A DNA stretch of 64,000 nt. It comes from Bacteroidota bacterium. Lineage in GTDB: Bacteria; Bacteroidota; Ignavibacteria; Kapaibacteriales; UBA2268. Of the stretch, positions 1 through 64,000 are shown in pieces. The first letter of the stretch is position 1, and the number at the start of each line of letters is the position of its first letter. The stretch lies in the NCBI GenBank assembly GCA_021780815.1, contig JAJXYC010000015.1, forward strand, positions 1 to 64,000, read 5' to 3'. A program made the position numbers and the translations under genes. The notes below the pieces were generated by a model that saw only the letters and a program-made list of their open reading frames with translations, searched no databases and was not told the DNA's origin.

Positions 1-457
1 CCCAAATTCCTTTTTTCCACAACCAAGGACTATGGTCACTTTGATATGAAACTCCAACCATCAGTCCAACATTCTCATTAATCACAAATTCCGTAAAACC
101 ATAAACAGGATATTTCCCAACTAATTCGCCACTCGGCCATTTAACTTTTTCAAAATTATATGTATAAACATATTGCCCATCCTCTGAAAATTGTATTACG
201 CCTGCTATTCCTGGTATTTCTCTCCTTACTTTACCCGTTGCAGGATCAAGTTCAAACAACCTTTTTGTAGTTGTTGTTACTAATATCGATTGTTCATCTG
301 GTGTATAAAGTGCTTTAATTATATAACCTGGATCAACATTACTTAAATCATCCTTAAGAGTCATCCATATAGTTTCATCTTGACCCTCCGCTTTTGCTTG
401 CTGTCCGCTGACGAACAAAAATATTGTGAATATAAGAAGTATAATTGATTTTTTCAT
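1..457 (-). CDS. Secreted protein of unknown function, cut by the window edge
   Basis: This reading frame opens with ATG at 455-457 and runs off the left edge after about 152 codons, so the C-terminus is missing. The first ~24 residues (MKKSIILLIFTIFLFVSG and on) form a signal peptide. The mature part has short beta-rich stretches such as RLFELDPATGKV and VIQFSEDGQYVYTY, which resemble blades of a WD40/YVTN-type beta-propeller. The product is therefore probably exported, perhaps periplasmic. No catalytic motif is visible and no precise family is claimed. A -7-like box lies 30 bp upstream. Confidence 0.7.
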   Translation of the reverse strand, partial: MKKSIILLIFTIFLFVSGQQAKAEGQDETIWMTLKDDLSNVDPGYIIKALYTPDEQSILVTTTTKRLFELDPATGKVRREIPGIAGVIQFSEDGQYVYTYNFEKVKWPSGELVGKYPVYGFTEFVINENVGLMVGVSYQSDHSPWLWKKGIW

Positions 458-486
458 AACTGTTGCTTTTTTTAGTTTTTGAATAA

Positions 487-494
487 CAAAATTA
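487..494 (-). promoter_or_regulatory. Putative -7 box (TAATTTTG) for the truncated secreted protein
   Basis: The minus strand reads TAATTTTG, which fits the Bacteroidota -7 consensus TAnnTTTG, 30 bp before the ATG. No TTG is found at the expected 19-nt spacing, so support is partial. The same octamer precedes several other minus-strand genes here. Confidence 0.35.
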
Positions 495-759
495 AACAAA
501 AAAAATAGTTTTTTTATTTTTGCCCACTTTATTAATATATAAATAAAAAAAAAGACTAATTGTTACAAAAATGATATTTTTTGTGAAATTTTTAGGAATA
601 CCCCAAAAAAACAATCTACAAACCCCGATAGAGCAAAATAGAGAGTTGGAAAACAGAATATTACAAAAAAAACAAAAAGGAATTATTTCTGATGAATAAA
701 AAATATTCACAAAAATAACTCCCCAAAAATAATAAAATACTATCTTTTAAAAAATAGGA
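495..759. other. Intergenic, no gene recognised
   Basis: This AT-rich stretch lies between glyS (which ends at 760) and the truncated secreted protein. A 72-codon open frame on the minus strand has a low-complexity, Phe/Ile-rich translation and no family features, so it is not called. No clear hairpin terminator was seen. Confidence 0.5.
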
Positions 760-2172
760 CTATATTCTTCTATCAATATAATCCCGAATTTTTGAAACGT
801 TAATTCTATCTTGCAACATTGAATCCCGTTCTCTAATTGTAACTGTATGATCGATCAAAGTTTGTCCATCTACTGTCAGACAGAATGGAGTACCAATTTC
901 ATCTTGGCGACGGTACCGTCTGCCAATAGCTCCTGCAGTATCGTATTGAACACGGAAATATTTTTGCATATCTTTGTAAATTTGATGTGCATATTCAGGC
1001 ATTCCATCTTTATTTACTAATGGAAATACAGCCAAAGTAATCGGAGCTAATTTTGCATCAAATCGTAATACCACCCGAGTATCTTCTTTCCCTTCATCAA
1101 TAATTTTTTCTTCATCATAAGCATTACAAAGAAAAGCCATAAAAGCACGAGAAACACCACCAGAAGTCTCTATAACATAAGGCACATAACGCTCTTGATT
1201 TACAGTGTCAACGTATTCCATCTTCTTACCAGAATGGGATTGATGATTAGTTAAATCAAAATTAGTTCGTGAATGAATACCTTCAATTTCACCAAACCCG
1301 AAAGGAAATTCAAATTCAATATCTATGGCGTTATTAGCATAATGAGCAAGTTTTTCGTGTGGTTTCCATCTTAATTTTTCAGGTTGCATCCCCATTTCAA
1401 TATACCAATTCCATCGCTGTTCTTTCCAATATTCGAACCAGTCTTTTTCCGAACCTGGTTTAACAAAATATTGCATTTCCATTTGCTCAAATTCACGAGT
1501 ACGGAAAAGGAAATTTTTAGTATTAATTTCGTTACGAAAAGCCTTTCCAATTTGGGCAATACCAAAAGGAGGCTTCATTCTTGATGCATCCATAACATTT
1601 TTGAAATTAACAAAAATACCTTGTGCCGATTCGGGTCGCAAAAACACAGTTCCACTTTCATCTTCTACCGGACCAACAAAAGTTTTAAACATTAAATTGA
1701 AATTACGGACTTCAGTCCAATCTGTTGAACCAGAAACAGGGTCAGGAATTTGATAATCTATAATTATTTTAAAATAATCGTTGTTTTCTTGACATTTGTT
1801 CAATTTTTCTTCTATTTCTTTTGCTAAGTCAAATTTATGTTTGTTATTTAATTTCCGAATAAATTCTTCAATCAAATTATCAGCACGGTAACGAGCCTTA
1901 GACGTTTTATTATCAATCATTGGGTCAGAAAATTGAGCGATATGACCACTGGCAACCCAAGTCTTCGGATGCATTATTATTGACGCATCAACACCTACTA
2001 TGTCATCACGATATGTCATTGCTTTCCACCAAGATTGCTTGATGTTGTTTAATAATTCAACGCCTAATGGACCATAATCCCAAAATCCATTTAATCCACC
2101 ATATATTTCTGATGATTGAAATACAAAGCCACGCCTTTTTGCTAATGAAATAATTGTTTCTAATTTTACCAT
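760..2172 (-). CDS. glyS: Glycine--tRNA ligase, single-chain class II (alpha2) type
   Basis: Charges tRNA-Gly with glycine in the cytoplasm. The 470-residue chain has class II synthetase landmarks: the N-terminal FVFQSSEIYGG segment, the flipping-loop-like RPESAQGIF at about 179-187, motif 2 FRNEI (212-216) with a following EFEQME, and motif 3 GGVSRAF (338-344). An anticodon-binding domain fills about 375-470. The length fits the single-polypeptide archaeal/eukaryotic-like form rather than the two-gene GlyQ/GlyS tetramer. The ATG at 2170-2172 gives the conserved N-terminus directly, and a -7-like box lies 27 bp upstream. The gene stands alone; tRNA-Pro and the metallophosphoesterase lie upstream in the same direction. 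Confidence 0.96.
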   Translation of the reverse strand: MVKLETIISLAKRRGFVFQSSEIYGGLNGFWDYGPLGVELLNNIKQSWWKAMTYRDDIVGVDASIIMHPKTWVASGHIAQFSDPMIDNKTSKARYRADNLIEEFIRKLNNKHKFDLAKEIEEKLNKCQENNDYFKIIIDYQIPDPVSGSTDWTEVRNFNLMFKTFVGPVEDESGTVFLRPESAQGIFVNFKNVMDASRMKPPFGIAQIGKAFRNEINTKNFLFRTREFEQMEMQYFVKPGSEKDWFEYWKEQRWNWYIEMGMQPEKLRWKPHEKLAHYANNAIDIEFEFPFGFGEIEGIHSRTNFDLTNHQSHSGKKMEYVDTVNQERYVPYVIETSGGVSRAFMAFLCNAYDEEKIIDEGKEDTRVVLRFDAKLAPITLAVFPLVNKDGMPEYAHQIYKDMQKYFRVQYDTAGAIGRRYRRQDEIGTPFCLTVDGQTLIDHTVTIRERDSMLQDRINVSKIRDYIDRRI

Positions 2173-2198
2173 TTTGTTCTTATATTTTATATAAACTA

Positions 2199-2206
2199 CA
2201 AAATTA
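2199..2206 (-). promoter_or_regulatory. Putative -7 box (TAATTTTG) for glyS
   Basis: The minus strand reads TAATTTTG, 27 bp before the glyS ATG, matching TAnnTTTG. No TTG occurs 19 nt further upstream. Confidence 0.35.
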
Positions 2207-2505
2207 AGAAAAAGAAGTAAAATTTTTAATAATTTTGATAATAAGTTTTGAAACAGACAACAATAATTTTTTCAATGTCATTTAAGCAATAATAGCATTA
2301 TTGTACTTTATTGAAACTATTATATTAAATCGGATTATTGTCCATTGCTACCAATAATACACTTCGGAACTAATTTCAATAAATTATGCAGGTGCAAATT
2401 ATAATCAATATTTTTGTAACTTTACCTTTAAAATTTCACTGGGAATTTTTATTTATTTTGTTACAACCAAATAAACCATAATTTATTTTGCGAAAGAATA
2501 TTTGT
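2207..2505. other. Intergenic, no gene recognised
   Basis: AT-rich spacer between the glyS promoter region and tRNA-Pro. No open frame, strong hairpin or repeat was recognised. Confidence 0.5.
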
Positions 2506-2579
2506 CGGCGTGACTGGATTTGAACCAGCGACCCCTACTACCCCAAAGTAGTGCGCTACCCGGGCTGCGCCACACGCCG
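2506..2579 (-). tRNA. tRNA-Pro (anticodon GGG)
   Basis: On the minus strand this folds as a 74-nt cloverleaf. It has a 7-bp acceptor stem CGGCGTG/CACGCCG, D-stem GCGC/GCGC, anticodon stem CTACT/AGTAG with loop TTGGGGT (anticodon GGG, reading CCC/CCU Pro codons), and a T-arm with TTCAAAT. The 3' CCA is not encoded. A TAATTTTG -7-like box sits 20 bp upstream. Confidence 0.95.
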
Positions 2580-2599
2580 TTATACTCATCTTACTTTTA

Positions 2600-2607
2600 C
2601 AAAATTA
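2600..2607 (-). promoter_or_regulatory. Putative -7 box (TAATTTTG) for tRNA-Pro(GGG)
   Basis: TAATTTTG on the minus strand, 20 bp before the tRNA 5' end. A TTG lies 12 nt upstream, not at the preferred 19. Confidence 0.4.
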
Positions 2608-2646
2608 CAAATTTTTTCTCAATTATACATTAAATGAGCCTTTACC

Positions 2647-3762
2647 CTATTTCTTTTTTATTTCTATCTTGTCTATTTCATTTTCTTTATTATCATATAC
2701 TTTTATTGTCAATTTGCCGTTTTCATAATCACCTATTGCAAAATTGTACACTTTATCGGTTTTGATTGTATTTTCACCTGGACTTGTTGTATAAAGCGGA
2801 GCGCCACCTCCCCCAATAATTAAATAATGTATCCCATCAACTAAATTATGTTGATAAGTATGAATATGACCAGATAACATAATATCCACCTTATTTGGAA
2901 CAAACAACTCTTTACTTAATTCTATTAACTTCTTATTTGCTCCGTGTCCTCCACCACTTCCAGCATATCCAGGTATATGAGAAACAACAATTTTAAATTT
3001 TTTCTTTGTCCCTTCTAATGATTTTTTGATAAAGTCATATTGTTCAGAACCTTTACTAAAATTATCCTCTGTATTTATTACGACAAAGTGAATATCTCCA
3101 TAATCAAAATCAAAGTAAGGTGAATTTTTATCTGTATCTGTGCTTTGTTGAAATGCCATAGTGTTTTGTCTCCAACCTTCATGATTCCCTACAGCATTAA
3201 TAAAAGGAGTTATGGCAAGCAGTCGCAATTCATTTGGAACAAAAAACTCGTCTTTCCAACCCTTATAAGTTCCATCGAAACACACATCGCCTGTATAAAC
3301 TAAAAAATGTGGCTTAAATTTAAATAAACTTTCTGCAATTTGATTATGAATTTTTATTCCTGTACGACAATCCCCCATTATTCCAAATTTAAAAGATGTT
3401 GATTCCGCTGATGGTGAATAAAAAAATGAAGGTTCTTCTTTTTCTCCTTTGTCGTTTTGAAGCCAATAAGTATATTTTTCGTCAGGCTTTAAATTTTTTA
3501 AAACAACTCTATGAACAAAAGTTTTAGGGCTTGCAAGTGTTTTAATGTAAAAATTGCTTGTATCAAAAGAAACTTTATTTTGTAATTCTAATCCAATAAT
3601 AACGGGTTTATCATTGCTTGTTTCTACTAGAACAATCACCGAATTATTTAATGAATTAGGAGAAGATAAATATGGTGACTGAATTACTTTTGAATATAAC
3701 TTACCAATTAAAATAAATATTAATAGCATTAAAATAAAAGAGCATTTTTTCATATAGTCCAT
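2647..3762 (-). CDS. Exported calcineurin-like metallophosphoesterase (purple acid phosphatase-like)
   Basis: Probably hydrolyses phosphomonoesters or diesters outside the cytoplasm. The 371 residues start with a signal peptide (hydrophobic run ~8-22), then an N-terminal beta domain (about 30-115) like the fibronectin/PAP N-domain. The metallophosphoesterase core follows with all metal motifs: GDCR (130-133), YTGDV (156-160), GNHE (192-195), a histidine in VVSHIPGY near 260, and GHIH near 297. Its ATG shares one base with the cstA stop (TAATG), so translation is probably coupled to cstA. A second ATG three codons in (3751-3753) is an alternative start. The natural substrate cannot be read from the sequence. 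Confidence 0.88.
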   Translation of the reverse strand: MDYMKKCSFILMLLIFILIGKLYSKVIQSPYLSSPNSLNNSVIVLVETSNDKPVIIGLELQNKVSFDTSNFYIKTLASPKTFVHRVVLKNLKPDEKYTYWLQNDKGEKEEPSFFYSPSAESTSFKFGIMGDCRTGIKIHNQIAESLFKFKPHFLVYTGDVCFDGTYKGWKDEFFVPNELRLLAITPFINAVGNHEGWRQNTMAFQQSTDTDKNSPYFDFDYGDIHFVVINTEDNFSKGSEQYDFIKKSLEGTKKKFKIVVSHIPGYAGSGGGHGANKKLIELSKELFVPNKVDIMLSGHIHTYQHNLVDGIHYLIIGGGGAPLYTTSPGENTIKTDKVYNFAIGDYENGKLTIKVYDNKENEIDKIEIKKK

Positions 3763-5390
3763 TAATTAAGTTTAACTTGTTTAAAATAAATTTTCTTTGT
3801 TGCTTCAAATGCCACAAATAAACCAAGAACTAATAGTATTATAGATATTATAAAAAGCAATATATTATCTTGTTTAAAGTAAGCAATACTATTTAGAACA
3901 AGTGAAGTTTCAGTAATTATTAACATAATAAATGCAGGAATTAAAGTATAATATTTTGGAGATTTAATCCCAAATAAATATGCAGATACAGTAAATAAAG
4001 CTAATGTAGCAATTAATTGGTTTGAAGCACCAAAAATAGGCCAAACTGCTTGATAACCATTCCCTATACATAATAAAAATGCTAGAAGTAAACTTGAACC
4101 AGAGGCAAAATAACGATTTTTAAAGATACCTCCATATCTCAACCCAAGCGTTTCTTGAACGACATATCTATTTAATCTTGCCGAAGCATCTAATGAAGTT
4201 AAAATAAAAGCATTAAGCATTAAAATCCCAAATTGCACACCAAAAGCCAGTGGAATTCCAAATACTTGAATAGCTCTTCCAAGTGCATTACCAAATACAA
4301 TTTCAGCGCTTTTCCCTAAAAAACTTTGGAATGAATTTGCTAATCCAGTCGAGTTCGGATCCCAAATAAGCACACTTGAAATCATTGTTACAACCAAAGC
4401 GGCAAGAAGACCTTCTGTAAGCATTCCGCCATAAGCAATTTTTTGTGCATTTTCTTCTTTATCAAGTTGTTTTGCCGTTGTGCCAGAGGCGACGAGCGAG
4501 TGAAAACCAGATATTGCTCCACAGGCAATTGTTATGAAAAGCATTGGGAACAAAGGTACATTATGGTTTGAAAAAGCAATGTATTTTGGTCCTGTAACTA
4601 CCGGGTTAAGTATCATTATACCGAATATTCCAAGGACCATACCAATAAATAAAATATAAGTTGAAATATAATCTCTCGGTTGCAATAACAACCAAACAGG
4701 AATAATAGATGCTACAAAAGAATAAATAATTATAATTATAAGCCAAGTGTAATAACTAAGATAAATAGGTAAATAATTCCCTACCCAAACACTTAAAATT
4801 AAAGCAATAAGAGCCAAAAAAGTCGAAAAATATACATTAATTTTCCACCTATAAACCATTAACCCAAAAACAATTGCTATGAAAATTAAAGCAATTGTTG
4901 GAAAAGCAATTTCAGGTTGTTCAATAATAGTTTTAGCTGTTAAATCAGCAAAAACAGCTTGAACCAAAGTTAATGTTAGCCAAACAAATACACCAAATAA
5001 AGTACTCGTCGTCCTTGAAATTGCTCCATCAGCAATTTCTACGATAGAACGACCTTGATTTCTCAATGAAACTACTAATGATGAAAAATCATGAACAGCT
5101 CCCATAAATACTGACCCAACTAATATCCAAATCATTGCAGGCAACCAACCAAATAAAGCATAAGCTAATATTGGTCCAACGATAGGTCCTGCACCAGCAA
5201 TTGCTGAAAAATGATGCCCAAAAAGTATTATTGGCTTTGCAGGTACATAATCCATTCCATCGTAATTTGTCTGAGACGGAGTTGGATTGTTCTTGTTTAC
5301 TTTTAGTATCTTCCCAATTTTTCCACCATACCAAAAGTACGTGAAAATAAACCAAACTAGCACAAAAAGCATTAGTATAAGTGCATTCAT
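3762..5390 (-). CDS. cstA: CstA family carbon starvation / peptide transporter
   Basis: Integral inner-membrane transporter of the CstA family, known for peptide or pyruvate uptake during carbon limitation. The 542-residue chain is hydrophobic almost throughout, with many membrane segments. The family-typical motif GHHFSAIAGAGPIVGP lies near 58-73, followed by GSVFMGAVHDFSSL and a conserved GFHSLVASGTTAKQL loop. It is shorter than E. coli CstA (~700), as in many compact homologues. The ATG at 5388-5390 gives a first membrane segment immediately. It is followed without a gap by the metallophosphoesterase (TAATG overlap), implying a two-gene operon, and a -7-like box lies upstream. Confidence 0.93.
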   Translation of the reverse strand: MNALILMLFVLVWFIFTYFWYGGKIGKILKVNKNNPTPSQTNYDGMDYVPAKPIILFGHHFSAIAGAGPIVGPILAYALFGWLPAMIWILVGSVFMGAVHDFSSLVVSLRNQGRSIVEIADGAISRTTSTLFGVFVWLTLTLVQAVFADLTAKTIIEQPEIAFPTIALIFIAIVFGLMVYRWKINVYFSTFLALIALILSVWVGNYLPIYLSYYTWLIIIIIYSFVASIIPVWLLLQPRDYISTYILFIGMVLGIFGIMILNPVVTGPKYIAFSNHNVPLFPMLFITIACGAISGFHSLVASGTTAKQLDKEENAQKIAYGGMLTEGLLAALVVTMISSVLIWDPNSTGLANSFQSFLGKSAEIVFGNALGRAIQVFGIPLAFGVQFGILMLNAFILTSLDASARLNRYVVQETLGLRYGGIFKNRYFASGSSLLLAFLLCIGNGYQAVWPIFGASNQLIATLALFTVSAYLFGIKSPKYYTLIPAFIMLIITETSLVLNSIAYFKQDNILLFIISIILLVLGLFVAFEATKKIYFKQVKLN

Positions 5391-5421
5391 AATATTATTT
5401 CTTTTTTATTTGACAAAAAAG

Positions 5422-5429
5422 CAAATTTA
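5422..5429 (-). promoter_or_regulatory. Putative -7 box for the cstA operon
   Basis: The minus strand reads TAAATTTG (TAnnTTTG) 31 bp before the cstA ATG. No TTG is seen at 19 nt. Confidence 0.33.
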
Positions 5430-5512
5430 ACAATTTTTCGTATTAATCTGTATTAAATTAATTCATTTTTTTAATAAACTTATTAATTTTACTATATTTT
5501 ACAAAAAAAACT

Positions 5513-5520
5513 TAAATTTG
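5513..5520 (+). promoter_or_regulatory. Putative -7 box (TAAATTTG) for the SUMF1-type lipoprotein gene
   Basis: TAAATTTG matches TAnnTTTG and lies 44 bp before the ATG at 5565, in the divergent gap with cstA. No upstream TTG at the preferred spacing. Confidence 0.33.
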
Positions 5521-5564
5521 TATTTTATTTTTTTAATTTTACAACTATTTGTAATAATTCAGCT

Positions 5565-6650
5565 ATGAAAATTCACGCTAACAATAAATTAAATTTCAAA
5601 CTATTAGTATTATTCTTTATTCTTCCATTAATAAGCACTGCCTTTTTCAGTTGCAATAATAATGACTTAATCATCACCGAAAGTGGAAAACCGTCAATTA
5701 TTAAAATTGTCAAAGATACAACTTTTATTGGAGATACAATAACTATTTATGGTGAAAACTTTGGAGACAGGAATTTATCAAGTTTTGTTGTATTTAATGA
5801 TTCTACTATAATCCATTCATCATTATGTTTAAAATGGACAATTTCACAAATTACGTTAATTGTGCCTAACACAAGCACACAAAATATTTTTGTCGTTGCT
5901 AAAAATGATACTTCAAATTCTTTTACTTTAACTATAAATCAATTACCCCCATTAGATACAGTAGAAGTATCATCGGGTAAAATTACTATCGGCTCTCTTT
6001 TTGGTTATAAAGATGAGCAACCACCTCATAATATATATATATCAAAACCATTGATTTGTTCTAAATTTGAAATTAATCAATTTTTCTATAAACAAGTTGT
6101 TGGATATAATCCAAGTTTAATTAAAGACAATAGTTTGCCAGTAGATAGTATAAGTTGGGTTGATGCAATCCAGTTTTGCAATAAATTGTCTACAATACAA
6201 GGATTGGAGCCAGTTTACACAATATTTGGCGATAAAGTCAATTGGGATACAACTGCAAATGGCTGGCGATTACCAACAGAAGCAGAATGGGAATATTTAT
6301 GTAGAGCAGGCAGTAATTATGATTATTCTTCCTCAACAAATTTAGCCGATGACGGCTGGTATAATATGAATTCAGGTTTACATTCACATTCATCAGGTCT
6401 AAAATTACCAAATGCTTTTGGGTTATACGATATGCACGGAAATTTATGGGAATGGTGTTGGGATTTTTATTCTTCGGATTATTACTCTCAATCTCCTTAT
6501 CAAGACCCAAAAGGACCCGAATCTGGTTCACGGCATATAGCACGAGGTGGCTCTTATGCTGATGGTAATTCATTTGCTCGTGCATCTAATCGTTATTATA
6601 CTTATGATGCAATTCCCAGAACTGGAATTAGAATAGTTAGAAACAAATAA
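5565..6650 (+). CDS. Lipoprotein with IPT/TIG domain and SUMF1 (formylglycine-generating-enzyme-like) domain
   Basis: The 361-residue protein begins with a signal peptide ending in a lipobox (TAFFSC, Cys30), so it is probably anchored to a membrane by lipid. Residues ~40-125 look like an IPT/TIG immunoglobulin-like fold (FIGDTITIYGENFGD). Residues ~135-361 are an SUMF1/FGE-sulfatase domain, with family hallmarks WRLPTEAEWEYLCRAG, FGLYDMHGNLWEWCWD and IARGGSYAD. Most bacterial relatives of this build are surface or periplasmic proteins whose activity is unproven. The two active-site cysteines of true FGE are not obvious, so catalysis is not claimed. Confidence 0.85.
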   Translation: MKIHANNKLNFKLLVLFFILPLISTAFFSCNNNDLIITESGKPSIIKIVKDTTFIGDTITIYGENFGDRNLSSFVVFNDSTIIHSSLCLKWTISQITLIVPNTSTQNIFVVAKNDTSNSFTLTINQLPPLDTVEVSSGKITIGSLFGYKDEQPPHNIYISKPLICSKFEINQFFYKQVVGYNPSLIKDNSLPVDSISWVDAIQFCNKLSTIQGLEPVYTIFGDKVNWDTTANGWRLPTEAEWEYLCRAGSNYDYSSSTNLADDGWYNMNSGLHSHSSGLKLPNAFGLYDMHGNLWEWCWDFYSSDYYSQSPYQDPKGPESGSRHIARGGSYADGNSFARASNRYYTYDAIPRTGIRIVRNK

Positions 6651-6663
6651 AATCAAAAAAGAT

Positions 6664-7212
6664 ATGGCGAAATTTGAATCAGGACAAAATGCAACAATAA
6701 TAACATATAAAGGTAAAACACCTATTATTCATCAATCGGCATTTCTTACAGAAGGAGTAAAAATTATCGGAGATGTTGAAATCGGCGAATACTCTTCTGT
6801 ATGGTATAATGCTGTAATAAGAGGTGATGTTAATTGGATAAAAATTGGGAAACGAACTAATATACAGGATTTATCGGTACTTCACGTAACAAATGAGCGA
6901 TTTCCCCTATCCATAGGAAATTCGGTAACCATAGGACACAACGTTTCTTTACATGGTGCAACAATTAATAATAATGTCCTTATTGGCATTGGGGCAATCG
7001 TCCTTGATGGTGCTAAAATCAATTCTAATTCATTTATTGCCGCTGGTGCATTGGTTAAAGAAGGATTTGAAGTTCCAGAAGGTGTTTTAATTGCAGGAGT
7101 ACCTGGTAAAATTGTAAGGAATTTGACTTTAGAAGAAATTCAAAATATTGAAGAAAGTGCTACTAATTATGTAAAATATTTATCATTTTATAGAGCACAA
7201 CTAACATTTTAA
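6664..7212 (+). CDS. Gamma-class carbonic anhydrase-like hexapeptide-repeat protein
   Basis: Left-handed beta-helix protein of 182 residues in the gamma carbonic anhydrase/YrdA/PaaY family. Hexapeptide repeats ([IV]G-x4) run through ~30-140, for example IIGDVEIGEYSSVWYNAVI and VTIGHNVSLHGATI. The three metal-ligand histidines of the family are present as His74, His92 and His97. Such proteins form trimers with a metal at subunit interfaces; some hydrate CO2 and others are inactive. It sits 13 bp after the SUMF1 gene and ahead of yicC, probably in one co-directional run. Confidence 0.9.
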   Translation: MAKFESGQNATIITYKGKTPIIHQSAFLTEGVKIIGDVEIGEYSSVWYNAVIRGDVNWIKIGKRTNIQDLSVLHVTNERFPLSIGNSVTIGHNVSLHGATINNNVLIGIGAIVLDGAKINSNSFIAAGALVKEGFEVPEGVLIAGVPGKIVRNLTLEEIQNIEESATNYVKYLSFYRAQLTF

Positions 7213-7244
7213 AATTAAAAATGACATTTAAAATTTGAGGAAAT

Positions 7245-8120
7245 ATGTTAAAAAGTATGACGGGATTTGCCCGCTCTGAGTATCAAAAAGATTATTTAAA
7301 AGCAACTGTTGAAATACGTTGCGTTAATGGGAAGTTGCTCGATGTAAATTGCAGAGTTCCTAAAAATATGCAGCACCTTGAAACCATAATAAGAGAACTA
7401 TTAAAAAGCAAAATCTCTCGTGGTTCGGTCTCTGTAAATTTAAGTATTGAAAACACTGATTTAACTAAAACTTTGTCTTTAAATTCTGCAAAAGCAAAGG
7501 CAGTTTTAGATTCTCTCAACACATTAAAATCAGATCTGAAAATCAAAGAAACAGTGAAAATTGACCAAATCTTAAAGTATTCCGATTACTTTACTGAACC
7601 AACGGAAGAACTTGATGAAAAATTACAAATTCACGTTCTTCGTCAAGTAATGAACCAAGCTTTGATCAATCTTGAAAAAATGAGAGTTAATGAAGGCAAA
7701 AATATTGAAAAAGATATTTTTGTAAGGATGAAAAAAGTTCAAAATACAGTTGATAAAATTAGAGTTCTTGGATTAGAAAAAATTCCAAAGGAAAGAGACA
7801 AATATCGTCAAAAAATTGCACAACTTTTTGAAGGCGATGAAATTGACGAACAACGTATCTATACTGAAATGGTCCTTCTTGCTGATAAACTTGATATTTC
7901 GGAAGAATGTGTTAGACTAGATTCTCATTTTAAATTCTTCAATGCAGCTTTAAAAGAAAACGATTCAGTAGGACGAAAAATTAACTTTTTGCTACAAGAA
8001 ATGGGTAGAGAAATTAATACTATCGGTTCAAAATCTTACGATTCGGAAATTTCTCAATTAGTTGTTATTTGCAAAGAAGAACTAGAAAGAATCCGTGAGC
8101 AAATTCAAAATATAGAATAA
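7245..8120 (+). CDS. yicC: YicC/YloC family endoribonuclease
   Basis: A 291-residue member of the YicC family, implicated in RNA turnover and stress survival. The start LKSMTGFAR and the end GREINTIGSKSYDSEIS...EELERIREQIQN are the invariant N- and C-terminal signatures of the family, and length matches. A GAGGAAAT Shine-Dalgarno-like tract just before the ATG supports the start. It is followed after 13 bp by comF. Confidence 0.93.
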   Translation: MLKSMTGFARSEYQKDYLKATVEIRCVNGKLLDVNCRVPKNMQHLETIIRELLKSKISRGSVSVNLSIENTDLTKTLSLNSAKAKAVLDSLNTLKSDLKIKETVKIDQILKYSDYFTEPTEELDEKLQIHVLRQVMNQALINLEKMRVNEGKNIEKDIFVRMKKVQNTVDKIRVLGLEKIPKERDKYRQKIAQLFEGDEIDEQRIYTEMVLLADKLDISEECVRLDSHFKFFNAALKENDSVGRKINFLLQEMGREINTIGSKSYDSEISQLVVICKEELERIREQIQNIE

Positions 8121-8133
8121 AAAAACAAGAAAG

Positions 8134-8844
8134 ATGGAAATAACTTTAGTTGCAAAAAAGATATTTCATTCAATTTGCGATTTAGCCGCTCCTAAATATT
8201 GCTTTTTGTGTAATAAACCAATTGATAATCATTTCCATCTTTCTTATATTTGCCCAGATTGTTTTTATAATTTACCTTCGGCAAGCGATTCAAACGTAAT
8301 TATTTCAAGACTATTACAATCATTTTCTGCTGACGATATTGGAGTTTCTGATATATTTTCGTTGTTTTCGTTGAAAGATACAGATTTTTTAAAGATTGTT
8401 CATAGCTTAAAATACGAAGGTTTGTACAGTATTGGTTTCGAATTTGGTCTTCTACTTGGACAAAAAATCAAAGAAAAGAATTCTACCAATTACGATTACA
8501 TCTTACCTGTGCCTATTCATTCTGCTAAAAAACGAGAAAGAGGCTATAATCAATCGCTTCATATTGCTCGTGGAATAAATTCCATCTTAAAAACTGAAAT
8601 TAATGAAAAATTAGTTATTCGTGGCAAATATACACAATCTCAAACACTATTAACAGCATCTCAAAGAAAAGAAAACGTTAAAGACATTTACCGAGCTAAT
8701 CCAACAAAATTCAATCTTGATAATAAAACTGTGCTAATTGTTGATGATGTTTTTACTACAGGTTCTACAATTAATTACCTATCATTAACGTTATTGAATA
8801 ATGGAGTAAAGAAAGTAGATGCCGCAACAATTGCGTTAGCATAA
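8134..8844 (+). CDS. comF: ComF family phosphoribosyltransferase-like protein
   Basis: A 236-residue ComF protein, a family tied to DNA uptake and processing in competent bacteria, though its biochemistry is unsettled. An N-terminal four-cysteine zinc site (Cys23, Cys26, Cys40, Cys43) is followed by a phosphoribosyltransferase fold with ERGYNQS and the PRPP-binding loop VLIVDDVFTTGST near 200-213. Length is normal for the family. It is co-directional with yicC and the metal ABC transporter. Confidence 0.92.
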   Translation: MEITLVAKKIFHSICDLAAPKYCFLCNKPIDNHFHLSYICPDCFYNLPSASDSNVIISRLLQSFSADDIGVSDIFSLFSLKDTDFLKIVHSLKYEGLYSIGFEFGLLLGQKIKEKNSTNYDYILPVPIHSAKKRERGYNQSLHIARGINSILKTEINEKLVIRGKYTQSQTLLTASQRKENVKDIYRANPTKFNLDNKTVLIVDDVFTTGSTINYLSLTLLNNGVKKVDAATIALA

Positions 8845-8855
8845 AGGTGTAAAAA

Positions 8856-9611
8856 ATGGAAAATTTAGCAATTGAAATAACAAATTTAACAGTAAAATTC
8901 AATCATTTTGTTGCACTTGAAAATATTAATTTATCCATTCCGAAAGGGAAATTTATTGCAATATTAGGACCAAATGGTTCAGGGAAATCAACTCTATTAA
9001 GGACAATATTGGGAGTTATTACGCCAACTGATGGAAATATAACAATATTTGGCACCAAAAACTCAAATATAAAACCAGAAATGATTGGTTATGTTCCTCA
9101 AATGAAAACGTTAGATAAGTTTTTCCCTGCAATTGGTCTTGAATTAGTATTAAGTGGTATTGTTCATAAATGGAGCAAAAAACCGAAATTAGAAGATAAA
9201 AACAAAGTAATGGAAATTATTGAACAATTAGGAGCAACATCATTTGTCAATAAACCATTGACCCAGCTTTCAGGGGGTCAATTGCAAAGACTTTATCTTG
9301 CTCGTGCTTTAGTTCATAAACCACAAATTATCCTTTTAGACGAACCTGCAACTGGTGTTGATTTTGTTTGTGAAACCAATTTAAATTTAATAATCAATAG
9401 TTATTCTACATTACATTCAACAACAGTTTTAATGGTAACTCATGATTGGACATCTGCTTACCATCATACAGAAGACATTATTTTACTAAATAAAGACCTT
9501 GTTTTTTATGGAGACAAAAATGAGGCTTTCTCTGACGAAAATTTAAAGCATACATTTTCGCACTATGGCGACAAACATAATGTTACATTTAATTTGCATC
9601 AAAATGTTTGA
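8856..9611 (+). CDS. Metal ABC transporter ATPase (ZnuC/MntB-like)
   Basis: Cytoplasmic ATPase of a zinc/manganese-type importer, 251 residues. Walker A GPNGSGKST (38-46), signature LSGGQLQR (near 137-144), Walker B IILLDEPATG and the switch histidine in VTHDW are all present. It overlaps the following permease gene by 8 bp, showing they belong together. No solute-binding protein gene lies beside them, so the lipoprotein partner must be elsewhere. Zinc versus manganese cannot be decided from sequence alone. Confidence 0.93.
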   Translation: MENLAIEITNLTVKFNHFVALENINLSIPKGKFIAILGPNGSGKSTLLRTILGVITPTDGNITIFGTKNSNIKPEMIGYVPQMKTLDKFFPAIGLELVLSGIVHKWSKKPKLEDKNKVMEIIEQLGATSFVNKPLTQLSGGQLQRLYLARALVHKPQIILLDEPATGVDFVCETNLNLIINSYSTLHSTTVLMVTHDWTSAYHHTEDIILLNKDLVFYGDKNEAFSDENLKHTFSHYGDKHNVTFNLHQNV

Positions 9612-10422
9612 AATAATTACTCAAACCTTTTTCATAAATGCATTTCTTGTAACAATATTAATTGGTTTTGTTGCAAGTTACTATGGAGTTTTTATTGTTC
9701 AAAGACAAATGAGTTTTTTAGGCAGTGGTCTGGCTCATTCAGCTTTTGGTGGAGTAGCACTTGGTATTTTACTCGGCACACAACCACTTTTAGTTGCTGT
9801 TCCTTTTACTATTTTAATTGCATTGTTAATTGCTTATTTTAAAGAAAGAACATCTTTAAGTAATGATACACTCATAGGCATTTTCTTTTCAACAGCAGTT
9901 GCATTAGGAATAATCTTTTTATCTTTAAAATCAAATTATACGACAGATGCTTTTACGTATTTATTTGGTTCAATATTGTCAGTTAATTCTACCGACATTA
10001 TTGCTTCAATCATTTTATTCATATTTACAACTATTATTTACTTTGCTTTTTGGTCTCGTTGGGCATATTCAACTTTTGACGTTGAGTTAGCCGTAGTAGA
10101 TAAATTACCAGTAAAATTTGATAATTACATTCTATCGGTTGCAGTAGCACTTACAATTGTGATTTCAATCAAAATTATCGGTATAATTTTAATTTCTGCT
10201 TATATTGTCTTACCTGCTTCAATCGCAAGATTAATTTCAAAAACTTTTTACCAAATGACAATTGCTTCAATTATTATTGGAATATTAACTGGGTTAATTG
10301 GACTTTTTATTTCAATTTTTGTTGATTTACCAAGTGGAGCAGTCATTGTTTTACTGCAATCAATGATATTTTTATCTGTATTTATTTTTAAAAATAAATT
10401 TTCTCAATCAGAAAATCAATAA
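9604..10422 (+). CDS. Metal ABC transporter permease (ZnuB/MntC-like)
   Basis: Inner-membrane permease of the ABC-3 family, with about 7-8 hydrophobic helices and the family motif GSGLAHSAFGGVALG near the N-terminus. The ATG at 9604 (MFEIITQTFF) is preferred over an in-frame ATG at 9565, because the former gives an 8-bp overlap with the ATPase stop and starts straight into the first helix. It partners the ATPase at 8856. Confidence 0.92.
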   Translation: MFEIITQTFFINAFLVTILIGFVASYYGVFIVQRQMSFLGSGLAHSAFGGVALGILLGTQPLLVAVPFTILIALLIAYFKERTSLSNDTLIGIFFSTAVALGIIFLSLKSNYTTDAFTYLFGSILSVNSTDIIASIILFIFTTIIYFAFWSRWAYSTFDVELAVVDKLPVKFDNYILSVAVALTIVISIKIIGIILISAYIVLPASIARLISKTFYQMTIASIIIGILTGLIGLFISIFVDLPSGAVIVLLQSMIFLSVFIFKNKFSQSENQ

Positions 10423-10489
10423 AATTTGTTCCCAAATGTAACTTTTATTCTGTTATTTCGTTTTTAAAATAGCATTATAACTAGAAAAA

Positions 10490-11221
10490 ATGAATCGCTG
10501 GGTAACTATTGCTATATTTTCTTTTATTATTAATTTCGTAAGTTATTTCGTTTCATTGTCAGACGACAAAATTGAAGTAATTCACGATGATAATAATATT
10601 GTCATATATGACAAAAACGCTCATCTGAATTGTAATACAAAAATTATTGATGAAGTCCAAATTCAAAACAATACAATACGTATTATTCAAATTGATACAA
10701 GCTCTACGAAAAGTTTTTGTGAATGTAATTTTGATTTAATCCATACTTTGCACAATATCCCAAATGGAAAATTTAAAATTGAAATTTTCCGTGATGAATT
10801 AAAAAAATATGGGTATACACAAGATAAGAGATATTTAGTTAGTACAAGCGAAGTAGAAATTTCGGATAATAATGGCAAATCTGGATTTTATTATGAATTC
10901 AGACAATCAAGTTGTAAAAATTCTCAAAAAACAAGTACAAATTCAAATTTGCAATTTGAATCAATTAAATTGGAAGTATTTCCTAACCCTGTAAAAAATG
11001 AATTAAGCATCAAATTTTATACATTTACAAATTTGAATGCTAAATTTGTAATTTATAATTTAATTGGCAAAGAAATTTTTTCTTATGAAATAAAAAATTT
11101 AGAAGAAGGTTTGCAAACTTGGAATTTAAATATTCCAAATATTCCACAAGGAATATATTTAGGAAAAATCATTCTCTCTAATGGCAAATTTGAAACAGTA
11201 AAGATTGTCTGGTCAAAATAA
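10490..11221 (+). CDS. Secreted protein with C-terminal type IX secretion sorting domain
   Basis: A 243-residue exported protein. It has an N-terminal signal peptide (~1-22), a middle domain of about 140 residues that is not recognised, and a C-terminal sorting domain from ~160. That domain carries VFPNPVKNELSIKF, FVIYNLIGKEI and IPQGIYLGKIILSNGK, typical of type A T9SS cargo tails. The tail predicts export across the outer membrane by the Por/T9SS machinery and possible surface attachment. It ends 9 bp before the S24 protein gene. Confidence 0.85.
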   Translation: MNRWVTIAIFSFIINFVSYFVSLSDDKIEVIHDDNNIVIYDKNAHLNCNTKIIDEVQIQNNTIRIIQIDTSSTKSFCECNFDLIHTLHNIPNGKFKIEIFRDELKKYGYTQDKRYLVSTSEVEISDNNGKSGFYYEFRQSSCKNSQKTSTNSNLQFESIKLEVFPNPVKNELSIKFYTFTNLNAKFVIYNLIGKEIFSYEIKNLEEGLQTWNLNIPNIPQGIYLGKIILSNGKFETVKIVWSK

Positions 11222-11230
11222 AATAAAATA

Positions 11231-11863
11231 ATGGATTTCATTAACAAAGTAAGATTATTTAGCAATGATGAACTCTACAATTTCACAAGAACATTTTTTA
11301 TTAGAGAAAATTTAGGTTATTATGTAAATCATAAAAAATTTCAAGTAATTGAAAGTGAAATTGAGAAAAGAAAGTCCAATATATTAAGTTATGCATTAAA
11401 TGATGCGCTTTTAATTATTAATAATATAAAGGAAGATATGGGTGAAGCAAAAATAATAAAAATCAATAGAATTGATTTTATGAATAAAGAGCAATTAAAA
11501 GTTTTGTTAGCTTCAATAGGGGCGGCAAAGAAAAATCCTAACATCAGCGAAGAAGAAACGGAAATTTCTTCATTTAATGAATTTTTAGGAATTTCACCTG
11601 AAAACATTATTATTTGTAAAGTTACAGGCAATTCAATGATTAATGCTAATATTTATGAAGGAGATTCTTTAATTTTAGATACTAAATCAATCCCAAAACA
11701 AAATGAAATCGTCGTAATCAATGTTAATGGAGAAAATTTAGTAAAAAGAATTACTTTTAATGATTCTAAAATTATACTCAATTCAGAAAATGAAGATTAT
11801 ACCCCTTACGAAATAAAGACTTACGATGAATTTAATTTTATTGGAATAGTTTTATTGGAATAG
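11231..11863 (+). CDS. UmuD-like S24 family protein without a LexA DNA-binding domain
   Basis: The C-terminal half (~115-210) is a LexA/UmuD-type S24 serine protease domain, with the Ser in GNSMINAN (Ser135) and the general-base Lys in GENLVKR (Lys172). The N-terminal ~110 residues show no helix-turn-helix of LexA or phage repressors and no family I recognise. The ASIGAAK segment lies 37-38 residues before the Ser, the spacing at which LexA and UmuD self-cleave, so Gly97-Ala98 is a candidate cleavage point (inference). No umuC or dinB is adjacent. A role in a damage response is possible but unproven. Confidence 0.75.
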   Translation: MDFINKVRLFSNDELYNFTRTFFIRENLGYYVNHKKFQVIESEIEKRKSNILSYALNDALLIINNIKEDMGEAKIIKINRIDFMNKEQLKVLLASIGAAKKNPNISEEETEISSFNEFLGISPENIIICKVTGNSMINANIYEGDSLILDTKSIPKQNEIVVINVNGENLVKRITFNDSKIILNSENEDYTPYEIKTYDEFNFIGIVLLE

Positions 11864-11915
11864 TCAAATATATAATACATTCAACATAACAAACAGGATA
11901 TTTTAGAGAGGAAGT

Positions 11916-11988
11916 CGGAGCGAGAGGATTCGAACCTCCGGCCCTCTGGTCCCAAACCAGATGCGCTACCGGGCTGCGCTACGCTCCG
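11916..11988 (-). tRNA. tRNA-Pro (anticodon TGG)
   Basis: A 73-nt minus-strand cloverleaf: acceptor CGGAGCG/CGCTCCG, D-stem GCGC, anticodon stem TCTGG/CCAGA with loop TTTGGGA (anticodon TGG), and a T-arm with GGTTCGAATCC. CCA is not encoded. A full TTG-N19-TAATTTTG promoter lies upstream. Confidence 0.95.
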
Positions 11989-12023
11989 AAACATTTTTTT
12001 GTCTTTGTCAAAAAGAACGAATT

Positions 12024-12053
12024 CAAAATTACGAAAAAGTCCAGTAATAACAA
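12024..12053 (-). promoter_or_regulatory. Bacteroidota-type promoter for tRNA-Pro(TGG)
   Basis: On the minus strand TTG (12051-12053) is separated by exactly 19 nt from TAATTTTG (12024-12031), the full -33/-7 pattern. The -7 box is 35 bp before the tRNA 5' end. Confidence 0.65.
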
Positions 12054-12100
12054 AACTTTTTAATATTTTTTTTATTTTTTAATCGTTTTTGAATGTTTTT

Positions 12101-13150
12101 TTATTTGATAGTGCTTCCAGTAGTAATAGATTTAATCCTGTTATTTCTTTTTTCAACAGCAAGTTTTCGCAAATCAGTTACTTTATCAGCTTCATCAAGA
12201 ATTTCTACCCCAAGAATAGTTTCTAAAACATCCTCCATAGTAATTAAACCGCTAACATTGCCATATTCATCAACAACAAGAAATAAATGTTGCCGCCTTT
12301 TGAGAAATTTTTCCAATGCAATACTTAAATCAGCTGTTTCAGGAATAATATAAACATCTCGGGCAAAGTTCTTTAATGGTTTGTTTAATTCATTATTCAA
12401 AGCGGCACTAAATATATCTTTGCTTAAAACATAACCAACAATTTTATCATCTAACGATGCTCCATCCCATATCGGAAATCGTGAAAATGTTTGTAGCTCA
12501 GGATTATTAACAACTTCCGATACTTTTTTATTAGCATTAAAACTAAAAATCACTGTTCGTGGTGTCATTACATCCATTACCAATACTGCTGAAAAATTCA
12601 TAATATTTTTCAATAACCTATATTCATCAGCATCTAAACTTCCCTCTTCTCTTGCTGTTTCAAAAAGTTCATGTATCTCATTAATTGATTCTTCTGTCTC
12701 TGTTTTACCTTTAATTTGCCTTGTCATTTTTTCAATTAATTCGACTAATGGTCTTGTCAATAAATGCACGATATATAAGATTAAAAAAAACTTCAAAGCG
12801 AATCTATTGGAATTTCTTTCTCCAAAAGAAATTACTAATGCTCTAAACATATAATAGAAAAATCCAATAATAACTATTACTACTATTGAGATGATAAAAT
12901 TTATTTGGTAAGAAATTAAGTAATTAGAAAGCGAGATTATTGAAATAAATAAAAGAATTAACTCAATTAACTCAAATCCACTATAATTTTTATTGAAATT
13001 ATTATGAGTTTTTTTTAAATTTAAAGTTTTCTGGGGATTAATTTCAGCAAGTGTTTGTAATTCTTCCTTTGTTAAAGAATCTACAATTCCAAATAGAAAG
13101 GCAAATAATAACGCCCCTAAAATCATAATTATAAACAGGGGTAAATTCAT
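12101..13150 (-). CDS. CNNM/CBS-domain membrane protein of the HlyC/CorC family
   Basis: A 349-residue inner-membrane protein. The N-terminal ~150 residues are a CNNM (DUF21) domain with four hydrophobic helices. A paired CBS module follows (~195-320), announced by DVMTPRTVIF and ending VVDEYGNVSGLITMEDVLE. The usual C-terminal CorC_HlyC accessory domain is absent or very short, so the chain stops soon after the second CBS. Family members are linked to magnesium/cobalt efflux or resistance. The last residues (KRNNRIKSITTGSTIK) are polar and probably disordered. Confidence 0.88.
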   Translation of the reverse strand: MNLPLFIIMILGALLFAFLFGIVDSLTKEELQTLAEINPQKTLNLKKTHNNFNKNYSGFELIELILLFISIISLSNYLISYQINFIISIVVIVIIGFFYYMFRALVISFGERNSNRFALKFFLILYIVHLLTRPLVELIEKMTRQIKGKTETEESINEIHELFETAREEGSLDADEYRLLKNIMNFSAVLVMDVMTPRTVIFSFNANKKVSEVVNNPELQTFSRFPIWDGASLDDKIVGYVLSKDIFSAALNNELNKPLKNFARDVYIIPETADLSIALEKFLKRRQHLFLVVDEYGNVSGLITMEDVLETILGVEILDEADKVTDLRKLAVEKRNNRIKSITTGSTIK

Positions 13151-13193
13151 TATTTAATTATTTTTATCCTTTTTGTTTTACAAAATTTTTATA

Positions 13194-13811
13194 TTATTGT
13201 TTTGAATATTCCTTATCAATTACTGTTAATCTGCCTGGATAAGATATTGCACCAAAAATTGTTTGAACAGTAGGTTGAACTTCTAATTTAACGTGTGTCA
13301 AATCTGATTTCATACCACCAAGAGAAAATGCTAATTCTAATAATCTGGTCAGTCCTTTATCTTTAAAAAATGTGTATAAATCTAATTTCATCGTTAGAGG
13401 AATTACGATTGATTGACCAGTTGCAGGGACAGTAATAGGTGAAGCGATATTGCCTGAAATTGTTTGGACATTGTCAATATAAAGCCACCATTGCATACTT
13501 GAAATTGTCGCATCTGTTTTAACAGGTGTTGTTTTGCCATCATTTGGATTATAAGCTTCTAAATCTAAAATAAACTGAACAGGAAAACTACTCCCTGAAA
13601 GTAAATTTTTTAATTTCAAAGCATCGGCAAATCCAAAATCAGATATACTAGATTTTCCTGAAAGTGAAACTCCCGACACTTTAAAATCTGATATGCCATT
13701 AATTTTAAATTTTAACTTTTGCAAATTTGTAATTGTATTTAATACCGAACAAGAAGTAAAAATTAGACTTAACGAAAGGATTGTTATGAATACTATTACA
13801 GACTTTTTCAT
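13194..13811 (-). CDS. LEA14-like lipoprotein
   Basis: A 205-residue putative lipoprotein with a signal peptide and lipobox (LIFTSC, Cys21). The rest resembles the LEA type 2 (LEA14/WHy) beta-sandwich: KLKFKINGISDFKVSGVSL followed by FILDLEAYNPN and a later IPLTMKLDL strand. Such domains are associated with desiccation or membrane stress in other organisms; a precise role here is unknown. It lies 43 bp downstream of the C26-type gene in the same direction. Confidence 0.7.
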   Translation of the reverse strand: MKKSVIVFITILSLSLIFTSCSVLNTITNLQKLKFKINGISDFKVSGVSLSGKSSISDFGFADALKLKNLLSGSSFPVQFILDLEAYNPNDGKTTPVKTDATISSMQWWLYIDNVQTISGNIASPITVPATGQSIVIPLTMKLDLYTFFKDKGLTRLLELAFSLGGMKSDLTHVKLEVQPTVQTIFGAISYPGRLTVIDKEYSKQ

Positions 13812-13856
13812 ATTTTTTTACTTAATTTTAATATGTATAAAGTAACGTTTAATCTT

Positions 13857-14636
13857 TTATTTTCTTTTAATTTTATATTTTTTTACTTTTTCTATAAAAA
13901 TTTTACCTAAATCATCTGAAAGTTCTGGGTTCACTTTATCTAATCTTTCGGGATGCCATTGTACTGCAATTAAAAACGATTTATTTTGGGGATTTTTCCA
14001 TTCATAAGCTTCTATGATACCATCGTTGCTATAAGCATAAGCATTCAAATCATCTGCTAATTTATCAATTGCTTGATGATGATTTGTATTTACAGTATAA
14101 TTTGTTATATGGCTAATATATGGCAAAGTAATAGATTTTAATATCTTTACTTGATGAAAGCAAGTATCTTTATCGCCACATTGATGATGAACATCAGAAG
14201 GGTGAAATGTTGGCAAATCAGTTATTAATGAACCACCCTGTGATACATTAAATATTTGCATTCCTCTGCAAATTGCTAATATTGGCATTTTTTTCTTTAA
14301 CGCTAATTGGATTAATTTAAATTCAAGTGTATCTCGTTGCCCATCAATTTCACATAAATTGCTTTCATTACTTTTTCCAAAATATACAGGATTAACATCA
14401 GGTCCACCTGATAAAATCAACCCACTACATTGTGATAATACTTTTAATGCTTCTTTATCATCTTTACCATATAAGTTTAATACTTCAATATTTTTATCTA
14501 GCGATTCTAACCATTTTGAATAATTTAAATAACTTGGTGAACCTGAACCTTTGGATATTGCAATTTTAATTTTTGCTTCTGGTTGGGCAAATATGGATAA
14601 ATTGAAAATTAATAACAGTATTAATATTTTTTGCAT
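13857..14636 (-). CDS. Class I glutamine amidotransferase-like (peptidase C26 / PuuD-type) hydrolase, exported
   Basis: A 259-residue protein of the gamma-glutamyl-gamma-aminobutyrate hydrolase type. It has the catalytic Cys in LAICRGMQIFN, the His-x-Glu pair in AVQWHPER, and the family loop LSGGPDVNPVYFG. An N-terminal hydrophobic stretch (MQKILILLLIFNLSIFAQ) looks like a cleavable signal peptide, which is unusual for cytoplasmic PuuD and suggests action on gamma-glutamyl compounds in the periplasm. It follows lpxK by 21 bp and may be co-transcribed. Confidence 0.85.
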   Translation of the reverse strand: MQKILILLLIFNLSIFAQPEAKIKIAISKGSGSPSYLNYSKWLESLDKNIEVLNLYGKDDKEALKVLSQCSGLILSGGPDVNPVYFGKSNESNLCEIDGQRDTLEFKLIQLALKKKMPILAICRGMQIFNVSQGGSLITDLPTFHPSDVHHQCGDKDTCFHQVKILKSITLPYISHITNYTVNTNHHQAIDKLADDLNAYAYSNDGIIEAYEWKNPQNKSFLIAVQWHPERLDKVNPELSDDLGKIFIEKVKKYKIKRK

Positions 14637-14657
14637 TTGAACTCCTATTTTTTAATT

Positions 14658-15701
14658 TTAAAATAACCTATTTATTCTTTGTTGCATTAAGTTTGATTCA
14701 TCAATAACTTGAAATCTTATTGGCAAAACATAAAGTGCAACTTTTTTTTCTTTAAACAGTTCTTCGTATCTCATTAATTTTATTGCATCTTTCTCAGTTG
14801 TAATGATATTTTTCGCAAAAGGCAATGTTTGATTTAAAATGTTTTTGACTTTGGTTGCAGAATAATTATAATGGTCGCTAAAATTAAAATACTTAACAAT
14901 TGGCAAGAGTTTTTCTTTTAATGAGTTATTAAATCTTCCTGAATTTGCAATCCCTGAAATAGCAACAAATTTTTCATTTCCTAAACTCATCTCATTGGGC
15001 AAAATAGAATTTTGAAAAAGCAAATACGGCTCGCCTATTTCAATTTTATAAGGAAGAATGAGCGAATTGAGTCTATAAGGAGACAATAAAGACAAGTCTG
15101 CTTTTTCAGATATTAAAATTATGTCAGCATATTTTAAATAATCAAGTGGCTCTCGTAAGCGGCCTGTTGGGAACAAATTAGGATTTTCTAATGTTTTTTC
15201 ATCTATAATTAAAATATCTAAGTCCTTTTTAACCCAGCGGTGTTGAAAACCATCATCTATTATTGCGACATCAGGATTATAGATTCTTTCAGCAAGAAGC
15301 AATGCTTCATATTTTTTCCCTGATACTGCAACGGGAACTTTTGTCTTACGAAGTAACATCGCTGCTTCATCACCGATTTCATCTACTAAATTCAAATCAA
15401 AATCTTCAAAAGTACAAAAAATATTATTATTAAATTTCCTTTTATAACCCCTACTAACAATCACTTTTTTTATACTCACTGGAAGATATTGGTTAATCAA
15501 TGTTTCAATAAATGGAGTTTTACCTGAACCTCCAAAAGAAAGATTTCCAACACTTATTACCTTTGCATTTGCTTGTATTGTAAAATATTTAGGAAATTTC
15601 TTTGGTATATGAATCAAAGAATAAGTCGGAGATTTAATAAAACGATTAAATCTTTTATTTAAATACTTTATATAAATTTTATTTAAACAATTATTATTCA
15701 A
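14658..15701 (-). CDS. lpxK: Tetraacyldisaccharide 4'-kinase LpxK
   Basis: Phosphorylates the 4' position of the lipid A disaccharide at the inner face of the inner membrane. The 347 residues include the N-terminal membrane-associated helix and the P-loop GNLSFGGSGKTPF (52-64), followed by IIDDGFQHRWVKKDLDILIID typical of LpxK. The start appears to be TTG at 15699-15701. That codon overlaps the stop of the preceding acyltransferase (TTGA) and has an AGGAAG tract about six bases upstream, whereas a nearby ATG leads straight into a stop. It belongs to the lpxB-acyltransferase-lpxK block. Confidence 0.93.
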   Translation of the reverse strand: MNNNCLNKIYIKYLNKRFNRFIKSPTYSLIHIPKKFPKYFTIQANAKVISVGNLSFGGSGKTPFIETLINQYLPVSIKKVIVSRGYKRKFNNNIFCTFEDFDLNLVDEIGDEAAMLLRKTKVPVAVSGKKYEALLLAERIYNPDVAIIDDGFQHRWVKKDLDILIIDEKTLENPNLFPTGRLREPLDYLKYADIILISEKADLSLLSPYRLNSLILPYKIEIGEPYLLFQNSILPNEMSLGNEKFVAISGIANSGRFNNSLKEKLLPIVKYFNFSDHYNYSATKVKNILNQTLPFAKNIITTEKDAIKLMRYEELFKEKKVALYVLPIRFQVIDESNLMQQRINRLF

Positions 15702-16279
15702 TTCATCTTCCTTTCAATAATATTAATCAATTCATCTAATTCATTATTTTTCATATTAATATGAAATTCATTGTATTTTGAAATTTTAATATCAATTTTT
15801 GAAAAAGGTAATGGCAGTTCAAATTTATCCCAACTTTTTTTGAAAATAATTTTCTTTTTAATATTAACGTTTAAATAAAACAAAGGTGAATTACTACGAT
15901 AAGCGGCAATAATTGCACCGTGCTTCATTTTCATTCTTGGTCCTTTGGGACCATCAGGAGTCATTAAAATTATATGATTACGTGATTTTGATACTATATT
16001 TTGCATAACATCTTTACTACCTTGATTTGATGAACCCCTAATAAAATCAAATCCCCATTTTTTAAGAAGTGCTACGAGTAACTCACCATCTTTACTTGAA
16101 CTTACAACAGCATAAGCCTTGATATTTTGAAATAATTTCCAACTTGGCAACATCAAATGGTGCCAAAATATAATAATTCCATTTTGACTTGGAATTTCAC
16201 CTTGAATATTGATTTTCCAAGTCTTACTGATTAAATGAATTAAACTAATTGCAACTTTATGTAATAGCAGTAATTTCAT
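15698..16279 (-). CDS. Lysophospholipid acyltransferase-like protein (DUF374)
   Basis: A 193-residue protein of the DUF374/LPLAT family, often found in lipid A gene clusters and thought to add an acyl chain to lipid A precursors. FWHHLMLPSW carries the H-x4-type acyltransferase motif (the usual HxxxxD is imperfect). VSSSKDGELL, GFDFIRGSSNQGS and LMTPDGPKGPR are the conserved family blocks. The ATG at 16277-16279 is chosen; an in-frame TTG at 16288 directly abuts the lpxB stop. Its stop overlaps the lpxK start codon. Confidence 0.85.
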   Translation of the reverse strand: MKLLLLHKVAISLIHLISKTWKINIQGEIPSQNGIIIFWHHLMLPSWKLFQNIKAYAVVSSSKDGELLVALLKKWGFDFIRGSSNQGSKDVMQNIVSKSRNHIILMTPDGPKGPRMKMKHGAIIAAYRSNSPLFYLNVNIKKKIIFKKSWDKFELPLPFSKIDIKISKYNEFHINMKNNELDELINIIERKMN

Positions 16280-16288
16280 ATTAATCAA

Positions 16289-17392
16289 TTATTTAAAAAT
16301 TTTATTTGCGATAATTTCTGCAGCATTTTTTGAAGCACCAGTTTTCCCTATTTTTTCTTTTATTTGTTGAAAAGAATCTATTATATTTATACAATATTCT
16401 TTATTTTCAATCAATTGCGATATTTCTTTAAATAAATTCATCGGATTTGCATCCGATTGTATTAATTCTTTAATTATCAATTTATTACTTAATATATTTA
16501 TTAAAGATAAGAAATTCAAATTTATTAGTTTTTTCCCTAAACTATATGTTATTAAAGAAGTTTTATAATACATTACAAATGGTAAGTAAGACAAAGCAGC
16601 CTCTAAATTTGATGTACCCGTTTTTATAACTCCTATTTTGGAAGTTTGCATTTCATAATGTGAATTATTTGTAATTAAAACTTTCTTATTACCCATTAAT
16701 TTAGATAGTTCTAAATTTAAAGAACTTGGGACAGAAAATACCGATTGATAGTCAGGATAGTTCTTTTCAACCAATTTAGAAGTCTCATAAAGCAAATTAA
16801 AATGCTTTTTAAGCTCCTGCAAGCGACTTCCTGGCATAAAAAGGATTTTATTTTCACGCTTGTTAAATGCAATAGGTTCTTTTTGGAAAATAGGTATATC
16901 TAAAAGTGGATGACCAACAAACTCTGTTTTTATACCAAACTTTTCAAAGTACGTTTTTTCAAAAGGAAATACAACCAATAAAGTATCAATAAGTTCAGCA
17001 AAATGGACAGAACGCCTTTCACCCCATGCCCAAAGTTGAGGTGCAATATACCATAAAACAGACACTCCGTTATGTTTTGCGATTTTTGCTACTCTTTGAT
17101 TAAATCCCGGAAAATCAACCGGAATAAATATATCTATTTTTTCATCTTCAATTATTTTTTTTATTTTCGTGAAAAGTGTTTTAAAAAAAGTTATTTTCTT
17201 GGCTACTTCCCAAAAACCCACTACCGAAATATCTTTTAGCGAAACAATCGAAGATAATCCTTGTTGAGTCATTAAATCTCCCCCAATTCCAACAAATTCA
17301 ATATTCGGAATAATTAGTTTTAATTCTTTCATTAAATTAGAGGAGTGCAAATCTCCTGAATTATCACCAGCAATAATTAGTATTTTAGGCAT
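16289..17392 (-). CDS. lpxB: Lipid-A-disaccharide synthase LpxB
   Basis: Joins UDP-diacylglucosamine and lipid X to make the lipid A disaccharide. The 367 residues match family length and show the N-terminal AGDNSGDLHSSNLMKEL, GIGGDLMTQQG, VDFPGFNQRVAK, WYIAPQLWAWGERR and the C-terminal TGTSNLEAALSYLPFVMYYKTS blocks. It heads the block lpxB, acyltransferase, lpxK; earlier lipid A steps are not in the window. Confidence 0.95.
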   Translation of the reverse strand: MPKILIIAGDNSGDLHSSNLMKELKLIIPNIEFVGIGGDLMTQQGLSSIVSLKDISVVGFWEVAKKITFFKTLFTKIKKIIEDEKIDIFIPVDFPGFNQRVAKIAKHNGVSVLWYIAPQLWAWGERRSVHFAELIDTLLVVFPFEKTYFEKFGIKTEFVGHPLLDIPIFQKEPIAFNKRENKILFMPGSRLQELKKHFNLLYETSKLVEKNYPDYQSVFSVPSSLNLELSKLMGNKKVLITNNSHYEMQTSKIGVIKTGTSNLEAALSYLPFVMYYKTSLITYSLGKKLINLNFLSLINILSNKLIIKELIQSDANPMNLFKEISQLIENKEYCINIIDSFQQIKEKIGKTGASKNAAEIIANKIFK

Positions 17393-17531
17393 TTATTCAA
17401 ATAATTCAATAATTTAATAATTTAATATTTCAATATTTTTTAAAATGTGGAAAATAAAATTAATCTTAAAATCTACAATTTTTTAATTTTACATTTTTAA
17501 AAGTTACAATTTAAAGAAAATACAAAGAACA

Positions 17532-20500
17532 ATGCCAAAGTTTATACATTTACATAACCATTCCCATTATTCAATATTAGATGCATTAACCACACCATTA
17601 GAATTGATTAAAGCTGCAAAAGAAGATGGACAATCAGCAATAGCTTTAACAGACCACGGGGTTTTGTTTGGAGCAATGGAATTTCAAGATATTGCAATCA
17701 ACAACGGAATTAAACCAATCATAGGTATGGAAGCCTATATTGCCGATGGCTCAAGATTTGATCAAGTTAAAACTGACAAATTAAGTAAAAAAAGAAATTA
17801 TTATCATTTAATATTGTTGGCAAAAGATTTAACTGGTTACCGCAATTTATCAAAACTAACAAGCTACGCTCATACAGAAGGCTTTTATTACAGACCAAGA
17901 ATAGACAAAGAATTATTAGAAAAATATAAAGATGGTTTAATTGTTACAAGTGCTTGTTTAGGAGGTGTAATTTCAGCACATTTAATTGATGGAAGTTATG
18001 AACGTGCATTTCAAGAAGCAAAATACTATCAAGATTTATTTGGCGATGATTTTTATTTAGAACTCCAAAATCATAAATTTGAAGAAGACAAAATTATTTT
18101 ACGTGATGTTCCTAAAATTGCAAAAGAGTTAGGGATTAAATTAATTGCAAGTAACGATATACATTATTTAAAAAAGGAGCATGCAATTGCGCATAACGTT
18201 TATTTATTAATTAAAGATACTTCTGCTGCTGATGCTGACAAAATTGATATTAAAAATCTTAGATACAAAACCGATGAGTTTTATTTCAAGACTCAGGAAG
18301 AAATGATAAATACCTTCAAAGATTTTCCAGAGGCAATTACGAACACTTTAGAAATTGCTGATAAATGCGATTTACATTTGAAGTTCAAAATTAATATGCC
18401 AGAATTTACACTCCCCGAAAAAACAAAATCTGCAAATTTAGATGATTATTTGGAAGAGCTTGTTTGGCAAGGCATTCAAGAAAAATATCCTACGATAACA
18501 GAAAATATAAAATCACGTGTAGAATATGAATTAAATACAATAAAAAAGATGGGATTCTCTGATTACTTTTTAATTGTTGCAGATTTTATATCAGCAGCAA
18601 GGCAGCGAGGTATCAGAGTTGGTCCAGGAAGAGGTTCAGCCGCTGGAAGTATCGTGGCTTATGCTTTAAATATTACAGCACTTGACCCTTTAGAAGGTAA
18701 TCTGCTCTTTGAAAGATTCTTGAACCCTGAGCGTGTTTCTATGCCTGATATTGACATAGATTTCAATGATGAAAGAAGAGAAGAAGTAATTAGATATTGT
18801 CAAGAAAAATACGGAGAAAATTCCGTCGCTCAAATTCTTACATTCGGCAAACTATCCAGCCGAATGGTATTAAAAGATGTCGGGCGAGTTTTAGGAGTTC
18901 CTCTCAGTGAAATTAATAGAATTACATCTAAAATTCCTGTTAAATTTGGCAAAGTGATGAAATTAGCAGAGGCTTTAAAACTTTCTGACCTTCAATATCT
19001 TACAGAAACAAATGACCCCAAAATTAAGCAATTACTTGAATATTCATTGATTTTGGAAGATAAAAATAGAAGTATTGGAACACACGCAGCTGGCGTTGTT
19101 ATCACTCCAGGCGAAGTATCCGATTTTATTCCTATTTTCCAAAGCAATAAAACTAACGTCGGGAATATCTCTATTGCTACACAATATACAATGAATTTTA
19201 TTGAACCTGCTGGCGTAATTAAAATGGACTTCCTGGGATTACGAACACTTTCAATTATTGATAGAACTTTAGAGCTAATTAAACAAAATCAAAACATAGA
19301 ATTAGACATTGATAAAATCCCTTTAACTGATAAACAAACATATTCATTAATTTCTGATGGTAAAACAACTGCAGTATTCCAATTTGAATCGGGCGGAATG
19401 CAAGATTATTTAAGAAAATTAAAGCCTGAATCGTTAGAAGAATTAACAGCAATGAATGCTTTATACAGACCTGGACCAATGGCAAGTATTCCTGATTATA
19501 TAGATAGGAAATATGGAAGACAACAAACTACATATTTGCATCCAATTATGGAGTCAACTTTAAAGAACACAAATGGAATAATCGTTTATCAAGAACAAGT
19601 TATGCAACTTGTACAAGTAGTAGGTAATTTTTCATTAGGTGAAGCAGATATTTTACGACGTGCGATGGGAAAAAAATTAAGAGATAAAGTAGATAAACTC
19701 AAACCTAAATTTTTAGAAGGAGCTGCCTCTAATAATATTGAAGCAAAATTAGCATCAGAAATTTTTGAATTAATTGATAAATTCGCTGATTATGGCTTTA
19801 ACAAATCCCATTCTTATGTTTATTCTTGGCTTGCATATCAAACTGCTTATTTAAAAGCACATTTCCCCGCTGAATTTTTAGCAGCAAATATGACAGCAGA
19901 ATTAAATAATCAAACAAAAATAGTAGATTTAATCGATGAAGCAAAATCGTTTGGCATTATTTTATTGCCTCCTGATATAAATACTTCTTATGCTAATTTT
20001 ACTGTTAAAGGAAACAATATTTATTTCGGTCTTGCCGCTGTTAAAGGAATTGGAGTTAATTCCGTCGAACATATTGTTGAAGTGCGAAAAGATAAACCAT
20101 TTGCTTCTTTCTTTGATTTTGTAAAAAGGACAGACCCGAAATTTATTAACAGAAGAGTTCTTGAATCATTAATATTTTCAGGTGCTTTTGATGGAATTGC
20201 TGGTAATAAGAGACGTGCCTTGTATAATGCTGTTGATGATGCATTAAATTATGCTAAAAGCACAAGTAAAAATGAAGGTATGAACGATTTATTTGCTTTT
20301 AATAGTTCTTCGGCAACTTCGTTAATTGAACCAGCCTTACCAAATGTTCAAGAATGGAGCGATAAAGAACGTTTACAACACGAAAAAGATGTTCTAAACT
20401 TTTATGTGTCAGGACACCCTTTAAATGAATTCGAATATATTGTGAAATCATTTTCAAATGTTAATATTTTTAAATATCTTGAAGAAGAAAATGAATTACC

Positions 20501-21017
20501 TGCAACAAACGAAGAAATAAGATTTTGCGGACTTATTACACATATTAGAACAAAACGTGATAAATCTAATAGATTAATCGGATTTGCACAAGTTGAAGAT
20601 TTTATCGGAAAAGTTGAATGTATCTTTTGGAGCGAATCTTTTAGCAAATTTGAAGATTTACTAATTGAAAATCAACCAATTACAGTAATTGGGAAATTAG
20701 ATTTTAATGATTCTACACAATTAAAAATTGTAGTTAAACAAGCTTTTAGTTTTGAAGAAACATTGCAAAATTTTAATAATGGCTTAAAAATATATTTAGA
20801 TGGAAATATCGCAAAACCTGCTGATATTAAAGAAATCAGCAAAATCATTATTAATAATGATATAGGAAAACCATCTAATTTAATCTTTATTGTGAATTAT
20901 GAAGGTGCAAAAAAAGAATTTATCGCTTTTGATCAACCTATTGTTTTTACAATTGCTAAATTAAAACAATTACAATCGTTGAAATGCGTTAAAGCTATAA
21001 GAATTGTTTCAAATTAA
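17532..21017 (+). CDS. dnaE: DNA polymerase III alpha subunit DnaE
   Basis: Replicative polymerase, 1161 residues. An N-terminal PHP domain starts at once with FIHLHNHSHYSILDA. The C-family palm carries GPGRGSAAGS and the catalytic aspartates in PDIDIDFNDE (Asp406, Asp408). Helix-hairpin-helix elements follow, and an OB fold begins near residue 997 (IRFCGLITHIRTKRD). Length and domain order fit DnaE1, and no 3'-5' exonuclease domain is inserted. A short membrane-protein gene begins 13 bp downstream. Confidence 0.97.
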   Translation: MPKFIHLHNHSHYSILDALTTPLELIKAAKEDGQSAIALTDHGVLFGAMEFQDIAINNGIKPIIGMEAYIADGSRFDQVKTDKLSKKRNYYHLILLAKDLTGYRNLSKLTSYAHTEGFYYRPRIDKELLEKYKDGLIVTSACLGGVISAHLIDGSYERAFQEAKYYQDLFGDDFYLELQNHKFEEDKIILRDVPKIAKELGIKLIASNDIHYLKKEHAIAHNVYLLIKDTSAADADKIDIKNLRYKTDEFYFKTQEEMINTFKDFPEAITNTLEIADKCDLHLKFKINMPEFTLPEKTKSANLDDYLEELVWQGIQEKYPTITENIKSRVEYELNTIKKMGFSDYFLIVADFISAARQRGIRVGPGRGSAAGSIVAYALNITALDPLEGNLLFERFLNPERVSMPDIDIDFNDERREEVIRYCQEKYGENSVAQILTFGKLSSRMVLKDVGRVLGVPLSEINRITSKIPVKFGKVMKLAEALKLSDLQYLTETNDPKIKQLLEYSLILEDKNRSIGTHAAGVVITPGEVSDFIPIFQSNKTNVGNISIATQYTMNFIEPAGVIKMDFLGLRTLSIIDRTLELIKQNQNIELDIDKIPLTDKQTYSLISDGKTTAVFQFESGGMQDYLRKLKPESLEELTAMNALYRPGPMASIPDYIDRKYGRQQTTYLHPIMESTLKNTNGIIVYQEQVMQLVQVVGNFSLGEADILRRAMGKKLRDKVDKLKPKFLEGAASNNIEAKLASEIFELIDKFADYGFNKSHSYVYSWLAYQTAYLKAHFPAEFLAANMTAELNNQTKIVDLIDEAKSFGIILLPPDINTSYANFTVKGNNIYFGLAAVKGIGVNSVEHIVEVRKDKPFASFFDFVKRTDPKFINRRVLESLIFSGAFDGIAGNKRRALYNAVDDALNYAKSTSKNEGMNDLFAFNSSSATSLIEPALPNVQEWSDKERLQHEKDVLNFYVSGHPLNEFEYIVKSFSNVNIFKYLEEENELPATNEEIRFCGLITHIRTKRDKSNRLIGFAQVEDFIGKVECIFWSESFSKFEDLLIENQPITVIGKLDFNDSTQLKIVVKQAFSFEETLQNFNNGLKIYLDGNIAKPADIKEISKIIINNDIGKPSNLIFIVNYEGAKKEFIAFDQPIVFTIAKLKQLQSLKCVKAIRIVSN

Positions 21018-21030
21018 TATAAATAAAGTT

Positions 21031-21213
21031 ATGTTTAAAAAAGTTCTTTCTTGGATTATTGCTATTGTTGCGGGATATGCAGTTATTAAAGTAGTGTTTT
21101 GGTTGATAAACATTGTATTTTCTTTAGTTTGGACTTTAATAATGATAGGATTAGTTGTCATTATTGCAATACCAATCAGTAGGTTTATATACAAAAAATT
21201 ACTTTCAAAATAA
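21031..21213 (+). CDS. Small two-helix membrane protein
   Basis: A 60-residue reading frame beginning MFKKVLSWIIAIVAGYAVIK, with two hydrophobic helices (~5-25 and ~28-50) and a basic tail (YKKLLSK). It follows dnaE closely and ends just before a perfect AT-rich palindrome. No family is recognised. An in-frame longer start at 21004 would overlap dnaE and is less likely. Confidence 0.5.
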   Translation: MFKKVLSWIIAIVAGYAVIKVVFWLINIVFSLVWTLIMIGLVVIIAIPISRFIYKKLLSK

Positions 21214-21216
21214 ATA

Positions 21217-21236
21217 AATTGAAATATATTTCAATT
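21217..21236. terminator. Possible bidirectional terminator between convergent genes
   Basis: A perfect 20-bp palindrome beginning AATTGAAATA lies exactly between the convergent ends of the small membrane protein gene (21213) and mpg (21239), with a T-run to the right. The stem is AT-only in its core, so termination strength is uncertain. Confidence 0.4.
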
Positions 21237-21238
21237 CT

Positions 21239-21901
21239 CTATTTTTTTGAAATATATTTTGAACCTTTAAGGTAAAATCTTAAAGGTAGTTCTTTTGCAT
21301 CACTAATACCAACACGTTGGGTTTGAAAAATTTCATTATCTTGATAATTATTGTATTCCAAAACGTAAAATTGCGATTTATTCAACACATCAAAATTTGA
21401 TAGTTTATCGATAGCAAAAGCTTTCGCAAAATTTCCTGGTCCTTTGCAAAGCAATTCAACTTCCTTTTTCCCTCTATTTTTTTGCATAAAATTAATACCT
21501 AATATGGGTTTTGCCGAACGTAATAATACAGCAGCACCTTTATTTTCAATTTCAGTTACAATATTAACGCAAAAATGATTTCCATAAATAAAATAGACAT
21601 ACAAAATACCACCTAATTCAAACATCGGTGCATTACGTTTTGTCTTTTTTAATGAGGCGTGGCAAGCAGGGTCATTTTCAGGCAAGTAGGCTTCTGTTTC
21701 AATTATTTCTGCTGCTAATAAAGTATCCTTGTCAATAAAGCGAACAAATAATTTCCCTATTAATTCTTTTGCAACAATTTCAGTTTGACGAATAAAAAAT
21801 TTCCTTGGCAATTCCTTTAATGTACTGACATCTAATTTTAATTCATTATTATCAGTAATTTGGCTGTTAATAAAACTCACTGACAATTTCTGGTTATTCA
21901 C
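21239..21901 (-). CDS. mpg: DNA-3-methyladenine glycosylase (AAG/Mpg family)
   Basis: Base-excision repair enzyme that removes alkylated purines. The 220-residue chain shows the family start ELPRKFFIRQTEIVAKELIGK, the catalytic region EIIETEAYLPENDPACHA, and the GILYVYFIYGNHFCVNIVTE block with the RSAKP loop. The start codon is GTG (21899-21901), overlapping the hpt stop by 8 bp. There is a ~25-residue N-terminal extension before the conserved core. It is part of a tilS-hpt-mpg run. Confidence 0.92.
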   Translation of the reverse strand: MNNQKLSVSFINSQITDNNELKLDVSTLKELPRKFFIRQTEIVAKELIGKLFVRFIDKDTLLAAEIIETEAYLPENDPACHASLKKTKRNAPMFELGGILYVYFIYGNHFCVNIVTEIENKGAAVLLRSAKPILGINFMQKNRGKKEVELLCKGPGNFAKAFAIDKLSNFDVLNKSQFYVLEYNNYQDNEIFQTQRVGISDAKELPLRFYLKGSKYISKK

Positions 21902-22439
21902 TTTTAATATAAATTGATTTTAAATTGCGTCCACATTCAGCATAATCCAAACCATATCCAACAACAAAAAGCGGTTCAATAGAAAATCCAATATATTTTA
22001 CATTAATTGGAATTTGCAAATTTTTAGGCTTAAAAAGTAAAGTGCAAATTTCAATTGATTTTGGTTCAAAAACCTCTAATCTTTTAATTAAAGATTGCAT
22101 TGTAAAACCAGTATCTACAATATCTTCAATAATAACAACATCTCTATCTTTTAAATCAGCAGGATTTTCAATTAATTTTACCTCACCAGATGAATCCATT
22201 TTTAAACCATAACTTTTAGCAATAATTGTCTCGACTCTAACTGGAATAGAGATTTCTCGCATTAAATCAGCGGCAAAAATGATTGCACCTTTTAAAGTTA
22301 ATAGCAGAACTGGCTTTTTCCCAGCATAATCTTTTGAAATTTGTTCAGCAAGTTCCAGAACTCTTTGTCTTATTTTGTCTTCGTTGATATATTTTTTAAA
22401 CTTTATATTTTTTACTATTGTTTCTTCATTTGCTTGCAT
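21894..22439 (-). CDS. hpt: Hypoxanthine phosphoribosyltransferase
   Basis: Purine salvage enzyme, 181 residues. The PRPP loop is VVIIEDIVDTGFTMQSL (near 105-120), with the flexible-loop region around KSYGLKMDSSGEVK and the terminal FVVGYGLDYAECGRNL that binds the purine. It is placed between tilS (5-bp gap) and mpg (8-bp overlap). The tilS-hpt pairing is a common bacterial arrangement. Confidence 0.94.
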   Translation of the reverse strand: MQANEETIVKNIKFKKYINEDKIRQRVLELAEQISKDYAGKKPVLLLTLKGAIIFAADLMREISIPVRVETIIAKSYGLKMDSSGEVKLIENPADLKDRDVVIIEDIVDTGFTMQSLIKRLEVFEPKSIEICTLLFKPKNLQIPINVKYIGFSIEPLFVVGYGLDYAECGRNLKSIYIKSE

Positions 22440-22444
22440 AAAAA

Positions 22445-23896
22445 TTAATTCCTCTTATTTTCAATAAATTGTGCTTTTAACACCCTTTTTGTTTCTTTAG
22501 ATACTTTAAATTTATCGCTGATTTGTTGCCCAATTACCCATACAATTTCTTCACGTGTAGAAAGAACATAAATAAAACTTTTTTGGAAGTTATCAACTTT
22601 CTTATCAATCAAAAAATCACTTATTTTTTTTGTTCCACTCATTCCTAACGGTTGAAAAGTATCACCTTCTTCCCAATTCCTTAATCTTAAAGTTACAGGC
22701 AATTTATCAAAATCAAAAAATTCAATATTTTGGTCATTGTCTATGTGAAATTTATTTAAAGGAATTTCTTCTAATTTTAATGTATAATCACCTAAATTAA
22801 AAATACTATTTTTTTCAATAACTGAATTGACAGAAAGTGGAATTCTATTTTTTGTAAAAATTAAATGATTCCTATCTTTATAGCAAGTGATAAATTTATT
22901 TATTTCAAAGATTGCACCTGTTTCTGCATTTTTTATTTCAATAATTCTATCAATTTGAGAAAAATTAACTTGACCAATTTCAAAGTTCTTTTTTAAAAGA
23001 TAAGAAATTATTTCTCCTTGAAGATAATGATTATAAGTATTTAATTTAGGGATATGCAGTAAAACTTTGTCTTCTTGTGGAATTTCAATTAAATTTTGAT
23101 AATAATCTTCAATAAAATTAGAGATAAATTCATCAGCCCCTTGCAAAAAAGTAGTTACTCTTTTAATATTGTTTGCAATAGATTGATTAAATTCATTTTC
23201 CAAAAAAGGAATTAATCTATGTCTAACCTTATTTCTTGTAAATTCGAGCCAATCGTTAGATTCGTCTTCTCGCCATTGCAATTTCCTTAATTTAGCATAT
23301 TCAATAATATTCTCTTTTGAAAAAGAAATAAGCGGTCTAATCACTCTTACATTTTTTATCAATTTTCTAACTTTTGGGATACCAGAAAGTCCTGTTAAAC
23401 CACTTCCTCTTAATAAATTGATGAAGAAAGTTTCAATATTATCGTCAGCAGTATGCGCTGTTATTAAAAAATCAGCTTTTAAAGTTCTTGTAGTTTTTTC
23501 AAAAAAATTATAGCGTAATGAACGAGCAGCAACTTCTATGCTTATAGCATTTTTTTTAGCATACTCTTTAACTTTGCCAGAAGAATAATAAAATTCTATT
23601 CCATAATACTTTGCAAGTTGCTCAACAAATTCTTGGTCTGCATCAGATGATGAGCCACGCAATTTATGATTAAAATGAGCAACATATATTTCAAATTTAT
23701 ATTTCCGTTGAACTTGATATAATAAATCAAGCATTACAGTAGAATCTACTCCGCCACTTACCGCAAGAACAACTTTATACGTTTTATCTATTGCCAATTC
23801 TTTAATTAAAAAGTCTTCACAAGCCGATAAAAAATCGTTTATTAATGGACTTTTTAGCTGTTCCTTTTCTATATTTTGATTAAAATTAAATTTCAA
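22445..23896 (-). CDS. tilS: tRNA(Ile)-lysidine synthetase TilS
   Basis: Modifies the wobble C of tRNA-Ile(CAU) to lysidine. The 483 residues contain the N-type ATP pyrophosphatase loop VLAVSGGVDSTVMLDLL, HFNHKLRGSSSDAD, the HTADDNIETF block and a C-terminal TilS substrate-binding domain (LRNWEEGDTFQPLGMSGTKKISDFL). The first codon appears to be TTG (23894-23896), because no ATG occurs before the ATP loop. A -7-like TAATTTTG lies 43 bp upstream. It is first in a probable tilS-hpt-mpg operon. Confidence 0.94.
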   Translation of the reverse strand: MKFNFNQNIEKEQLKSPLINDFLSACEDFLIKELAIDKTYKVVLAVSGGVDSTVMLDLLYQVQRKYKFEIYVAHFNHKLRGSSSDADQEFVEQLAKYYGIEFYYSSGKVKEYAKKNAISIEVAARSLRYNFFEKTTRTLKADFLITAHTADDNIETFFINLLRGSGLTGLSGIPKVRKLIKNVRVIRPLISFSKENIIEYAKLRKLQWREDESNDWLEFTRNKVRHRLIPFLENEFNQSIANNIKRVTTFLQGADEFISNFIEDYYQNLIEIPQEDKVLLHIPKLNTYNHYLQGEIISYLLKKNFEIGQVNFSQIDRIIEIKNAETGAIFEINKFITCYKDRNHLIFTKNRIPLSVNSVIEKNSIFNLGDYTLKLEEIPLNKFHIDNDQNIEFFDFDKLPVTLRLRNWEEGDTFQPLGMSGTKKISDFLIDKKVDNFQKSFIYVLSTREEIVWVIGQQISDKFKVSKETKRVLKAQFIENKRN

Positions 23897-23939
23897 TATT
23901 TAAATAATTTTTGTGAAAAAATGTTTTTATTACAAAAAA

Positions 23940-23947
23940 CAAAATTA
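23940..23947 (-). promoter_or_regulatory. Putative -7 box (TAATTTTG) for tilS-hpt-mpg
   Basis: TAATTTTG on the minus strand, 43 bp before the tilS start. No TTG at the preferred spacing. Confidence 0.33.
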
Positions 23948-23971
23948 CGGAAAGTTCAATAAATTTAGTAC

Positions 23972-26758
23972 TTATTTACTTTCTTCTAAAAACTTTATTG
24001 CTGCTTCAACCTGATCATCAACATTATTAAGTGTTCCTTTTAATGATTGTTGAACAACAATATCAGGCTCAACAGGTAATGATAAATAATTATTTTCATT
24101 AAGAAGTTTCACTTTCATAAAGGATTGAGAACCGAAGAAATAACCAGGTAGAATAATTTGCCCAACTTCACTATAATTACCTTGCGTTTTTGTACCAATT
24201 AAAGTTCCTATTTTATTAACTTTAGCAAGAGTTGCAATAACTTCCGAATATGAATTAGAAAATTCATTTATTAAAAAAACAAGTTTTTTGTCTTTCAATA
24301 TTGGATTTGAACTCGGACTTAATGTACTTTTTATTGAACTTTCTGTAATTAATGAATGACAAGGAGCAGTATAGATAGGTTCTACATCTGAAAATTTTGT
24401 TAGTTCTTTATCTGTAAATAAACCTAATATATGTTCAGAAAGTAAGCTATAACCACGCAAATCAATAATAATGGATTTTGTTAATGTATCCGCTAATGGG
24501 TTCAGCAATTTCTTGAATTCTTCGTCTTGTATCATAGTAGCATTCAAATATACAATACCTGGTTTTAATTCAGTTGCGAAATTAGGTCTAGTAATTTGAA
24601 TTTGATTTGTTTCTATACATTGCACTTTTGTTTCTTTGGTTTCTCCTTGCGGAGTTTTAAATTTCAATTCTAATAATTGCTCTTTACTTTTTGATAAACT
24701 TTTAGCAAGTGCTTTATATTCAAAAAATTTCGCATTTAAACTTGGACTTACTTTTATAGATTTTAAAATTTGCTCAACTGGCTTTTTATCAATTTCTAAA
24801 ATTTGTGAACCATTAGGTATCTCTTGTATTTTCGTCCCAAAAACATAAACAGAATCTTTGTCAATAAAAAAGCCAAAACTTGGTAAATAAGAATAATCTT
24901 CGAAACCGTACCAGATTTTGTAATTTGGGTCTTCGGAAAGAGAAAATAAATTATTCAAAACTTGTTGAAAATCACTTAATTTTTCTGTTTTAGATGCTTG
25001 CGAAATTGCTGTAATAAAAGCTTTGTCAAGAATATTTTCAGGAATTGGTTTTAAAGAAAAATGTCTGATATGATTCCACGCACTAATGATAATATATATT
25101 TTAGAATAAAAATCCAAATAATTAATTGCAAAAGAAGAATTATGGGTTATTTGCAGTGATGGCAATGGATATTTTTTATAATTCGGAATATTAATAGGTG
25201 TTGCAAAAACTTTGTTGTTAGCAAGAGTATCGTAAAATTTAGCACCAAGAGCAGGGAAATGAATTAAATCGGCAATATCCGATGATATTTCAAGTGAATA
25301 TTTCCCATCAAAAGCTTCATTACTTAATCTGAATTTATAACCTGATTGAAGTGAATAATTTGGAAATATCCAGCTTGCAATATTGGTATTTACTAATGGT
25401 TCTTCAAAACTTGAATTCTTTAATGCCAAATATTTCATCTTCCCCTTTAAAGTTTTAACATAGGCTTTAACATCATCAAATAAAACCTTGCAATCTCCAT
25501 CAACCAAAAATCCAATTCTCATATTTGCCGCATTTTCAGGAATTTTAGCCTTTATTTTTACTAATTGCCAATTTTGAGTTGATTTGTTTACCACTTCTGA
25601 TTCCGTTTGTAGAACACTGTGACCGTTCTTGTCATCAACACGGAGTAAAAGCAAAGCTTTACCATTATATAAATATTTTTGAAACTTAATTTCTACCGAA
25701 ACTTCTATTTCTTTAATTTGTTCGTTTTCTATATTAGTAAAATTAATAGCTGTTGCAGGATTTTCTTTATTACTTTGCAAAACATCAACAATTTTTTGGC
25801 TTGCTACATAATTATTTTCCCTTGTAGGTAAACCAGTATAAACCCAATTCTCTATATTTGAAAGCGAATTAGTATCAAATGGAAAATCTTTAAATAAAGA
25901 CTGATAATCTTGAATAATCTTATCTTGAACTTCTTTACAATCCTTGCAATTGACAATATCTCCTATTTGCCTATAAATTAATTCGTCCCAAGGATAATCA
26001 ATTAAATCTTTGGCTGGATAAAAATATTTAACAGTCCCAAATATTTTTGCTAAATCTAACAAAGTATTTTTTTGTAATTCATTAAGTTCTTGATTATGAT
26101 GATTTAATGATAAATCTATGACATTTTGAAAAAAGCAATTATCAAATTTTGCTTTTAAAGTACCATAGACCAAAAATCCAAATTTAATTACTTTCGCCGA
26201 AGAATCAATTTTTACTTTAACAGAAGCGTCACTCCAATTTCCATTTCTTAAGGTATCCGATTCAATAATATTAACAAATTTTTTTTCAGAATTTTCTTGT
26301 TGAATAAAGAATTGTGCATAATTTGCGTTATCGGAATGAAATGTAATATACTTACCACCAAAAATAATATCATTTCCTTTAAAATAACTGGCATCAACTT
26401 CTTGATAAATTCCTACTCGAATATTTGAATTTCCCTCTTTAAGTTTGCTTCTAATATCTTCAATTGACCTAAAAATATTTTCAACTTGAATACAGAAATG
26501 CCCTTCTTGCGGTTCAGAAGCAGTTGCTTGAACTTTATAACCCATTTTCTCGCTTGACCTTGAATATTTCCAACCAAAGGGCATACCACCTTCTTCGGAT
26601 TGTTCAAAGTCCAAATTAACTACATGGATTAGTGATTGAGCAAACACATAATTATGAAACAAAGAGAAAAAAATGAATACGAAACTTACAATTTTTATTT
26701 TTTTTAGAATCTTATTTGTTAAGCAAATCTGTTTATTTTTTTTTATTAAAACTTTCAT
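23972..26758 (-). CDS. Exported S41-family (tail-specific protease-like) peptidase with N-terminal beta domains
   Basis: A 928-residue exported protein. A signal peptide (~20-42) is followed by two jelly-roll-like beta domains (~45-210 and ~330-520, with DGDCKVLFDDVKAYVK-type strands), a PDZ-like region (~640-700) and a C-terminal S41 protease domain (~730-928). In the latter, FSNSYSEVIATLAK holds the likely nucleophile serine and GTLIGTKTQGNYSEVG the downstream block. Similar multi-domain S41 proteins occur in Bacteroidota. It lies 7 bp downstream of the OmpA gene and may be co-transcribed with it. The substrate is unknown. Confidence 0.82.
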   Translation of the reverse strand: MKVLIKKNKQICLTNKILKKIKIVSFVFIFFSLFHNYVFAQSLIHVVNLDFEQSEEGGMPFGWKYSRSSEKMGYKVQATASEPQEGHFCIQVENIFRSIEDIRSKLKEGNSNIRVGIYQEVDASYFKGNDIIFGGKYITFHSDNANYAQFFIQQENSEKKFVNIIESDTLRNGNWSDASVKVKIDSSAKVIKFGFLVYGTLKAKFDNCFFQNVIDLSLNHHNQELNELQKNTLLDLAKIFGTVKYFYPAKDLIDYPWDELIYRQIGDIVNCKDCKEVQDKIIQDYQSLFKDFPFDTNSLSNIENWVYTGLPTRENNYVASQKIVDVLQSNKENPATAINFTNIENEQIKEIEVSVEIKFQKYLYNGKALLLLRVDDKNGHSVLQTESEVVNKSTQNWQLVKIKAKIPENAANMRIGFLVDGDCKVLFDDVKAYVKTLKGKMKYLALKNSSFEEPLVNTNIASWIFPNYSLQSGYKFRLSNEAFDGKYSLEISSDIADLIHFPALGAKFYDTLANNKVFATPINIPNYKKYPLPSLQITHNSSFAINYLDFYSKIYIIISAWNHIRHFSLKPIPENILDKAFITAISQASKTEKLSDFQQVLNNLFSLSEDPNYKIWYGFEDYSYLPSFGFFIDKDSVYVFGTKIQEIPNGSQILEIDKKPVEQILKSIKVSPSLNAKFFEYKALAKSLSKSKEQLLELKFKTPQGETKETKVQCIETNQIQITRPNFATELKPGIVYLNATMIQDEEFKKLLNPLADTLTKSIIIDLRGYSLLSEHILGLFTDKELTKFSDVEPIYTAPCHSLITESSIKSTLSPSSNPILKDKKLVFLINEFSNSYSEVIATLAKVNKIGTLIGTKTQGNYSEVGQIILPGYFFGSQSFMKVKLLNENNYLSLPVEPDIVVQQSLKGTLNNVDDQVEAAIKFLEESK

Positions 26759-26765
26759 ATCTCCA

Positions 26766-28913
26766 TTATTTTACTGGTGTAGCAACAATAATCTTTACTG
26801 TTCGGGAGTATGAACGTCCTTGCGGTGTATCATTATTATACAAAAGTTCATCACTCCCTATCGGGTATTTACGAATATTCTCTGGTTTAATTTTTAAATA
26901 TTTCACAACTTCATCAATACGTCTTGATGCAAGATCTTTATTATATTGTGGAGTCCCAGTTCTATCGGCATATCCATAAATAGAAACAATAGAATTAGGT
27001 TTTATTTTTGATTTTATATCACCAAGTATAATTTTATGATTAGCTGTCAATTCTGATTTATCAAAATCAAAGACTATTAACGAATAACGTTGGAAAATTG
27101 TATCATTCTTAATTTCTTCTCTTTTTTTCTTGATTGTTTTTTGGGTAATATTAATATTTTTAGATAAATTAATTTCATTACCAAGAGTATCTTTTCCTTG
27201 AAACTTAATTTCAATTGGAGTTTCCAACTGTGGAATTGGCTCTTCGGCAACAACCCATTTAGCAGTTTCATTTGAATTTTGCACTGCAAACTTCCTGATA
27301 ATTTTCCCGTTTTGAGAAATAGAGATTTCTCCATTTTTAAATGGCACATCAGATTTGACATTAGGGGTAATTTCAATTACTGGTGGATTTGCTACTTTCT
27401 CAATTTGACTTAATTCTACTGGGGCTAATACTGAAAATGAATTTGATGAAATCTCATCTCTTTGATTTTCTTGTATTCCATCAGCAATCGTTGGATTTGA
27501 AGGTTGAACTGGTAAATTTCTATAATCTACGTCAATTCTATTGGCTGGAATTTTCAAACTTTCAATTAAATAATTTTTTAAACTTTCAGCTCTTGCCTTA
27601 GATAATTCTAAATTATTTGCTTCTAAATTTAAATTATTGTTTGTACCTGTAATTTTAATAGTAGCGTTTTTATCTTTTTCAAGTCTATATGTAATTATAT
27701 TCAACAAATTCGCATAAATATCCAATGTTTCCCATGGTAGATCTTTATAAATAAATTCTTTGTTATCTGCATTAGATTTCAAAATCATTGCTGTTTGTGA
27801 TAAATCCGAACTGTTCTCTTTAAAAAATACATAAGGTAATAAAGGAAAACTTTCTGATACTTCTATTTCTTCAATTACTAAAGTAGGATTCTCTTGTAAA
27901 TTCCCATTATTATCAATTCCTACAATTTTTAAATCACCTTGCAAATTTGCTCTTTTAGGAATAATTCTTTGATAATTTTCGGTAATAATTGTTCTATCAA
28001 TATATTCATTTTGGTCTTCGGTAAGTTCTACTTTGGAAGTTTTACTTAGAAGATTGATTTGCTCTTTATCTATCCCAAACCGTTGCAATGTGGTTGTATC
28101 TCTAACAAACTCAGTTCTTTGAATTGTGTCTTTTGTCATTGAATGGGTTAAAGGATATTCCAATGCTAATGTCAAGTTAATCGGAGTAACTTTCCATTTG
28201 CTTGAATAAACATTTGTAAACGGCAACATATAACCAATTTCAGGGACTAAATTCATATTTTTCCCAAACTTAAAAGCATAAGCAAACGATACTTTCCCAT
28301 AAAATTGGAACGAGTTTTTATCTTGCAAAGTAACATTGTCAAATTGATTTCTTACCCTCGTTTCTGTATCTTTAAATACAACATCATTTGGAGAAATCAG
28401 TTGCTCCTTTTGCGAAAAAGTCGCACTACCCAAATATCCAAAAAGCAAACCGGCACTTATGCGAAAGTTGTCCCAAAATTGCCAATTATATGTTGGTTCA
28501 AAAGTCAATAAACCAAAGTAACCATTGACACTATGTTCCGAATATGCTTTTACAATATCAGATGTTTCGTAAGGAGGTTGCGTGTTTCTAATTTCAGTAT
28601 TCCCTATCATCTCGTCTTTTTTCAATAGACCATTTAAAGTCATATAACCAATCCTTATAGATACGGATTGGTTTAAATCCACTGGTACTCTCATTAACCC
28701 ACCGATATTATATCCTATACCTGTCCCTGTTTCAAAACTTGGACAGCAATTTGGTACACCAGGTAATTCACTGAAATCCGCTTTATGAATATTATCATTT
28801 ATGCCTCCATATATTCCAAGATATAAATATGGATTAGTTGTGTCAATTTCTTGACCCTTCACTGAAATTAAAGCAAATATTACAAGAAGAACAAAAATTG
28901 TATATTTTTTCAT
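26766..28913 (-). CDS. OmpA-family outer membrane protein with N-terminal barrel-like domain
   Basis: A 715-residue exported protein. A signal peptide is followed by a Tyr/Asn-rich beta-barrel-like region (~20-270) and a central stretch containing a partial OmpA-like segment (LSKARAESLKNYL near 430). A clear C-terminal OmpA domain (~600-715) has VFDFDKSEL, SIYGYADRTGT and NKDLASRRIDEVVKYL, the peptidoglycan-binding motif. The double OmpA-like architecture is less common. Role: outer membrane to cell-wall anchoring. The S41 peptidase follows. Confidence 0.87.
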   Translation of the reverse strand: MKKYTIFVLLVIFALISVKGQEIDTTNPYLYLGIYGGINDNIHKADFSELPGVPNCCPSFETGTGIGYNIGGLMRVPVDLNQSVSIRIGYMTLNGLLKKDEMIGNTEIRNTQPPYETSDIVKAYSEHSVNGYFGLLTFEPTYNWQFWDNFRISAGLLFGYLGSATFSQKEQLISPNDVVFKDTETRVRNQFDNVTLQDKNSFQFYGKVSFAYAFKFGKNMNLVPEIGYMLPFTNVYSSKWKVTPINLTLALEYPLTHSMTKDTIQRTEFVRDTTTLQRFGIDKEQINLLSKTSKVELTEDQNEYIDRTIITENYQRIIPKRANLQGDLKIVGIDNNGNLQENPTLVIEEIEVSESFPLLPYVFFKENSSDLSQTAMILKSNADNKEFIYKDLPWETLDIYANLLNIITYRLEKDKNATIKITGTNNNLNLEANNLELSKARAESLKNYLIESLKIPANRIDVDYRNLPVQPSNPTIADGIQENQRDEISSNSFSVLAPVELSQIEKVANPPVIEITPNVKSDVPFKNGEISISQNGKIIRKFAVQNSNETAKWVVAEEPIPQLETPIEIKFQGKDTLGNEINLSKNINITQKTIKKKREEIKNDTIFQRYSLIVFDFDKSELTANHKIILGDIKSKIKPNSIVSIYGYADRTGTPQYNKDLASRRIDEVVKYLKIKPENIRKYPIGSDELLYNNDTPQGRSYSRTVKIIVATPVK

Positions 28914-29001
28914 ATTCTTTATTGTTGTTTACTAATTAAAAATTATATTTTTTTATTATTTGTTAAACTTAAAATCATAATAATTTCAAAATTATTGAAT
29001 A

Positions 29002-32000
29002 TTATTTTATTATTATCATAGGGAATGAATAATTTTCACTTGGAGTAATTAAAATTATTCTATATAATCCTGTTGAAAGTCCTGCTAAATCAAAAGTTTG
29101 GTGGTAATTTTTAATATCACCTATATTAAAATGAAACTCATCTATTTTGATGTCTTTACCAGTCATATCACAAAGAAATAGCTTATATGTTCCACTTTCA
29201 ACAAGATTAATTTTAAAATCAAAATTACCTGCATTTGGGTTTGGCTGAATTACACCTTGCAAAGCATTCGGATTAACTTCTAATAATCTTTTGCTTCCTT
29301 TGTTACATGTTAAAATTGATAATTGACCATCTTGCTTTGAAATTTTATTAACTCGTGCAATATCCAAATATTTAATAGTATCTATGGAAATTATTGTACT
29401 GTCTTCGTCTCCGAGCATAGTTGTCCCAACTATTTTTCCTAAAAGAGAATCTTGGTCATTTATACTTATATTTCTAAACATTAAAGTTAGCACTCTATCA
29501 TTATTTTGTATTTCATTTTTTAAAATAACCCCATCAGAATTATTCAAGTTTTTCGGGAAAAACAAAGTTCTATTGAAAGATATAAACATTGTATCAATTG
29601 TAAAGTTCGATATAGAGTCGCCTTGTTTATCTAATTTAGCATAAATTGGAATTTCAAAATTATCTTGGTCCGGTGTTGTTACAATTTTAGGTATCCATAC
29701 CAATAAATTTTTAGGTTGTATTCCCCGACCACGCAAAATAATTGTAACTGCTTCGGGCGGACAACCATCAACTTGGCAAGTAACTACCACACTATCTTGG
29801 TAATCCATAATATTAGTTGGTGTAAATGTAAATTGATACGCAATTGTGCCACCTGCACTTATAATAACTTGACCAGGATTTATAAAAGAAAAATTATTGG
29901 GAAAATTAACAATTGGAGGAATCGAGTAAATATCTAAATTCCAAATTCCACTTGCTTTTACTTGTAAACTTAATTGAGAACTTGTATTAATAATAACATC
30001 TCCAAAATCTAATACCAATGGTGAAACCAAAACCCCACTTTGCCTTTCACCAGTTAAATAAACCACTTTTTGTGTATCAGAACCATTCACATATAAATTG
30101 ATTGTTACCGATGCTGTTTTCTTACCATCTTGCGAATTACTAGGGTCAAACACAACAATTATATTTTGTTTTTCATTTGGAAACACAGTATCAGGAAACT
30201 GTATGTTTGAATTTTGCATTTTAAATAAACCTGTATCTGCACCTGTAATCTGATTTATACTCTTAATTATAAATGGTGCTTGACTATTGTTTTCAACTAC
30301 CAAAGTGTCTGTTTTTGTCTCACAACTTGATAATATCCCAAAATTTAAACTATCAGGAATAGTATAGTTTGACAAAATAGCATTTGCTTTAAACTGAATA
30401 TTGACTGTATCGTTGCAAGGGTCAGAAAATATAAAACTTGTATTAATTAATGTATTCCCACTTGATTTTGAATTTAAAGTAAATTTAAAATCAATAGAAT
30501 TAGATGAATTTTGATTTAACCACCCACCAAAAGGGAAAACACTTAAATCGGGGTTGTCCGATAAAATTCTTATAACATATTGATTTAATCTACCTAAATT
30601 TGTTAATGAAACAACCGTATCTTTATCAAAGCCAGTATATACAGCACCTAAATCAATAAGATTTGGAGGATTAACCGCAATATGCAAATCCTCACGCTCT
30701 GCTTGTAATTTTACTATAATCACTGAGTCAGTAGGAGAATCCGTATAAATTTCTAATTGTGTGTTTTTCATACCTTCGCCTCCCGCACTCCCTGAATATC
30801 TTACAAAATATTCAACACTATCACCCGGTTTTATTGTATATGGTATTGGACTGGGTTCTTGAGAAATACTAAAATTATTTACATCTACACCAGTTATCTT
30901 CGCTCTTTTCGTAATAATTAAATTATTTGTTGCATTTGGTAAATTCTTAACAAATACGCTCTTTTCTATATCTGCACATTTACTACTTAATCCAAAATCC
31001 AACAAATCGTCGGACACTTCTATTTTAGAAGTTACTCCTTTCGCTATCAATTCCATTACACTATCATTTTGACAAGAATTAGGTCCTGCAATTGATTTAA
31101 CAAGTAATGAATCGGAAAATATTGCTTCTGCCGACGGCTTAAATTGTATTGTAACAAGCAAAGTATCTGTATTTGGATTTAAAGTTACAGGCAATACTGG
31201 CGATATATTTAATATCTTAAATTCACTATTTTTAATTAAAAATAAATCTGTTAAATCATTGATTAACGCACCTTTATTTCCATTATTAACTATTTTGTAT
31301 ATTCTTGTTTTTTGAGACGATATATCAACATTTCCAAAATTCCCATCACCAATAATATTTAATAATGTATGTTCTATAAAGGCTTTAAGATATACCTTTT
31401 TTGCATAATTACTGCATTCGTCAATCTTTAAAATCATTGAATCTAATATAAGTCCCGTATTTATTTTATTCAACAAAGTAATTTTTAAATTTTGCTGGTT
31501 ATTAGGTTCTTGGAAATCCATTAAATTGGAATTGATTTGTGCTGCAAAATAATTGTTTCTAAATACTATAGAATTTATATTGATGAAATTTGTAGAATAA
31601 TTTTGCAAAGTAAAATCATATTGTAAATCTTGATTACTGCATACTGCTCCTAAATCTAATGTGTCTAATCCATCATAAGTCAGAGTAATCGGTTTTAAAT
31701 CATCAGGATTTTGTATAGTTAATAAAACTGTATCTAATGCTACATTTAAAGCAATTTTCCAAGGATTTGTTGTAAAATTATCGTTATGTTTAAAAACTAA
31801 TGTATCGGAAAAGAAATTGCTGAAATTATTATTAGGGGGTAAAAAACTTAACTGAATTTTAACTGAATCCATAGGCTTGATGACTTTGTATCCAGTAGGA
31901 GAAATAACAGAAAATCCTTGATTATTTTTGATAAAATATTGGTTTTGGAACTCAACAGTTAAATTAGTATCACCGGTATTAATCAAAGTTGTAGAAAACG

Positions 32001-33834
32001 TTTTCGGGAAATTTTCACATTTAAAATATCTTGCATTAATCATAGAATCGCAAACAAGGTGCGGTAATTTATCTATTAAGAAAATATTTGCCCCAGCTTG
32101 TGAAAAGATTGCTAATGGCTCTTGTTCATACGGTGCAAGAGCAGGATTATCAATATCCATCAAAGCAACAAAATAAAATATAGAATCAGGTTGCGACAAA
32201 GAAATCATTTTCGACCAACTACTGGCAGATGAAGTAATATCTCCATAATGTTGCCAAACACCACTTTCCGGTTTAATATATAACTTTAAATTTTTGTTAG
32301 CAGGTTTTTTACCATTTAAAACAAATTTTCGAGGTACTAAATTATTGGTATCAGTTGTAAATCCAACATAAGGATTTGCATTAGGTGTTAAAGGTTGAAT
32401 ATTAACCCAAATTTTAGAATCAGAGCGTATTCTACCGTAACTTGCAGCATTTGGCGAAGTATTGCCACCATTAACTGTAATTTGAGAATTGTCAAAATCA
32501 ATTTTTGTATAAAACAAAAGTGCACCTCCTGAACCATTACCACCATTTCCATTACCTACCCCACCATTAGCACCATTGGCAGAAAAATTAACTTGAGAAA
32601 TAATTGGGGCAGAAATACTTAACGCACCACCACCACCGCCACCACTTCCAGAAAATGTCCCTGCACCTTGCGGATTACCCGAAGCACCTCCTGAACCACC
32701 CGCTAATGGCACAATCATAGCATTGCCACAAACTTGTCCTCCTGAGCTTTTATAACCGCCTCCATTTATCGCATAACCACCTGAACCACCTGCATAAGTT
32801 TGCTTATTTCCTGAACCACCACCATAACCACCAGTTTGTTCGCACGTATTACCATCGAAACAAGGGTCGCCACTTCTTCCAAAAGGATGCCCTGTTGCTC
32901 CACCAGAAGATTCATATTGTCCTTTTATTGGAGGAGCAACTCCATTTAAAGAATATCCAGAGGAATCCGAACCTGTCCCATAATTTTTAAAAGCATTGGT
33001 TTGTGTAGGTATGCCTGAATTATTTCTCCCACCAGGTCCACCAGAAACAAAACCATTACCTCCATCATCACCATTATCATTACCCAAAAGAGTTGCATCA
33101 TAAAATCTGCCACCCCCGCCGCTACCACCTGGTGCAGCATCTTGTATCTTCGCCATTCCACCATCTAATGCGATTTTTGAATTGCTTGTCCCTTTAATAA
33201 TTCCTTTTGACAAAATTGTTATAGGTAAATAGCCTTGGTTGCCTCTACTTCCGTTGATTAAAGGGTCGCAATCTTGAGTTGAAATAGTGTAAGTTTTAAC
33301 TCCTAAAATTAGAGAATCTATTATCATTGCTCCTCGTCTAGAACGTCGCCCAAGTTGTCCTTCACCTATTACGCTTTCATTTATTCCCGAAATATCTCCC
33401 AAATGCTGAGGCAATACTATATAAAATGTGTCTATATTAGAATATCCTTTCCCTTGAACAAACACTCGAAAAGGTATTCTAAATTCAGGTGAAAGCAATG
33501 ACCAATCAGAACTATTGGGTTTTACATCTGGATTAATAAATGCTTGCCCCGAAATCATTCGCCCTTCCCAACTTACGACAATTGGACCAAAAATAATCTT
33601 TTGGGTGTCTATTGGATTTAATACTTCTACTTTAACACTATCATTTGAATTATTTAAATAAAATCCATCTGTACCAAAATTATCTACTAAATTCGTTCCT
33701 GTAATTATTTCATAATATGTATTTAAGTTAGGACTCCCTATATCTGGAATTGTGTACGATATTACAGGTTGAGCTTTTGATAAATTATTAAATAAAAAAA
33801 GAAAAATTATAATTAGTTTAAATAAATTTTTCAT
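29002..33834 (-). CDS. Very large secreted protein: Gly-rich region, repeated choice-of-anchor-D (ASH) domains, T9SS tail
   Basis: A 1610-residue exported protein. A signal peptide (~1-21) is followed by an N-terminal beta domain and then an extremely glycine/serine-rich zone (~235-440, with runs such as GGSGGGGRF and GNGGNGSGG). From ~600 onward come several immunoglobulin-like choice-of-anchor-D/ASH repeats, recognised by recurring V-x-DFG and ITGAD/SISQ-type strands (for example LDFGDVIIN, LLDFGLSSKC). The C-terminal ~80 residues (IQPNPNAGNFDFKI, LSTGLYRIILI) are a type A T9SS sorting domain. The likely role is a cell-surface structural or adhesive protein; no enzyme motif is seen. Confidence 0.85.
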   Translation of the reverse strand: MKNLFKLIIIFLFLFNNLSKAQPVISYTIPDIGSPNLNTYYEIITGTNLVDNFGTDGFYLNNSNDSVKVEVLNPIDTQKIIFGPIVVSWEGRMISGQAFINPDVKPNSSDWSLLSPEFRIPFRVFVQGKGYSNIDTFYIVLPQHLGDISGINESVIGEGQLGRRSRRGAMIIDSLILGVKTYTISTQDCDPLINGSRGNQGYLPITILSKGIIKGTSNSKIALDGGMAKIQDAAPGGSGGGGRFYDATLLGNDNGDDGGNGFVSGGPGGRNNSGIPTQTNAFKNYGTGSDSSGYSLNGVAPPIKGQYESSGGATGHPFGRSGDPCFDGNTCEQTGGYGGGSGNKQTYAGGSGGYAINGGGYKSSGGQVCGNAMIVPLAGGSGGASGNPQGAGTFSGSGGGGGGALSISAPIISQVNFSANGANGGVGNGNGGNGSGGALLFYTKIDFDNSQITVNGGNTSPNAASYGRIRSDSKIWVNIQPLTPNANPYVGFTTDTNNLVPRKFVLNGKKPANKNLKLYIKPESGVWQHYGDITSSASSWSKMISLSQPDSIFYFVALMDIDNPALAPYEQEPLAIFSQAGANIFLIDKLPHLVCDSMINARYFKCENFPKTFSTTLINTGDTNLTVEFQNQYFIKNNQGFSVISPTGYKVIKPMDSVKIQLSFLPPNNNFSNFFSDTLVFKHNDNFTTNPWKIALNVALDTVLLTIQNPDDLKPITLTYDGLDTLDLGAVCSNQDLQYDFTLQNYSTNFININSIVFRNNYFAAQINSNLMDFQEPNNQQNLKITLLNKINTGLILDSMILKIDECSNYAKKVYLKAFIEHTLLNIIGDGNFGNVDISSQKTRIYKIVNNGNKGALINDLTDLFLIKNSEFKILNISPVLPVTLNPNTDTLLVTIQFKPSAEAIFSDSLLVKSIAGPNSCQNDSVMELIAKGVTSKIEVSDDLLDFGLSSKCADIEKSVFVKNLPNATNNLIITKRAKITGVDVNNFSISQEPSPIPYTIKPGDSVEYFVRYSGSAGGEGMKNTQLEIYTDSPTDSVIIVKLQAEREDLHIAVNPPNLIDLGAVYTGFDKDTVVSLTNLGRLNQYVIRILSDNPDLSVFPFGGWLNQNSSNSIDFKFTLNSKSSGNTLINTSFIFSDPCNDTVNIQFKANAILSNYTIPDSLNFGILSSCETKTDTLVVENNSQAPFIIKSINQITGADTGLFKMQNSNIQFPDTVFPNEKQNIIVVFDPSNSQDGKKTASVTINLYVNGSDTQKVVYLTGERQSGVLVSPLVLDFGDVIINTSSQLSLQVKASGIWNLDIYSIPPIVNFPNNFSFINPGQVIISAGGTIAYQFTFTPTNIMDYQDSVVVTCQVDGCPPEAVTIILRGRGIQPKNLLVWIPKIVTTPDQDNFEIPIYAKLDKQGDSISNFTIDTMFISFNRTLFFPKNLNNSDGVILKNEIQNNDRVLTLMFRNISINDQDSLLGKIVGTTMLGDEDSTIISIDTIKYLDIARVNKISKQDGQLSILTCNKGSKRLLEVNPNALQGVIQPNPNAGNFDFKINLVESGTYKLFLCDMTGKDIKIDEFHFNIGDIKNYHQTFDLAGLSTGLYRIILITPSENYSFPMIIIK

Positions 33835-34033
33835 AATATTTTTTTCTCTCTTTTATTTTTCTTTTAAATTACAAAATAATTTTTGATAATTGTATAATTT
33901 ATTTATCTATACTTTAAGCAAATTAGTTAAAAACAATTCATAATTTTATCATATAAAAAAATATTACAAAAAATCAATATTTAAAAATTTATTTTTAATT
34001 TATTTTTTTAGAATAATACTAATTAAAAATTTT

Positions 34034-35305
34034 ATGGAAATATATTCTCAAATTCCCAAAGATTTAGTTAATTTTCTGCTAGTCGTAGTATTTTCCCTGC
34101 TAATTGGAGTTGAACAACGGCGACTACATATTGACAAGTCTGTTGAAACACTTTTTGGTACAGATAGAACGTTAACTTTAATTGGTATTCTTGGCTTTAT
34201 TCTTTACATATTAATGCCCCAAAATTTTGGACTATATATTGCAGGTGGTGTAGCAATTACTATATATTTGATGATATATTACTATAATAAAATTAAAATT
34301 CAAAATCAATGGGGATTTACTTCCATAATTACAGCATTAATTACTTATACCTTAGCGCCACTTATTTATTTAGAGCCTCATTGGATTGTAATGCTTATTG
34401 TAGTTACAGTTTTAATAATTGTTGAAATTAAAGAAAACTTGTTCACTTTTTCTCAGAATATTGATAAAAATGAATTTATAACATTAGCAAAATTTATAAT
34501 TATAGCAGGAATTATATTGCCTCTTTTACCTGTTACTCCGTTTTCCAAAGATATTAACATATCTCCTTATCAAATTTGGTTATCGATTGTAGCGGTATCA
34601 AGCATTTCATACATTAGTTACATCTTGCGAAAATTTATTTTCCAAAATTCAGGTATTTTACTTTCTGCGATTTTAGGTGGTTTATATAGTAGTACCGCAA
34701 CGACAATTGTTTTAGCAAAAAAAAGCAAAGAAGACGACAATACAATAAATATTATAACAGGAATAATTGCCGCTACAGGAATGATGTATTTAAGAATTTT
34801 ATTCCTTGCATTTATTTTTAATAAAGAAATTGCATCTAAATTATCTTTTTATTTTATTCCCCTATTTCTGCTTAGTTTTTTGTTTATTGCTGTGCTTAGG
34901 TATTTCAATAAAACATCAATAACCTCAACAAGTTCAATACCCCAAGAAAGTATATCCCGAAATCCATTGGAATTCAAAACAGCATTAGTTTTTGGATTAC
35001 TTTTTGGATTTTTCTCTGTTTTAACAGGATATGTTGTAACAAATTATGGAAATATAGGCGTAAATATGCTTTCTTTTGTTGTTGGTGTAACTGATATTGA
35101 CCCATATATTTTAAATTTATTCCAAAATTCAGTAAAAAATTTACAAATAGAAACAATTGTAAAAGCAACCATCATAGCATCTGCAAGTAATAACTTATTG
35201 AAATTGATTTACTCGCTTGCACTTGGTAACAAAAAAATATACAATAAATTAATTACAACATTTTCTATTTTAATTGTAATTAGCATTATTTTATCTGCTT
35301 TATAA
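34034..35305 (+). CDS. MgtC/SapB-type membrane protein with DUF4010
   Basis: A 423-residue polytopic inner-membrane protein. The N-terminal ~140 residues are MgtC/SapB-like: LLIGVEQRRLH and the RTLTLIGILGFILYI block with membrane helices. The rest resembles DUF4010, with a further run of hydrophobic helices including GGLYSSTATTIVLAKKS and a C-terminal TDIDPYILNL segment. Substrate and direction of transport, if any, are unknown. It stands alone between divergent and convergent neighbours. Confidence 0.85.
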   Translation: MEIYSQIPKDLVNFLLVVVFSLLIGVEQRRLHIDKSVETLFGTDRTLTLIGILGFILYILMPQNFGLYIAGGVAITIYLMIYYYNKIKIQNQWGFTSIITALITYTLAPLIYLEPHWIVMLIVVTVLIIVEIKENLFTFSQNIDKNEFITLAKFIIIAGIILPLLPVTPFSKDINISPYQIWLSIVAVSSISYISYILRKFIFQNSGILLSAILGGLYSSTATTIVLAKKSKEDDNTINIITGIIAATGMMYLRILFLAFIFNKEIASKLSFYFIPLFLLSFLFIAVLRYFNKTSITSTSSIPQESISRNPLEFKTALVFGLLFGFFSVLTGYVVTNYGNIGVNMLSFVVGVTDIDPYILNLFQNSVKNLQIETIVKATIIASASNNLLKLIYSLALGNKKIYNKLITTFSILIVISIILSAL

Positions 35306-35342
35306 TTTTTAGATTTATCAAACTAATCTTCTATTATAAATA

Positions 35343-35825
35343 TTATAAACCGAAATTTTCGGGTATTTGAATAGCAATAACTTTCCCTTTTGCTGTAACT
35401 ACACCATTTGCAGAAACTGTAATTTCGGAAATAACTTTTTTACCTTTTATTTCAATAACATTCCCTACAAGCTCTAATTCAACACCAAGAGGTGTAGGTT
35501 TAAAGTAATCAACACACAAAGAAGCAGTAACAAAGCGGAATGGCGGCAAAGTATCAGGCTCTCTATTTTCATTTCTATAACTTGCTAATGCCGCAGTACC
35601 TGTTCCATGACAATCAATTAATGAGGCAATTAAACCTCCGTAAACATAACCTGGAACAGCAATATGATACGGTTCAGGTGTAAAATGTGCTATTGTTTGT
35701 TCTCCGTTCCAATAACTTTTTATATGGTGTCCAAACTTATTTAATCTGCCACAACCATAACAATAACTCAGTTCCTCTGGGTAATAATCTTGAATTGCTT
35801 TCATTTCTTTCATTCGAATTTTCAT
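35343..35825 (-). CDS. PaaI-type hotdog thioesterase
   Basis: A 160-residue hotdog-fold protein of the PaaI/YigI thioesterase group. An N-terminal CYGCGRLNKFGHHIK segment with paired cysteines precedes the hotdog core, and GYVYGGLIASLIDCHGTGTAAL holds the catalytic-helix region. It probably cleaves acyl-CoA thioesters; the acyl group is unknown. The Cys-x-x-Cys N-terminus is shared by a subgroup of these enzymes. Alternative ATGs lie 5 and 8 codons in. Confidence 0.85.
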   Translation of the reverse strand: MKIRMKEMKAIQDYYPEELSYCYGCGRLNKFGHHIKSYWNGEQTIAHFTPEPYHIAVPGYVYGGLIASLIDCHGTGTAALASYRNENREPDTLPPFRFVTASLCVDYFKPTPLGVELELVGNVIEIKGKKVISEITVSANGVVTAKGKVIAIQIPENFGL

Positions 35826-35923
35826 TTTTATTGAATTTTAAAATTAAACAAAACGATACAATAACAAAAAAAAATATAAAATAATTTATAAGTCTGTAAT
35901 TAATTCATCTTTTTTTCTTAAAT

Positions 35924-35931
35924 TACATTTG
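35924..35931 (+). promoter_or_regulatory. Putative -7 box (TACATTTG) for the HDOD gene
   Basis: TACATTTG fits TAnnTTTG and lies 27 bp before the HDOD-protein ATG. No TTG 19 nt upstream. Confidence 0.38.
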
Positions 35932-35958
35932 TGAAATTTCAAATAAAAAGAAAAAGTT

Positions 35959-36831
35959 ATGTCTATTTTAGAAAAGTTATTGGAAACACAAGAGTTTGCA
36001 ACATTACCACCAGTTGCAGCAAAAGTATTACACTTGTTGGAATATGACAACGTTGATATACGTGATATTTCAAGGGTTATTGAAACCGATGCCTCACTGA
36101 CTTTGAAACTATTGAGAGTGGCTAATTCTCCACTTTATGCAATTAGAAGTGAAGTAAATACTGTCCATCAAGCTATTATTAATCTGGGTTTAAACAGATT
36201 AACCAATATTGTTCTGGGTGTTTCAATCTTTTCTAAATTCCTTTTAGCATCTCAACAAGTTTCCCCAAAAGTAATTGAACGTTTCTGGTTTCATTCTTCC
36301 TGTACAGGAATGGTAGCAAAATCGTTATCTATAAAATTAAATAGATTCTTCAAAGAATATGAATTTATCGGTGGTTTGCTTCATGAAATTGGTAAACTTG
36401 CTATGATTCAATTTGATGGACCAAAATATATGGAGGTTATTAAACTAGTTGAAAACGAACATTACGACGACATAACCGCCGAGAAGAAAATATTCGACAT
36501 TTCACATTGTGAAGTTGGTGAAGCTATTGCAAAATTATGGAAATTACCTAAGGAAATGTCTGATGTAATTGGCTTTCATCATACTCCTTTGCAATCTGAA
36601 AAATTCACGGATTTGGTTGCAACTGTTAGGTTGGCTGATTTATTAACAGAACTTTGGGACGCTGGTTTTTATGAAGGTCTCTCTATGGCTGAATTGTCTG
36701 AAACTGATGCTTGGAAAATTTTACTTAACCATATTCCAGAATTAGATGCAATGGATTTAGAAGCTTTTACTTTTGAATTAGAGCAAGATTTCAAAAATTC
36801 AACTTTGTTTTTAAGTCTAATTTCTTCTTAA
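35959..36831 (+). CDS. HDOD domain protein
   Basis: A 290-residue, single-domain HDOD protein. The core (~15-215) shows LPPVAAKVLHLLE, TDASLTLKLLRVANSPLY, HQAIINLGLNRLTNIVLG and the HD-like HEIGKLAMIQFD and VIGFHHTP blocks. HDOD domains are degenerate HD hydrolase relatives that usually act in signalling, often with c-di-GMP or two-component outputs, without proven catalysis. No receiver or GGDEF domain is attached. Confidence 0.9.
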   Translation: MSILEKLLETQEFATLPPVAAKVLHLLEYDNVDIRDISRVIETDASLTLKLLRVANSPLYAIRSEVNTVHQAIINLGLNRLTNIVLGVSIFSKFLLASQQVSPKVIERFWFHSSCTGMVAKSLSIKLNRFFKEYEFIGGLLHEIGKLAMIQFDGPKYMEVIKLVENEHYDDITAEKKIFDISHCEVGEAIAKLWKLPKEMSDVIGFHHTPLQSEKFTDLVATVRLADLLTELWDAGFYEGLSMAELSETDAWKILLNHIPELDAMDLEAFTFELEQDFKNSTLFLSLISS

Positions 36832-36961
36832 CTAAAAAAAATGTCTCAAAAATTTGTTCTATTTTAATTTTACAAAAGAAATATTCTTTAAAATGAATTA
36901 TTTTTCTTTTCATAATAATTCTTAATTTGCTTGTTTTTATTATATAATTATTTAAAAAATA

Positions 36962-37795
36962 ATGCAGAACATAATTTCAATTGCGAACCTTCATAAGTCA
37001 TTCAAAAACAATGAAGTTTTAAAAGGAATAAATCTTGAAGTAAAAAAAGGGGAAATTTTATCAATTGTAGGGAAATCGGGCTGTGGCAAAACCACACTTC
37101 TTCGTTGTATTAACTTTTTAGAAATCCCAGACCATGGAACAATAAATGTCAATGGTATATCAATTTCAACGGATGACTTCCCTAAAAATTATCAAAATAT
37201 AGAAAAAAATAAAGTACAAGAAACAAACAACCCGTTTAAATCTTTTTCATACCAAAATGAAATTGTAAAAAAATTTAAAAATAAGATATATCAAATTAGA
37301 GGCAATATTGGATTTTTATTTCAAGATTTGCAATTATTTCCTCATTATAATGTAATTGAAAATGTTTACAAACCACTTGTGATAATTAAAAAGATGAAAA
37401 AAGAAGAAGCAATTTTGAATGCCGAAAAAATATTATTGAAAGTCAATTTAATTAATCACAGGGATAAATATCCACACCAACTTTCAGGTGGACAAAAACA
37501 ACGAGTAGCCATAGCAAGAGCATTAGCAATGTCCCCAAAAATTATGCTTTATGATGAGCCAACTTCCGCCTTAGACCCAGAGCTTGTTCGTGAAATTGCT
37601 GATATGATTAATATGCTCGAACAAGATAAAATAACCCAAGTAATTGTATCCCACGATATTAATTTTATTAAATTAATTGCAAAACAAGTAGTCTTTATTG
37701 ATGAAGGAGAAATTGTGGAAATGGGTTTATTAGAAAAATTATTAACAAATCCAGTTGATGAACGTACCAAACATTATTTTGATATTTTTAGGTGA
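36962..37795 (+). CDS. Polar amino acid ABC transporter ATPase (GlnQ/HisP-like) with an internal insertion
   Basis: A 277-residue ATPase. Walker A is GKSGCGKTT (37-45), signature LSGGQKQRVAIARA, Walker B MLYDEPTSALDPE, and the switch histidine is in VSHDINF. Between Walker A and the Q-loop (GFLFQDLQLFPHYNVIENV) there are about 35 extra polar, Lys/Asn-rich residues (~70-108) that ordinary GlnQ-type ATPases (about 240 residues) lack. The next gene is the matching substrate-binding/permease fusion. The TGA stop overlaps an in-frame GTG of that gene. Confidence 0.9.
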   Translation: MQNIISIANLHKSFKNNEVLKGINLEVKKGEILSIVGKSGCGKTTLLRCINFLEIPDHGTINVNGISISTDDFPKNYQNIEKNKVQETNNPFKSFSYQNEIVKKFKNKIYQIRGNIGFLFQDLQLFPHYNVIENVYKPLVIIKKMKKEEAILNAEKILLKVNLINHRDKYPHQLSGGQKQRVAIARALAMSPKIMLYDEPTSALDPELVREIADMINMLEQDKITQVIVSHDINFIKLIAKQVVFIDEGEIVEMGLLEKLLTNPVDERTKHYFDIFR

Positions 37796-37800
37796 GCAAA

Positions 37801-39294
37801 ATGAGAAGTAAAATAATTTTTATTTTTATATTTTTCATAGCATATAATTTACTGTTTTCACAAGAAGAATTTCGTTGGGCGGCAGATGCAGAAGGTAATG
37901 TACCTTATATTTTTCAAGACCCAAACAATCCAAAATTACTCAAAGGATTTGAAGTAGATTTAGCAAATGCAATTGCAAAAAAAATATCAATGAAGCCTAT
38001 TTTTGTACAAAATCAATGGGATGGATTAATTCCAGGTCTTTATCGTGGAGATTATGATATTGCCATTAACGGAATTGAAATAACAGCCGATAGAAAAAAA
38101 GAAGTCCTGTTTAGCATTCCTTATTATTATACATCAGAAAAATTAGTAGTTAGAAGTAATGAGCAAAAAATTAATGGATTATCCGATTTATATGGGAAAA
38201 AAATAGGAGTATTAAAAAATTCATTAGCCGAAAGAATACTAAATACGCAAGGTGGTTTTGACGTGTTATCTTACGAAGGAGAAGTAAATGCGTTTGAAGA
38301 TGTAAAAAACAAACGTATAGATGCCGCCTTGGTAGATTTCCCTATTGCACTTTATTATACTGCTTGCAATACAGAACTCAAACAAGTTGGTCCACCTATT
38401 GGTGAAGTAATTTATGGAGCAGCTATAAGATTGCAAGACTCATCTTTGCTCGCAAAGGTCAATAACGCTTTAACTTCAATTATACAAAGTGGTGAACTAC
38501 GTTCCATTCTGGAAAAATGGAACTTGTGGAATGAAGTAATTGCCGTTCGGTTAAACGATGAGAAACCTTCCACAAATCTTCATAGTGAATTTGAAGCCTA
38601 TTTAAAATCACAACATACAGAACATAATTTTATTACAACACTTGAAAGAGATGTAACATTCTTACCTCTTTTTGCACAAGGTGCTTTAGTAACTTTAGGT
38701 ATTTCAATAGTTTCAATGGTAATTGCTATCTTTTTAGGACTTTTTTTAGCAATAATACGAATTTTTGGACCAAAGTTAATTTCATTAATTATTACTTTAT
38801 TTATAGAAATTATCAGAGGTACACCTTTATTAATCCAGCTTTATATTATTTTTTATGCAATGCCTTCAATAGGAATAAAATTTACACCATTTGTAGCGGC
38901 AATAATTGGGCTTGGAGTAAATTATGCTGCTTATGAAGCCGAAAATTACAGAGCAGGTTTGTTTGCTATTGCCAAAGGGCAAATGGAAGCTGCTATCGCA
39001 CTTGGTATGCGTCGACGTGATGCTTTAATATTCATAATTATTCCGCAAGCTTTCAGAATTGTTATTCCACCTATTACTAACGATTTTATCTCGCTTCTTA
39101 AAGATTCATCGTTGGTCTCTATGATTACTATGGTTGAACTAACAAAAGTTTATAACCAAGTTGCTTCTACTTATTTCGACTTTCTTGGAACAGGGATTAT
39201 CGTTGCCGCAATTTATTTGATTCTTGGATTACCTTTTATCCAAATTGCAAAATATTCAGAAAAACACTTTGGATTAGAAAGAAAACGAAAATAA
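37801..39294 (+). CDS. Amino acid ABC transporter: fused substrate-binding protein and permease
   Basis: One chain of about 497 residues combining two parts usually encoded separately. A signal sequence leads into a periplasmic binding-protein domain (~20-245, with FEVDLANAIAKKI and DIAINGIEITADRKK). A HisM/GlnP-type permease domain (~270-497) follows, with IIRGTPLLIQLYIIFYA and the EAA loop EAAIALGMRRRDALIFI that docks the ATPase. The ATG at 37801 is chosen; a GTG at 37792 overlaps the ATPase stop (GTGA) and is possible. The pair forms a self-contained importer. Confidence 0.9.
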   Translation: MRSKIIFIFIFFIAYNLLFSQEEFRWAADAEGNVPYIFQDPNNPKLLKGFEVDLANAIAKKISMKPIFVQNQWDGLIPGLYRGDYDIAINGIEITADRKKEVLFSIPYYYTSEKLVVRSNEQKINGLSDLYGKKIGVLKNSLAERILNTQGGFDVLSYEGEVNAFEDVKNKRIDAALVDFPIALYYTACNTELKQVGPPIGEVIYGAAIRLQDSSLLAKVNNALTSIIQSGELRSILEKWNLWNEVIAVRLNDEKPSTNLHSEFEAYLKSQHTEHNFITTLERDVTFLPLFAQGALVTLGISIVSMVIAIFLGLFLAIIRIFGPKLISLIITLFIEIIRGTPLLIQLYIIFYAMPSIGIKFTPFVAAIIGLGVNYAAYEAENYRAGLFAIAKGQMEAAIALGMRRRDALIFIIIPQAFRIVIPPITNDFISLLKDSSLVSMITMVELTKVYNQVASTYFDFLGTGIIVAAIYLILGLPFIQIAKYSEKHFGLERKRK

Positions 39295-39303
39295 ATCAAA
39301 CAA

Positions 39304-41592
39304 TCAGTATTTTACTTTTGTCAATTTAGCAAATGCTGCCATTAATTGTTTTCGTCCAACAGATTTGAAATCAACTGTTATTTTCATATTTTGACCACTA
39401 CCCATAACTCCAACAATTCTACCTTCTCCAAAATGAGAATGTTGAACTAATTCGCCCGTATGGAAAGTTTCATCTTCCAATAATTGAGAATAACTTGTAT
39501 CTCTTTCTTCATCTGGGAAGTATTTATGGTTACCAGATTTTAAATCAGAACCGGACAAAAAAGAATTACTTTTATATTGATTTTGACTATAAGAATTTGT
39601 ATTTTTTAATTTACCAATAAAATTAAGATAATCTTGATGAATTTCACTAATAAAATTAGAAGGCAACTGATTTTGATATTCACCAAAGCGTGAACGGCGA
39701 CGAGCATAAGAAAGGCATAATTTCTTTTTTGCCCTTGTAATACCAACATAAAAGAGCCTACGTTCTTCTTCTTCTTCCTCTGTCGATAATCTATTGCGGA
39801 TAATTGGGAAAAGCCCTTTTTCTAAACCTGTAATAAATACCGCAGGAAATTCTAATCCTTTTGCAGTATGCAAAGTCATTAATGCTACTCTTCCATCAAC
39901 AAAATCTTTAACGTCAAAATCAGTAAGTAAAGAAACTTGTTGTAAATAATCATTTAAACTTAAATTAGGATTTTCCCGAGCAAAACGTATAATATCATTA
40001 ATTAATTGCATTACATTGTTCCATCTGTCATTTGTTTCATCAGAATCAATCTCTTTATACATATCTAAAAGACCAGTTTCTTGAATAAAATCAGGAATAG
40101 CAGAATCCAATGCGTAATAATCCAATGCTTCTTGATATTTTTTAATTAAATCTATAAAATTTTTAACACCTAAATGCGCCCGACTTTGCAAATTTGTAAT
40201 TTCATTATGATATAAAAATGCTTCGAACAAACTAATATCCCGTGTATTTGCATATTCGATAATATGGTCTAATGATGCACGTCCAATTCCTCTTGGAGGT
40301 TCATTTAAAATGCGTAAAAGCGAAACTGAGTCGTGTGGATTAATCAACAACCGTAAATATGCAACAACATCTTTAATTTCTTTGCGTTGATAAAAAGAAA
40401 GACCACCAAATACTTGATATGGAATATTTCTCAATCTTAATGACCTTTCAAGTACTAATGATTGGGCATTTGTTCTATATAAAACTGCAATACCCTCATA
40501 ATTAAAACCATTTTCTACTAATTTTATAATTTGGTTTGCAATTTTTTCACCTTCATTATTTTCATCTTCCGCTTCAATAACATCAATTAAATCGCCTTTT
40601 TCATTTTCAGTCCAAAGTTTCTTTTTTATTTGATTTTTATTGTGTTCAATAATAGAATGAGCAACATCTAAAATATTTGATGTAGAGCGATAATTTTGTT
40701 CCAATCGTATCATTTTACACATTGGATAATCATTTTTAAAATCTAATATATTCCGAATTTCTGCTCCTCTCCAACGATAAATACTTTGTGCATCATCTCC
40801 AACAATAAAGATATTCGAATGAGCCTTTGCCAAATTATTAATAATCAAGTATTGAGGTCTATTTGTATCTTGAAACTCATCAACTAAAATATATTTAAAT
40901 TGCTTTTGGTATTTTTCAAGGACTTCTTTGTTTCCTGCTAGTAAATCCAAAGTATTTAATAGTAAATCATCAAAATCCATTGCATTGTTAGTTTTAAGTA
41001 ATTCTTGATATTTAAAATAAACTTCTGCAACATTTTTATGATATTGAGATTTAACCTCTTGCTGATATTCTTCTGGCGAAACTAAATTGTTTTTAAGTTT
41101 AGATATATATGAATGTATCTGATTCGGTTGATATTCTTTTGATTGAAGTTTTAATTCTCGTAAAATCTCTTTGACCAATGAATTTGAATCATCTTGGTCA
41201 TAAATTGAAAAATTTTTACTATAACCCAATAATTCAGATTCATATCGCAAAATTCGTGCAAAAATAGAGTGGAAAGTTCCAGCCCAAATTCTCTCAGCCA
41301 GAGAGGAACCTACAAAATTAGCAATTCTCTCTTTCATCTCACGAGCTGCTTTATTGGTAAATGTTAGTGCAAGAATTTGATATGGTTTTATGCCTTGAGT
41401 AATTAAATATGCAATTCTTGTTGTAAGAACTCGTGTTTTCCCTGAGCCTGCACCTGCAATAACTTGTACTGCACCATTAATTATTGTTGTCGCTTCAAGT
41501 TGAGGCGGATTTAATCTCTGTAAAATACTTTCAACAGATATTGAACTATTGTTTACATTATCTGTGCTATTTATATTGTTTGAATTTTCCAT
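39304..41592 (-). CDS. pcrA: UvrD/PcrA-type superfamily 1 DNA helicase
   Basis: A 762-residue 3'-5' DNA helicase of the UvrD/PcrA family. It has the Q motif LNPPQLEA, Walker A GAGSGKT, motif Ia LTFTNKAAREMKERI, the Walker B region VDEFQDTNRPQ, QNYRSTSNIL, and the C-terminal RRLFYVGITRAKK. The last ~50 residues (HSHFGEGRIVGV...ITVDF) form the Tudor-like PcrA tail that contacts RNA polymerase in known members. Length is normal. A -7-like box is 23 bp upstream. Confidence 0.93.
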   Translation of the reverse strand: MENSNNINSTDNVNNSSISVESILQRLNPPQLEATTIINGAVQVIAGAGSGKTRVLTTRIAYLITQGIKPYQILALTFTNKAAREMKERIANFVGSSLAERIWAGTFHSIFARILRYESELLGYSKNFSIYDQDDSNSLVKEILRELKLQSKEYQPNQIHSYISKLKNNLVSPEEYQQEVKSQYHKNVAEVYFKYQELLKTNNAMDFDDLLLNTLDLLAGNKEVLEKYQKQFKYILVDEFQDTNRPQYLIINNLAKAHSNIFIVGDDAQSIYRWRGAEIRNILDFKNDYPMCKMIRLEQNYRSTSNILDVAHSIIEHNKNQIKKKLWTENEKGDLIDVIEAEDENNEGEKIANQIIKLVENGFNYEGIAVLYRTNAQSLVLERSLRLRNIPYQVFGGLSFYQRKEIKDVVAYLRLLINPHDSVSLLRILNEPPRGIGRASLDHIIEYANTRDISLFEAFLYHNEITNLQSRAHLGVKNFIDLIKKYQEALDYYALDSAIPDFIQETGLLDMYKEIDSDETNDRWNNVMQLINDIIRFARENPNLSLNDYLQQVSLLTDFDVKDFVDGRVALMTLHTAKGLEFPAVFITGLEKGLFPIIRNRLSTEEEEEERRLFYVGITRAKKKLCLSYARRRSRFGEYQNQLPSNFISEIHQDYLNFIGKLKNTNSYSQNQYKSNSFLSGSDLKSGNHKYFPDEERDTSYSQLLEDETFHTGELVQHSHFGEGRIVGVMGSGQNMKITVDFKSVGRKQLMAAFAKLTKVKY

Positions 41593-41615
41593 CTAAATTA
41601 AAAAATGATTTAAAA

Positions 41616-41623
41616 CAAAATTA
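41616..41623 (-). promoter_or_regulatory. Putative -7 box (TAATTTTG) for the UvrD/PcrA gene
   Basis: TAATTTTG on the minus strand, 23 bp before the ATG. A TTG lies 21 nt further upstream, close to the preferred 19. Confidence 0.45.
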
Positions 41624-41696
41624 AATTAAAAAATATCAAAAAAACAAAAATGTTGAAAACAAATTTTTAACTGACCAAAATATTTATAATAAATAT

Positions 41697-42320
41697 TTAT
41701 TGTAAATATTTATTATACAAGATTTCGTATCCAATTGTCGTTTTGTCACCATGTCCGGGATAAACTTCATAATCATCAGGATAAATCAATAATTTCTCTT
41801 TTATTGATTTTATTAGCAATTGAAAATCCCCACTTGTAAAATCGGTCCTACCAACACTTAATTTAAATAAAGTATCACCAGTAATTATTTTTCTCTCATC
41901 TATAATTTCAATACAAATTCCTCCATCTGTATGTCCGGGAGTATGTAAAATTTTAAATGCCATATCTTCAACTTTAATTATTTCATTGTCTTCAAGATAT
42001 TTGTCTGCTTTGACACTTTCCAATTTCATAGGAAAGCCAAATGGAATATGTTCATTAGGGTTTAATAATCTAAATTCATCATTTTTATGAATACAAACAC
42101 TTGGGTTAAATTTGTCTTTATACTTGCTTAAATCAGCAATATGGTCAAAATGAGAGTGTGTTAAAATAATATATTCAAGTTGAAAGTTATTTTCCAGAAG
42201 ATAAGGCGCAACTTGATTATAAGAATCAATTGGCGCATCAAAAAGAACACATCTTTTATAAGAACTTGCTAAGTATGCCTTATTTTGCATTGGCTTACAT
42301 AAAAATTCTTTAAATTCCAT
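41697..42320 (-). CDS. Metallo-beta-lactamase fold hydrolase (glyoxalase II-like)
   Basis: A 207-residue MBL-fold hydrolase with the full metal signature THSHFDHIADL, HTPGHTDGGI, ITGDTLF and YPGHGDKTT. It matches the short glyoxalase II-like/YcbL group, which cleaves hydroxyacyl-thiol esters, although the true substrate is not evident. It lies 61 bp downstream of the MlaF-like ATPase gene. Confidence 0.88.
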   Translation of the reverse strand: MEFKEFLCKPMQNKAYLASSYKRCVLFDAPIDSYNQVAPYLLENNFQLEYIILTHSHFDHIADLSKYKDKFNPSVCIHKNDEFRLLNPNEHIPFGFPMKLESVKADKYLEDNEIIKVEDMAFKILHTPGHTDGGICIEIIDERKIITGDTLFKLSVGRTDFTSGDFQLLIKSIKEKLLIYPDDYEVYPGHGDKTTIGYEILYNKYLQ

Positions 42321-42381
42321 AATTGATAATAAATAAAATTAATAATAATTGTAATTTAACAAGCACTTCATCCCAATTAAG

Positions 42382-43155
42382 TTAACTATATCTCTCTTGA
42401 AATTCTTTAATAGCAGGAATTTCGGAAGATTTAAACTCATCAACATTTCCATCAAAGACTTTGTTTCCTTCATGCAACATCGCAACTTTATCAGCAATTT
42501 TATAGACAGAAAATAAATCATGAGTGATCACAATAGAAGTAACTTTGGTTCTTTTTTGCACAGACAAAATCAAATCATCAATTTGTTCGCTTGTAACAGG
42601 ATCTAATCCTGTCGTGGGTTCATCATAGAACAAATATTCAGGACTACCGACTAAAGCACGAGCAAGACCGACACGTTTTCGCATCCCACCAGAAAGTTCA
42701 GAAGGCATTTTGTTTTTTAATATATTCCATTCCTTCAAATAAACATTTTCAGAAACTTCATCAATATCTGGTAGAAGTTGTACTGCATTTAAAACTCGTT
42801 TAGCTTCTTTTTCAAGATATTCAAAATCTCTTTCACCTTGCTCAAATAACCTTAACACTACATTTTCAAATACATTCAAAGAATCAAATAAAGCGGCACC
42901 TTGAAAAACAAATCCCATTTTATTCCTAACTTCAAAAAGTTCTTTCCGAGTTAAATTGGGAATTTCTTTTCCATCAACAATTATACTTCCTTCATCTGGT
43001 TGCAATAATCCAACAATATTTTTGATTAAAACACTTTTCCCACTCCCTGATTTCCCTATTATACAAGTTGTTTTCCCCTGTTCAATAGTCATACTTATCT
43101 CGTGCAGAATTTGTTTTGCCCCAAAGGATTTTGATAAATTTAAAATTTTAATCAT
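42382..43155 (-). CDS. MlaF-like ABC transporter ATPase
   Basis: A 257-residue ATPase of the phospholipid/toluene-tolerance (MlaF/Ttg2A) type. Walker A is GKSGSGKSVLIKNIVGLL, then GFVFQGAALFDSLNVFENV, signature ELSGGMRKRVGLARAL and Walker B YLFYDEPTTGLDPV. The MRKR signature and the FQ-x2-ALFDS Q-loop are MlaF hallmarks. The partner permease (MlaE) and MCE protein are not adjacent, so it is a solitary subunit here. The ATG at 43153-43155 is preferred over an upstream in-frame start at 43188, because the family begins at MIKILNLSKSF. Confidence 0.88.
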   Translation of the reverse strand: MIKILNLSKSFGAKQILHEISMTIEQGKTTCIIGKSGSGKSVLIKNIVGLLQPDEGSIIVDGKEIPNLTRKELFEVRNKMGFVFQGAALFDSLNVFENVVLRLFEQGERDFEYLEKEAKRVLNAVQLLPDIDEVSENVYLKEWNILKNKMPSELSGGMRKRVGLARALVGSPEYLFYDEPTTGLDPVTSEQIDDLILSVQKRTKVTSIVITHDLFSVYKIADKVAMLHEGNKVFDGNVDEFKSSEIPAIKEFQERYS

Positions 43156-43207
43156 TAATTTTATAGCTTGCCAAAATAATAATTGCAAATTACAGAAAAA
43201 ATAAGAA

Positions 43208-44797
43208 CTATTGTGTTATTTTTAAGGTCTTAATATCTTTTGTATTAAAATCATAAATCCTAATTAGATCATTATTAGTATCTGTAATATACATCAAATT
43301 ATTATGAACAAACAAACCATTCGGTTCATCGAGCTGAGCTTCATCTGCATTTCCATCTTTTATACCTGGTTTTCCCGTACCAATTAAAGTTCTAACTTCC
43401 TTTGTTTGTGGATTTAGTAATTTAATTTTATGATTATAAGTATCTGCAATATAAATCAAATTATTATAACAATTAACACCCATACAATGTTGTAATCTTG
43501 ATTCAGGATAATATCCATCAACATCACCAAAATCAAATAATCCAGTACCAACTAATGTGGAAACTTTTCCAGTCAATAAATTAATTTCACGAATTGCACT
43601 TACTTCACTATCAGCAATATACAATTTACCATTGCAATAAGAAATTCCACTTGGTTGAGCAAAAGAAGCCATTTTTAAGTTGCCATCAACAATATTTTCA
43701 TAGCCTGTTCCTGCAAAAGGTTCAATCTTTTTGGTTTCTAAATTCATTTCCCAAATTTGATGTGGTCCTGCCATTGCAATATACAAAGTATTCCCAACAA
43801 CAACTAAATCCCAAGGACTATTCAATTCTGAATTTGTCCCAAAACCACCATTTGAATAATAATTAATTGATAGATACCCTTTCCCTGCAATTGTTTCTAC
43901 TTTTTTCTCTTTTAAATTAATTCGTCTAATTAAGTGATTATCGGTGTCCGCAATATAAATATTTTCTTCTGCTTCATCAACAGCAATTCCTTGTGGGTGA
44001 TTAAATTCAGATTCTTGGTAACTCCCGTCTTTTTTCCCAGATTTTCCATTCCCTATGGTTTCAAGTATTTTCCCATTTGCATCAACAATTAAAATTTTAT
44101 TATTGTTTGAATCGGTTATGTAAATTTTATTTGTTTTTGAAACAAAAACTTTCGCAGGAAAACGCAAATTTGAGTTTGGATTATGTCCAAATTCAAGTTC
44201 CAATTTAATTGGATTTTTATCTAATAACCCTGCTGCATTAAATTCTTCGGCTGCCTCTTTAATAAATGTATCAAATTTACCATAAACTCCTTCCCCTGAT
44301 GATTGCATAATTATTTGACCAAGAGGATTTATTAAAACCAATGTAGGCCAGGCACTTACGGCATAATCATTCCAAATTTCAAAGTTCAAATCATTAACTA
44401 CTGGATGCTTAATTTCATAACGCAAAATCGCTTTCCGAATATTATCTTGTTCTTTCTCATTCTTAAATTTTGCTGAATGAACACCAATAATAACTAATTC
44501 ATTAGGAAATTCTTCTTCAAGTTTTTTTAAATCCGGTATTATATGAATACAATTTATACAGCAATATGTCCAAAAATCAAGTAGAACAAATTTCCCTTTT
44601 AATTCTTTTAAAGTAATCGGTTTATATGTATTGAGCCATTGAAGCCCTTCTGGGAATTCAGGAGCTTTAACTAATCCTTTATATTTCATAGATATAGATT
44701 CCTCATTTTGTTTTTTTTCAGTTTGCGAACAAGAAGTTGTAACTATTAAAACTGTAATTGAAAATAAAATTATACTGCTAATTATAATTGTTTTCAT
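43208..44797 (-). CDS. Lipoprotein with thioredoxin-like domain followed by NHL repeats (NHLRC2-like)
   Basis: A 529-residue exported lipoprotein (lipobox VTTSC, Cys23). The thioredoxin/TlpA-like domain (~50-170) carries the redox motif FWTYCCINCIH (CxxC as CINC). An NHL beta-propeller follows (~200-520) with repeated FNHPQGIAVDE..., IYIADTDNHLIRRI-type blades. The domain order is that of NHLRC2-like proteins. A periplasmic or outer-membrane redox or ligand-binding role is inferred. It is divergent from the fRMsr gene. Confidence 0.87.
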   Translation of the reverse strand: MKTIIISSIILFSITVLIVTTSCSQTEKKQNEESISMKYKGLVKAPEFPEGLQWLNTYKPITLKELKGKFVLLDFWTYCCINCIHIIPDLKKLEEEFPNELVIIGVHSAKFKNEKEQDNIRKAILRYEIKHPVVNDLNFEIWNDYAVSAWPTLVLINPLGQIIMQSSGEGVYGKFDTFIKEAAEEFNAAGLLDKNPIKLELEFGHNPNSNLRFPAKVFVSKTNKIYITDSNNNKILIVDANGKILETIGNGKSGKKDGSYQESEFNHPQGIAVDEAEENIYIADTDNHLIRRINLKEKKVETIAGKGYLSINYYSNGGFGTNSELNSPWDLVVVGNTLYIAMAGPHQIWEMNLETKKIEPFAGTGYENIVDGNLKMASFAQPSGISYCNGKLYIADSEVSAIREINLLTGKVSTLVGTGLFDFGDVDGYYPESRLQHCMGVNCYNNLIYIADTYNHKIKLLNPQTKEVRTLIGTGKPGIKDGNADEAQLDEPNGLFVHNNLMYITDTNNDLIRIYDFNTKDIKTLKITQ

Positions 44798-44949
44798 TAT
44801 TTTATGTTGAAATAAAAATTAAGTTAGACAAATCTAAATTTATAGACGTTTTGAAAGTTTACTTGTTTTTTGTTAATATTAGATTGAAAAACAATTTCTT
44901 CAAAATACTTTTATTAAATTTGAAAAAATTAAAAAAAAAATTAAAAAAA

Positions 44950-45462
44950 ATGCAAAAAGATAAAAAAGAAACATATTATCAAGAGGCTGTTGATGAATTA
45001 AAGTCAATTCTTGAAGGAGAAACAGATTTAATTTTGAAAATGTCTACAATAAATTCTGTATTAAAAAATAAATTTGACTATTATTATTGGGTCGGATTTT
45101 ATATTGTGAATAAGTTAAATAATAAGAACATATTGAACGTTGGTCCATACCAAGGCACTTTTGGTTGCTTGCATATTGATTTTAATTCAGGTGTTTGCGG
45201 TCGTGCCGCAAGAGAACAACAAACACAAGTCGTTCAAAATGTTCATAACGATACCGAACATATTGCTTGTGATTCAAATAGTAATTCCGAAATTGTTTTG
45301 CCCGTTTTCAACAATCATAAAAAATTAATTGCTGTTTTTGATATTGATAGCACCGAATTATCTGCTTTTGATGAAATTGATAAAATTTATTTGGAAAAAA
45401 TTTTAACTGAACATTTTGAAAATGGCGAATCTTCTATTTATTGGAATTTGGATAATGACTAA
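44950..45462 (+). CDS. msrC: GAF-domain free methionine-(R)-sulfoxide reductase
   Basis: A 170-residue GAF protein of the fRMsr family, which reduces free Met-R-sulfoxide. YYWVGFYIV, the cysteine pair in GTFGCLHIDFNSGVCGRAA, and the catalytic HIACDSNSNSEIVLPVF match the family closely. The ATG at 44950 gives the normal length; an in-frame ATG at 44788 adds 54 low-complexity residues and overlaps the divergent gene. The stop overlaps the next gene's ATG by 8 bp. Confidence 0.9.
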   Translation: MQKDKKETYYQEAVDELKSILEGETDLILKMSTINSVLKNKFDYYYWVGFYIVNKLNNKNILNVGPYQGTFGCLHIDFNSGVCGRAAREQQTQVVQNVHNDTEHIACDSNSNSEIVLPVFNNHKKLIAVFDIDSTELSAFDEIDKIYLEKILTEHFENGESSIYWNLDND

Positions 45463-47074
45463 AAAATTTTTAAAGTTAATTGTATTAATATTCCTTTTTT
45501 CTATTTCAAAATCTTTTAGTGATGATGAACTATTTATCAAAGATATAGAAATAAATCGTTTTAACGTAGCAGATAATGAAAAACCAAATATTTCTTGGTT
45601 AGGAAAAATAATAAATTCTCTGCATATTAAAACTAAAGAATATGTAATTAAACAAGAATTACTTTTTACTGAAAATTCACAAGTTAATTTAGATATAGTT
45701 TCTGAAACTGAAAGGAATCTACGAGCATTGGGAATATTTAATAAGGTTCATATCACATTAGATTCATTAGGATTTGACGAGTATAAGGCAGTTGTAAACA
45801 CAACTGACGCTTGGTCATCAATGTTTTTACCTGTATTGAATTATGGAGGTGGCTTCGGGAATTATGGAGCAGATTTAGATGAATTCAATTTTTTAGGAAC
45901 AGGAACAAGATTAAAACTTACTGGTGAATACCGAAATGAAAGTCAAATCGGTTGGCAAGGTTCTTTTGTATTATTTAACCCAAGAATTCCTTTTACAGAT
46001 TTACAAGATTCAATTTCTTTTTTATCTAATAAAATCAGAACAACACAAACATTTATTTTACAATTCCCATTTAGAACTACTTCAACAGATTTTTCTGCTG
46101 GAATAAGTTATGCAAATACTTTTGGCAAAGATTTTTATTACCATAGCACAAACAATTACGAATTAATTAATTTGAAAAATCAATTAACAACATTGTGGTA
46201 TTCGCATGCTTGGTGGAAGAACGACCGACTTTATATTACTGGTTTATTAGGCTACAATCAAGCACAAAGAGAAAATCCATCATTTCGTCAAGCATTTGAC
46301 AATTCAGGCTATTTCCTTTTAAATTTTGCTTCTATTTCTCAATCTTATGACGTAGTAAATAAAATTAATGGATTCGTTGATGAAGATTTAATTTATGGTG
46401 GGTATGGAAGTGCATCAATTGGAAAAATTTTCCCTTTAAATTCTGATGGAGATAATTTAAATTATATATCTGGAATAGCTGAAAAATCTTTTTACAATCA
46501 ACGTTCATATTTATTTTTGCGAGTTGCAGGAGCCAGCGGATTTGATAGCAGAGTTTCTCCTAAATATACCTATCAAGAATCATTAATTACTTATTTCCAT
46601 AATTTTACAAATGGATTTTTAATTACAGGTAGATTTTCACAACAAACAGTATGGAATTGGCCTGCTTGGAGACAGTTAATTTTAGATAATGATAGCGGTG
46701 TCAGGGGAATTGAATTAAATAGTTATTCAGGCGATAATAGACTTGTTTTTAATTCAGAAATTAGATACTTCTTAGAAAATCCTGAAATTTTATTTTTTAA
46801 ATTTTCTTTGATTGCATTTTTTGATATCGGAGCTGTGTGGAATCAAAATATGCAGTTAAATGTAACTCCTTTCAGAAAAACAACTGGACTCGGCGTTCGC
46901 TTTCATTTTATTAAATCGCAAGACGCCGCTCCAATTTTCCGAGTAGATTTTCCTTATAATCCTGATACTAATAAACTGGGTGTTGTTTTCACTGCAAAGG
47001 TACTTTTCCCTTCTTTTGTCAATCATATGTTTTCTTTGCCACAGCTATTTGGAAAAGTCTTTGATTATGATTAG
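45455..47074 (+). CDS. Outer membrane beta-barrel protein with POTRA-like domain (BamA/ShlB-like)
   Basis: A 539-residue outer membrane protein. A signal peptide (~1-22) is followed by one POTRA-like segment (~35-110, ending in NLRALGIFNKVHITLDS). A C-terminal beta-barrel (~130-539) is rich in alternating aromatic strands and contains a terminal GLGVRFHF block. A single short POTRA distinguishes it from BamA (five). It may be a relative of the Omp85 superfamily that inserts or secretes proteins. The ATG at 45455 overlaps the fRMsr stop and gives a clean signal sequence. Confidence 0.72.
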   Translation: MTKKFLKLIVLIFLFSISKSFSDDELFIKDIEINRFNVADNEKPNISWLGKIINSLHIKTKEYVIKQELLFTENSQVNLDIVSETERNLRALGIFNKVHITLDSLGFDEYKAVVNTTDAWSSMFLPVLNYGGGFGNYGADLDEFNFLGTGTRLKLTGEYRNESQIGWQGSFVLFNPRIPFTDLQDSISFLSNKIRTTQTFILQFPFRTTSTDFSAGISYANTFGKDFYYHSTNNYELINLKNQLTTLWYSHAWWKNDRLYITGLLGYNQAQRENPSFRQAFDNSGYFLLNFASISQSYDVVNKINGFVDEDLIYGGYGSASIGKIFPLNSDGDNLNYISGIAEKSFYNQRSYLFLRVAGASGFDSRVSPKYTYQESLITYFHNFTNGFLITGRFSQQTVWNWPAWRQLILDNDSGVRGIELNSYSGDNRLVFNSEIRYFLENPEILFFKFSLIAFFDIGAVWNQNMQLNVTPFRKTTGLGVRFHFIKSQDAAPIFRVDFPYNPDTNKLGVVFTAKVLFPSFVNHMFSLPQLFGKVFDYD

Positions 47075-47092
47075 TTCCAATATTTTTTTATA

Positions 47093-47416
47093 TTAATTAA
47101 AACTTTTAATGACTTTTACAACTGTACCAATTACTTTAAAGTCATCATCGTTTTTAATATGAATTGGCGGGAACATAGGGTTTTCGGGTTGTAAATAAAT
47201 TTCACTATCTTCTATGATGATTTTTTTTACAGTCCATTTTCCATTAACTTCAGCAATAACGATGGAATTCGTTCCCCAGTAACCTTTTTTATCAACAAGT
47301 ATAAAATCGCCAGAATGAATTCCTGCATTTATCATTGAATTACCATTCACTCTTATTAAAAACATTGATTGGTTAGAAATTATTTTTGTTCGCTTCGTTA
47401 ATAATTCAGTTTGCAT
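47093..47416 (-). CDS. Small S24 (LexA/UmuD C-terminal) protein
   Basis: Only 107 residues and almost entirely an S24 domain: nucleophile Ser27 in VNGNSMINAGIHSGD and Lys64 in WTVKKI. There is no helix-turn-helix, and only ~20 residues precede the domain, too short for a normal self-cleavage segment. It resembles the processed form of UmuD. It is the second LexA-free S24 protein in this window. A normal umuC partner is not adjacent. Confidence 0.75.
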   Translation of the reverse strand: MQTELLTKRTKIISNQSMFLIRVNGNSMINAGIHSGDFILVDKKGYWGTNSIVIAEVNGKWTVKKIIIEDSEIYLQPENPMFPPIHIKNDDDFKVIGTVVKVIKSFN

Positions 47417-47516
47417 ATATACCTCATTTTACCAAAAATAATATCAATAAATATGCCAAATGGAAATACTTTTTAAATCAATAATTTTCAGGCTTATTCG
47501 TTAAAAAAATTAAAAA

Positions 47517-48539
47517 ATGAAAATTTTAGCAATTGAATCTTCATGCGATGAAACGTCCATTGCAATATTAGATGATACAAAAGTATTAAGTAACGTGATT
47601 TCGTCTCAATATTTTCACACCCAATATGGTGGAGTAATCCCTGAACTAGCTTCACGTGCTCATTTAAAAAGTATTGCCCCAATTTTCTTCCAATCTTTGG
47701 AAGAAGCACAAATTACAATAGAAAAAATTGATGCAATTGCTGTTACAAATCAACCGGGACTTTTAGGTTCATTAATTGTTGGGACAAATTTCGCTAAAGG
47801 AATAGCTTTGAAATACAACTTACCTATTATTCCAATAAATCATATTGAAGGACATTTGTATTCTGGTTTTATAGAAGATGATTCATTGCAATTTCCATTA
47901 ATTAGTTTGGTTGTAAGTGGTGGACATACTGCATTATTTAAGGTTAATTCATTTACAAACTATGAAATTATAGGTCTAACACGGGACGATGCCGCAGGCG
48001 AAGCATTTGATAAAATTGCTAAGTCATTAAATTTGGGTTACCCAGGCGGTCCAATTATTGATAAGCTAGCGAAAATTGGAAATCCTAATAAATATACATT
48101 CCCTCGCTCTATGATTAATAGCGGTGATTTTGATTTTAGTTTTAGTGGACTAAAAACTTCCTTTAAAACATTTATTTCTAAGAACTTCCCTAATGGATTT
48201 AATCAAGAAGAAATTCAAGATTTAGCAGCATCAGTACAATCTGCCATCGTTGATGTTTTAACCTTCAAATCTATACAAGCAGCCAAACAATTTAAGATTA
48301 AAAATATTATTGTAGCAGGTGGGGTTTCGGCAAATTCCCAATTAAAAAGTGAAATGCAAAAAGTCGCTCATAATTTAGGAATGAAGGCAGTTTTCCCCTC
48401 TTTAAAATTATCAATGGATAATGCCGCTATGATTGGATTTTTAGCAACAAAAAAAATCCAAGAAAAAGGTACATCAAATTTTTTCGATTTTACTTTTACA
48501 GCTTCGGCGAATTCTTTACGTTCCCGTAAAAAAACGTAA
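47517..48539 (+). CDS. tsaD: tRNA N6-threonylcarbamoyladenosine synthase TsaD
   Basis: Transfers the threonylcarbamoyl group to A37 of tRNAs reading ANN codons, together with TsaB/TsaE. The 340 residues start ILAIESSCDETSIAIL, contain the metal-binding HIEGHLYSG, LVVSGGHT and the C-terminal GGVSANSQLK block. Length fits. It is divergent from the small S24 gene. Confidence 0.96.
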   Translation: MKILAIESSCDETSIAILDDTKVLSNVISSQYFHTQYGGVIPELASRAHLKSIAPIFFQSLEEAQITIEKIDAIAVTNQPGLLGSLIVGTNFAKGIALKYNLPIIPINHIEGHLYSGFIEDDSLQFPLISLVVSGGHTALFKVNSFTNYEIIGLTRDDAAGEAFDKIAKSLNLGYPGGPIIDKLAKIGNPNKYTFPRSMINSGDFDFSFSGLKTSFKTFISKNFPNGFNQEEIQDLAASVQSAIVDVLTFKSIQAAKQFKIKNIIVAGGVSANSQLKSEMQKVAHNLGMKAVFPSLKLSMDNAAMIGFLATKKIQEKGTSNFFDFTFTASANSLRSRKKT

Positions 48540-48632
48540 AAATTATTAGAAGATTTTTAGGAAATTATTAACATTTTTGTTTTTAGTAGAATTTTTTTTT
48601 GTAAAATTGTATTTATTTTAAATTAATATTTG

Positions 48633-49607
48633 ATGAATATTGATAAAATTTTTGAACCAATTAAAGATAAATTAACTGAATTTGATAAATACTTCAATAA
48701 TCAGTTACAATCTCCTGTACCATTGCTAAATATGGTGCTTAAATATATAAGTCATAGAAATGGAAAAAAAATTCGCCCCTCGTTAGTTTTTCTTACTTCA
48801 AACTTATTCGGTGAAATTTCACAATTAAGTTTTGTTGGTGCTACAATGATTGAATTGTTACATACAGCAACTCTTTTACACGATGATGTTGTTGATAACG
48901 CAAATGAAAGACGTGGATTTTTGTCTATAAATGCTATTTGGAAAAATAAAATCGCCATTTTGGCTGGCGATTATCTTCTAGCTCGTGGTTTGTTGATTGC
49001 AGTTGAAAATAACGTTTTTGATTTTTTAAAAGTTACTTCTACTGCTGTACAAAAAATGAGCGAAGGTGAATTGCTTTCTATTGAGTCATCTAGGAAGATG
49101 AAATATAACGAAGAACTTTACTATGAAATAACCAAAAATAAAACTGCTGTTTTACTTCGTTCTTGTTGTGAAATCGGTGCTATTGCCCAAAACCAGCCGT
49201 CAGAACATATTGCCGCACTTGGTGATTATGGGGAATATATTGGCATGGCTTTCCAAATTAAAGATGATATTTTTGATTATTCCAAATCTAATTTTATTCT
49301 AGGAAAACCTGTTGGGAATGATATTAAAGAGAAAAAAATTACTTTGCCTTTGCTTATGTCTTTTAAAAATTCTCAACAAAATGAAATTGATTCTATTATT
49401 AAAAAAATTAAATCCGGGAAATTGCAAAAAAGTGAAATAAATGCTATCATAGATTTTGTTAAAGAACATAAAGGCTTGGAACTTGCCGAACAGAAAGCGC
49501 ACGAATTCTCCCAAAAGGCAATTGAAAAGTTAAATATTTTCCCAGATTCACCAATTAAAAATTCTTTGATTGATTTTTCGTTATTTGTAATTAATAGAGA
49601 AAAATAA
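48633..49607 (+). CDS. Trans-isoprenyl diphosphate synthase (polyprenyl synthetase)
   Basis: A 324-residue all-trans prenyl chain-elongating enzyme. The first Asp-rich motif is LLHDDVVDNANERRG and the second KDDIFDY; GKKIRPSLVFL near 48 is the conserved pre-motif. Residues just before the first Asp-rich motif (MIELLHTATLLHDD) lack bulky blocking aromatics, suggesting long chains (octaprenyl or similar) for quinones; the exact length is inferred. The ATG at 48633 is preferred over the adjoining TTG. Confidence 0.9.
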   Translation: MNIDKIFEPIKDKLTEFDKYFNNQLQSPVPLLNMVLKYISHRNGKKIRPSLVFLTSNLFGEISQLSFVGATMIELLHTATLLHDDVVDNANERRGFLSINAIWKNKIAILAGDYLLARGLLIAVENNVFDFLKVTSTAVQKMSEGELLSIESSRKMKYNEELYYEITKNKTAVLLRSCCEIGAIAQNQPSEHIAALGDYGEYIGMAFQIKDDIFDYSKSNFILGKPVGNDIKEKKITLPLLMSFKNSQQNEIDSIIKKIKSGKLQKSEINAIIDFVKEHKGLELAEQKAHEFSQKAIEKLNIFPDSPIKNSLIDFSLFVINREK

Positions 49608-49632
49608 ATTAATTCAATTTGTGAGGTTTATT

Positions 49633-50340
49633 ATGAGTTACCAAGATAATTTTATGGTTCAAGAACTTTCAGCAAAAATTTTAGAATCTCAAAAAGCATT
49701 TTTGAGAAAAGTTTATGGCTGGATGACTTTGGGTCTTTTAATTACAACAATTTCCTCTTTATACTTTTTTACAAGTGGAGCATACATACTTGTATTAAAT
49801 ACTATTGGTGTATTGGTCCTCTTTATTTTGCAGATTGGATTAGTGGTCGCACTTTCTGGTTGGATAAACAAAATGAATGCTGCTGTTGCAACTACACTTT
49901 TCATATTTTATTCTGCTTTAACAGGAGTTACTTTATCTTCCATATTTTTAATTTACAATATCGGAACAATTGTTAATACTTTTTTCACGGCATCAATAAC
50001 TTTTGGTGCTTTAAGTATTTTTGGATTTACCACCAAAAAAAATTTAACTGCTTGGGGTAGCTTCTTCTTTATGGGACTTGTTGGAATTTTAATTGCTATG
50101 TTTATTAATTTCTTTTTATCCAGCAATGCTCTCAATTTTGTGATAAGTGTGATTGGTGTAATTGTATTTGCAGGATTAACAGCATACGATACTCAAAAAT
50201 TAAAAGAAATGCACCTCGTCCAAATAGAAGGTAAAGAAATAGCTTCTAAATCTTCAATTCTTGGAGCTTTAGTCTTGTATTTAGACTTTATAAATTTATT
50301 CTTAATGCTTTTACGCTTATTTGGAGGTGGAAGAAAATAA
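49633..50340 (+). CDS. Bax inhibitor-1/YccA family membrane protein
   Basis: A 235-residue protein with seven hydrophobic helices. The family signature lies in the last third (GLTAYDTQKLKEMH, with the conserved Asp in the penultimate helix region). TMBIM/YccA proteins act as calcium-leak or FtsH-modulating membrane proteins in known cases. The ATG at 49633 (MSYQDNFMV) is chosen over the GTG at 49621. The next gene starts one base after the stop. Confidence 0.9.
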   Translation: MSYQDNFMVQELSAKILESQKAFLRKVYGWMTLGLLITTISSLYFFTSGAYILVLNTIGVLVLFILQIGLVVALSGWINKMNAAVATTLFIFYSALTGVTLSSIFLIYNIGTIVNTFFTASITFGALSIFGFTTKKNLTAWGSFFFMGLVGILIAMFINFFLSSNALNFVISVIGVIVFAGLTAYDTQKLKEMHLVQIEGKEIASKSSILGALVLYLDFINLFLMLLRLFGGGRK

Positions 50341-50341
50341 A

Positions 50342-51466
50342 ATGGATGACTCTTCACCTCTCTTTGTAATACAAACTCAAAAGGAAATTACCGAAGGTAA
50401 TTTGGAACGTGCTTCTGAACTATGCAATCGTGGTTTACAATACTTCCCTGATTATCATTTGGGTTATATCCTTTTAGCAGAAGTTTATGAACGCTTAGGT
50501 AATTTTGAACAAAGAGATGCAACTATTAACAAAGCGCTATCGCTTTTCCCTACTAATTTTATCGTGAAATCTGTTTATAAAAGAATTCTGAAAGATGGTC
50601 GTATAATTTCTGATATTACAACTTCGGAAGTAAATGAAGTAAACGAATCGCAAATTATTTTAGAGAATTCCAAAACATTTACTACCGACAATGAATTAGA
50701 ATCTACTGTTCTTGAACAGAATTTATCTGATTTCGATAACCCAAAAACAAATGGAAATAATAATTTTGAAGATGTATCATCTTCCTTTTTTGACGATGTT
50801 TCAGAAGTTCAACTAACTGATGAAATTGTCAATAAAATTGAAGAACAAAATTTAATTGAAGAAGAAATTGAAGAAATTGTGAATTCTGAAATAGATGAAA
50901 TTATTGAAAGTGAAATTGAAGAAGAATTATATGAAATTGAAAAAAATAAATACCAAGAATATATCCCCGTTATTCATAATATAACTAATCTAGATAATTT
51001 ATTTGCTGTTGATTATAATTTGATTCCAGGTGTTAATTTTTTACCTTTTCAATTTCCTTCTTTCTCACAAAAATATTATTCACAAATTGCAGATCCATTT
51101 TTAAAACAATCTCAATTAGAAATTGACAACAAAATTAACTTAAACACTTTCAAAGAAAAAGTTTTATCCAATATTTCTATATCACAAGATATTAAATCGC
51201 AATCGGATACTTTTTTTGAAGAAATGGTTAATTCATTGTCTGATACAAATAATCCTTTAAGCAAGTTTGCCGGAAACGACCAAGAAAGCAATACAAAGCA
51301 AGAAGAATATACTGATTTTTTCCCTACGGAAACTTATGCGAAGATATTAGAAAAACAAAACAAAATCAAAGAAGCTATTAGCATTTACAAAAAATTAATA
51401 TTGGTAAAGCCTGAAAAAGCAAACGAATATGAAAATATAATTCAAAATTTATCAAGCAGATATTAA
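50342..51466 (+). CDS. TPR-like protein with acidic linker
   Basis: A 374-residue soluble protein. The N-terminal ~75 residues form one or two tetratricopeptide-like hairpins (LERASELCNRGLQYFPDYHLGYILLAEVY). A long acidic low-complexity linker (~110-210, Glu/Ile-rich) follows. A final TPR-like hairpin closes the C-terminus (TYAKILEKQNKIKEAISIYKKLILVKPEKANEY). Such proteins usually act as scaffolds. It is 1 bp after the Bax-inhibitor gene and 6 bp before recQ, so all three may be co-transcribed. Confidence 0.75.
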   Translation: MDDSSPLFVIQTQKEITEGNLERASELCNRGLQYFPDYHLGYILLAEVYERLGNFEQRDATINKALSLFPTNFIVKSVYKRILKDGRIISDITTSEVNEVNESQIILENSKTFTTDNELESTVLEQNLSDFDNPKTNGNNNFEDVSSSFFDDVSEVQLTDEIVNKIEEQNLIEEEIEEIVNSEIDEIIESEIEEELYEIEKNKYQEYIPVIHNITNLDNLFAVDYNLIPGVNFLPFQFPSFSQKYYSQIADPFLKQSQLEIDNKINLNTFKEKVLSNISISQDIKSQSDTFFEEMVNSLSDTNNPLSKFAGNDQESNTKQEEYTDFFPTETYAKILEKQNKIKEAISIYKKLILVKPEKANEYENIIQNLSSRY

Positions 51467-51472
51467 TTTTTT

Positions 51473-53563
51473 ATGTCGAAAGTCCCAGATGAAAATTCTT
51501 TAAGAACAATTTTACACACGATATTCAATTTAAATGAATTTCGTCAAGGCCAAATTGAAATTATCAATTCTATTCTTTCTGGACAAGATACATTAGCAAT
51601 TTTACCAACAGGCGGAGGGAAATCTTTATGTTATCAATTACCCGCTGTAACTTTGAGTGGCACTACCATTGTTGTTTCCCCATTAATTTCTTTGATGAAA
51701 GACCAAGTTGACAATTTAATCAACAAAAACATTCCAACAGCATTTATCAATAGCACATTGAACGATGAAACCCAGAACAAAATTTTAGATAATTTTATAC
51801 GTGGTCAATATAAAATATTTTACGTAGCACCTGAACGATTGAACAGCCAAAGATTTACGAATGCTTTAAGTAAATCTGATATAAGTCTTTTAGTTGTTGA
51901 TGAAGCACATTGCATTAGTGAATGGGGACATGATTTTCGTCCGATGTATCTAAAAATTCCCGAAATTTATAAATGGATAAAAAGAGTTCCAATTGCCGCT
52001 TTTACTGCTACTGCAACTACCGACGTACAAGAAGATATTATTAATTCTTTGAATATGAAAAAACCCAATATTTTCATTAAAGGATTTGAAAGAAAGAACT
52101 TATCACTTTTTACTGAATTTGTTGAAAACAAAAATCAAAGAATTTTATCACTTTTAAATAGCCATCGTACTGGTTCAACAATTATATATGCTGGAAAACG
52201 TTCTACTACCGAAGAAATATCTGCTTTCCTCAACTTAAATAATTTTCAATCTCTTGCTTATCATGGTGGATTAAATCCTAATGAACGTAAATCTGTTCAA
52301 GAAGATTTTATCTCAAATAATACAAAAATTATTGTTGCTACTAATGCTTTCGGACTGGGAATTGACAAACCTGATGTAAGATTAATTATTCATATAGATT
52401 TACCGCTTTCATTAGAAGCATACTATCAAGAAGCAGGACGAGCAGGGCGAGATGGACTACCTTCACAATGCTATTTGCTTTATTCACAGAATGACGAGAA
52501 ATTACCTTCACTACTTATTTTTAGTTCTTTCCCTGATTTAACCGAAATTCAAAAATTTATCACAGGAATTAATCATCTTGCAAAAAATTCTAAAAATTTA
52601 GCGTTTCAAGGCTCTATAAATGAATTAGCAAATCTGTTCAATATTCAGAATAACAAATTAAGAGCAATTATCAAATTACTCCAGAAAAAAAATATTTTAA
52701 AATTTTATGAAAACACCCAGATTACTTCTTTAAAATTAATCCATCACCATCCTCAATTTCAAGAAATTTCTGCTCATTTTAGTGGAAGAAGAAAATATGT
52801 TTTCAACGAAATTATTAATGCTTATAAAAACTCAATCACACAAGAATTTGAAATAAATTTAGAGCAAATTTCAAAAGATTTAAATATTTCAATAGAATCG
52901 ATTGAAAGCGAATTAACCTCTTTACAGGCTTTAAGTTTAATTGAAATTAGTTCAAACTCAATTTTCAGCGGCATAAAAATGAGAGTCAATACAATTGGAT
53001 TTGATTATGTTGAGAGATTATCCAATGAATTGAATATCAGAAAATCTATTTTAATAAAAAAAGCAAACAATGTTTTAGATTATTTACGAACTAAACAATG
53101 TAAACAAAAATTTATTTTGGATTATTTTGGCGAAAAAACACAAAGTAATTATCAATGTGGTATTTGTTCAAGTTGTTTAAACAAAAATAAAAATATAGAC
53201 AAACTAAATGAATTAAAAATTCAAAATTTTAAAAAGAATATTTCAAAAAAAAATCTTTACGATATTCAAAATTTTAATGAAATTAATAAGAATTTATCCG
53301 AAGTCAAATCCTTGTTTGAACTATCAAATATATTACAAATTTCAGAACCAGAATTAGCAAATATAATTCAAACAGCAATTGAAGAAGGTTGGATACTTAC
53401 TAAAATTAATTTTATAGACAAAAGTTTACTTTTAGAGGTTGAAAAAATATTAAAGGTATCTCCTCTTTTACGTTTAAATCAAATAAGATCAAGAATAAAT
53501 ATTACTTGCTCTTACCCTGAACTAAGAATAGCAGTGGCAATTATCCGAAAAAAATTTAAATAA
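51473..53563 (+). CDS. recQ: RecQ-type ATP-dependent DNA helicase
   Basis: A 696-residue superfamily 2 helicase. Motif 0/I is FRQGQIEIIN...ILPTGGGKSLCYQLP, motif II VVDEAHCISEWGHDFRP, motif V ATNAFGLGIDKPDVR and motif VI YYQEAGRAGRDG. A RecQ-Ct region carries the zinc cysteines (CKQKF...QCGICSSC). The C-terminus (~560-696) is weakly like a winged-helix/HTH_40-type tail, and no clear HRDC is seen. It marks the left border of the cassette region. Confidence 0.94.
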   Translation: MSKVPDENSLRTILHTIFNLNEFRQGQIEIINSILSGQDTLAILPTGGGKSLCYQLPAVTLSGTTIVVSPLISLMKDQVDNLINKNIPTAFINSTLNDETQNKILDNFIRGQYKIFYVAPERLNSQRFTNALSKSDISLLVVDEAHCISEWGHDFRPMYLKIPEIYKWIKRVPIAAFTATATTDVQEDIINSLNMKKPNIFIKGFERKNLSLFTEFVENKNQRILSLLNSHRTGSTIIYAGKRSTTEEISAFLNLNNFQSLAYHGGLNPNERKSVQEDFISNNTKIIVATNAFGLGIDKPDVRLIIHIDLPLSLEAYYQEAGRAGRDGLPSQCYLLYSQNDEKLPSLLIFSSFPDLTEIQKFITGINHLAKNSKNLAFQGSINELANLFNIQNNKLRAIIKLLQKKNILKFYENTQITSLKLIHHHPQFQEISAHFSGRRKYVFNEIINAYKNSITQEFEINLEQISKDLNISIESIESELTSLQALSLIEISSNSIFSGIKMRVNTIGFDYVERLSNELNIRKSILIKKANNVLDYLRTKQCKQKFILDYFGEKTQSNYQCGICSSCLNKNKNIDKLNELKIQNFKKNISKKNLYDIQNFNEINKNLSEVKSLFELSNILQISEPELANIIQTAIEEGWILTKINFIDKSLLLEVEKILKVSPLLRLNQIRSRINITCSYPELRIAVAIIRKKFK

Positions 53564-53566
53564 ATA

Positions 53567-53699
53567 AATTATCCGTGGTTAACCCGATTTTATTAAAAAA
53601 ATCAATAGTATTATCATTTAATTTCCATAAATAAAGATGATGCAAACTAACTACTTTATGAAGATTTTCAATGGCGTTCTTTATTTCCTGATATGATAA
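53567..53699 (-). pseudogene. Possible remnant of a cation diffusion facilitator C-terminus
   Basis: Just after the recombinase stop, the minus strand stays open for about 44 codons without a start. It reads a peptide like LHKVVSLHHLYLWKLNDNTI, reminiscent of the cytoplasmic tail of CDF metal-efflux proteins (the VHHVHLWxL-type block). It stops at the recQ end. If real, it is a gene fragment left at the border of the mobile region. The match is short and the call tentative. Confidence 0.3.
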
Positions 53700-54527
53700 T
53701 TAAAAAGAGTCAAATGGACTCATCACATTTGCAATTTTAGAAGAACTTACTTGAGTATAAATTTGTGTTGTTTTTATTGAACTATGCCCAAGTAATTGTT
53801 GAATAACCCTAATATCAGTACCAGATTCCAAAAGATGTGTGGCAAAACTATGCCTTAAAGTATGAACAGATGCCTCTTTACTAATTTTTGCCTTACGTAG
53901 TGCTTGCTTGAATATAGATTGTATCGAGCGAGCAGAATACTTATCTCCTTTCTGACCTTCGAACAAATACTCTTTGGGCTTATAATCTTTGTAATATTCT
54001 CTTAAAAGAGATAAAATTCTCTCTGAAAGCATTACATAGCGGTCTTTCTTGCCTTTACTCTGCACTATTTTAATCAACATTCTTTTTGAATCAATATCAT
54101 TAACTTTCAGATCAATTACTTCATTTAGCCGCAATCCGGCACTATATATTAATGCTATAATCGTTCTGTGTTTTAAATTTTGGATAGAATTAATTAAAAG
54201 TTGAACCTCTGATTTATCTAAAACATTAGGAAGTTTATTTTCAGTTCTATCGGGATAAAGATAATTAAGTTTGTAACTTTTTCGAAGCAACTCATTGAAA
54301 AACAATTTAATTGCTCCAACGAGAACCTTTTGGTATGCTTGAGAAATTTTTTTTTCAGTCACCATAGAATTTAAGAACTTCTCGATTTCGCAAGTTGTAA
54401 TCGAATCAGGTTCTTGCTTTGGAAATGCATCTAAGAATATTTTCAGAGCATTAGAGTAGGACTTTATAGTGCGATAACTATACCTTTTTATAGTCAAAAG
54501 CTTTTTAAAATCATCTAAATAGCTCAT
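53700..54527 (-). CDS. Tyrosine recombinase of the cassette array (integron-integrase-like in position, Xer/phage-like in sequence)
   Basis: A 275-residue tyrosine recombinase with an N-terminal SAM-like core-binding domain and a complete catalytic set: Arg133 in AGLRLNEV, Lys158 in SKGKKDR, His202/Arg205 in HTLRHSF, His228 in LLGHSS and Tyr237 in QIYTQV. Unlike IntI integrases, it has no extra ~20-35 residue block between the VMLSERI strand and the HTLRH box. It points away from six co-directional cassettes with the attI-like junction 95 bp from its ATG, the standard intI layout. The ATG at 54525-54527 is preferred; an in-frame ATG at 54644 would make it translate through attI. The paralogue at 63001 has nearly the same length. 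Confidence 0.9.
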   Translation of the reverse strand: MSYLDDFKKLLTIKRYSYRTIKSYSNALKIFLDAFPKQEPDSITTCEIEKFLNSMVTEKKISQAYQKVLVGAIKLFFNELLRKSYKLNYLYPDRTENKLPNVLDKSEVQLLINSIQNLKHRTIIALIYSAGLRLNEVIDLKVNDIDSKRMLIKIVQSKGKKDRYVMLSERILSLLREYYKDYKPKEYLFEGQKGDKYSARSIQSIFKQALRKAKISKEASVHTLRHSFATHLLESGTDIRVIQQLLGHSSIKTTQIYTQVSSSKIANVMSPFDSF

Positions 54528-54628
54528 TTTAAGTTTCACGCATACATTCACAATAGCATACAATTTTAGAAGGTTTGACGTATCTTCTATAATATTATTT
54601 ATTATTTTCGTCAAGAAATTTGTTAGCG
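54528..54628. other. attI-like primary recombination site
   Basis: This spacer between the recombinase start and the first cassette ends in GTTAGCG (54622-54628), a GTT core triplet like those that begin every later cassette. The extended GTTAGCGGTA is the exact reverse complement of TACCGCTAAC at 55285-55294, the left edge of the first cassette's closing palindrome. The site lacks a large palindrome of its own, as known attI sites do. Confidence 0.6.
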
Positions 54629-54642
54629 GTAATTTTATCGAC

Positions 54643-55293
54643 ATGAAACAAAAACAAGAAACATATTATTCAGGAAGGGTAAAAGGACTATTAGCTTTTA
54701 GAAACGACATTGATGGAGCATTGAATATTTTAACAGACAATGGTCTTAATATAACTCTTCAGGACGACAAGCATATTTACGACAGTATAGAAGAAATAAT
54801 TAAAAATGTCGGTAATAGTCCCCTAAAAATCAAAATTGAAGCTAGAAATAAAGAGACATATGAATCTGTGGGATTAAGTTTCGACAAAAGTGAATTATCC
54901 ATAAGTTGCCATGGTAGCGAACAAATGTATTCATTGGGATTTAGATTAAGGAACTATTTTGCAGAAACAATCCCCTGGCATTATAAAATATTCAACCCTT
55001 GGATATTTTATTTTACAACTTTTACTCCCATAACATACGCTTTCGACAAGACAAGTGGTGAAATAGTCAGACCTTGGATTTTAATACCACTTGGTTTGAG
55101 TTTAACTCTTTGGATTTTCTCTTATTTTCTGAGAAAGAATGCTTATGGAATTAGACTGATTAGAAATCATGAACATGGGTTCTGGAAAAGAAATAAAGAT
55201 AATTTAATTGTGTCAATAATTTCAACCCTAGTTGGTGCGGTTTTAGGAGTAATAGGGACACTCTTAATACAGCATATTAGTAACTACCGCTAA
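54643..55293 (+). CDS. Cassette 1: membrane protein of unknown function
   Basis: A 216-residue protein with a soluble N-terminal ~110 residues (acidic/basic mix, no motif recognised). It then has up to three hydrophobic segments: ~120-132 (FYFTTFTPITYAF), PWILIPLGLSLTLWIFSYFL (~144-163) and a C-terminal VSIISTLVGAVLGVIGTLLI (~188-207). The ATG is 15 bp after the attI-like core, and the stop codon lies inside the R'' of the closing palindrome, typical of tightly packed integron cassettes. No cassette promoter is visible, so it likely depends on a promoter in the attI/recombinase region. Function unknown. Confidence 0.72.
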   Translation: MKQKQETYYSGRVKGLLAFRNDIDGALNILTDNGLNITLQDDKHIYDSIEEIIKNVGNSPLKIKIEARNKETYESVGLSFDKSELSISCHGSEQMYSLGFRLRNYFAETIPWHYKIFNPWIFYFTTFTPITYAFDKTSGEIVRPWILIPLGLSLTLWIFSYFLRKNAYGIRLIRNHEHGFWKRNKDNLIVSIISTLVGAVLGVIGTLLIQHISNYR

Positions 55294-55418
55294 CACGGGT
55301 TTTGCGTTAGTGGGCGGACAGTGCGAATAGAAACATTTGAGCAATTAATAAACGTTGGTGCTGGCAGACAGTTTACGGTTTCAAAAGCCCACCAACGCAA
55401 AGCCCGAAACCGTTATGC
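55288..55418. repeat. attC-like site 1 (131 bp)
   Basis: The left edge R'' is CGCTAAC and the right edge R' GTTATGC. Arms CGGGTTTTGCGTTAGTGGGC and the complement of GCCCACCAACGCAAAGCCCG pair with few mismatches. The layout is R'', one A, stem, centre, stem, AAACC, R'. It holds the stop codon of cassette 1. Confidence 0.75.
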
Positions 55419-55437
55419 TTAATAAAACTGAATGGAT

Positions 55438-55467
55438 TTGAGCATTGATGTAAAATAACTACATTTG
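55438..55467 (+). promoter_or_regulatory. Cassette-borne promoter for the MvaI/BcnI-type system
   Basis: TTG (55438-55440), exactly 19 nt, then TACATTTG (55460-55467): the full Bacteroidota -33/-7 pattern. It starts 20 bp inside cassette 2 and 21 bp before the ATG at 55489, leaving a short leader. Carrying its own promoter frees the cassette from the array's leading promoter. Confidence 0.65.
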
Positions 55468-55488
55468 CAAAAAATAATAAACGATAAA

Positions 55489-56169
55489 ATGACAATATTA
55501 GAATTTACTACAAAATTTAAAGAACTAAAAGACAAAGGATTTATCCCAACTACTCGACGTGGTCCAACTGGAATTGGACATACTTTGGAAACAAATCTTG
55601 GAATAAGTGAAAATAACGACGCACATCCTGATGTTGAAGGTGCAGAATTAAAAGCACATAGAACGAAAGGCAATAGTTTAATTACACTTTTTACATTTAA
55701 CAACAAAGTTTGAAAAATGCCACCGCTTGAAGCAGTTAAAAAATATGGTAGCTTAGATAAAGACGGCAGACAAGGTCTTTATTATACAATGTCATTAAAA
55801 CCAAATAGTGCAGGACTTTTCCTTGATGTACAAAAATTAGAAATTTCTGTCAGACATATTTCAGGCAATATCATAGCAACTTGGCAATTAAAAACTTTGG
55901 CAGATAGATTTATGCAAAAAATGCCTGCATTGCTTTTTGTGTCGGCATTTACAGAAGAACGAGACGGATTAGAATATTTCCATTTTTACAGAGCGCAATT
56001 AATGAAAGGAACTTCACCAGAATTATTGGCAGACCAATTCAGAGCAGAAAATATTTTGGTTGACTTGCGACTTCATGACAAAGGAACACGAGCAAGAAAT
56101 CATGGAACTGGATTTCGAGCTTATGAAGATAAATTACCATCACTTTTTCAAAACATTACAGATTTATGA
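55489..56169 (+). pseudogene. Cassette 2: MvaI/BcnI-family restriction endonuclease, interrupted by an in-frame TGA
   Basis: The frame from ATG 55489 reads FIPTTRRGPTGIGHTLE, LGISENNDAHPDVEGAELK and then LITLFTFNNKV. It meets TGA at 55711-55713, and continues in the SAME frame with K then MPPLEAVKKYG... to the TGA at 56167-56169. Joined, the two parts (74 and 150 residues) match the MvaI/BcnI type II endonuclease family, with a Trp codon (TGG) the likely original at the stop. A new ATG follows the TGA after three bases, so translation could restart and give two pieces. TGA is a genuine stop elsewhere in this window, so the protein is probably split or inactive. The methyltransferase gene overlaps its end (ATGA). 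Confidence 0.82.
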
Positions 56170-57398
56170 AATATCAAGTAATTCGCAATGAAAAATATGA
56201 TTTTTTAGGACAATTTTATGCTACAAGTTATCCAAACTTGCATAAATATCCAGCAACAATGTTACCACAAATTGGAATTGAAGTTTTAAAAGAATTAAAC
56301 ATTTCAAAAGGCAAATTGCTTGACCCTTATTGTGGTTCAGGTTCTTCATTTGCAAGTGGTTTAGAATGTGGAATTACAGAAATGTTTGGTTTTGATATTA
56401 ACCCATTGGCAATTTTAATTTCAAAAGTAAAATTTACAAAAATTTCAGTAAATACAATTATTGAAACAAAAGCAAAATTACGCAACGAAATATTTGAATT
56501 TGTTAAAAACGAACAAAATATTAACAAAATCAAATTACCAAACATAACAAATATTGATTTTTGGTTTTCAAAAGAAGTTGCACAAAACCTAAATATCATA
56601 AAACATTTTATTTATCAAATTCCAGACGAAAATATAAAAAATTTTTTCCTTGTTCCATTTTCCGAAACCGTTAGAGATTGTTCTTATACAAGAAATAGCG
56701 AATTTAAACTCTATCGTATGAAATCGGAAGACCTTGTTAATTTTAATCCAGATGTATTTGGCGTGTATTTCAAAAAACTAAATGATACAATATTTATTTA
56801 CTCAAATATTTATTTCCCCAAATTAACAGACGATATAAAAGTAGATGTTCAATATTCAAAATTCCAACCTAATGAAAATTCATTTGATGTAGTATTAACA
56901 AGTCCACCTTATGGTGATAGCAGAACAACTGTTGCTTATGGACAATTTTCAACGCTTTCAAACGAATGGACAGGTATAGATTATGCAAGAAAAATAGACG
57001 GCATGTTAATGGGCGGAATTAAAGCTAAATCAATTTTAAAAACTGGTGTAATTGCTGACTATATTTCCGAAGTAAATAAAGTAGATAACAAACGAGCATT
57101 AGAAGTAACGTCATTTTATAACGATTTAGAAGTATCTATTAAGAAAGTTGCTAAAAGTGTAAAAACAAATGGTAAAGCGATTTATGTTGTTGGTAATAGA
57201 ACCGTTAAAAATATTCAACTACCAACTGACCAATTTATTGCTGAAAAATTTGAAGAACAAGGATTTAGGCATTTAATTACTTATGAAAGAGCATTAAGCA
57301 GTAAATCTATGCCTTCTAAAAATTCACCAACAAATATTACAGGAAAGACAGTAAATACAATGCTTTTTGAATATATAGTGATAAATGAAAAAAAATGA
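56166..57398 (+). CDS. Cassette 2: DNA methyltransferase, probably N4-cytosine type, of the MvaI/BcnI-like system
   Basis: A 410-residue amino-methyltransferase. The AdoMet motif LLDPYCGSGS is at 51-60, and the catalytic motif TSPPYGDS at 245-252. SPPY is typical of N4-cytosine enzymes, as expected beside an MvaI/BcnI-type nuclease (partners known to make m4C). The region between the two motifs (~100-240) is likely target recognition. The ATG overlaps the nuclease stop by four bases (ATGA), so the two are co-translated. It appears intact, so it may now protect DNA alone. Confidence 0.88.
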   Translation: MKYQVIRNEKYDFLGQFYATSYPNLHKYPATMLPQIGIEVLKELNISKGKLLDPYCGSGSSFASGLECGITEMFGFDINPLAILISKVKFTKISVNTIIETKAKLRNEIFEFVKNEQNINKIKLPNITNIDFWFSKEVAQNLNIIKHFIYQIPDENIKNFFLVPFSETVRDCSYTRNSEFKLYRMKSEDLVNFNPDVFGVYFKKLNDTIFIYSNIYFPKLTDDIKVDVQYSKFQPNENSFDVVLTSPPYGDSRTTVAYGQFSTLSNEWTGIDYARKIDGMLMGGIKAKSILKTGVIADYISEVNKVDNKRALEVTSFYNDLEVSIKKVAKSVKTNGKAIYVVGNRTVKNIQLPTDQFIAEKFEEQGFRHLITYERALSSKSMPSKNSPTNITGKTVNTMLFEYIVINEKK

Positions 57399-57404
57399 AA
57401 ATAA

Positions 57405-57551
57405 GCATAACATATGGTAGAGCGTTCATTGCTTTTTTTTGTGGGCATTTGTGCAAACTTGAAACTTTGTGCAAGAATGATACATTTGTGCAACTTTGAA
57501 ACGATAGTGCCTTGAAATCCCGCAACATACGCATATTGTTTTCCGTTGGGC
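57405..57551. repeat. attC-like site 2 (147 bp)
   Basis: R'' is GCATAAC (TAAGCATAAC pairs exactly with the start of cassette 2) and R' GTTGGGC, which fits the classic GTTRRRY core. The stem is less perfect than in site 1 (ATATG near the left pairs with CATAT near the right). The centre holds repeated GTGCAAACTT and TGTGCAACTTTGAAAC elements, adding length. Confidence 0.65.
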
Positions 57552-57613
57552 GTCATTATGAGAACCTGCTTATAGACACTGAATAAATATTAAATAATTA
57601 TTCATTCAAGTAT

Positions 57614-58489
57614 ATGGAAATATTTAGACAAATAACTGCTAACAATATCAATCTGAAAGAATATCCATTTGGGAAAGAGCTTGCGATGGAAGCTTATCTT
57701 TTGGAGAATGAGGATATATTGATCCTTGACAAACAGAATTTCAATGATGTAACAGTATTAGATGCCGAAATTGCAATTAAAGCTGGAAGAAAAAACGGGG
57801 ATGGTCGAATAGACATTTTAACCAAATACGGTGGTGAGTATTTAGGCATCGTTGAAATAAAACTTAATGAAATTAATGAATCAACTCTTAACCAATTACA
57901 AGATTATTTGGATCAAAAGGAGCAAATTTTGAGATTAGGTACTTTTTGGACAGAAGATATTGAACCCAAATGGGTTGGATTAATGGTTGGAACATCAATT
58001 AGTACTGATTTACAGGAAAAGATTAGAAACGGATATGATTATAAGGGAATTCCAATAGCAGGAATGATTATTCGTAGATTTCGAAGCGATGAAAACGAGA
58101 TATTTGTTGTTTCTGATACAATTTTTTCATTTAAGTACTCAAGTAAGGACTATTCAAAGTTTGTCTTTAATGGCAAAGAATTTAATAAAGGTCGACTTGT
58201 AAACGAAGTTATTAAGCATTACGTAGAATTAAATCCGCAAATTACTTATTCTGCTTTAAAAAATGCTTTTCCTGATAGAATTCAAGGAAGTTTCGGAGTT
58301 TTTGACAAGACTGCTAATGCTGAAGATATATATAAACGATGGGGACATAAAAGACACTATATAGAACCTCAAGAATTGATTAAACTAAATGATGAGACGA
58401 TTTCGACCTGTACACAATGGAATCCTAAGAATATTGCAGATTTTATAAAAAGAGCAAATGAACTTGGACTTAATATAGAAATAAAATAA
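57614..58489 (+). CDS. Cassette 3: PD-(D/E)XK nuclease-like protein
   Basis: A 291-residue protein. Residues ~1-95 show the PD-(D/E)XK layout: GDGRIDILTKYGG (Asp67), then YLGIVEIKLNE (Glu81, Lys83), very like NucS/DUF91-type nuclease domains. The C-terminal ~190 residues (with GVFDKTANAEDIYKRWGHKRHY) are not recognised and might bind a target. Domain and setting between two restriction-modification cassettes suggest a nuclease in phage defence (inference). The ATG lies 62 bp inside the cassette. No promoter pair was found. Confidence 0.72.
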   Translation: MEIFRQITANNINLKEYPFGKELAMEAYLLENEDILILDKQNFNDVTVLDAEIAIKAGRKNGDGRIDILTKYGGEYLGIVEIKLNEINESTLNQLQDYLDQKEQILRLGTFWTEDIEPKWVGLMVGTSISTDLQEKIRNGYDYKGIPIAGMIIRRFRSDENEIFVVSDTIFSFKYSSKDYSKFVFNGKEFNKGRLVNEVIKHYVELNPQITYSALKNAFPDRIQGSFGVFDKTANAEDIYKRWGHKRHYIEPQELIKLNDETISTCTQWNPKNIADFIKRANELGLNIEIK

Positions 58490-58494
58490 CGAAC

Positions 58495-58627
58495 GCCCAA
58501 CACGCAATATAGCCAAAAAGGGCTTTTGTGGTATGCGAAGGTTTGTAGCCCGCTTCAACTTTTCGTGTAACTTGACAGGACAGTGCTTCGAAATCGTCAA
58601 CAAAAACATACCGCCAAACCGTTAGCG
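58495..58627. repeat. attC-like site 3 (133 bp)
   Basis: R'' GCCCAAC (ACGCCCAAC pairs with the start of cassette 3), R' GTTAGCG. Stem GCAATAT near the left against ATACCGC near the right, with the AAACC spacer before R'. The centre contains GTGTAACTTGACAG (58565-58578), shared with sites 4 and 6. Confidence 0.75.
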
Positions 58628-58686
58628 GCAACCAAGTAGACCCGCGATAATTTGAAACAGCATTAGAATTTTGAAACATCTTTTAA

Positions 58687-59554
<868 letters not shown>

Positions 59555-59601
59555 TGAGAAGTAAAAAAAGAAAAAGTAATGCCATAGAATGAATTGGCAG
59601 C

Positions 59602-59731
59602 CGCCAACACGCAATATACAAAATTGGGGTTTAATAGGTTATTCAAATGTTGTGGCTCGCTTCAAATGCCGTGTAACTGGACAGGAAAGTGTCCACGATT
59701 TCCCTTACTGGCCATACCGCCACCGTTGTGC
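59602..59731. repeat. attC-like site 4 (130 bp)
   Basis: R'' CGCCAAC (GCCGCCAAC pairs 8 of 9 with the start of cassette 4), R' GTTGTGC. Left stem GCAATAT, right ATACCGC, spacer ACC before R'. Its centre contains GTGTAACTGGACAGG, like sites 3 and 6. Confidence 0.75.
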
Positions 59732-59781
59732 ATAATTAGAAAAAACACCCTACATTATTGAAAATTAGTAATTTGACAAGT

Positions 59782-60342
59782 ATGAAATTTGTATTTCCAA
59801 ATAAGGCAAAAAAGATTGAAGATAAGTTCTTCGAATTCAGCTTTGATGATAGAGACCCACAACCAGAGGATTATAAATTGCTTGACTCCGCTTCTTCATT
59901 GCATTATTTAGCGGATATTTATAATTGGGATGATGGAGAGGAGGTTCTTGATTGGATTATAAGCAATCCAAAATGTGATAAAGGAACTGCACTGATGATT
60001 TTTTGGAGAGCCGAACCAGACTATTATACAAGATATCAAGACGAGACTGATGCAGACCATGATGCAGAAGAATTCCGTTTTGTAAAAAAGATAATTCATA
60101 ACTTTGAGACAGGATTTTATAAAAGAGAACAGATTCACTATGACCCAAGTGCAGATGGACATGATGTTGACTATATTGACAAAAATGCAAAATGGGAGAT
60201 TCCAGACTTAATGAAAAAGAGCACTAAAGGCGGAAATGTTTATTATATTCCCGACCCGATAGACTTGATACAAAAATGGTGGTCTGATTATAAAAGGAAA
60301 CAACATAGGAAAAAGCGAAAAAAACGACTGAGTAAAAACTAA
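59782..60342 (+). CDS. Cassette 5: DUF4274-like protein
   Basis: A 186-residue soluble protein. The stretch LHYLADIYNWDDGEEVLDWI and the following NPKCDKGTALMIFWRAEPDYY match what I recall of DUF4274 domains (uncharacterised). The C-terminus is strongly basic (KRKQHRKKRKKRLSKN), which could bind nucleic acid. An in-frame TTG at 59758 is possible, but the ATG at 59782 is preferred. The stop lies 4 bp before the next palindrome. Function unknown. Confidence 0.68.
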   Translation: MKFVFPNKAKKIEDKFFEFSFDDRDPQPEDYKLLDSASSLHYLADIYNWDDGEEVLDWIISNPKCDKGTALMIFWRAEPDYYTRYQDETDADHDAEEFRFVKKIIHNFETGFYKREQIHYDPSADGHDVDYIDKNAKWEIPDLMKKSTKGGNVYYIPDPIDLIQKWWSDYKRKQHRKKRKKRLSKN

Positions 60343-60346
60343 CTAT

Positions 60347-60476
60347 GCACAACAGCTGGTATAAGCAATAGCGGGGCTTGTGGGGTGCAAAGGTTATCGC
60401 CAGCCTCAAACTTATTGTAAACTGATAGGTGATCGCCCTGAAAACCGCTCCTGCTCATACCAGCAAACCGTTTTTC
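60347..60476. repeat. attC-like site 5 (130 bp)
   Basis: R'' GCACAAC (pairs over 14 of 15 bases with the start of cassette 5), R' GTTTTTC. A strong stem is GCTGGTATAAGCAATAGCGG against the complement of CCGCTCCTGCTCATACCAGC, with one A after R'' and AAACC before R'. Confidence 0.78.
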
Positions 60477-60607
60477 GTTTCCTACAATTATTACAATAAT
60501 ATTTTGATGATTCGTTAAAAAATATATATAATTGGCGGAAACTCTTTTCAGATTTTAGGTGTAGCCAGCAGTCAACGAAATGATAAGAATAACTTTACTT
60601 TAAATGT

Positions 60608-61699
60608 ATGAATATTACAGCAAAAATTACAGGTATAAGATATAAAGTTCACTTTACAGACAACTTACAAAAAATTGAGGTGACTGACTTTGACATCAAT
60701 AAAGTCCCGTCCGCATGTATTATCAATGACGGCAAATATTCATTCGCCATTTCAAAATGGGTTTCGCCAAAGCGAACACGTTCATATCCTTACGAAAGAG
60801 TTTACAACACACTCAGTTTTTCCAAAAAGATTACAGTAATTCCAATCGTTAAGGACGAAGGCACAGCAGGCGACAGAGATTTTATCCAGTGGGATACTGT
60901 TTCGTTAATGAGTTTGTTAGATGTATTTGTAATTTTCGCATTCTACGAAAAAGCGGATAAGGCAGACCAAAAAATTACAAATCAACAATTCAATAATAAG
61001 TACGTTCTTGCTAAAATCAAAGAAATTGAAAACTATCATAGTTCTGCATTGCATTGGAATTTACACGAACTAAACACCAATTTACATAGTATTATTGATA
61101 AAGTAAAAACTTCTTACTCAAAAATAGAAAAATTAACGGGAGTAAAACTTCACAATCCCAATGGGATAGACAATTTTAAAGAAAAAATCGGGAAAGACGT
61201 TTCATTATTTATGGCTTTTTCAAGGGATAAAGCAAAAAAAGCCCAATCAAGAGAGTTCGTTACTCAACAACCCAAAGAAAGTTTATCTACACTCACAAAA
61301 GCAAAAATTACCATAACAAACTATTTAGGCGGACAATATTTTTTGACTGTCGATGAAATTTTACTTTCCAAAGATAAGGTAAGTTTAATTGAAGGAAAGC
61401 ATAGCACAAACGCATTATTCCCAAGCAAAGGAGATATAAAAGACGGTTTGTTGAAAATGATTTTATATTGTAACCTTTCAGATGTTAGTGCAAATGGAAA
61501 GAAAATAAAAAGTGAATCTGTTTTATCTTTGACTTCAACAAAGCTTAAAGGTTCAATAACTTCTTCAAGCACAAAGAAAGAAATATCAACCTTTTTTGAA
61601 GTAAATAAATTTTCAAAACTTCAAAGATTGTTGGTTGAAACTATTTTTGCAGAAGCAAAACAAAATAAATTTATCATTACAATCCAATTTTCAAAATGA
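60608..61699 (+). CDS. Cassette 6: probable type II restriction endonuclease
   Basis: A 363-residue protein whose stop overlaps the adenine methyltransferase ATG (ATGA), the usual packing of a nuclease with its methylase. A likely PD-(D/E)XK centre is Asp249 (FLTVDEILL) and Glu262/Lys264 (SLIEGKHS). The family is not recognised with certainty, so the nuclease call rests on this motif and the neighbour. The N-terminal ~230 residues may hold the specificity region. The ATG lies 138 bp into the cassette, and a weak TAACTTTA box sits 11 bp before it. Confidence 0.68.
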   Translation: MNITAKITGIRYKVHFTDNLQKIEVTDFDINKVPSACIINDGKYSFAISKWVSPKRTRSYPYERVYNTLSFSKKITVIPIVKDEGTAGDRDFIQWDTVSLMSLLDVFVIFAFYEKADKADQKITNQQFNNKYVLAKIKEIENYHSSALHWNLHELNTNLHSIIDKVKTSYSKIEKLTGVKLHNPNGIDNFKEKIGKDVSLFMAFSRDKAKKAQSREFVTQQPKESLSTLTKAKITITNYLGGQYFLTVDEILLSKDKVSLIEGKHSTNALFPSKGDIKDGLLKMILYCNLSDVSANGKKIKSESVLSLTSTKLKGSITSSSTKKEISTFFEVNKFSKLQRLLVETIFAEAKQNKFIITIQFSK

Positions 61700-62562
61700 T
61701 AAAAAGTCCATTAAGATATCCGGGTGGTAAAAGTAGAGCTGTGGAATTAATTTCAAAGCTTTTACCCGAATTTGACGAATTTAGAGAGCCATTTTTAGGT
61801 GGTGGTTCAATCTTTATCTATGCTAAACAACGATTCCCAAACAAAAAATTTTGGGTTAATGACCTCTATTTAGAATTATATAAATTTTGGGAAATGGCAC
61901 AAAAGAATGTTGATGCTTTGATTGAAAAAATATATGAATGGAGAAATCGATTTCCAATCGGTAAAGAATTACATAAATTCTTAAATACAAATTTGGAATG
62001 TTTTAATGATTTAGAAAGAGCAGCAGCATTTTTTATTTACAATCGGATTACATTTTCGGGCACAAGTTTAAGTGGTGGTTTTAGTGAACACGCTTTTATA
62101 GGCCGCTTTACTGAAAGTAGCATTCAACGACTTAGTCAATTTGCAAAAATTATAAACGGTGCAACTATTACAAATCTTGATTACGAGGAATTGGTAAAAG
62201 AAAAAGGTGAAAATGTATTTATTTTTCTTGACCCACCCTACTATTCAGCCACAAAATCTGCATTGTACGGGAAAAATGGGAATATGCACAAATCATTTGA
62301 CCATATAAAATTTGCCGAAACAATGCGAAATTGCAAACATAAATGGCTAATTACTTATGACGACAGCAAATACATAAGAGATTTATTTTCTTATGCAAAT
62401 ATAATCCCTTGGGACTTAACTTATGGAATGAGAAATGTAACAGATTGTTCAGACCAAAAAGGGAAAGAATTATTTATATCAAACTACTTAGAGTTTTTGC
62501 CTAAAAACGAACAACTTACTTTGTTTGAGCCAAAAGTGAACTATGAAAGGGCAATCAAGTAA
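61696..62562 (+). CDS. Cassette 6: D12-class N6-adenine DNA methyltransferase
   Basis: A 288-residue Dam/D12-type adenine methyltransferase. It has SPLRYPGGKSRAV at the start, the AdoMet loop FREPFLGGGSIFIYA, the typical FIYNRITFSGT block and the catalytic DPPYYSAT (179-186). It is coupled by ATGA to the probable restriction enzyme, so together they form a type II restriction-modification system. It ends 23 bp before the last palindrome. Confidence 0.93.
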   Translation: MIKSPLRYPGGKSRAVELISKLLPEFDEFREPFLGGGSIFIYAKQRFPNKKFWVNDLYLELYKFWEMAQKNVDALIEKIYEWRNRFPIGKELHKFLNTNLECFNDLERAAAFFIYNRITFSGTSLSGGFSEHAFIGRFTESSIQRLSQFAKIINGATITNLDYEELVKEKGENVFIFLDPPYYSATKSALYGKNGNMHKSFDHIKFAETMRNCKHKWLITYDDSKYIRDLFSYANIIPWDLTYGMRNVTDCSDQKGKELFISNYLEFLPKNEQLTLFEPKVNYERAIK

Positions 62563-62585
62563 ATATGAATGGAAAATAACGAGAA

Positions 62586-62731
62586 AAAGAACAACGAAAC
62601 GGTAACAAAGACTATAAAAAATTGCCGAGTCAGTGCGGGTTTCAGCGTTTCTACATCTAATAAATTTTTGTGTAACTTGACAGTGGAGTGCTTCGCAATC
62701 CCCGCCTTCGCCAATCGCCAAACCCTTATCT
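62586..62731. repeat. attC-like site 6 (146 bp), degenerate
   Basis: The left edge is near AAAGAAC and the right edge CTTATCT after AAACC, where the first G of the usual GTT is C. The centre has GTGTAACTTGACAG (62670-62683) and GTGCTTCGCAATC, as in site 3. The R'' pairs only 5 of 7 with the start of cassette 6, so the site looks worn. Confidence 0.6.
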
Positions 62732-63000
62732 GCAACGTAGGATTACCAATACTTAGAAACAAAATATTGATTGAATAATTAGAATTATTAAATTTGCACC
62801 GAAAAAGTATAAATATAAATTGAAGCAAAATACATTGACATACATTTCATTATTCAGTGATACATAAATTGGTTGCTACGGAGCCAGATAATAAATTTTA
62901 CTGCATGCAACGGTTGATATTTATCATCTACCCATCGGCTTTGATTACATTCAAGTTTGAGGTTTTACAGAATAATTTGTTGCAGTGATGTAAAATCGTT
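62732..63000. other. Cassette-end spacer with a promoter but no intact gene
   Basis: No open frame over ~30 codons is convincing. A plus-strand TTG-N19-TAAATTTG promoter lies in it, followed by a short frame containing LTYISLFS before a stop, which faintly resembles the first residues of C5-cytosine methyltransferases. It may be what is left of a seventh cassette. Confidence 0.4.
62767..62796 (+). promoter_or_regulatory. Orphan promoter-like pair TTG-N19-TAAATTTG
   Basis: TTG at 62767-62769 and TAAATTTG at 62789-62796 are exactly 19 nt apart, the same layout as the cassette 2 promoter. It starts 36 bp inside what would be cassette 7 and points at no intact gene. Confidence 0.5.
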
Positions 63001-63825
63001 TCAGAATGAATCGAAAGGATTTTTAATTTTCGAAATATTTGCATTCGAAATATGAGTATATATTTGAGTAGTTCGAATATCTTTATGACCTAAAATTTCT
63101 TGAATTATTCTTATATCTGTACCCTGCTCTACCAAATGTGTTGCAAAACTGTGGCGAAGAGAGTGAACAGTTATTTTCTTAGTAATTCCGCACTTTTGCA
63201 AAGCTTTCCTTAAAACGTTTTGTATGCTTTTAGATGAATACTCATCTTTGAACTGCCCTTGAAACATATGTTCTTTTGGATGGTATTGTTTGTAATAATC
63301 CCGTAATAATTCCAAAAGTTTTGCGGAAAGTTGTACATATCTATCCTTTTTCCCTTTGCCTTGCACTATTTTAATCAACATTCTTTTCGAATCAATATCT
63401 GCAATTTTTAAATTAATACATTCACTTATTCGTAATCCGCAGGAGTAAATCAACGAAATAATAGCTTTATGTTTAATGTTTTCAATAGAATCGATTACAT
63501 TCTTTACTTCTTGGATACTTAAAACGTTCGGCAGCTTTGATTTGCGTTTGATACCCTTAAGGTAATCATTGTTGAGTTTCTTACCAAGTACCAACTCTGA
63601 AAAAAGTTTAAGAGCAATTATAGAATTTTTTATATAACTATAGGACTTATCAAAAGTTTTCAATTGTTCAACATATTTAAAGAGTAAATCTTTATCGAGA
63701 TCAATCTCACGATAGTTCCATTTTCTAAATTGAATCAGTGCATTATTATAGTTGCTAATAGTACCTTCGCTATAGTTACGAATAATGAGGATTTTGCGAA
63801 ACAATAGAATTTGATCATCAATCAT
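63001..63825 (-). CDS. Second tyrosine recombinase, paralogue of the one at 53700
   Basis: A 274-residue recombinase with all catalytic residues: Arg132 (SCGLRISE), Lys in GKGKKDR, His201/Arg204 (HSLRHSF), His227 (LGHKD) and Tyr236 (QIYTHIS). It shares long blocks with the first recombinase, including DIDSKRMLIKIVQ and the terminal PFDSF, and likewise lacks the IntI insert. The ATG at 63823-63825 gives the same length as the first; an in-frame TTG at 63879 is less likely. Its upstream side faces the right edge of the window, where another array may begin. Confidence 0.88.
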   Translation of the reverse strand: MIDDQILLFRKILIIRNYSEGTISNYNNALIQFRKWNYREIDLDKDLLFKYVEQLKTFDKSYSYIKNSIIALKLFSELVLGKKLNNDYLKGIKRKSKLPNVLSIQEVKNVIDSIENIKHKAIISLIYSCGLRISECINLKIADIDSKRMLIKIVQGKGKKDRYVQLSAKLLELLRDYYKQYHPKEHMFQGQFKDEYSSKSIQNVLRKALQKCGITKKITVHSLRHSFATHLVEQGTDIRIIQEILGHKDIRTTQIYTHISNANISKIKNPFDSF

Positions 63826-63849
63826 TCTTGATACTCCGTATTTTTGCAG

Positions 63850-63924
63850 GTTATACGAAATAAACGATTTTTGTAACAATTAATTTTGTAATTTGATATT
63901 ATAAAATTATGTAATTCGTATAAC
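63850..63924. other. Possible second attI-like junction beside recombinase 2
   Basis: GTTATACGAA (63850-63859) and TTCGTATAAC (63915-63924) are perfect 10-base complements 55 bp apart. They mirror the R'/R'' pairing of the array, and the right one is followed by A as in the attC-like sites. No gene fits between, and the rest lies outside the window. Confidence 0.35.
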
Positions 63925-64000
63925 AACGAATTATGGCCAATTTAGAGAACGAAATACACAATAGGGAAATATGAACTTTGAATTAACACGTTTTATATAT

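Follow-up and report, generated by a model that had tools for sequence, protein, structure and literature searches.

Two probable head-to-head integron-like platforms with I2-less recombinases in a Bacteroidota bacterium

In integrons the first bases of a gene cassette pair with the 5′ end of the cassette's own attC site, and both meet in the excised circle. The literature treats the I2 helix of the integron integrase as the innovation that enabled integrons. Deletion of I2 abolishes the function of IntI1, and the sequence of the ancestor is not known (PMC7790495, PMC4792948). The insertion has been called essential for integron function and yet 'not fully conserved' in an integron-like subgroup (PMC8138268). 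No description of an I2-less integron was found in the literature searched, a search with preprints and most subscription journals outside its scope, and priority is uncertain. Two published observations bear on this subject. For the adjacency of xerD to tet(X) no explanation was given (PMC7473080), and a 2026 paper on Riemerella described how aph(3′)-IVb is taken up without homology, with fixed segments of 27 bp (5′) and 140 bp (3′) and attC-like folding, and names no recombinase (PMC13148043).

The window, i.e. the whole stretch of 64,000 nucleotides analysed here, is the first 64 kb of contig C16 (535,853 bp) of a 2.63-Mb Bacteroidota genome. An original prediction had placed a second recombinase, a paralogue of the first one, at its right edge. 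Indeed, the ORF 63001–63879 on the minus strand at this end encodes an intact tyrosine recombinase (B), which shares 52% identity over 269 amino acids with recombinase A (274 vs. 275 aa). The ATG at 63825 is more likely to be the start of B than the TTG at 63879; the orthologues in L029 and L032 (84 and 80% amino acid identity) start at the same place. All catalytic residues (R, K, H-R, H, Y) are kept in A, B and the aligned family members.

An arrangement in tandem, with one recombinase per platform, had been suggested as well. Extension to the right (L008, C16:50000–69999) revealed the expected palindromic sites and three co-directional cassettes on the plus strand beyond B, closed by attC-like sites. 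Because an array with closing sites extends to the right of B as it does to the right of A, the locus is very probably a tandem of two complete, head-to-head, integron-like platforms with I2-less recombinases (Table 1). Each platform comprises a leftward recombinase gene, an attI-like site at its start and rightward cassettes, each ended by an attC-like site.

Table 1 Features of the two putative platforms (positions refer to the window, which shares its numbering with the contig)
Feature	Position	Strand	Remarks
Recombinase A	53700..54527	-	275 aa; same family as B, 52% identical to B
attI-A distal arm	54572..54583		GGTTTGACGTAT; comparison
attI-A proximal arm	54606..54615		TTTCGTCAAG; predicted crossover G|TTAGCGG at 54622|54623
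Cassette A1	54643..55293	+	ORF of 216 aa without Pfam match (Pfam search)
attC-like site 1	55286..55420	-	R1 99.7 bits; bottom strand modelled
Cassette A2	55465..57398	+	MvaI/BcnI-type restriction endonuclease and type II methyltransferase
attC-like site 2	57403..57553	-	81.8 bits
Cassette A3	57614..58489	+	ORF of 291 aa, weakly similar to candidate defence family PDC-S57
attC-like site 3	58493..58629	-	113.9 bits
Cassette A4	58699..59499	+	aldo/keto reductase
attC-like site 4	59600..59733	-	103.6 bits
Cassette A5	59758..60342	+	DUF4274 protein
attC-like site 5	60345..60478	-	108.2 bits
Cassette A6	60608..62562	+	type II restriction enzyme and D12-class adenine methyltransferase
attC-like site 6	62598..62733	-	degenerate, last of array A; 54.2 bits; R′ = CTT instead of GTT
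Recombinase B	63001..63825	-	tyrosine recombinase, 274 aa; start ATG at 63825; without IntI-specific I2 insertion
attI-B distal arm	63850..63859		GTTATACGAA; identical in L029, L032
attI-B proximal arm	63915..63924		TTCGTATAAC; complementary to distal arm; orthologue comparison
attI-B predicted crossover	63930..63931		A|TTATGGCC; first cassette of array B starts at 63931 and runs beyond the window
Array B cassette 1	from 63931	+	ORF of 391 aa; attC at contig 65152–65287
Array B cassette 2		+	ORF of 263 aa and LGT/PAP2 membrane protein of 650 aa
Array B cassette 3	C16:68259–69806 (L008:18260–19807)	+	AriAB-type (PARIS-like) anti-phage ATPase-Toprim protein, 515 aa
Array B attC-like sites	contig 65152–65287, 68101–68223, 69816–69939		covariance model

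As in integrons such as the one on the Vibrio cholerae chromosome, the recombinase is divergent from the array with an attI-like site between them, the closing sites are imperfect bottom-strand hairpins, the crossover falls at G|TT, cassettes follow an own-start/own-end rule, and their contents are rich in defence and resistance genes. In contrast to integrons, the recombinase is without I2 and lies outside the IntI clade, the attI-like site has an inverted distal arm, and the foot of the hairpin carries a one-sided bulge of about 4 nt plus an invariant G·T pair; furthermore, many relatives have a co-directional recombinase with attI at its 3′ end. A and B resemble the XerA/XerC/XerD recombinases of dimer resolution as short insertion-less tyrosine recombinases, and the XerA-type model NF040815 is the best-scoring NCBIfam model for both. 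Unlike these, they are linked to cassette arrays, have no conserved dif-like core and lie outside the clade of the separate XerC/XerD-type genes of the genome (C9, C18).

Array A spans 54.6–62.7 kb, with six sites and two restriction-modification modules among its contents. The endonuclease of cassette A2 is apparently split over two ORFs (55465–56169), the second of which matches only the second half of the Pfam model. A gene whose protein is 63% identical to that of A3 stands at the head of the L104 array (Flavobacteriaceae), and other genera have copies of site 1 (96–97% identity across about 125 bases) that are not accompanied by the gene next to it in cassette A1. Ordinary chromosomal genes follow beyond 70 kb of the contig. 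The left-flank gene was found in 8/8 same-genus genomes and the right-flank gene in none of them at the threshold used; no empty site was derived.

The attC-like sites have a length of about 135 nt and match no Rfam family. Eight of them were aligned as bottom strand, and RNAalifold yielded a 16-pair stem for this seed. A covariance model of the eight sites (R1) was run over the whole genome and detected nine sites at E<1e-9, all within the two arrays and in one orientation; the next match had E=0.011. In the seed 87% is paired, and 19 cells are double-changed compared to 7.9 ± 2.2 after shuffling (reached in 0/500 shuffles) and to at most 7 in slid versions of the alignment. An alignment of 56 sites from 25 loci showed 205 double-changed cells (71 ± 6 shuffled) and 92% paired cells, a fraction inflated by fitting of this alignment to R1, to which the eight-site seed had not been so fitted. 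A G·T pair that the bottom strand alone can form is present in 55/55 sites with letters at this position. Since the full-length folding energies of the two strands are mixed (bottom favoured at 5/8 sites, RNA parameters), the argument for the bottom strand rests on the stem pairs and not on total energy. The locus shares with integrons its tandem cassettes, each closed by an attC-like site with bottom-strand folding.

The original prediction had also named a perfect inverted pair beside the start of B. GTTATACGAA and TTCGTATAAC are fully complementary and extend to 22-nt arms at 82%. A pair of this kind within one AT-rich region of 170 bases is mildly unusual (4/100 shuffles reach it); because the shuffle test is weak in AT-rich DNA, the support for the arms is their conservation. 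In both L029 and L032 the distal arm GGTTATACGAAT is kept exactly, and the proximal arm is present at the same position with changes (TTCGTAAATA and TTCGTAGATA, respectively). Thus, the pair holds up in close relatives, and it is best read as the two arms of a putative attI-like site, conserved with drift in the orthologues. Two other interpretations were discarded. The pair had been taken for the start and end of a cassette, with a closing site whose R″ should match GTTATAC. The R″ of the first closing site of array B (GCCCATAAC) does not match GTTATAC and pairs instead with the cassette start TTATGGCC at 7/10 positions, which rules out the cassette-end reading of GTTATACGAA/TTCGTATAAC. A symmetric core of the Xer/Cre type (AATTCG-8-CGAATT) had been proposed in addition. 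The symmetric sequence AATTCGTATAACAACGAATT, with 6-bp arms and an 8-bp spacer, is present, but its right half is not kept in L029 and L032, and a Xer/Cre-type core was therefore rejected as unsupported.

Comparison of upstream regions revealed an attI geometry common to A, B and eight homologues. A distal GGTTWTACGMA-like arm is followed after tens of bases by a proximal TTKCGTATAA-like arm, a few bases, the crossover and the cassette start, with the consensus G|TTRGCGG; the base 5′ of the attI-B crossover is A, not G. The attI-like site is made up of two inverted boxes and, after them, a predicted crossover point before TT. Co-variation of a site's own arms is modest (284/20,000 permutations reach it). 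By comparison, both arrays and the homologues possess a putative attI next to the recombinase with the canonical insertion point. Where a relative's recombinase runs in the direction of its array, a site of this type lies 3′ of the stop codon, e.g. GATAAACGCAATTGCGTTTATCCAATTG|TTGTGCC in L104.

For the nine cassettes of the locus, complementarity between own start and own end is 8.0/10, compared to 3.8/10 for foreign ends, and only one of 362,880 permutations, the true pairing, reaches the total. Thirty cassettes outside the window gave 5.7/8 (own) vs. 2.6/8 (foreign), and with the window cassettes added 0/20,000 permutations reached the observed value. The few failing cassettes probably span an undetected site. 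Pairing of own start and own end requires a circular intermediate. Together with the tet(X) breakpoints described below, own-end complementarity points by comparison to excision of cassettes as circles and their re-insertion at G|TT. A and B would be the enzymes that recombine the sites and thereby the cassettes, presumably acting on a single-stranded substrate, and the exact course of strand exchange is likewise presumed in this scheme.

The integron integrase model TIGR02249 matches A and B in two pieces and below cut-off, with about 60 model positions unmatched, and a profile search of the whole genome found no canonical IntI over this cut-off. In an alignment with canonical Bacteroidota IntIs the insertion (about 31 plus about 11 residues) is missing from the family, residue spacing is about 61 vs. 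100–105 in IntI, and A and B show no IntI-specific domain (I2) near patch III. The C-terminal IntI motif SP[LF]D is common to both groups. An AF2 model of the recombinase (pLDDT 84) contains no extra helix, and its top PDB match is the VchIntIA-attC complex (2a3v).

In the phylogenetic tree, which the columns of the I2 insertion were filled too sparsely to enter, IntI (100/100), Xer (100/100) and the I2-less family (95/95) each form one clade. The I2-less family is sister to a group of IntI plus I2-less Patescibacteria and Firmicutes proteins (95/91), in which the Patescibacteria proteins are nearer to IntI than the A/B family is. The simplest reading would be that the A/B family never had I2. 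A and B also differ from XerC/XerD, which form the separate Xer clade and act at a single dif site. The tree places I2-less recombinases from L137, L141 and L143 (Patescibacteria) and from L165 closest to canonical IntI; L141 has one weak site match.

Judged from the genomes compared, the A/B family is widespread in Bacteroidota. Among 60 genomes (the window's own and relatives) the family is present in 17, 16 of which have R1 sites, and sites occur in 8 of the 43 family-less genomes. According to this, one relative has a family recombinase without detected sites and eight have sites without a detected family recombinase. Class-wide, 51/197 genomes contain sites at E<1e-6. Sites beside a recombinase were found in Flavobacterium aciduliphilum, Algoriphagus ornithinivorans, a Cyclobacterium, Winogradskyella ursingii and Algibacter onchidii. 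The majority of these have their sites 3′ of a co-directional recombinase. L097, L103, L107, L117, L127, L154, L061, L064 and others likewise have a co-directional recombinase with a 3′ attI, often with an N-terminal extension. The geometry of these co-directional lineages is the opposite of that in the window. The surroundings of some close relatives of the recombinases are those of a phage or plasmid and contain no strong sites.

The 'xerD-tet(X)' units of Flavobacteriaceae and Acinetobacter resemble the platforms in that the xerD analysed, a family member, has behind it an attI-like site and then a cassette start G|TTATGTGCC. The 'xerD' upstream of tet(X3) on an Acinetobacter plasmid is placed within the family in the tree (69% to Aquiflexum L115, 52% to A), and the junction ...TATACGCCATTTGGCGTATAGCCACTTG|TTATGTGCC... 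consists of an attI-type site and a cassette start. It differs by the attC of the tet(X3) cassette, which is cut short, and by an adjoining ISVsa3 element; the adjacency was published as unexplained (PMC7473080). The 'xerD-tet(X)' pairing, noted long ago, fits a recombinase with attI and first cassette. A family recombinase and an attI-like site also precede tet(X) in L209:2967–4988 (NZ_CP104735.1) and L213:2380–4720 (G045). In the complete chromosome of G045, which belongs to the order of the window's genome, the tigecycline-resistance gene tet(X), an OXA-type and an aadS-like gene come as cassettes after a decayed recombinase, with R1 sites between each; the designations OXA-type (class D beta-lactamase-like) and aadS-like come from reading the translations, not from a family search. 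The start of the G045 tet(X) cassette pairs 10/10 with the 5′ end of its attC-like site.

One and the same tet(X2) unit is found on unrelated plasmids from three genera, Riemerella (L214), Sphingobacterium (L215) and Empedobacter (L216); it starts with CCG|TTATGTGCC and ends with AAACG|TT, and the flanks beyond are unrelated. At the level of sequence, these breakpoints correspond at base resolution to cassette movement at the predicted crossover. Capture of a cassette by a system of this kind would fit the uptake described in Riemerella. In a mobilizable plasmid of Flagellimonas (L207, NZ_CP092416.1, 8038–9813) erm(F) is the gene immediately upstream of a family recombinase, and no more than two site matches, both weak (E about 6e-4), lie nearby.

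The platforms thus appear integron-like on every comparative test and fail the one protein feature that defines the family. We consider it reasonably likely that they belong to a second integron lineage, widespread in Bacteroidota, with folded single-stranded attC sites and integrases that never had I2, and that this lineage first carried tet(X) and further resistance genes of Bacteroidota. A canonical integron, either with an IntI that lost I2 secondarily and decays or with a canonical IntI encoded elsewhere to move its cassettes, would agree with the canonical look of the cassette rules and with the frequency of IntI in the phylum (over cut-off in 84/296 sampled genomes). We regard it as improbable, as the genome has no IntI over cut-off, the I2-less clade lies outside that of IntI, the catalytic residues are kept, and none of 15 canonical IntI loci has a full-length R1 site at E<0.04. 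Slightly less probable still is the action of the host XerC/XerD on the folded sites of otherwise integron-like arrays in place of A and B, in the way that XerC recombines certain single-stranded phage genomes. Xer proteins without I2 do use folded ssDNA in CTXφ integration (PMC7790495), but here the presence of the family predicts the presence of sites in the 60 genomes, and the attI-like site adjoins A/B-type genes in both gene orientations.

The sites might finally be dispersed repeats or terminators and the recombinases their chance neighbours, engaged in Xer-like dimer resolution or acting as phage-type integrases. The phage and plasmid recombinases among the relatives and the XerA-like best model would be in line with this, but the complementarity test contradicts it, recombination at G|TT is needed to account for the own-start/own-end rule and for the exact breakpoints of tet(X), the strong sites of the genome are all confined to the two arrays, and separate XerC/XerD-type genes are present, which makes this the least probable of the explanations.

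If a second lineage exists, I2 would be dispensable for integron function, cassette systems may predate I2, and tools that depend on the IntI domain would miss the lineage. A natural I2-less family with attC-type arrays makes the role ascribed to the I2 helix testable. The lineage would also offer a possible explanation for xerD beside tet(X) (PMC7473080) and for the Riemerella uptake with fixed flanks (PMC13148043). In L058 (G008:C29) two closely similar family recombinases (3905–4774 and 7809–8669) apparently arose by duplication, and one attC-like site lies just before the first of them.
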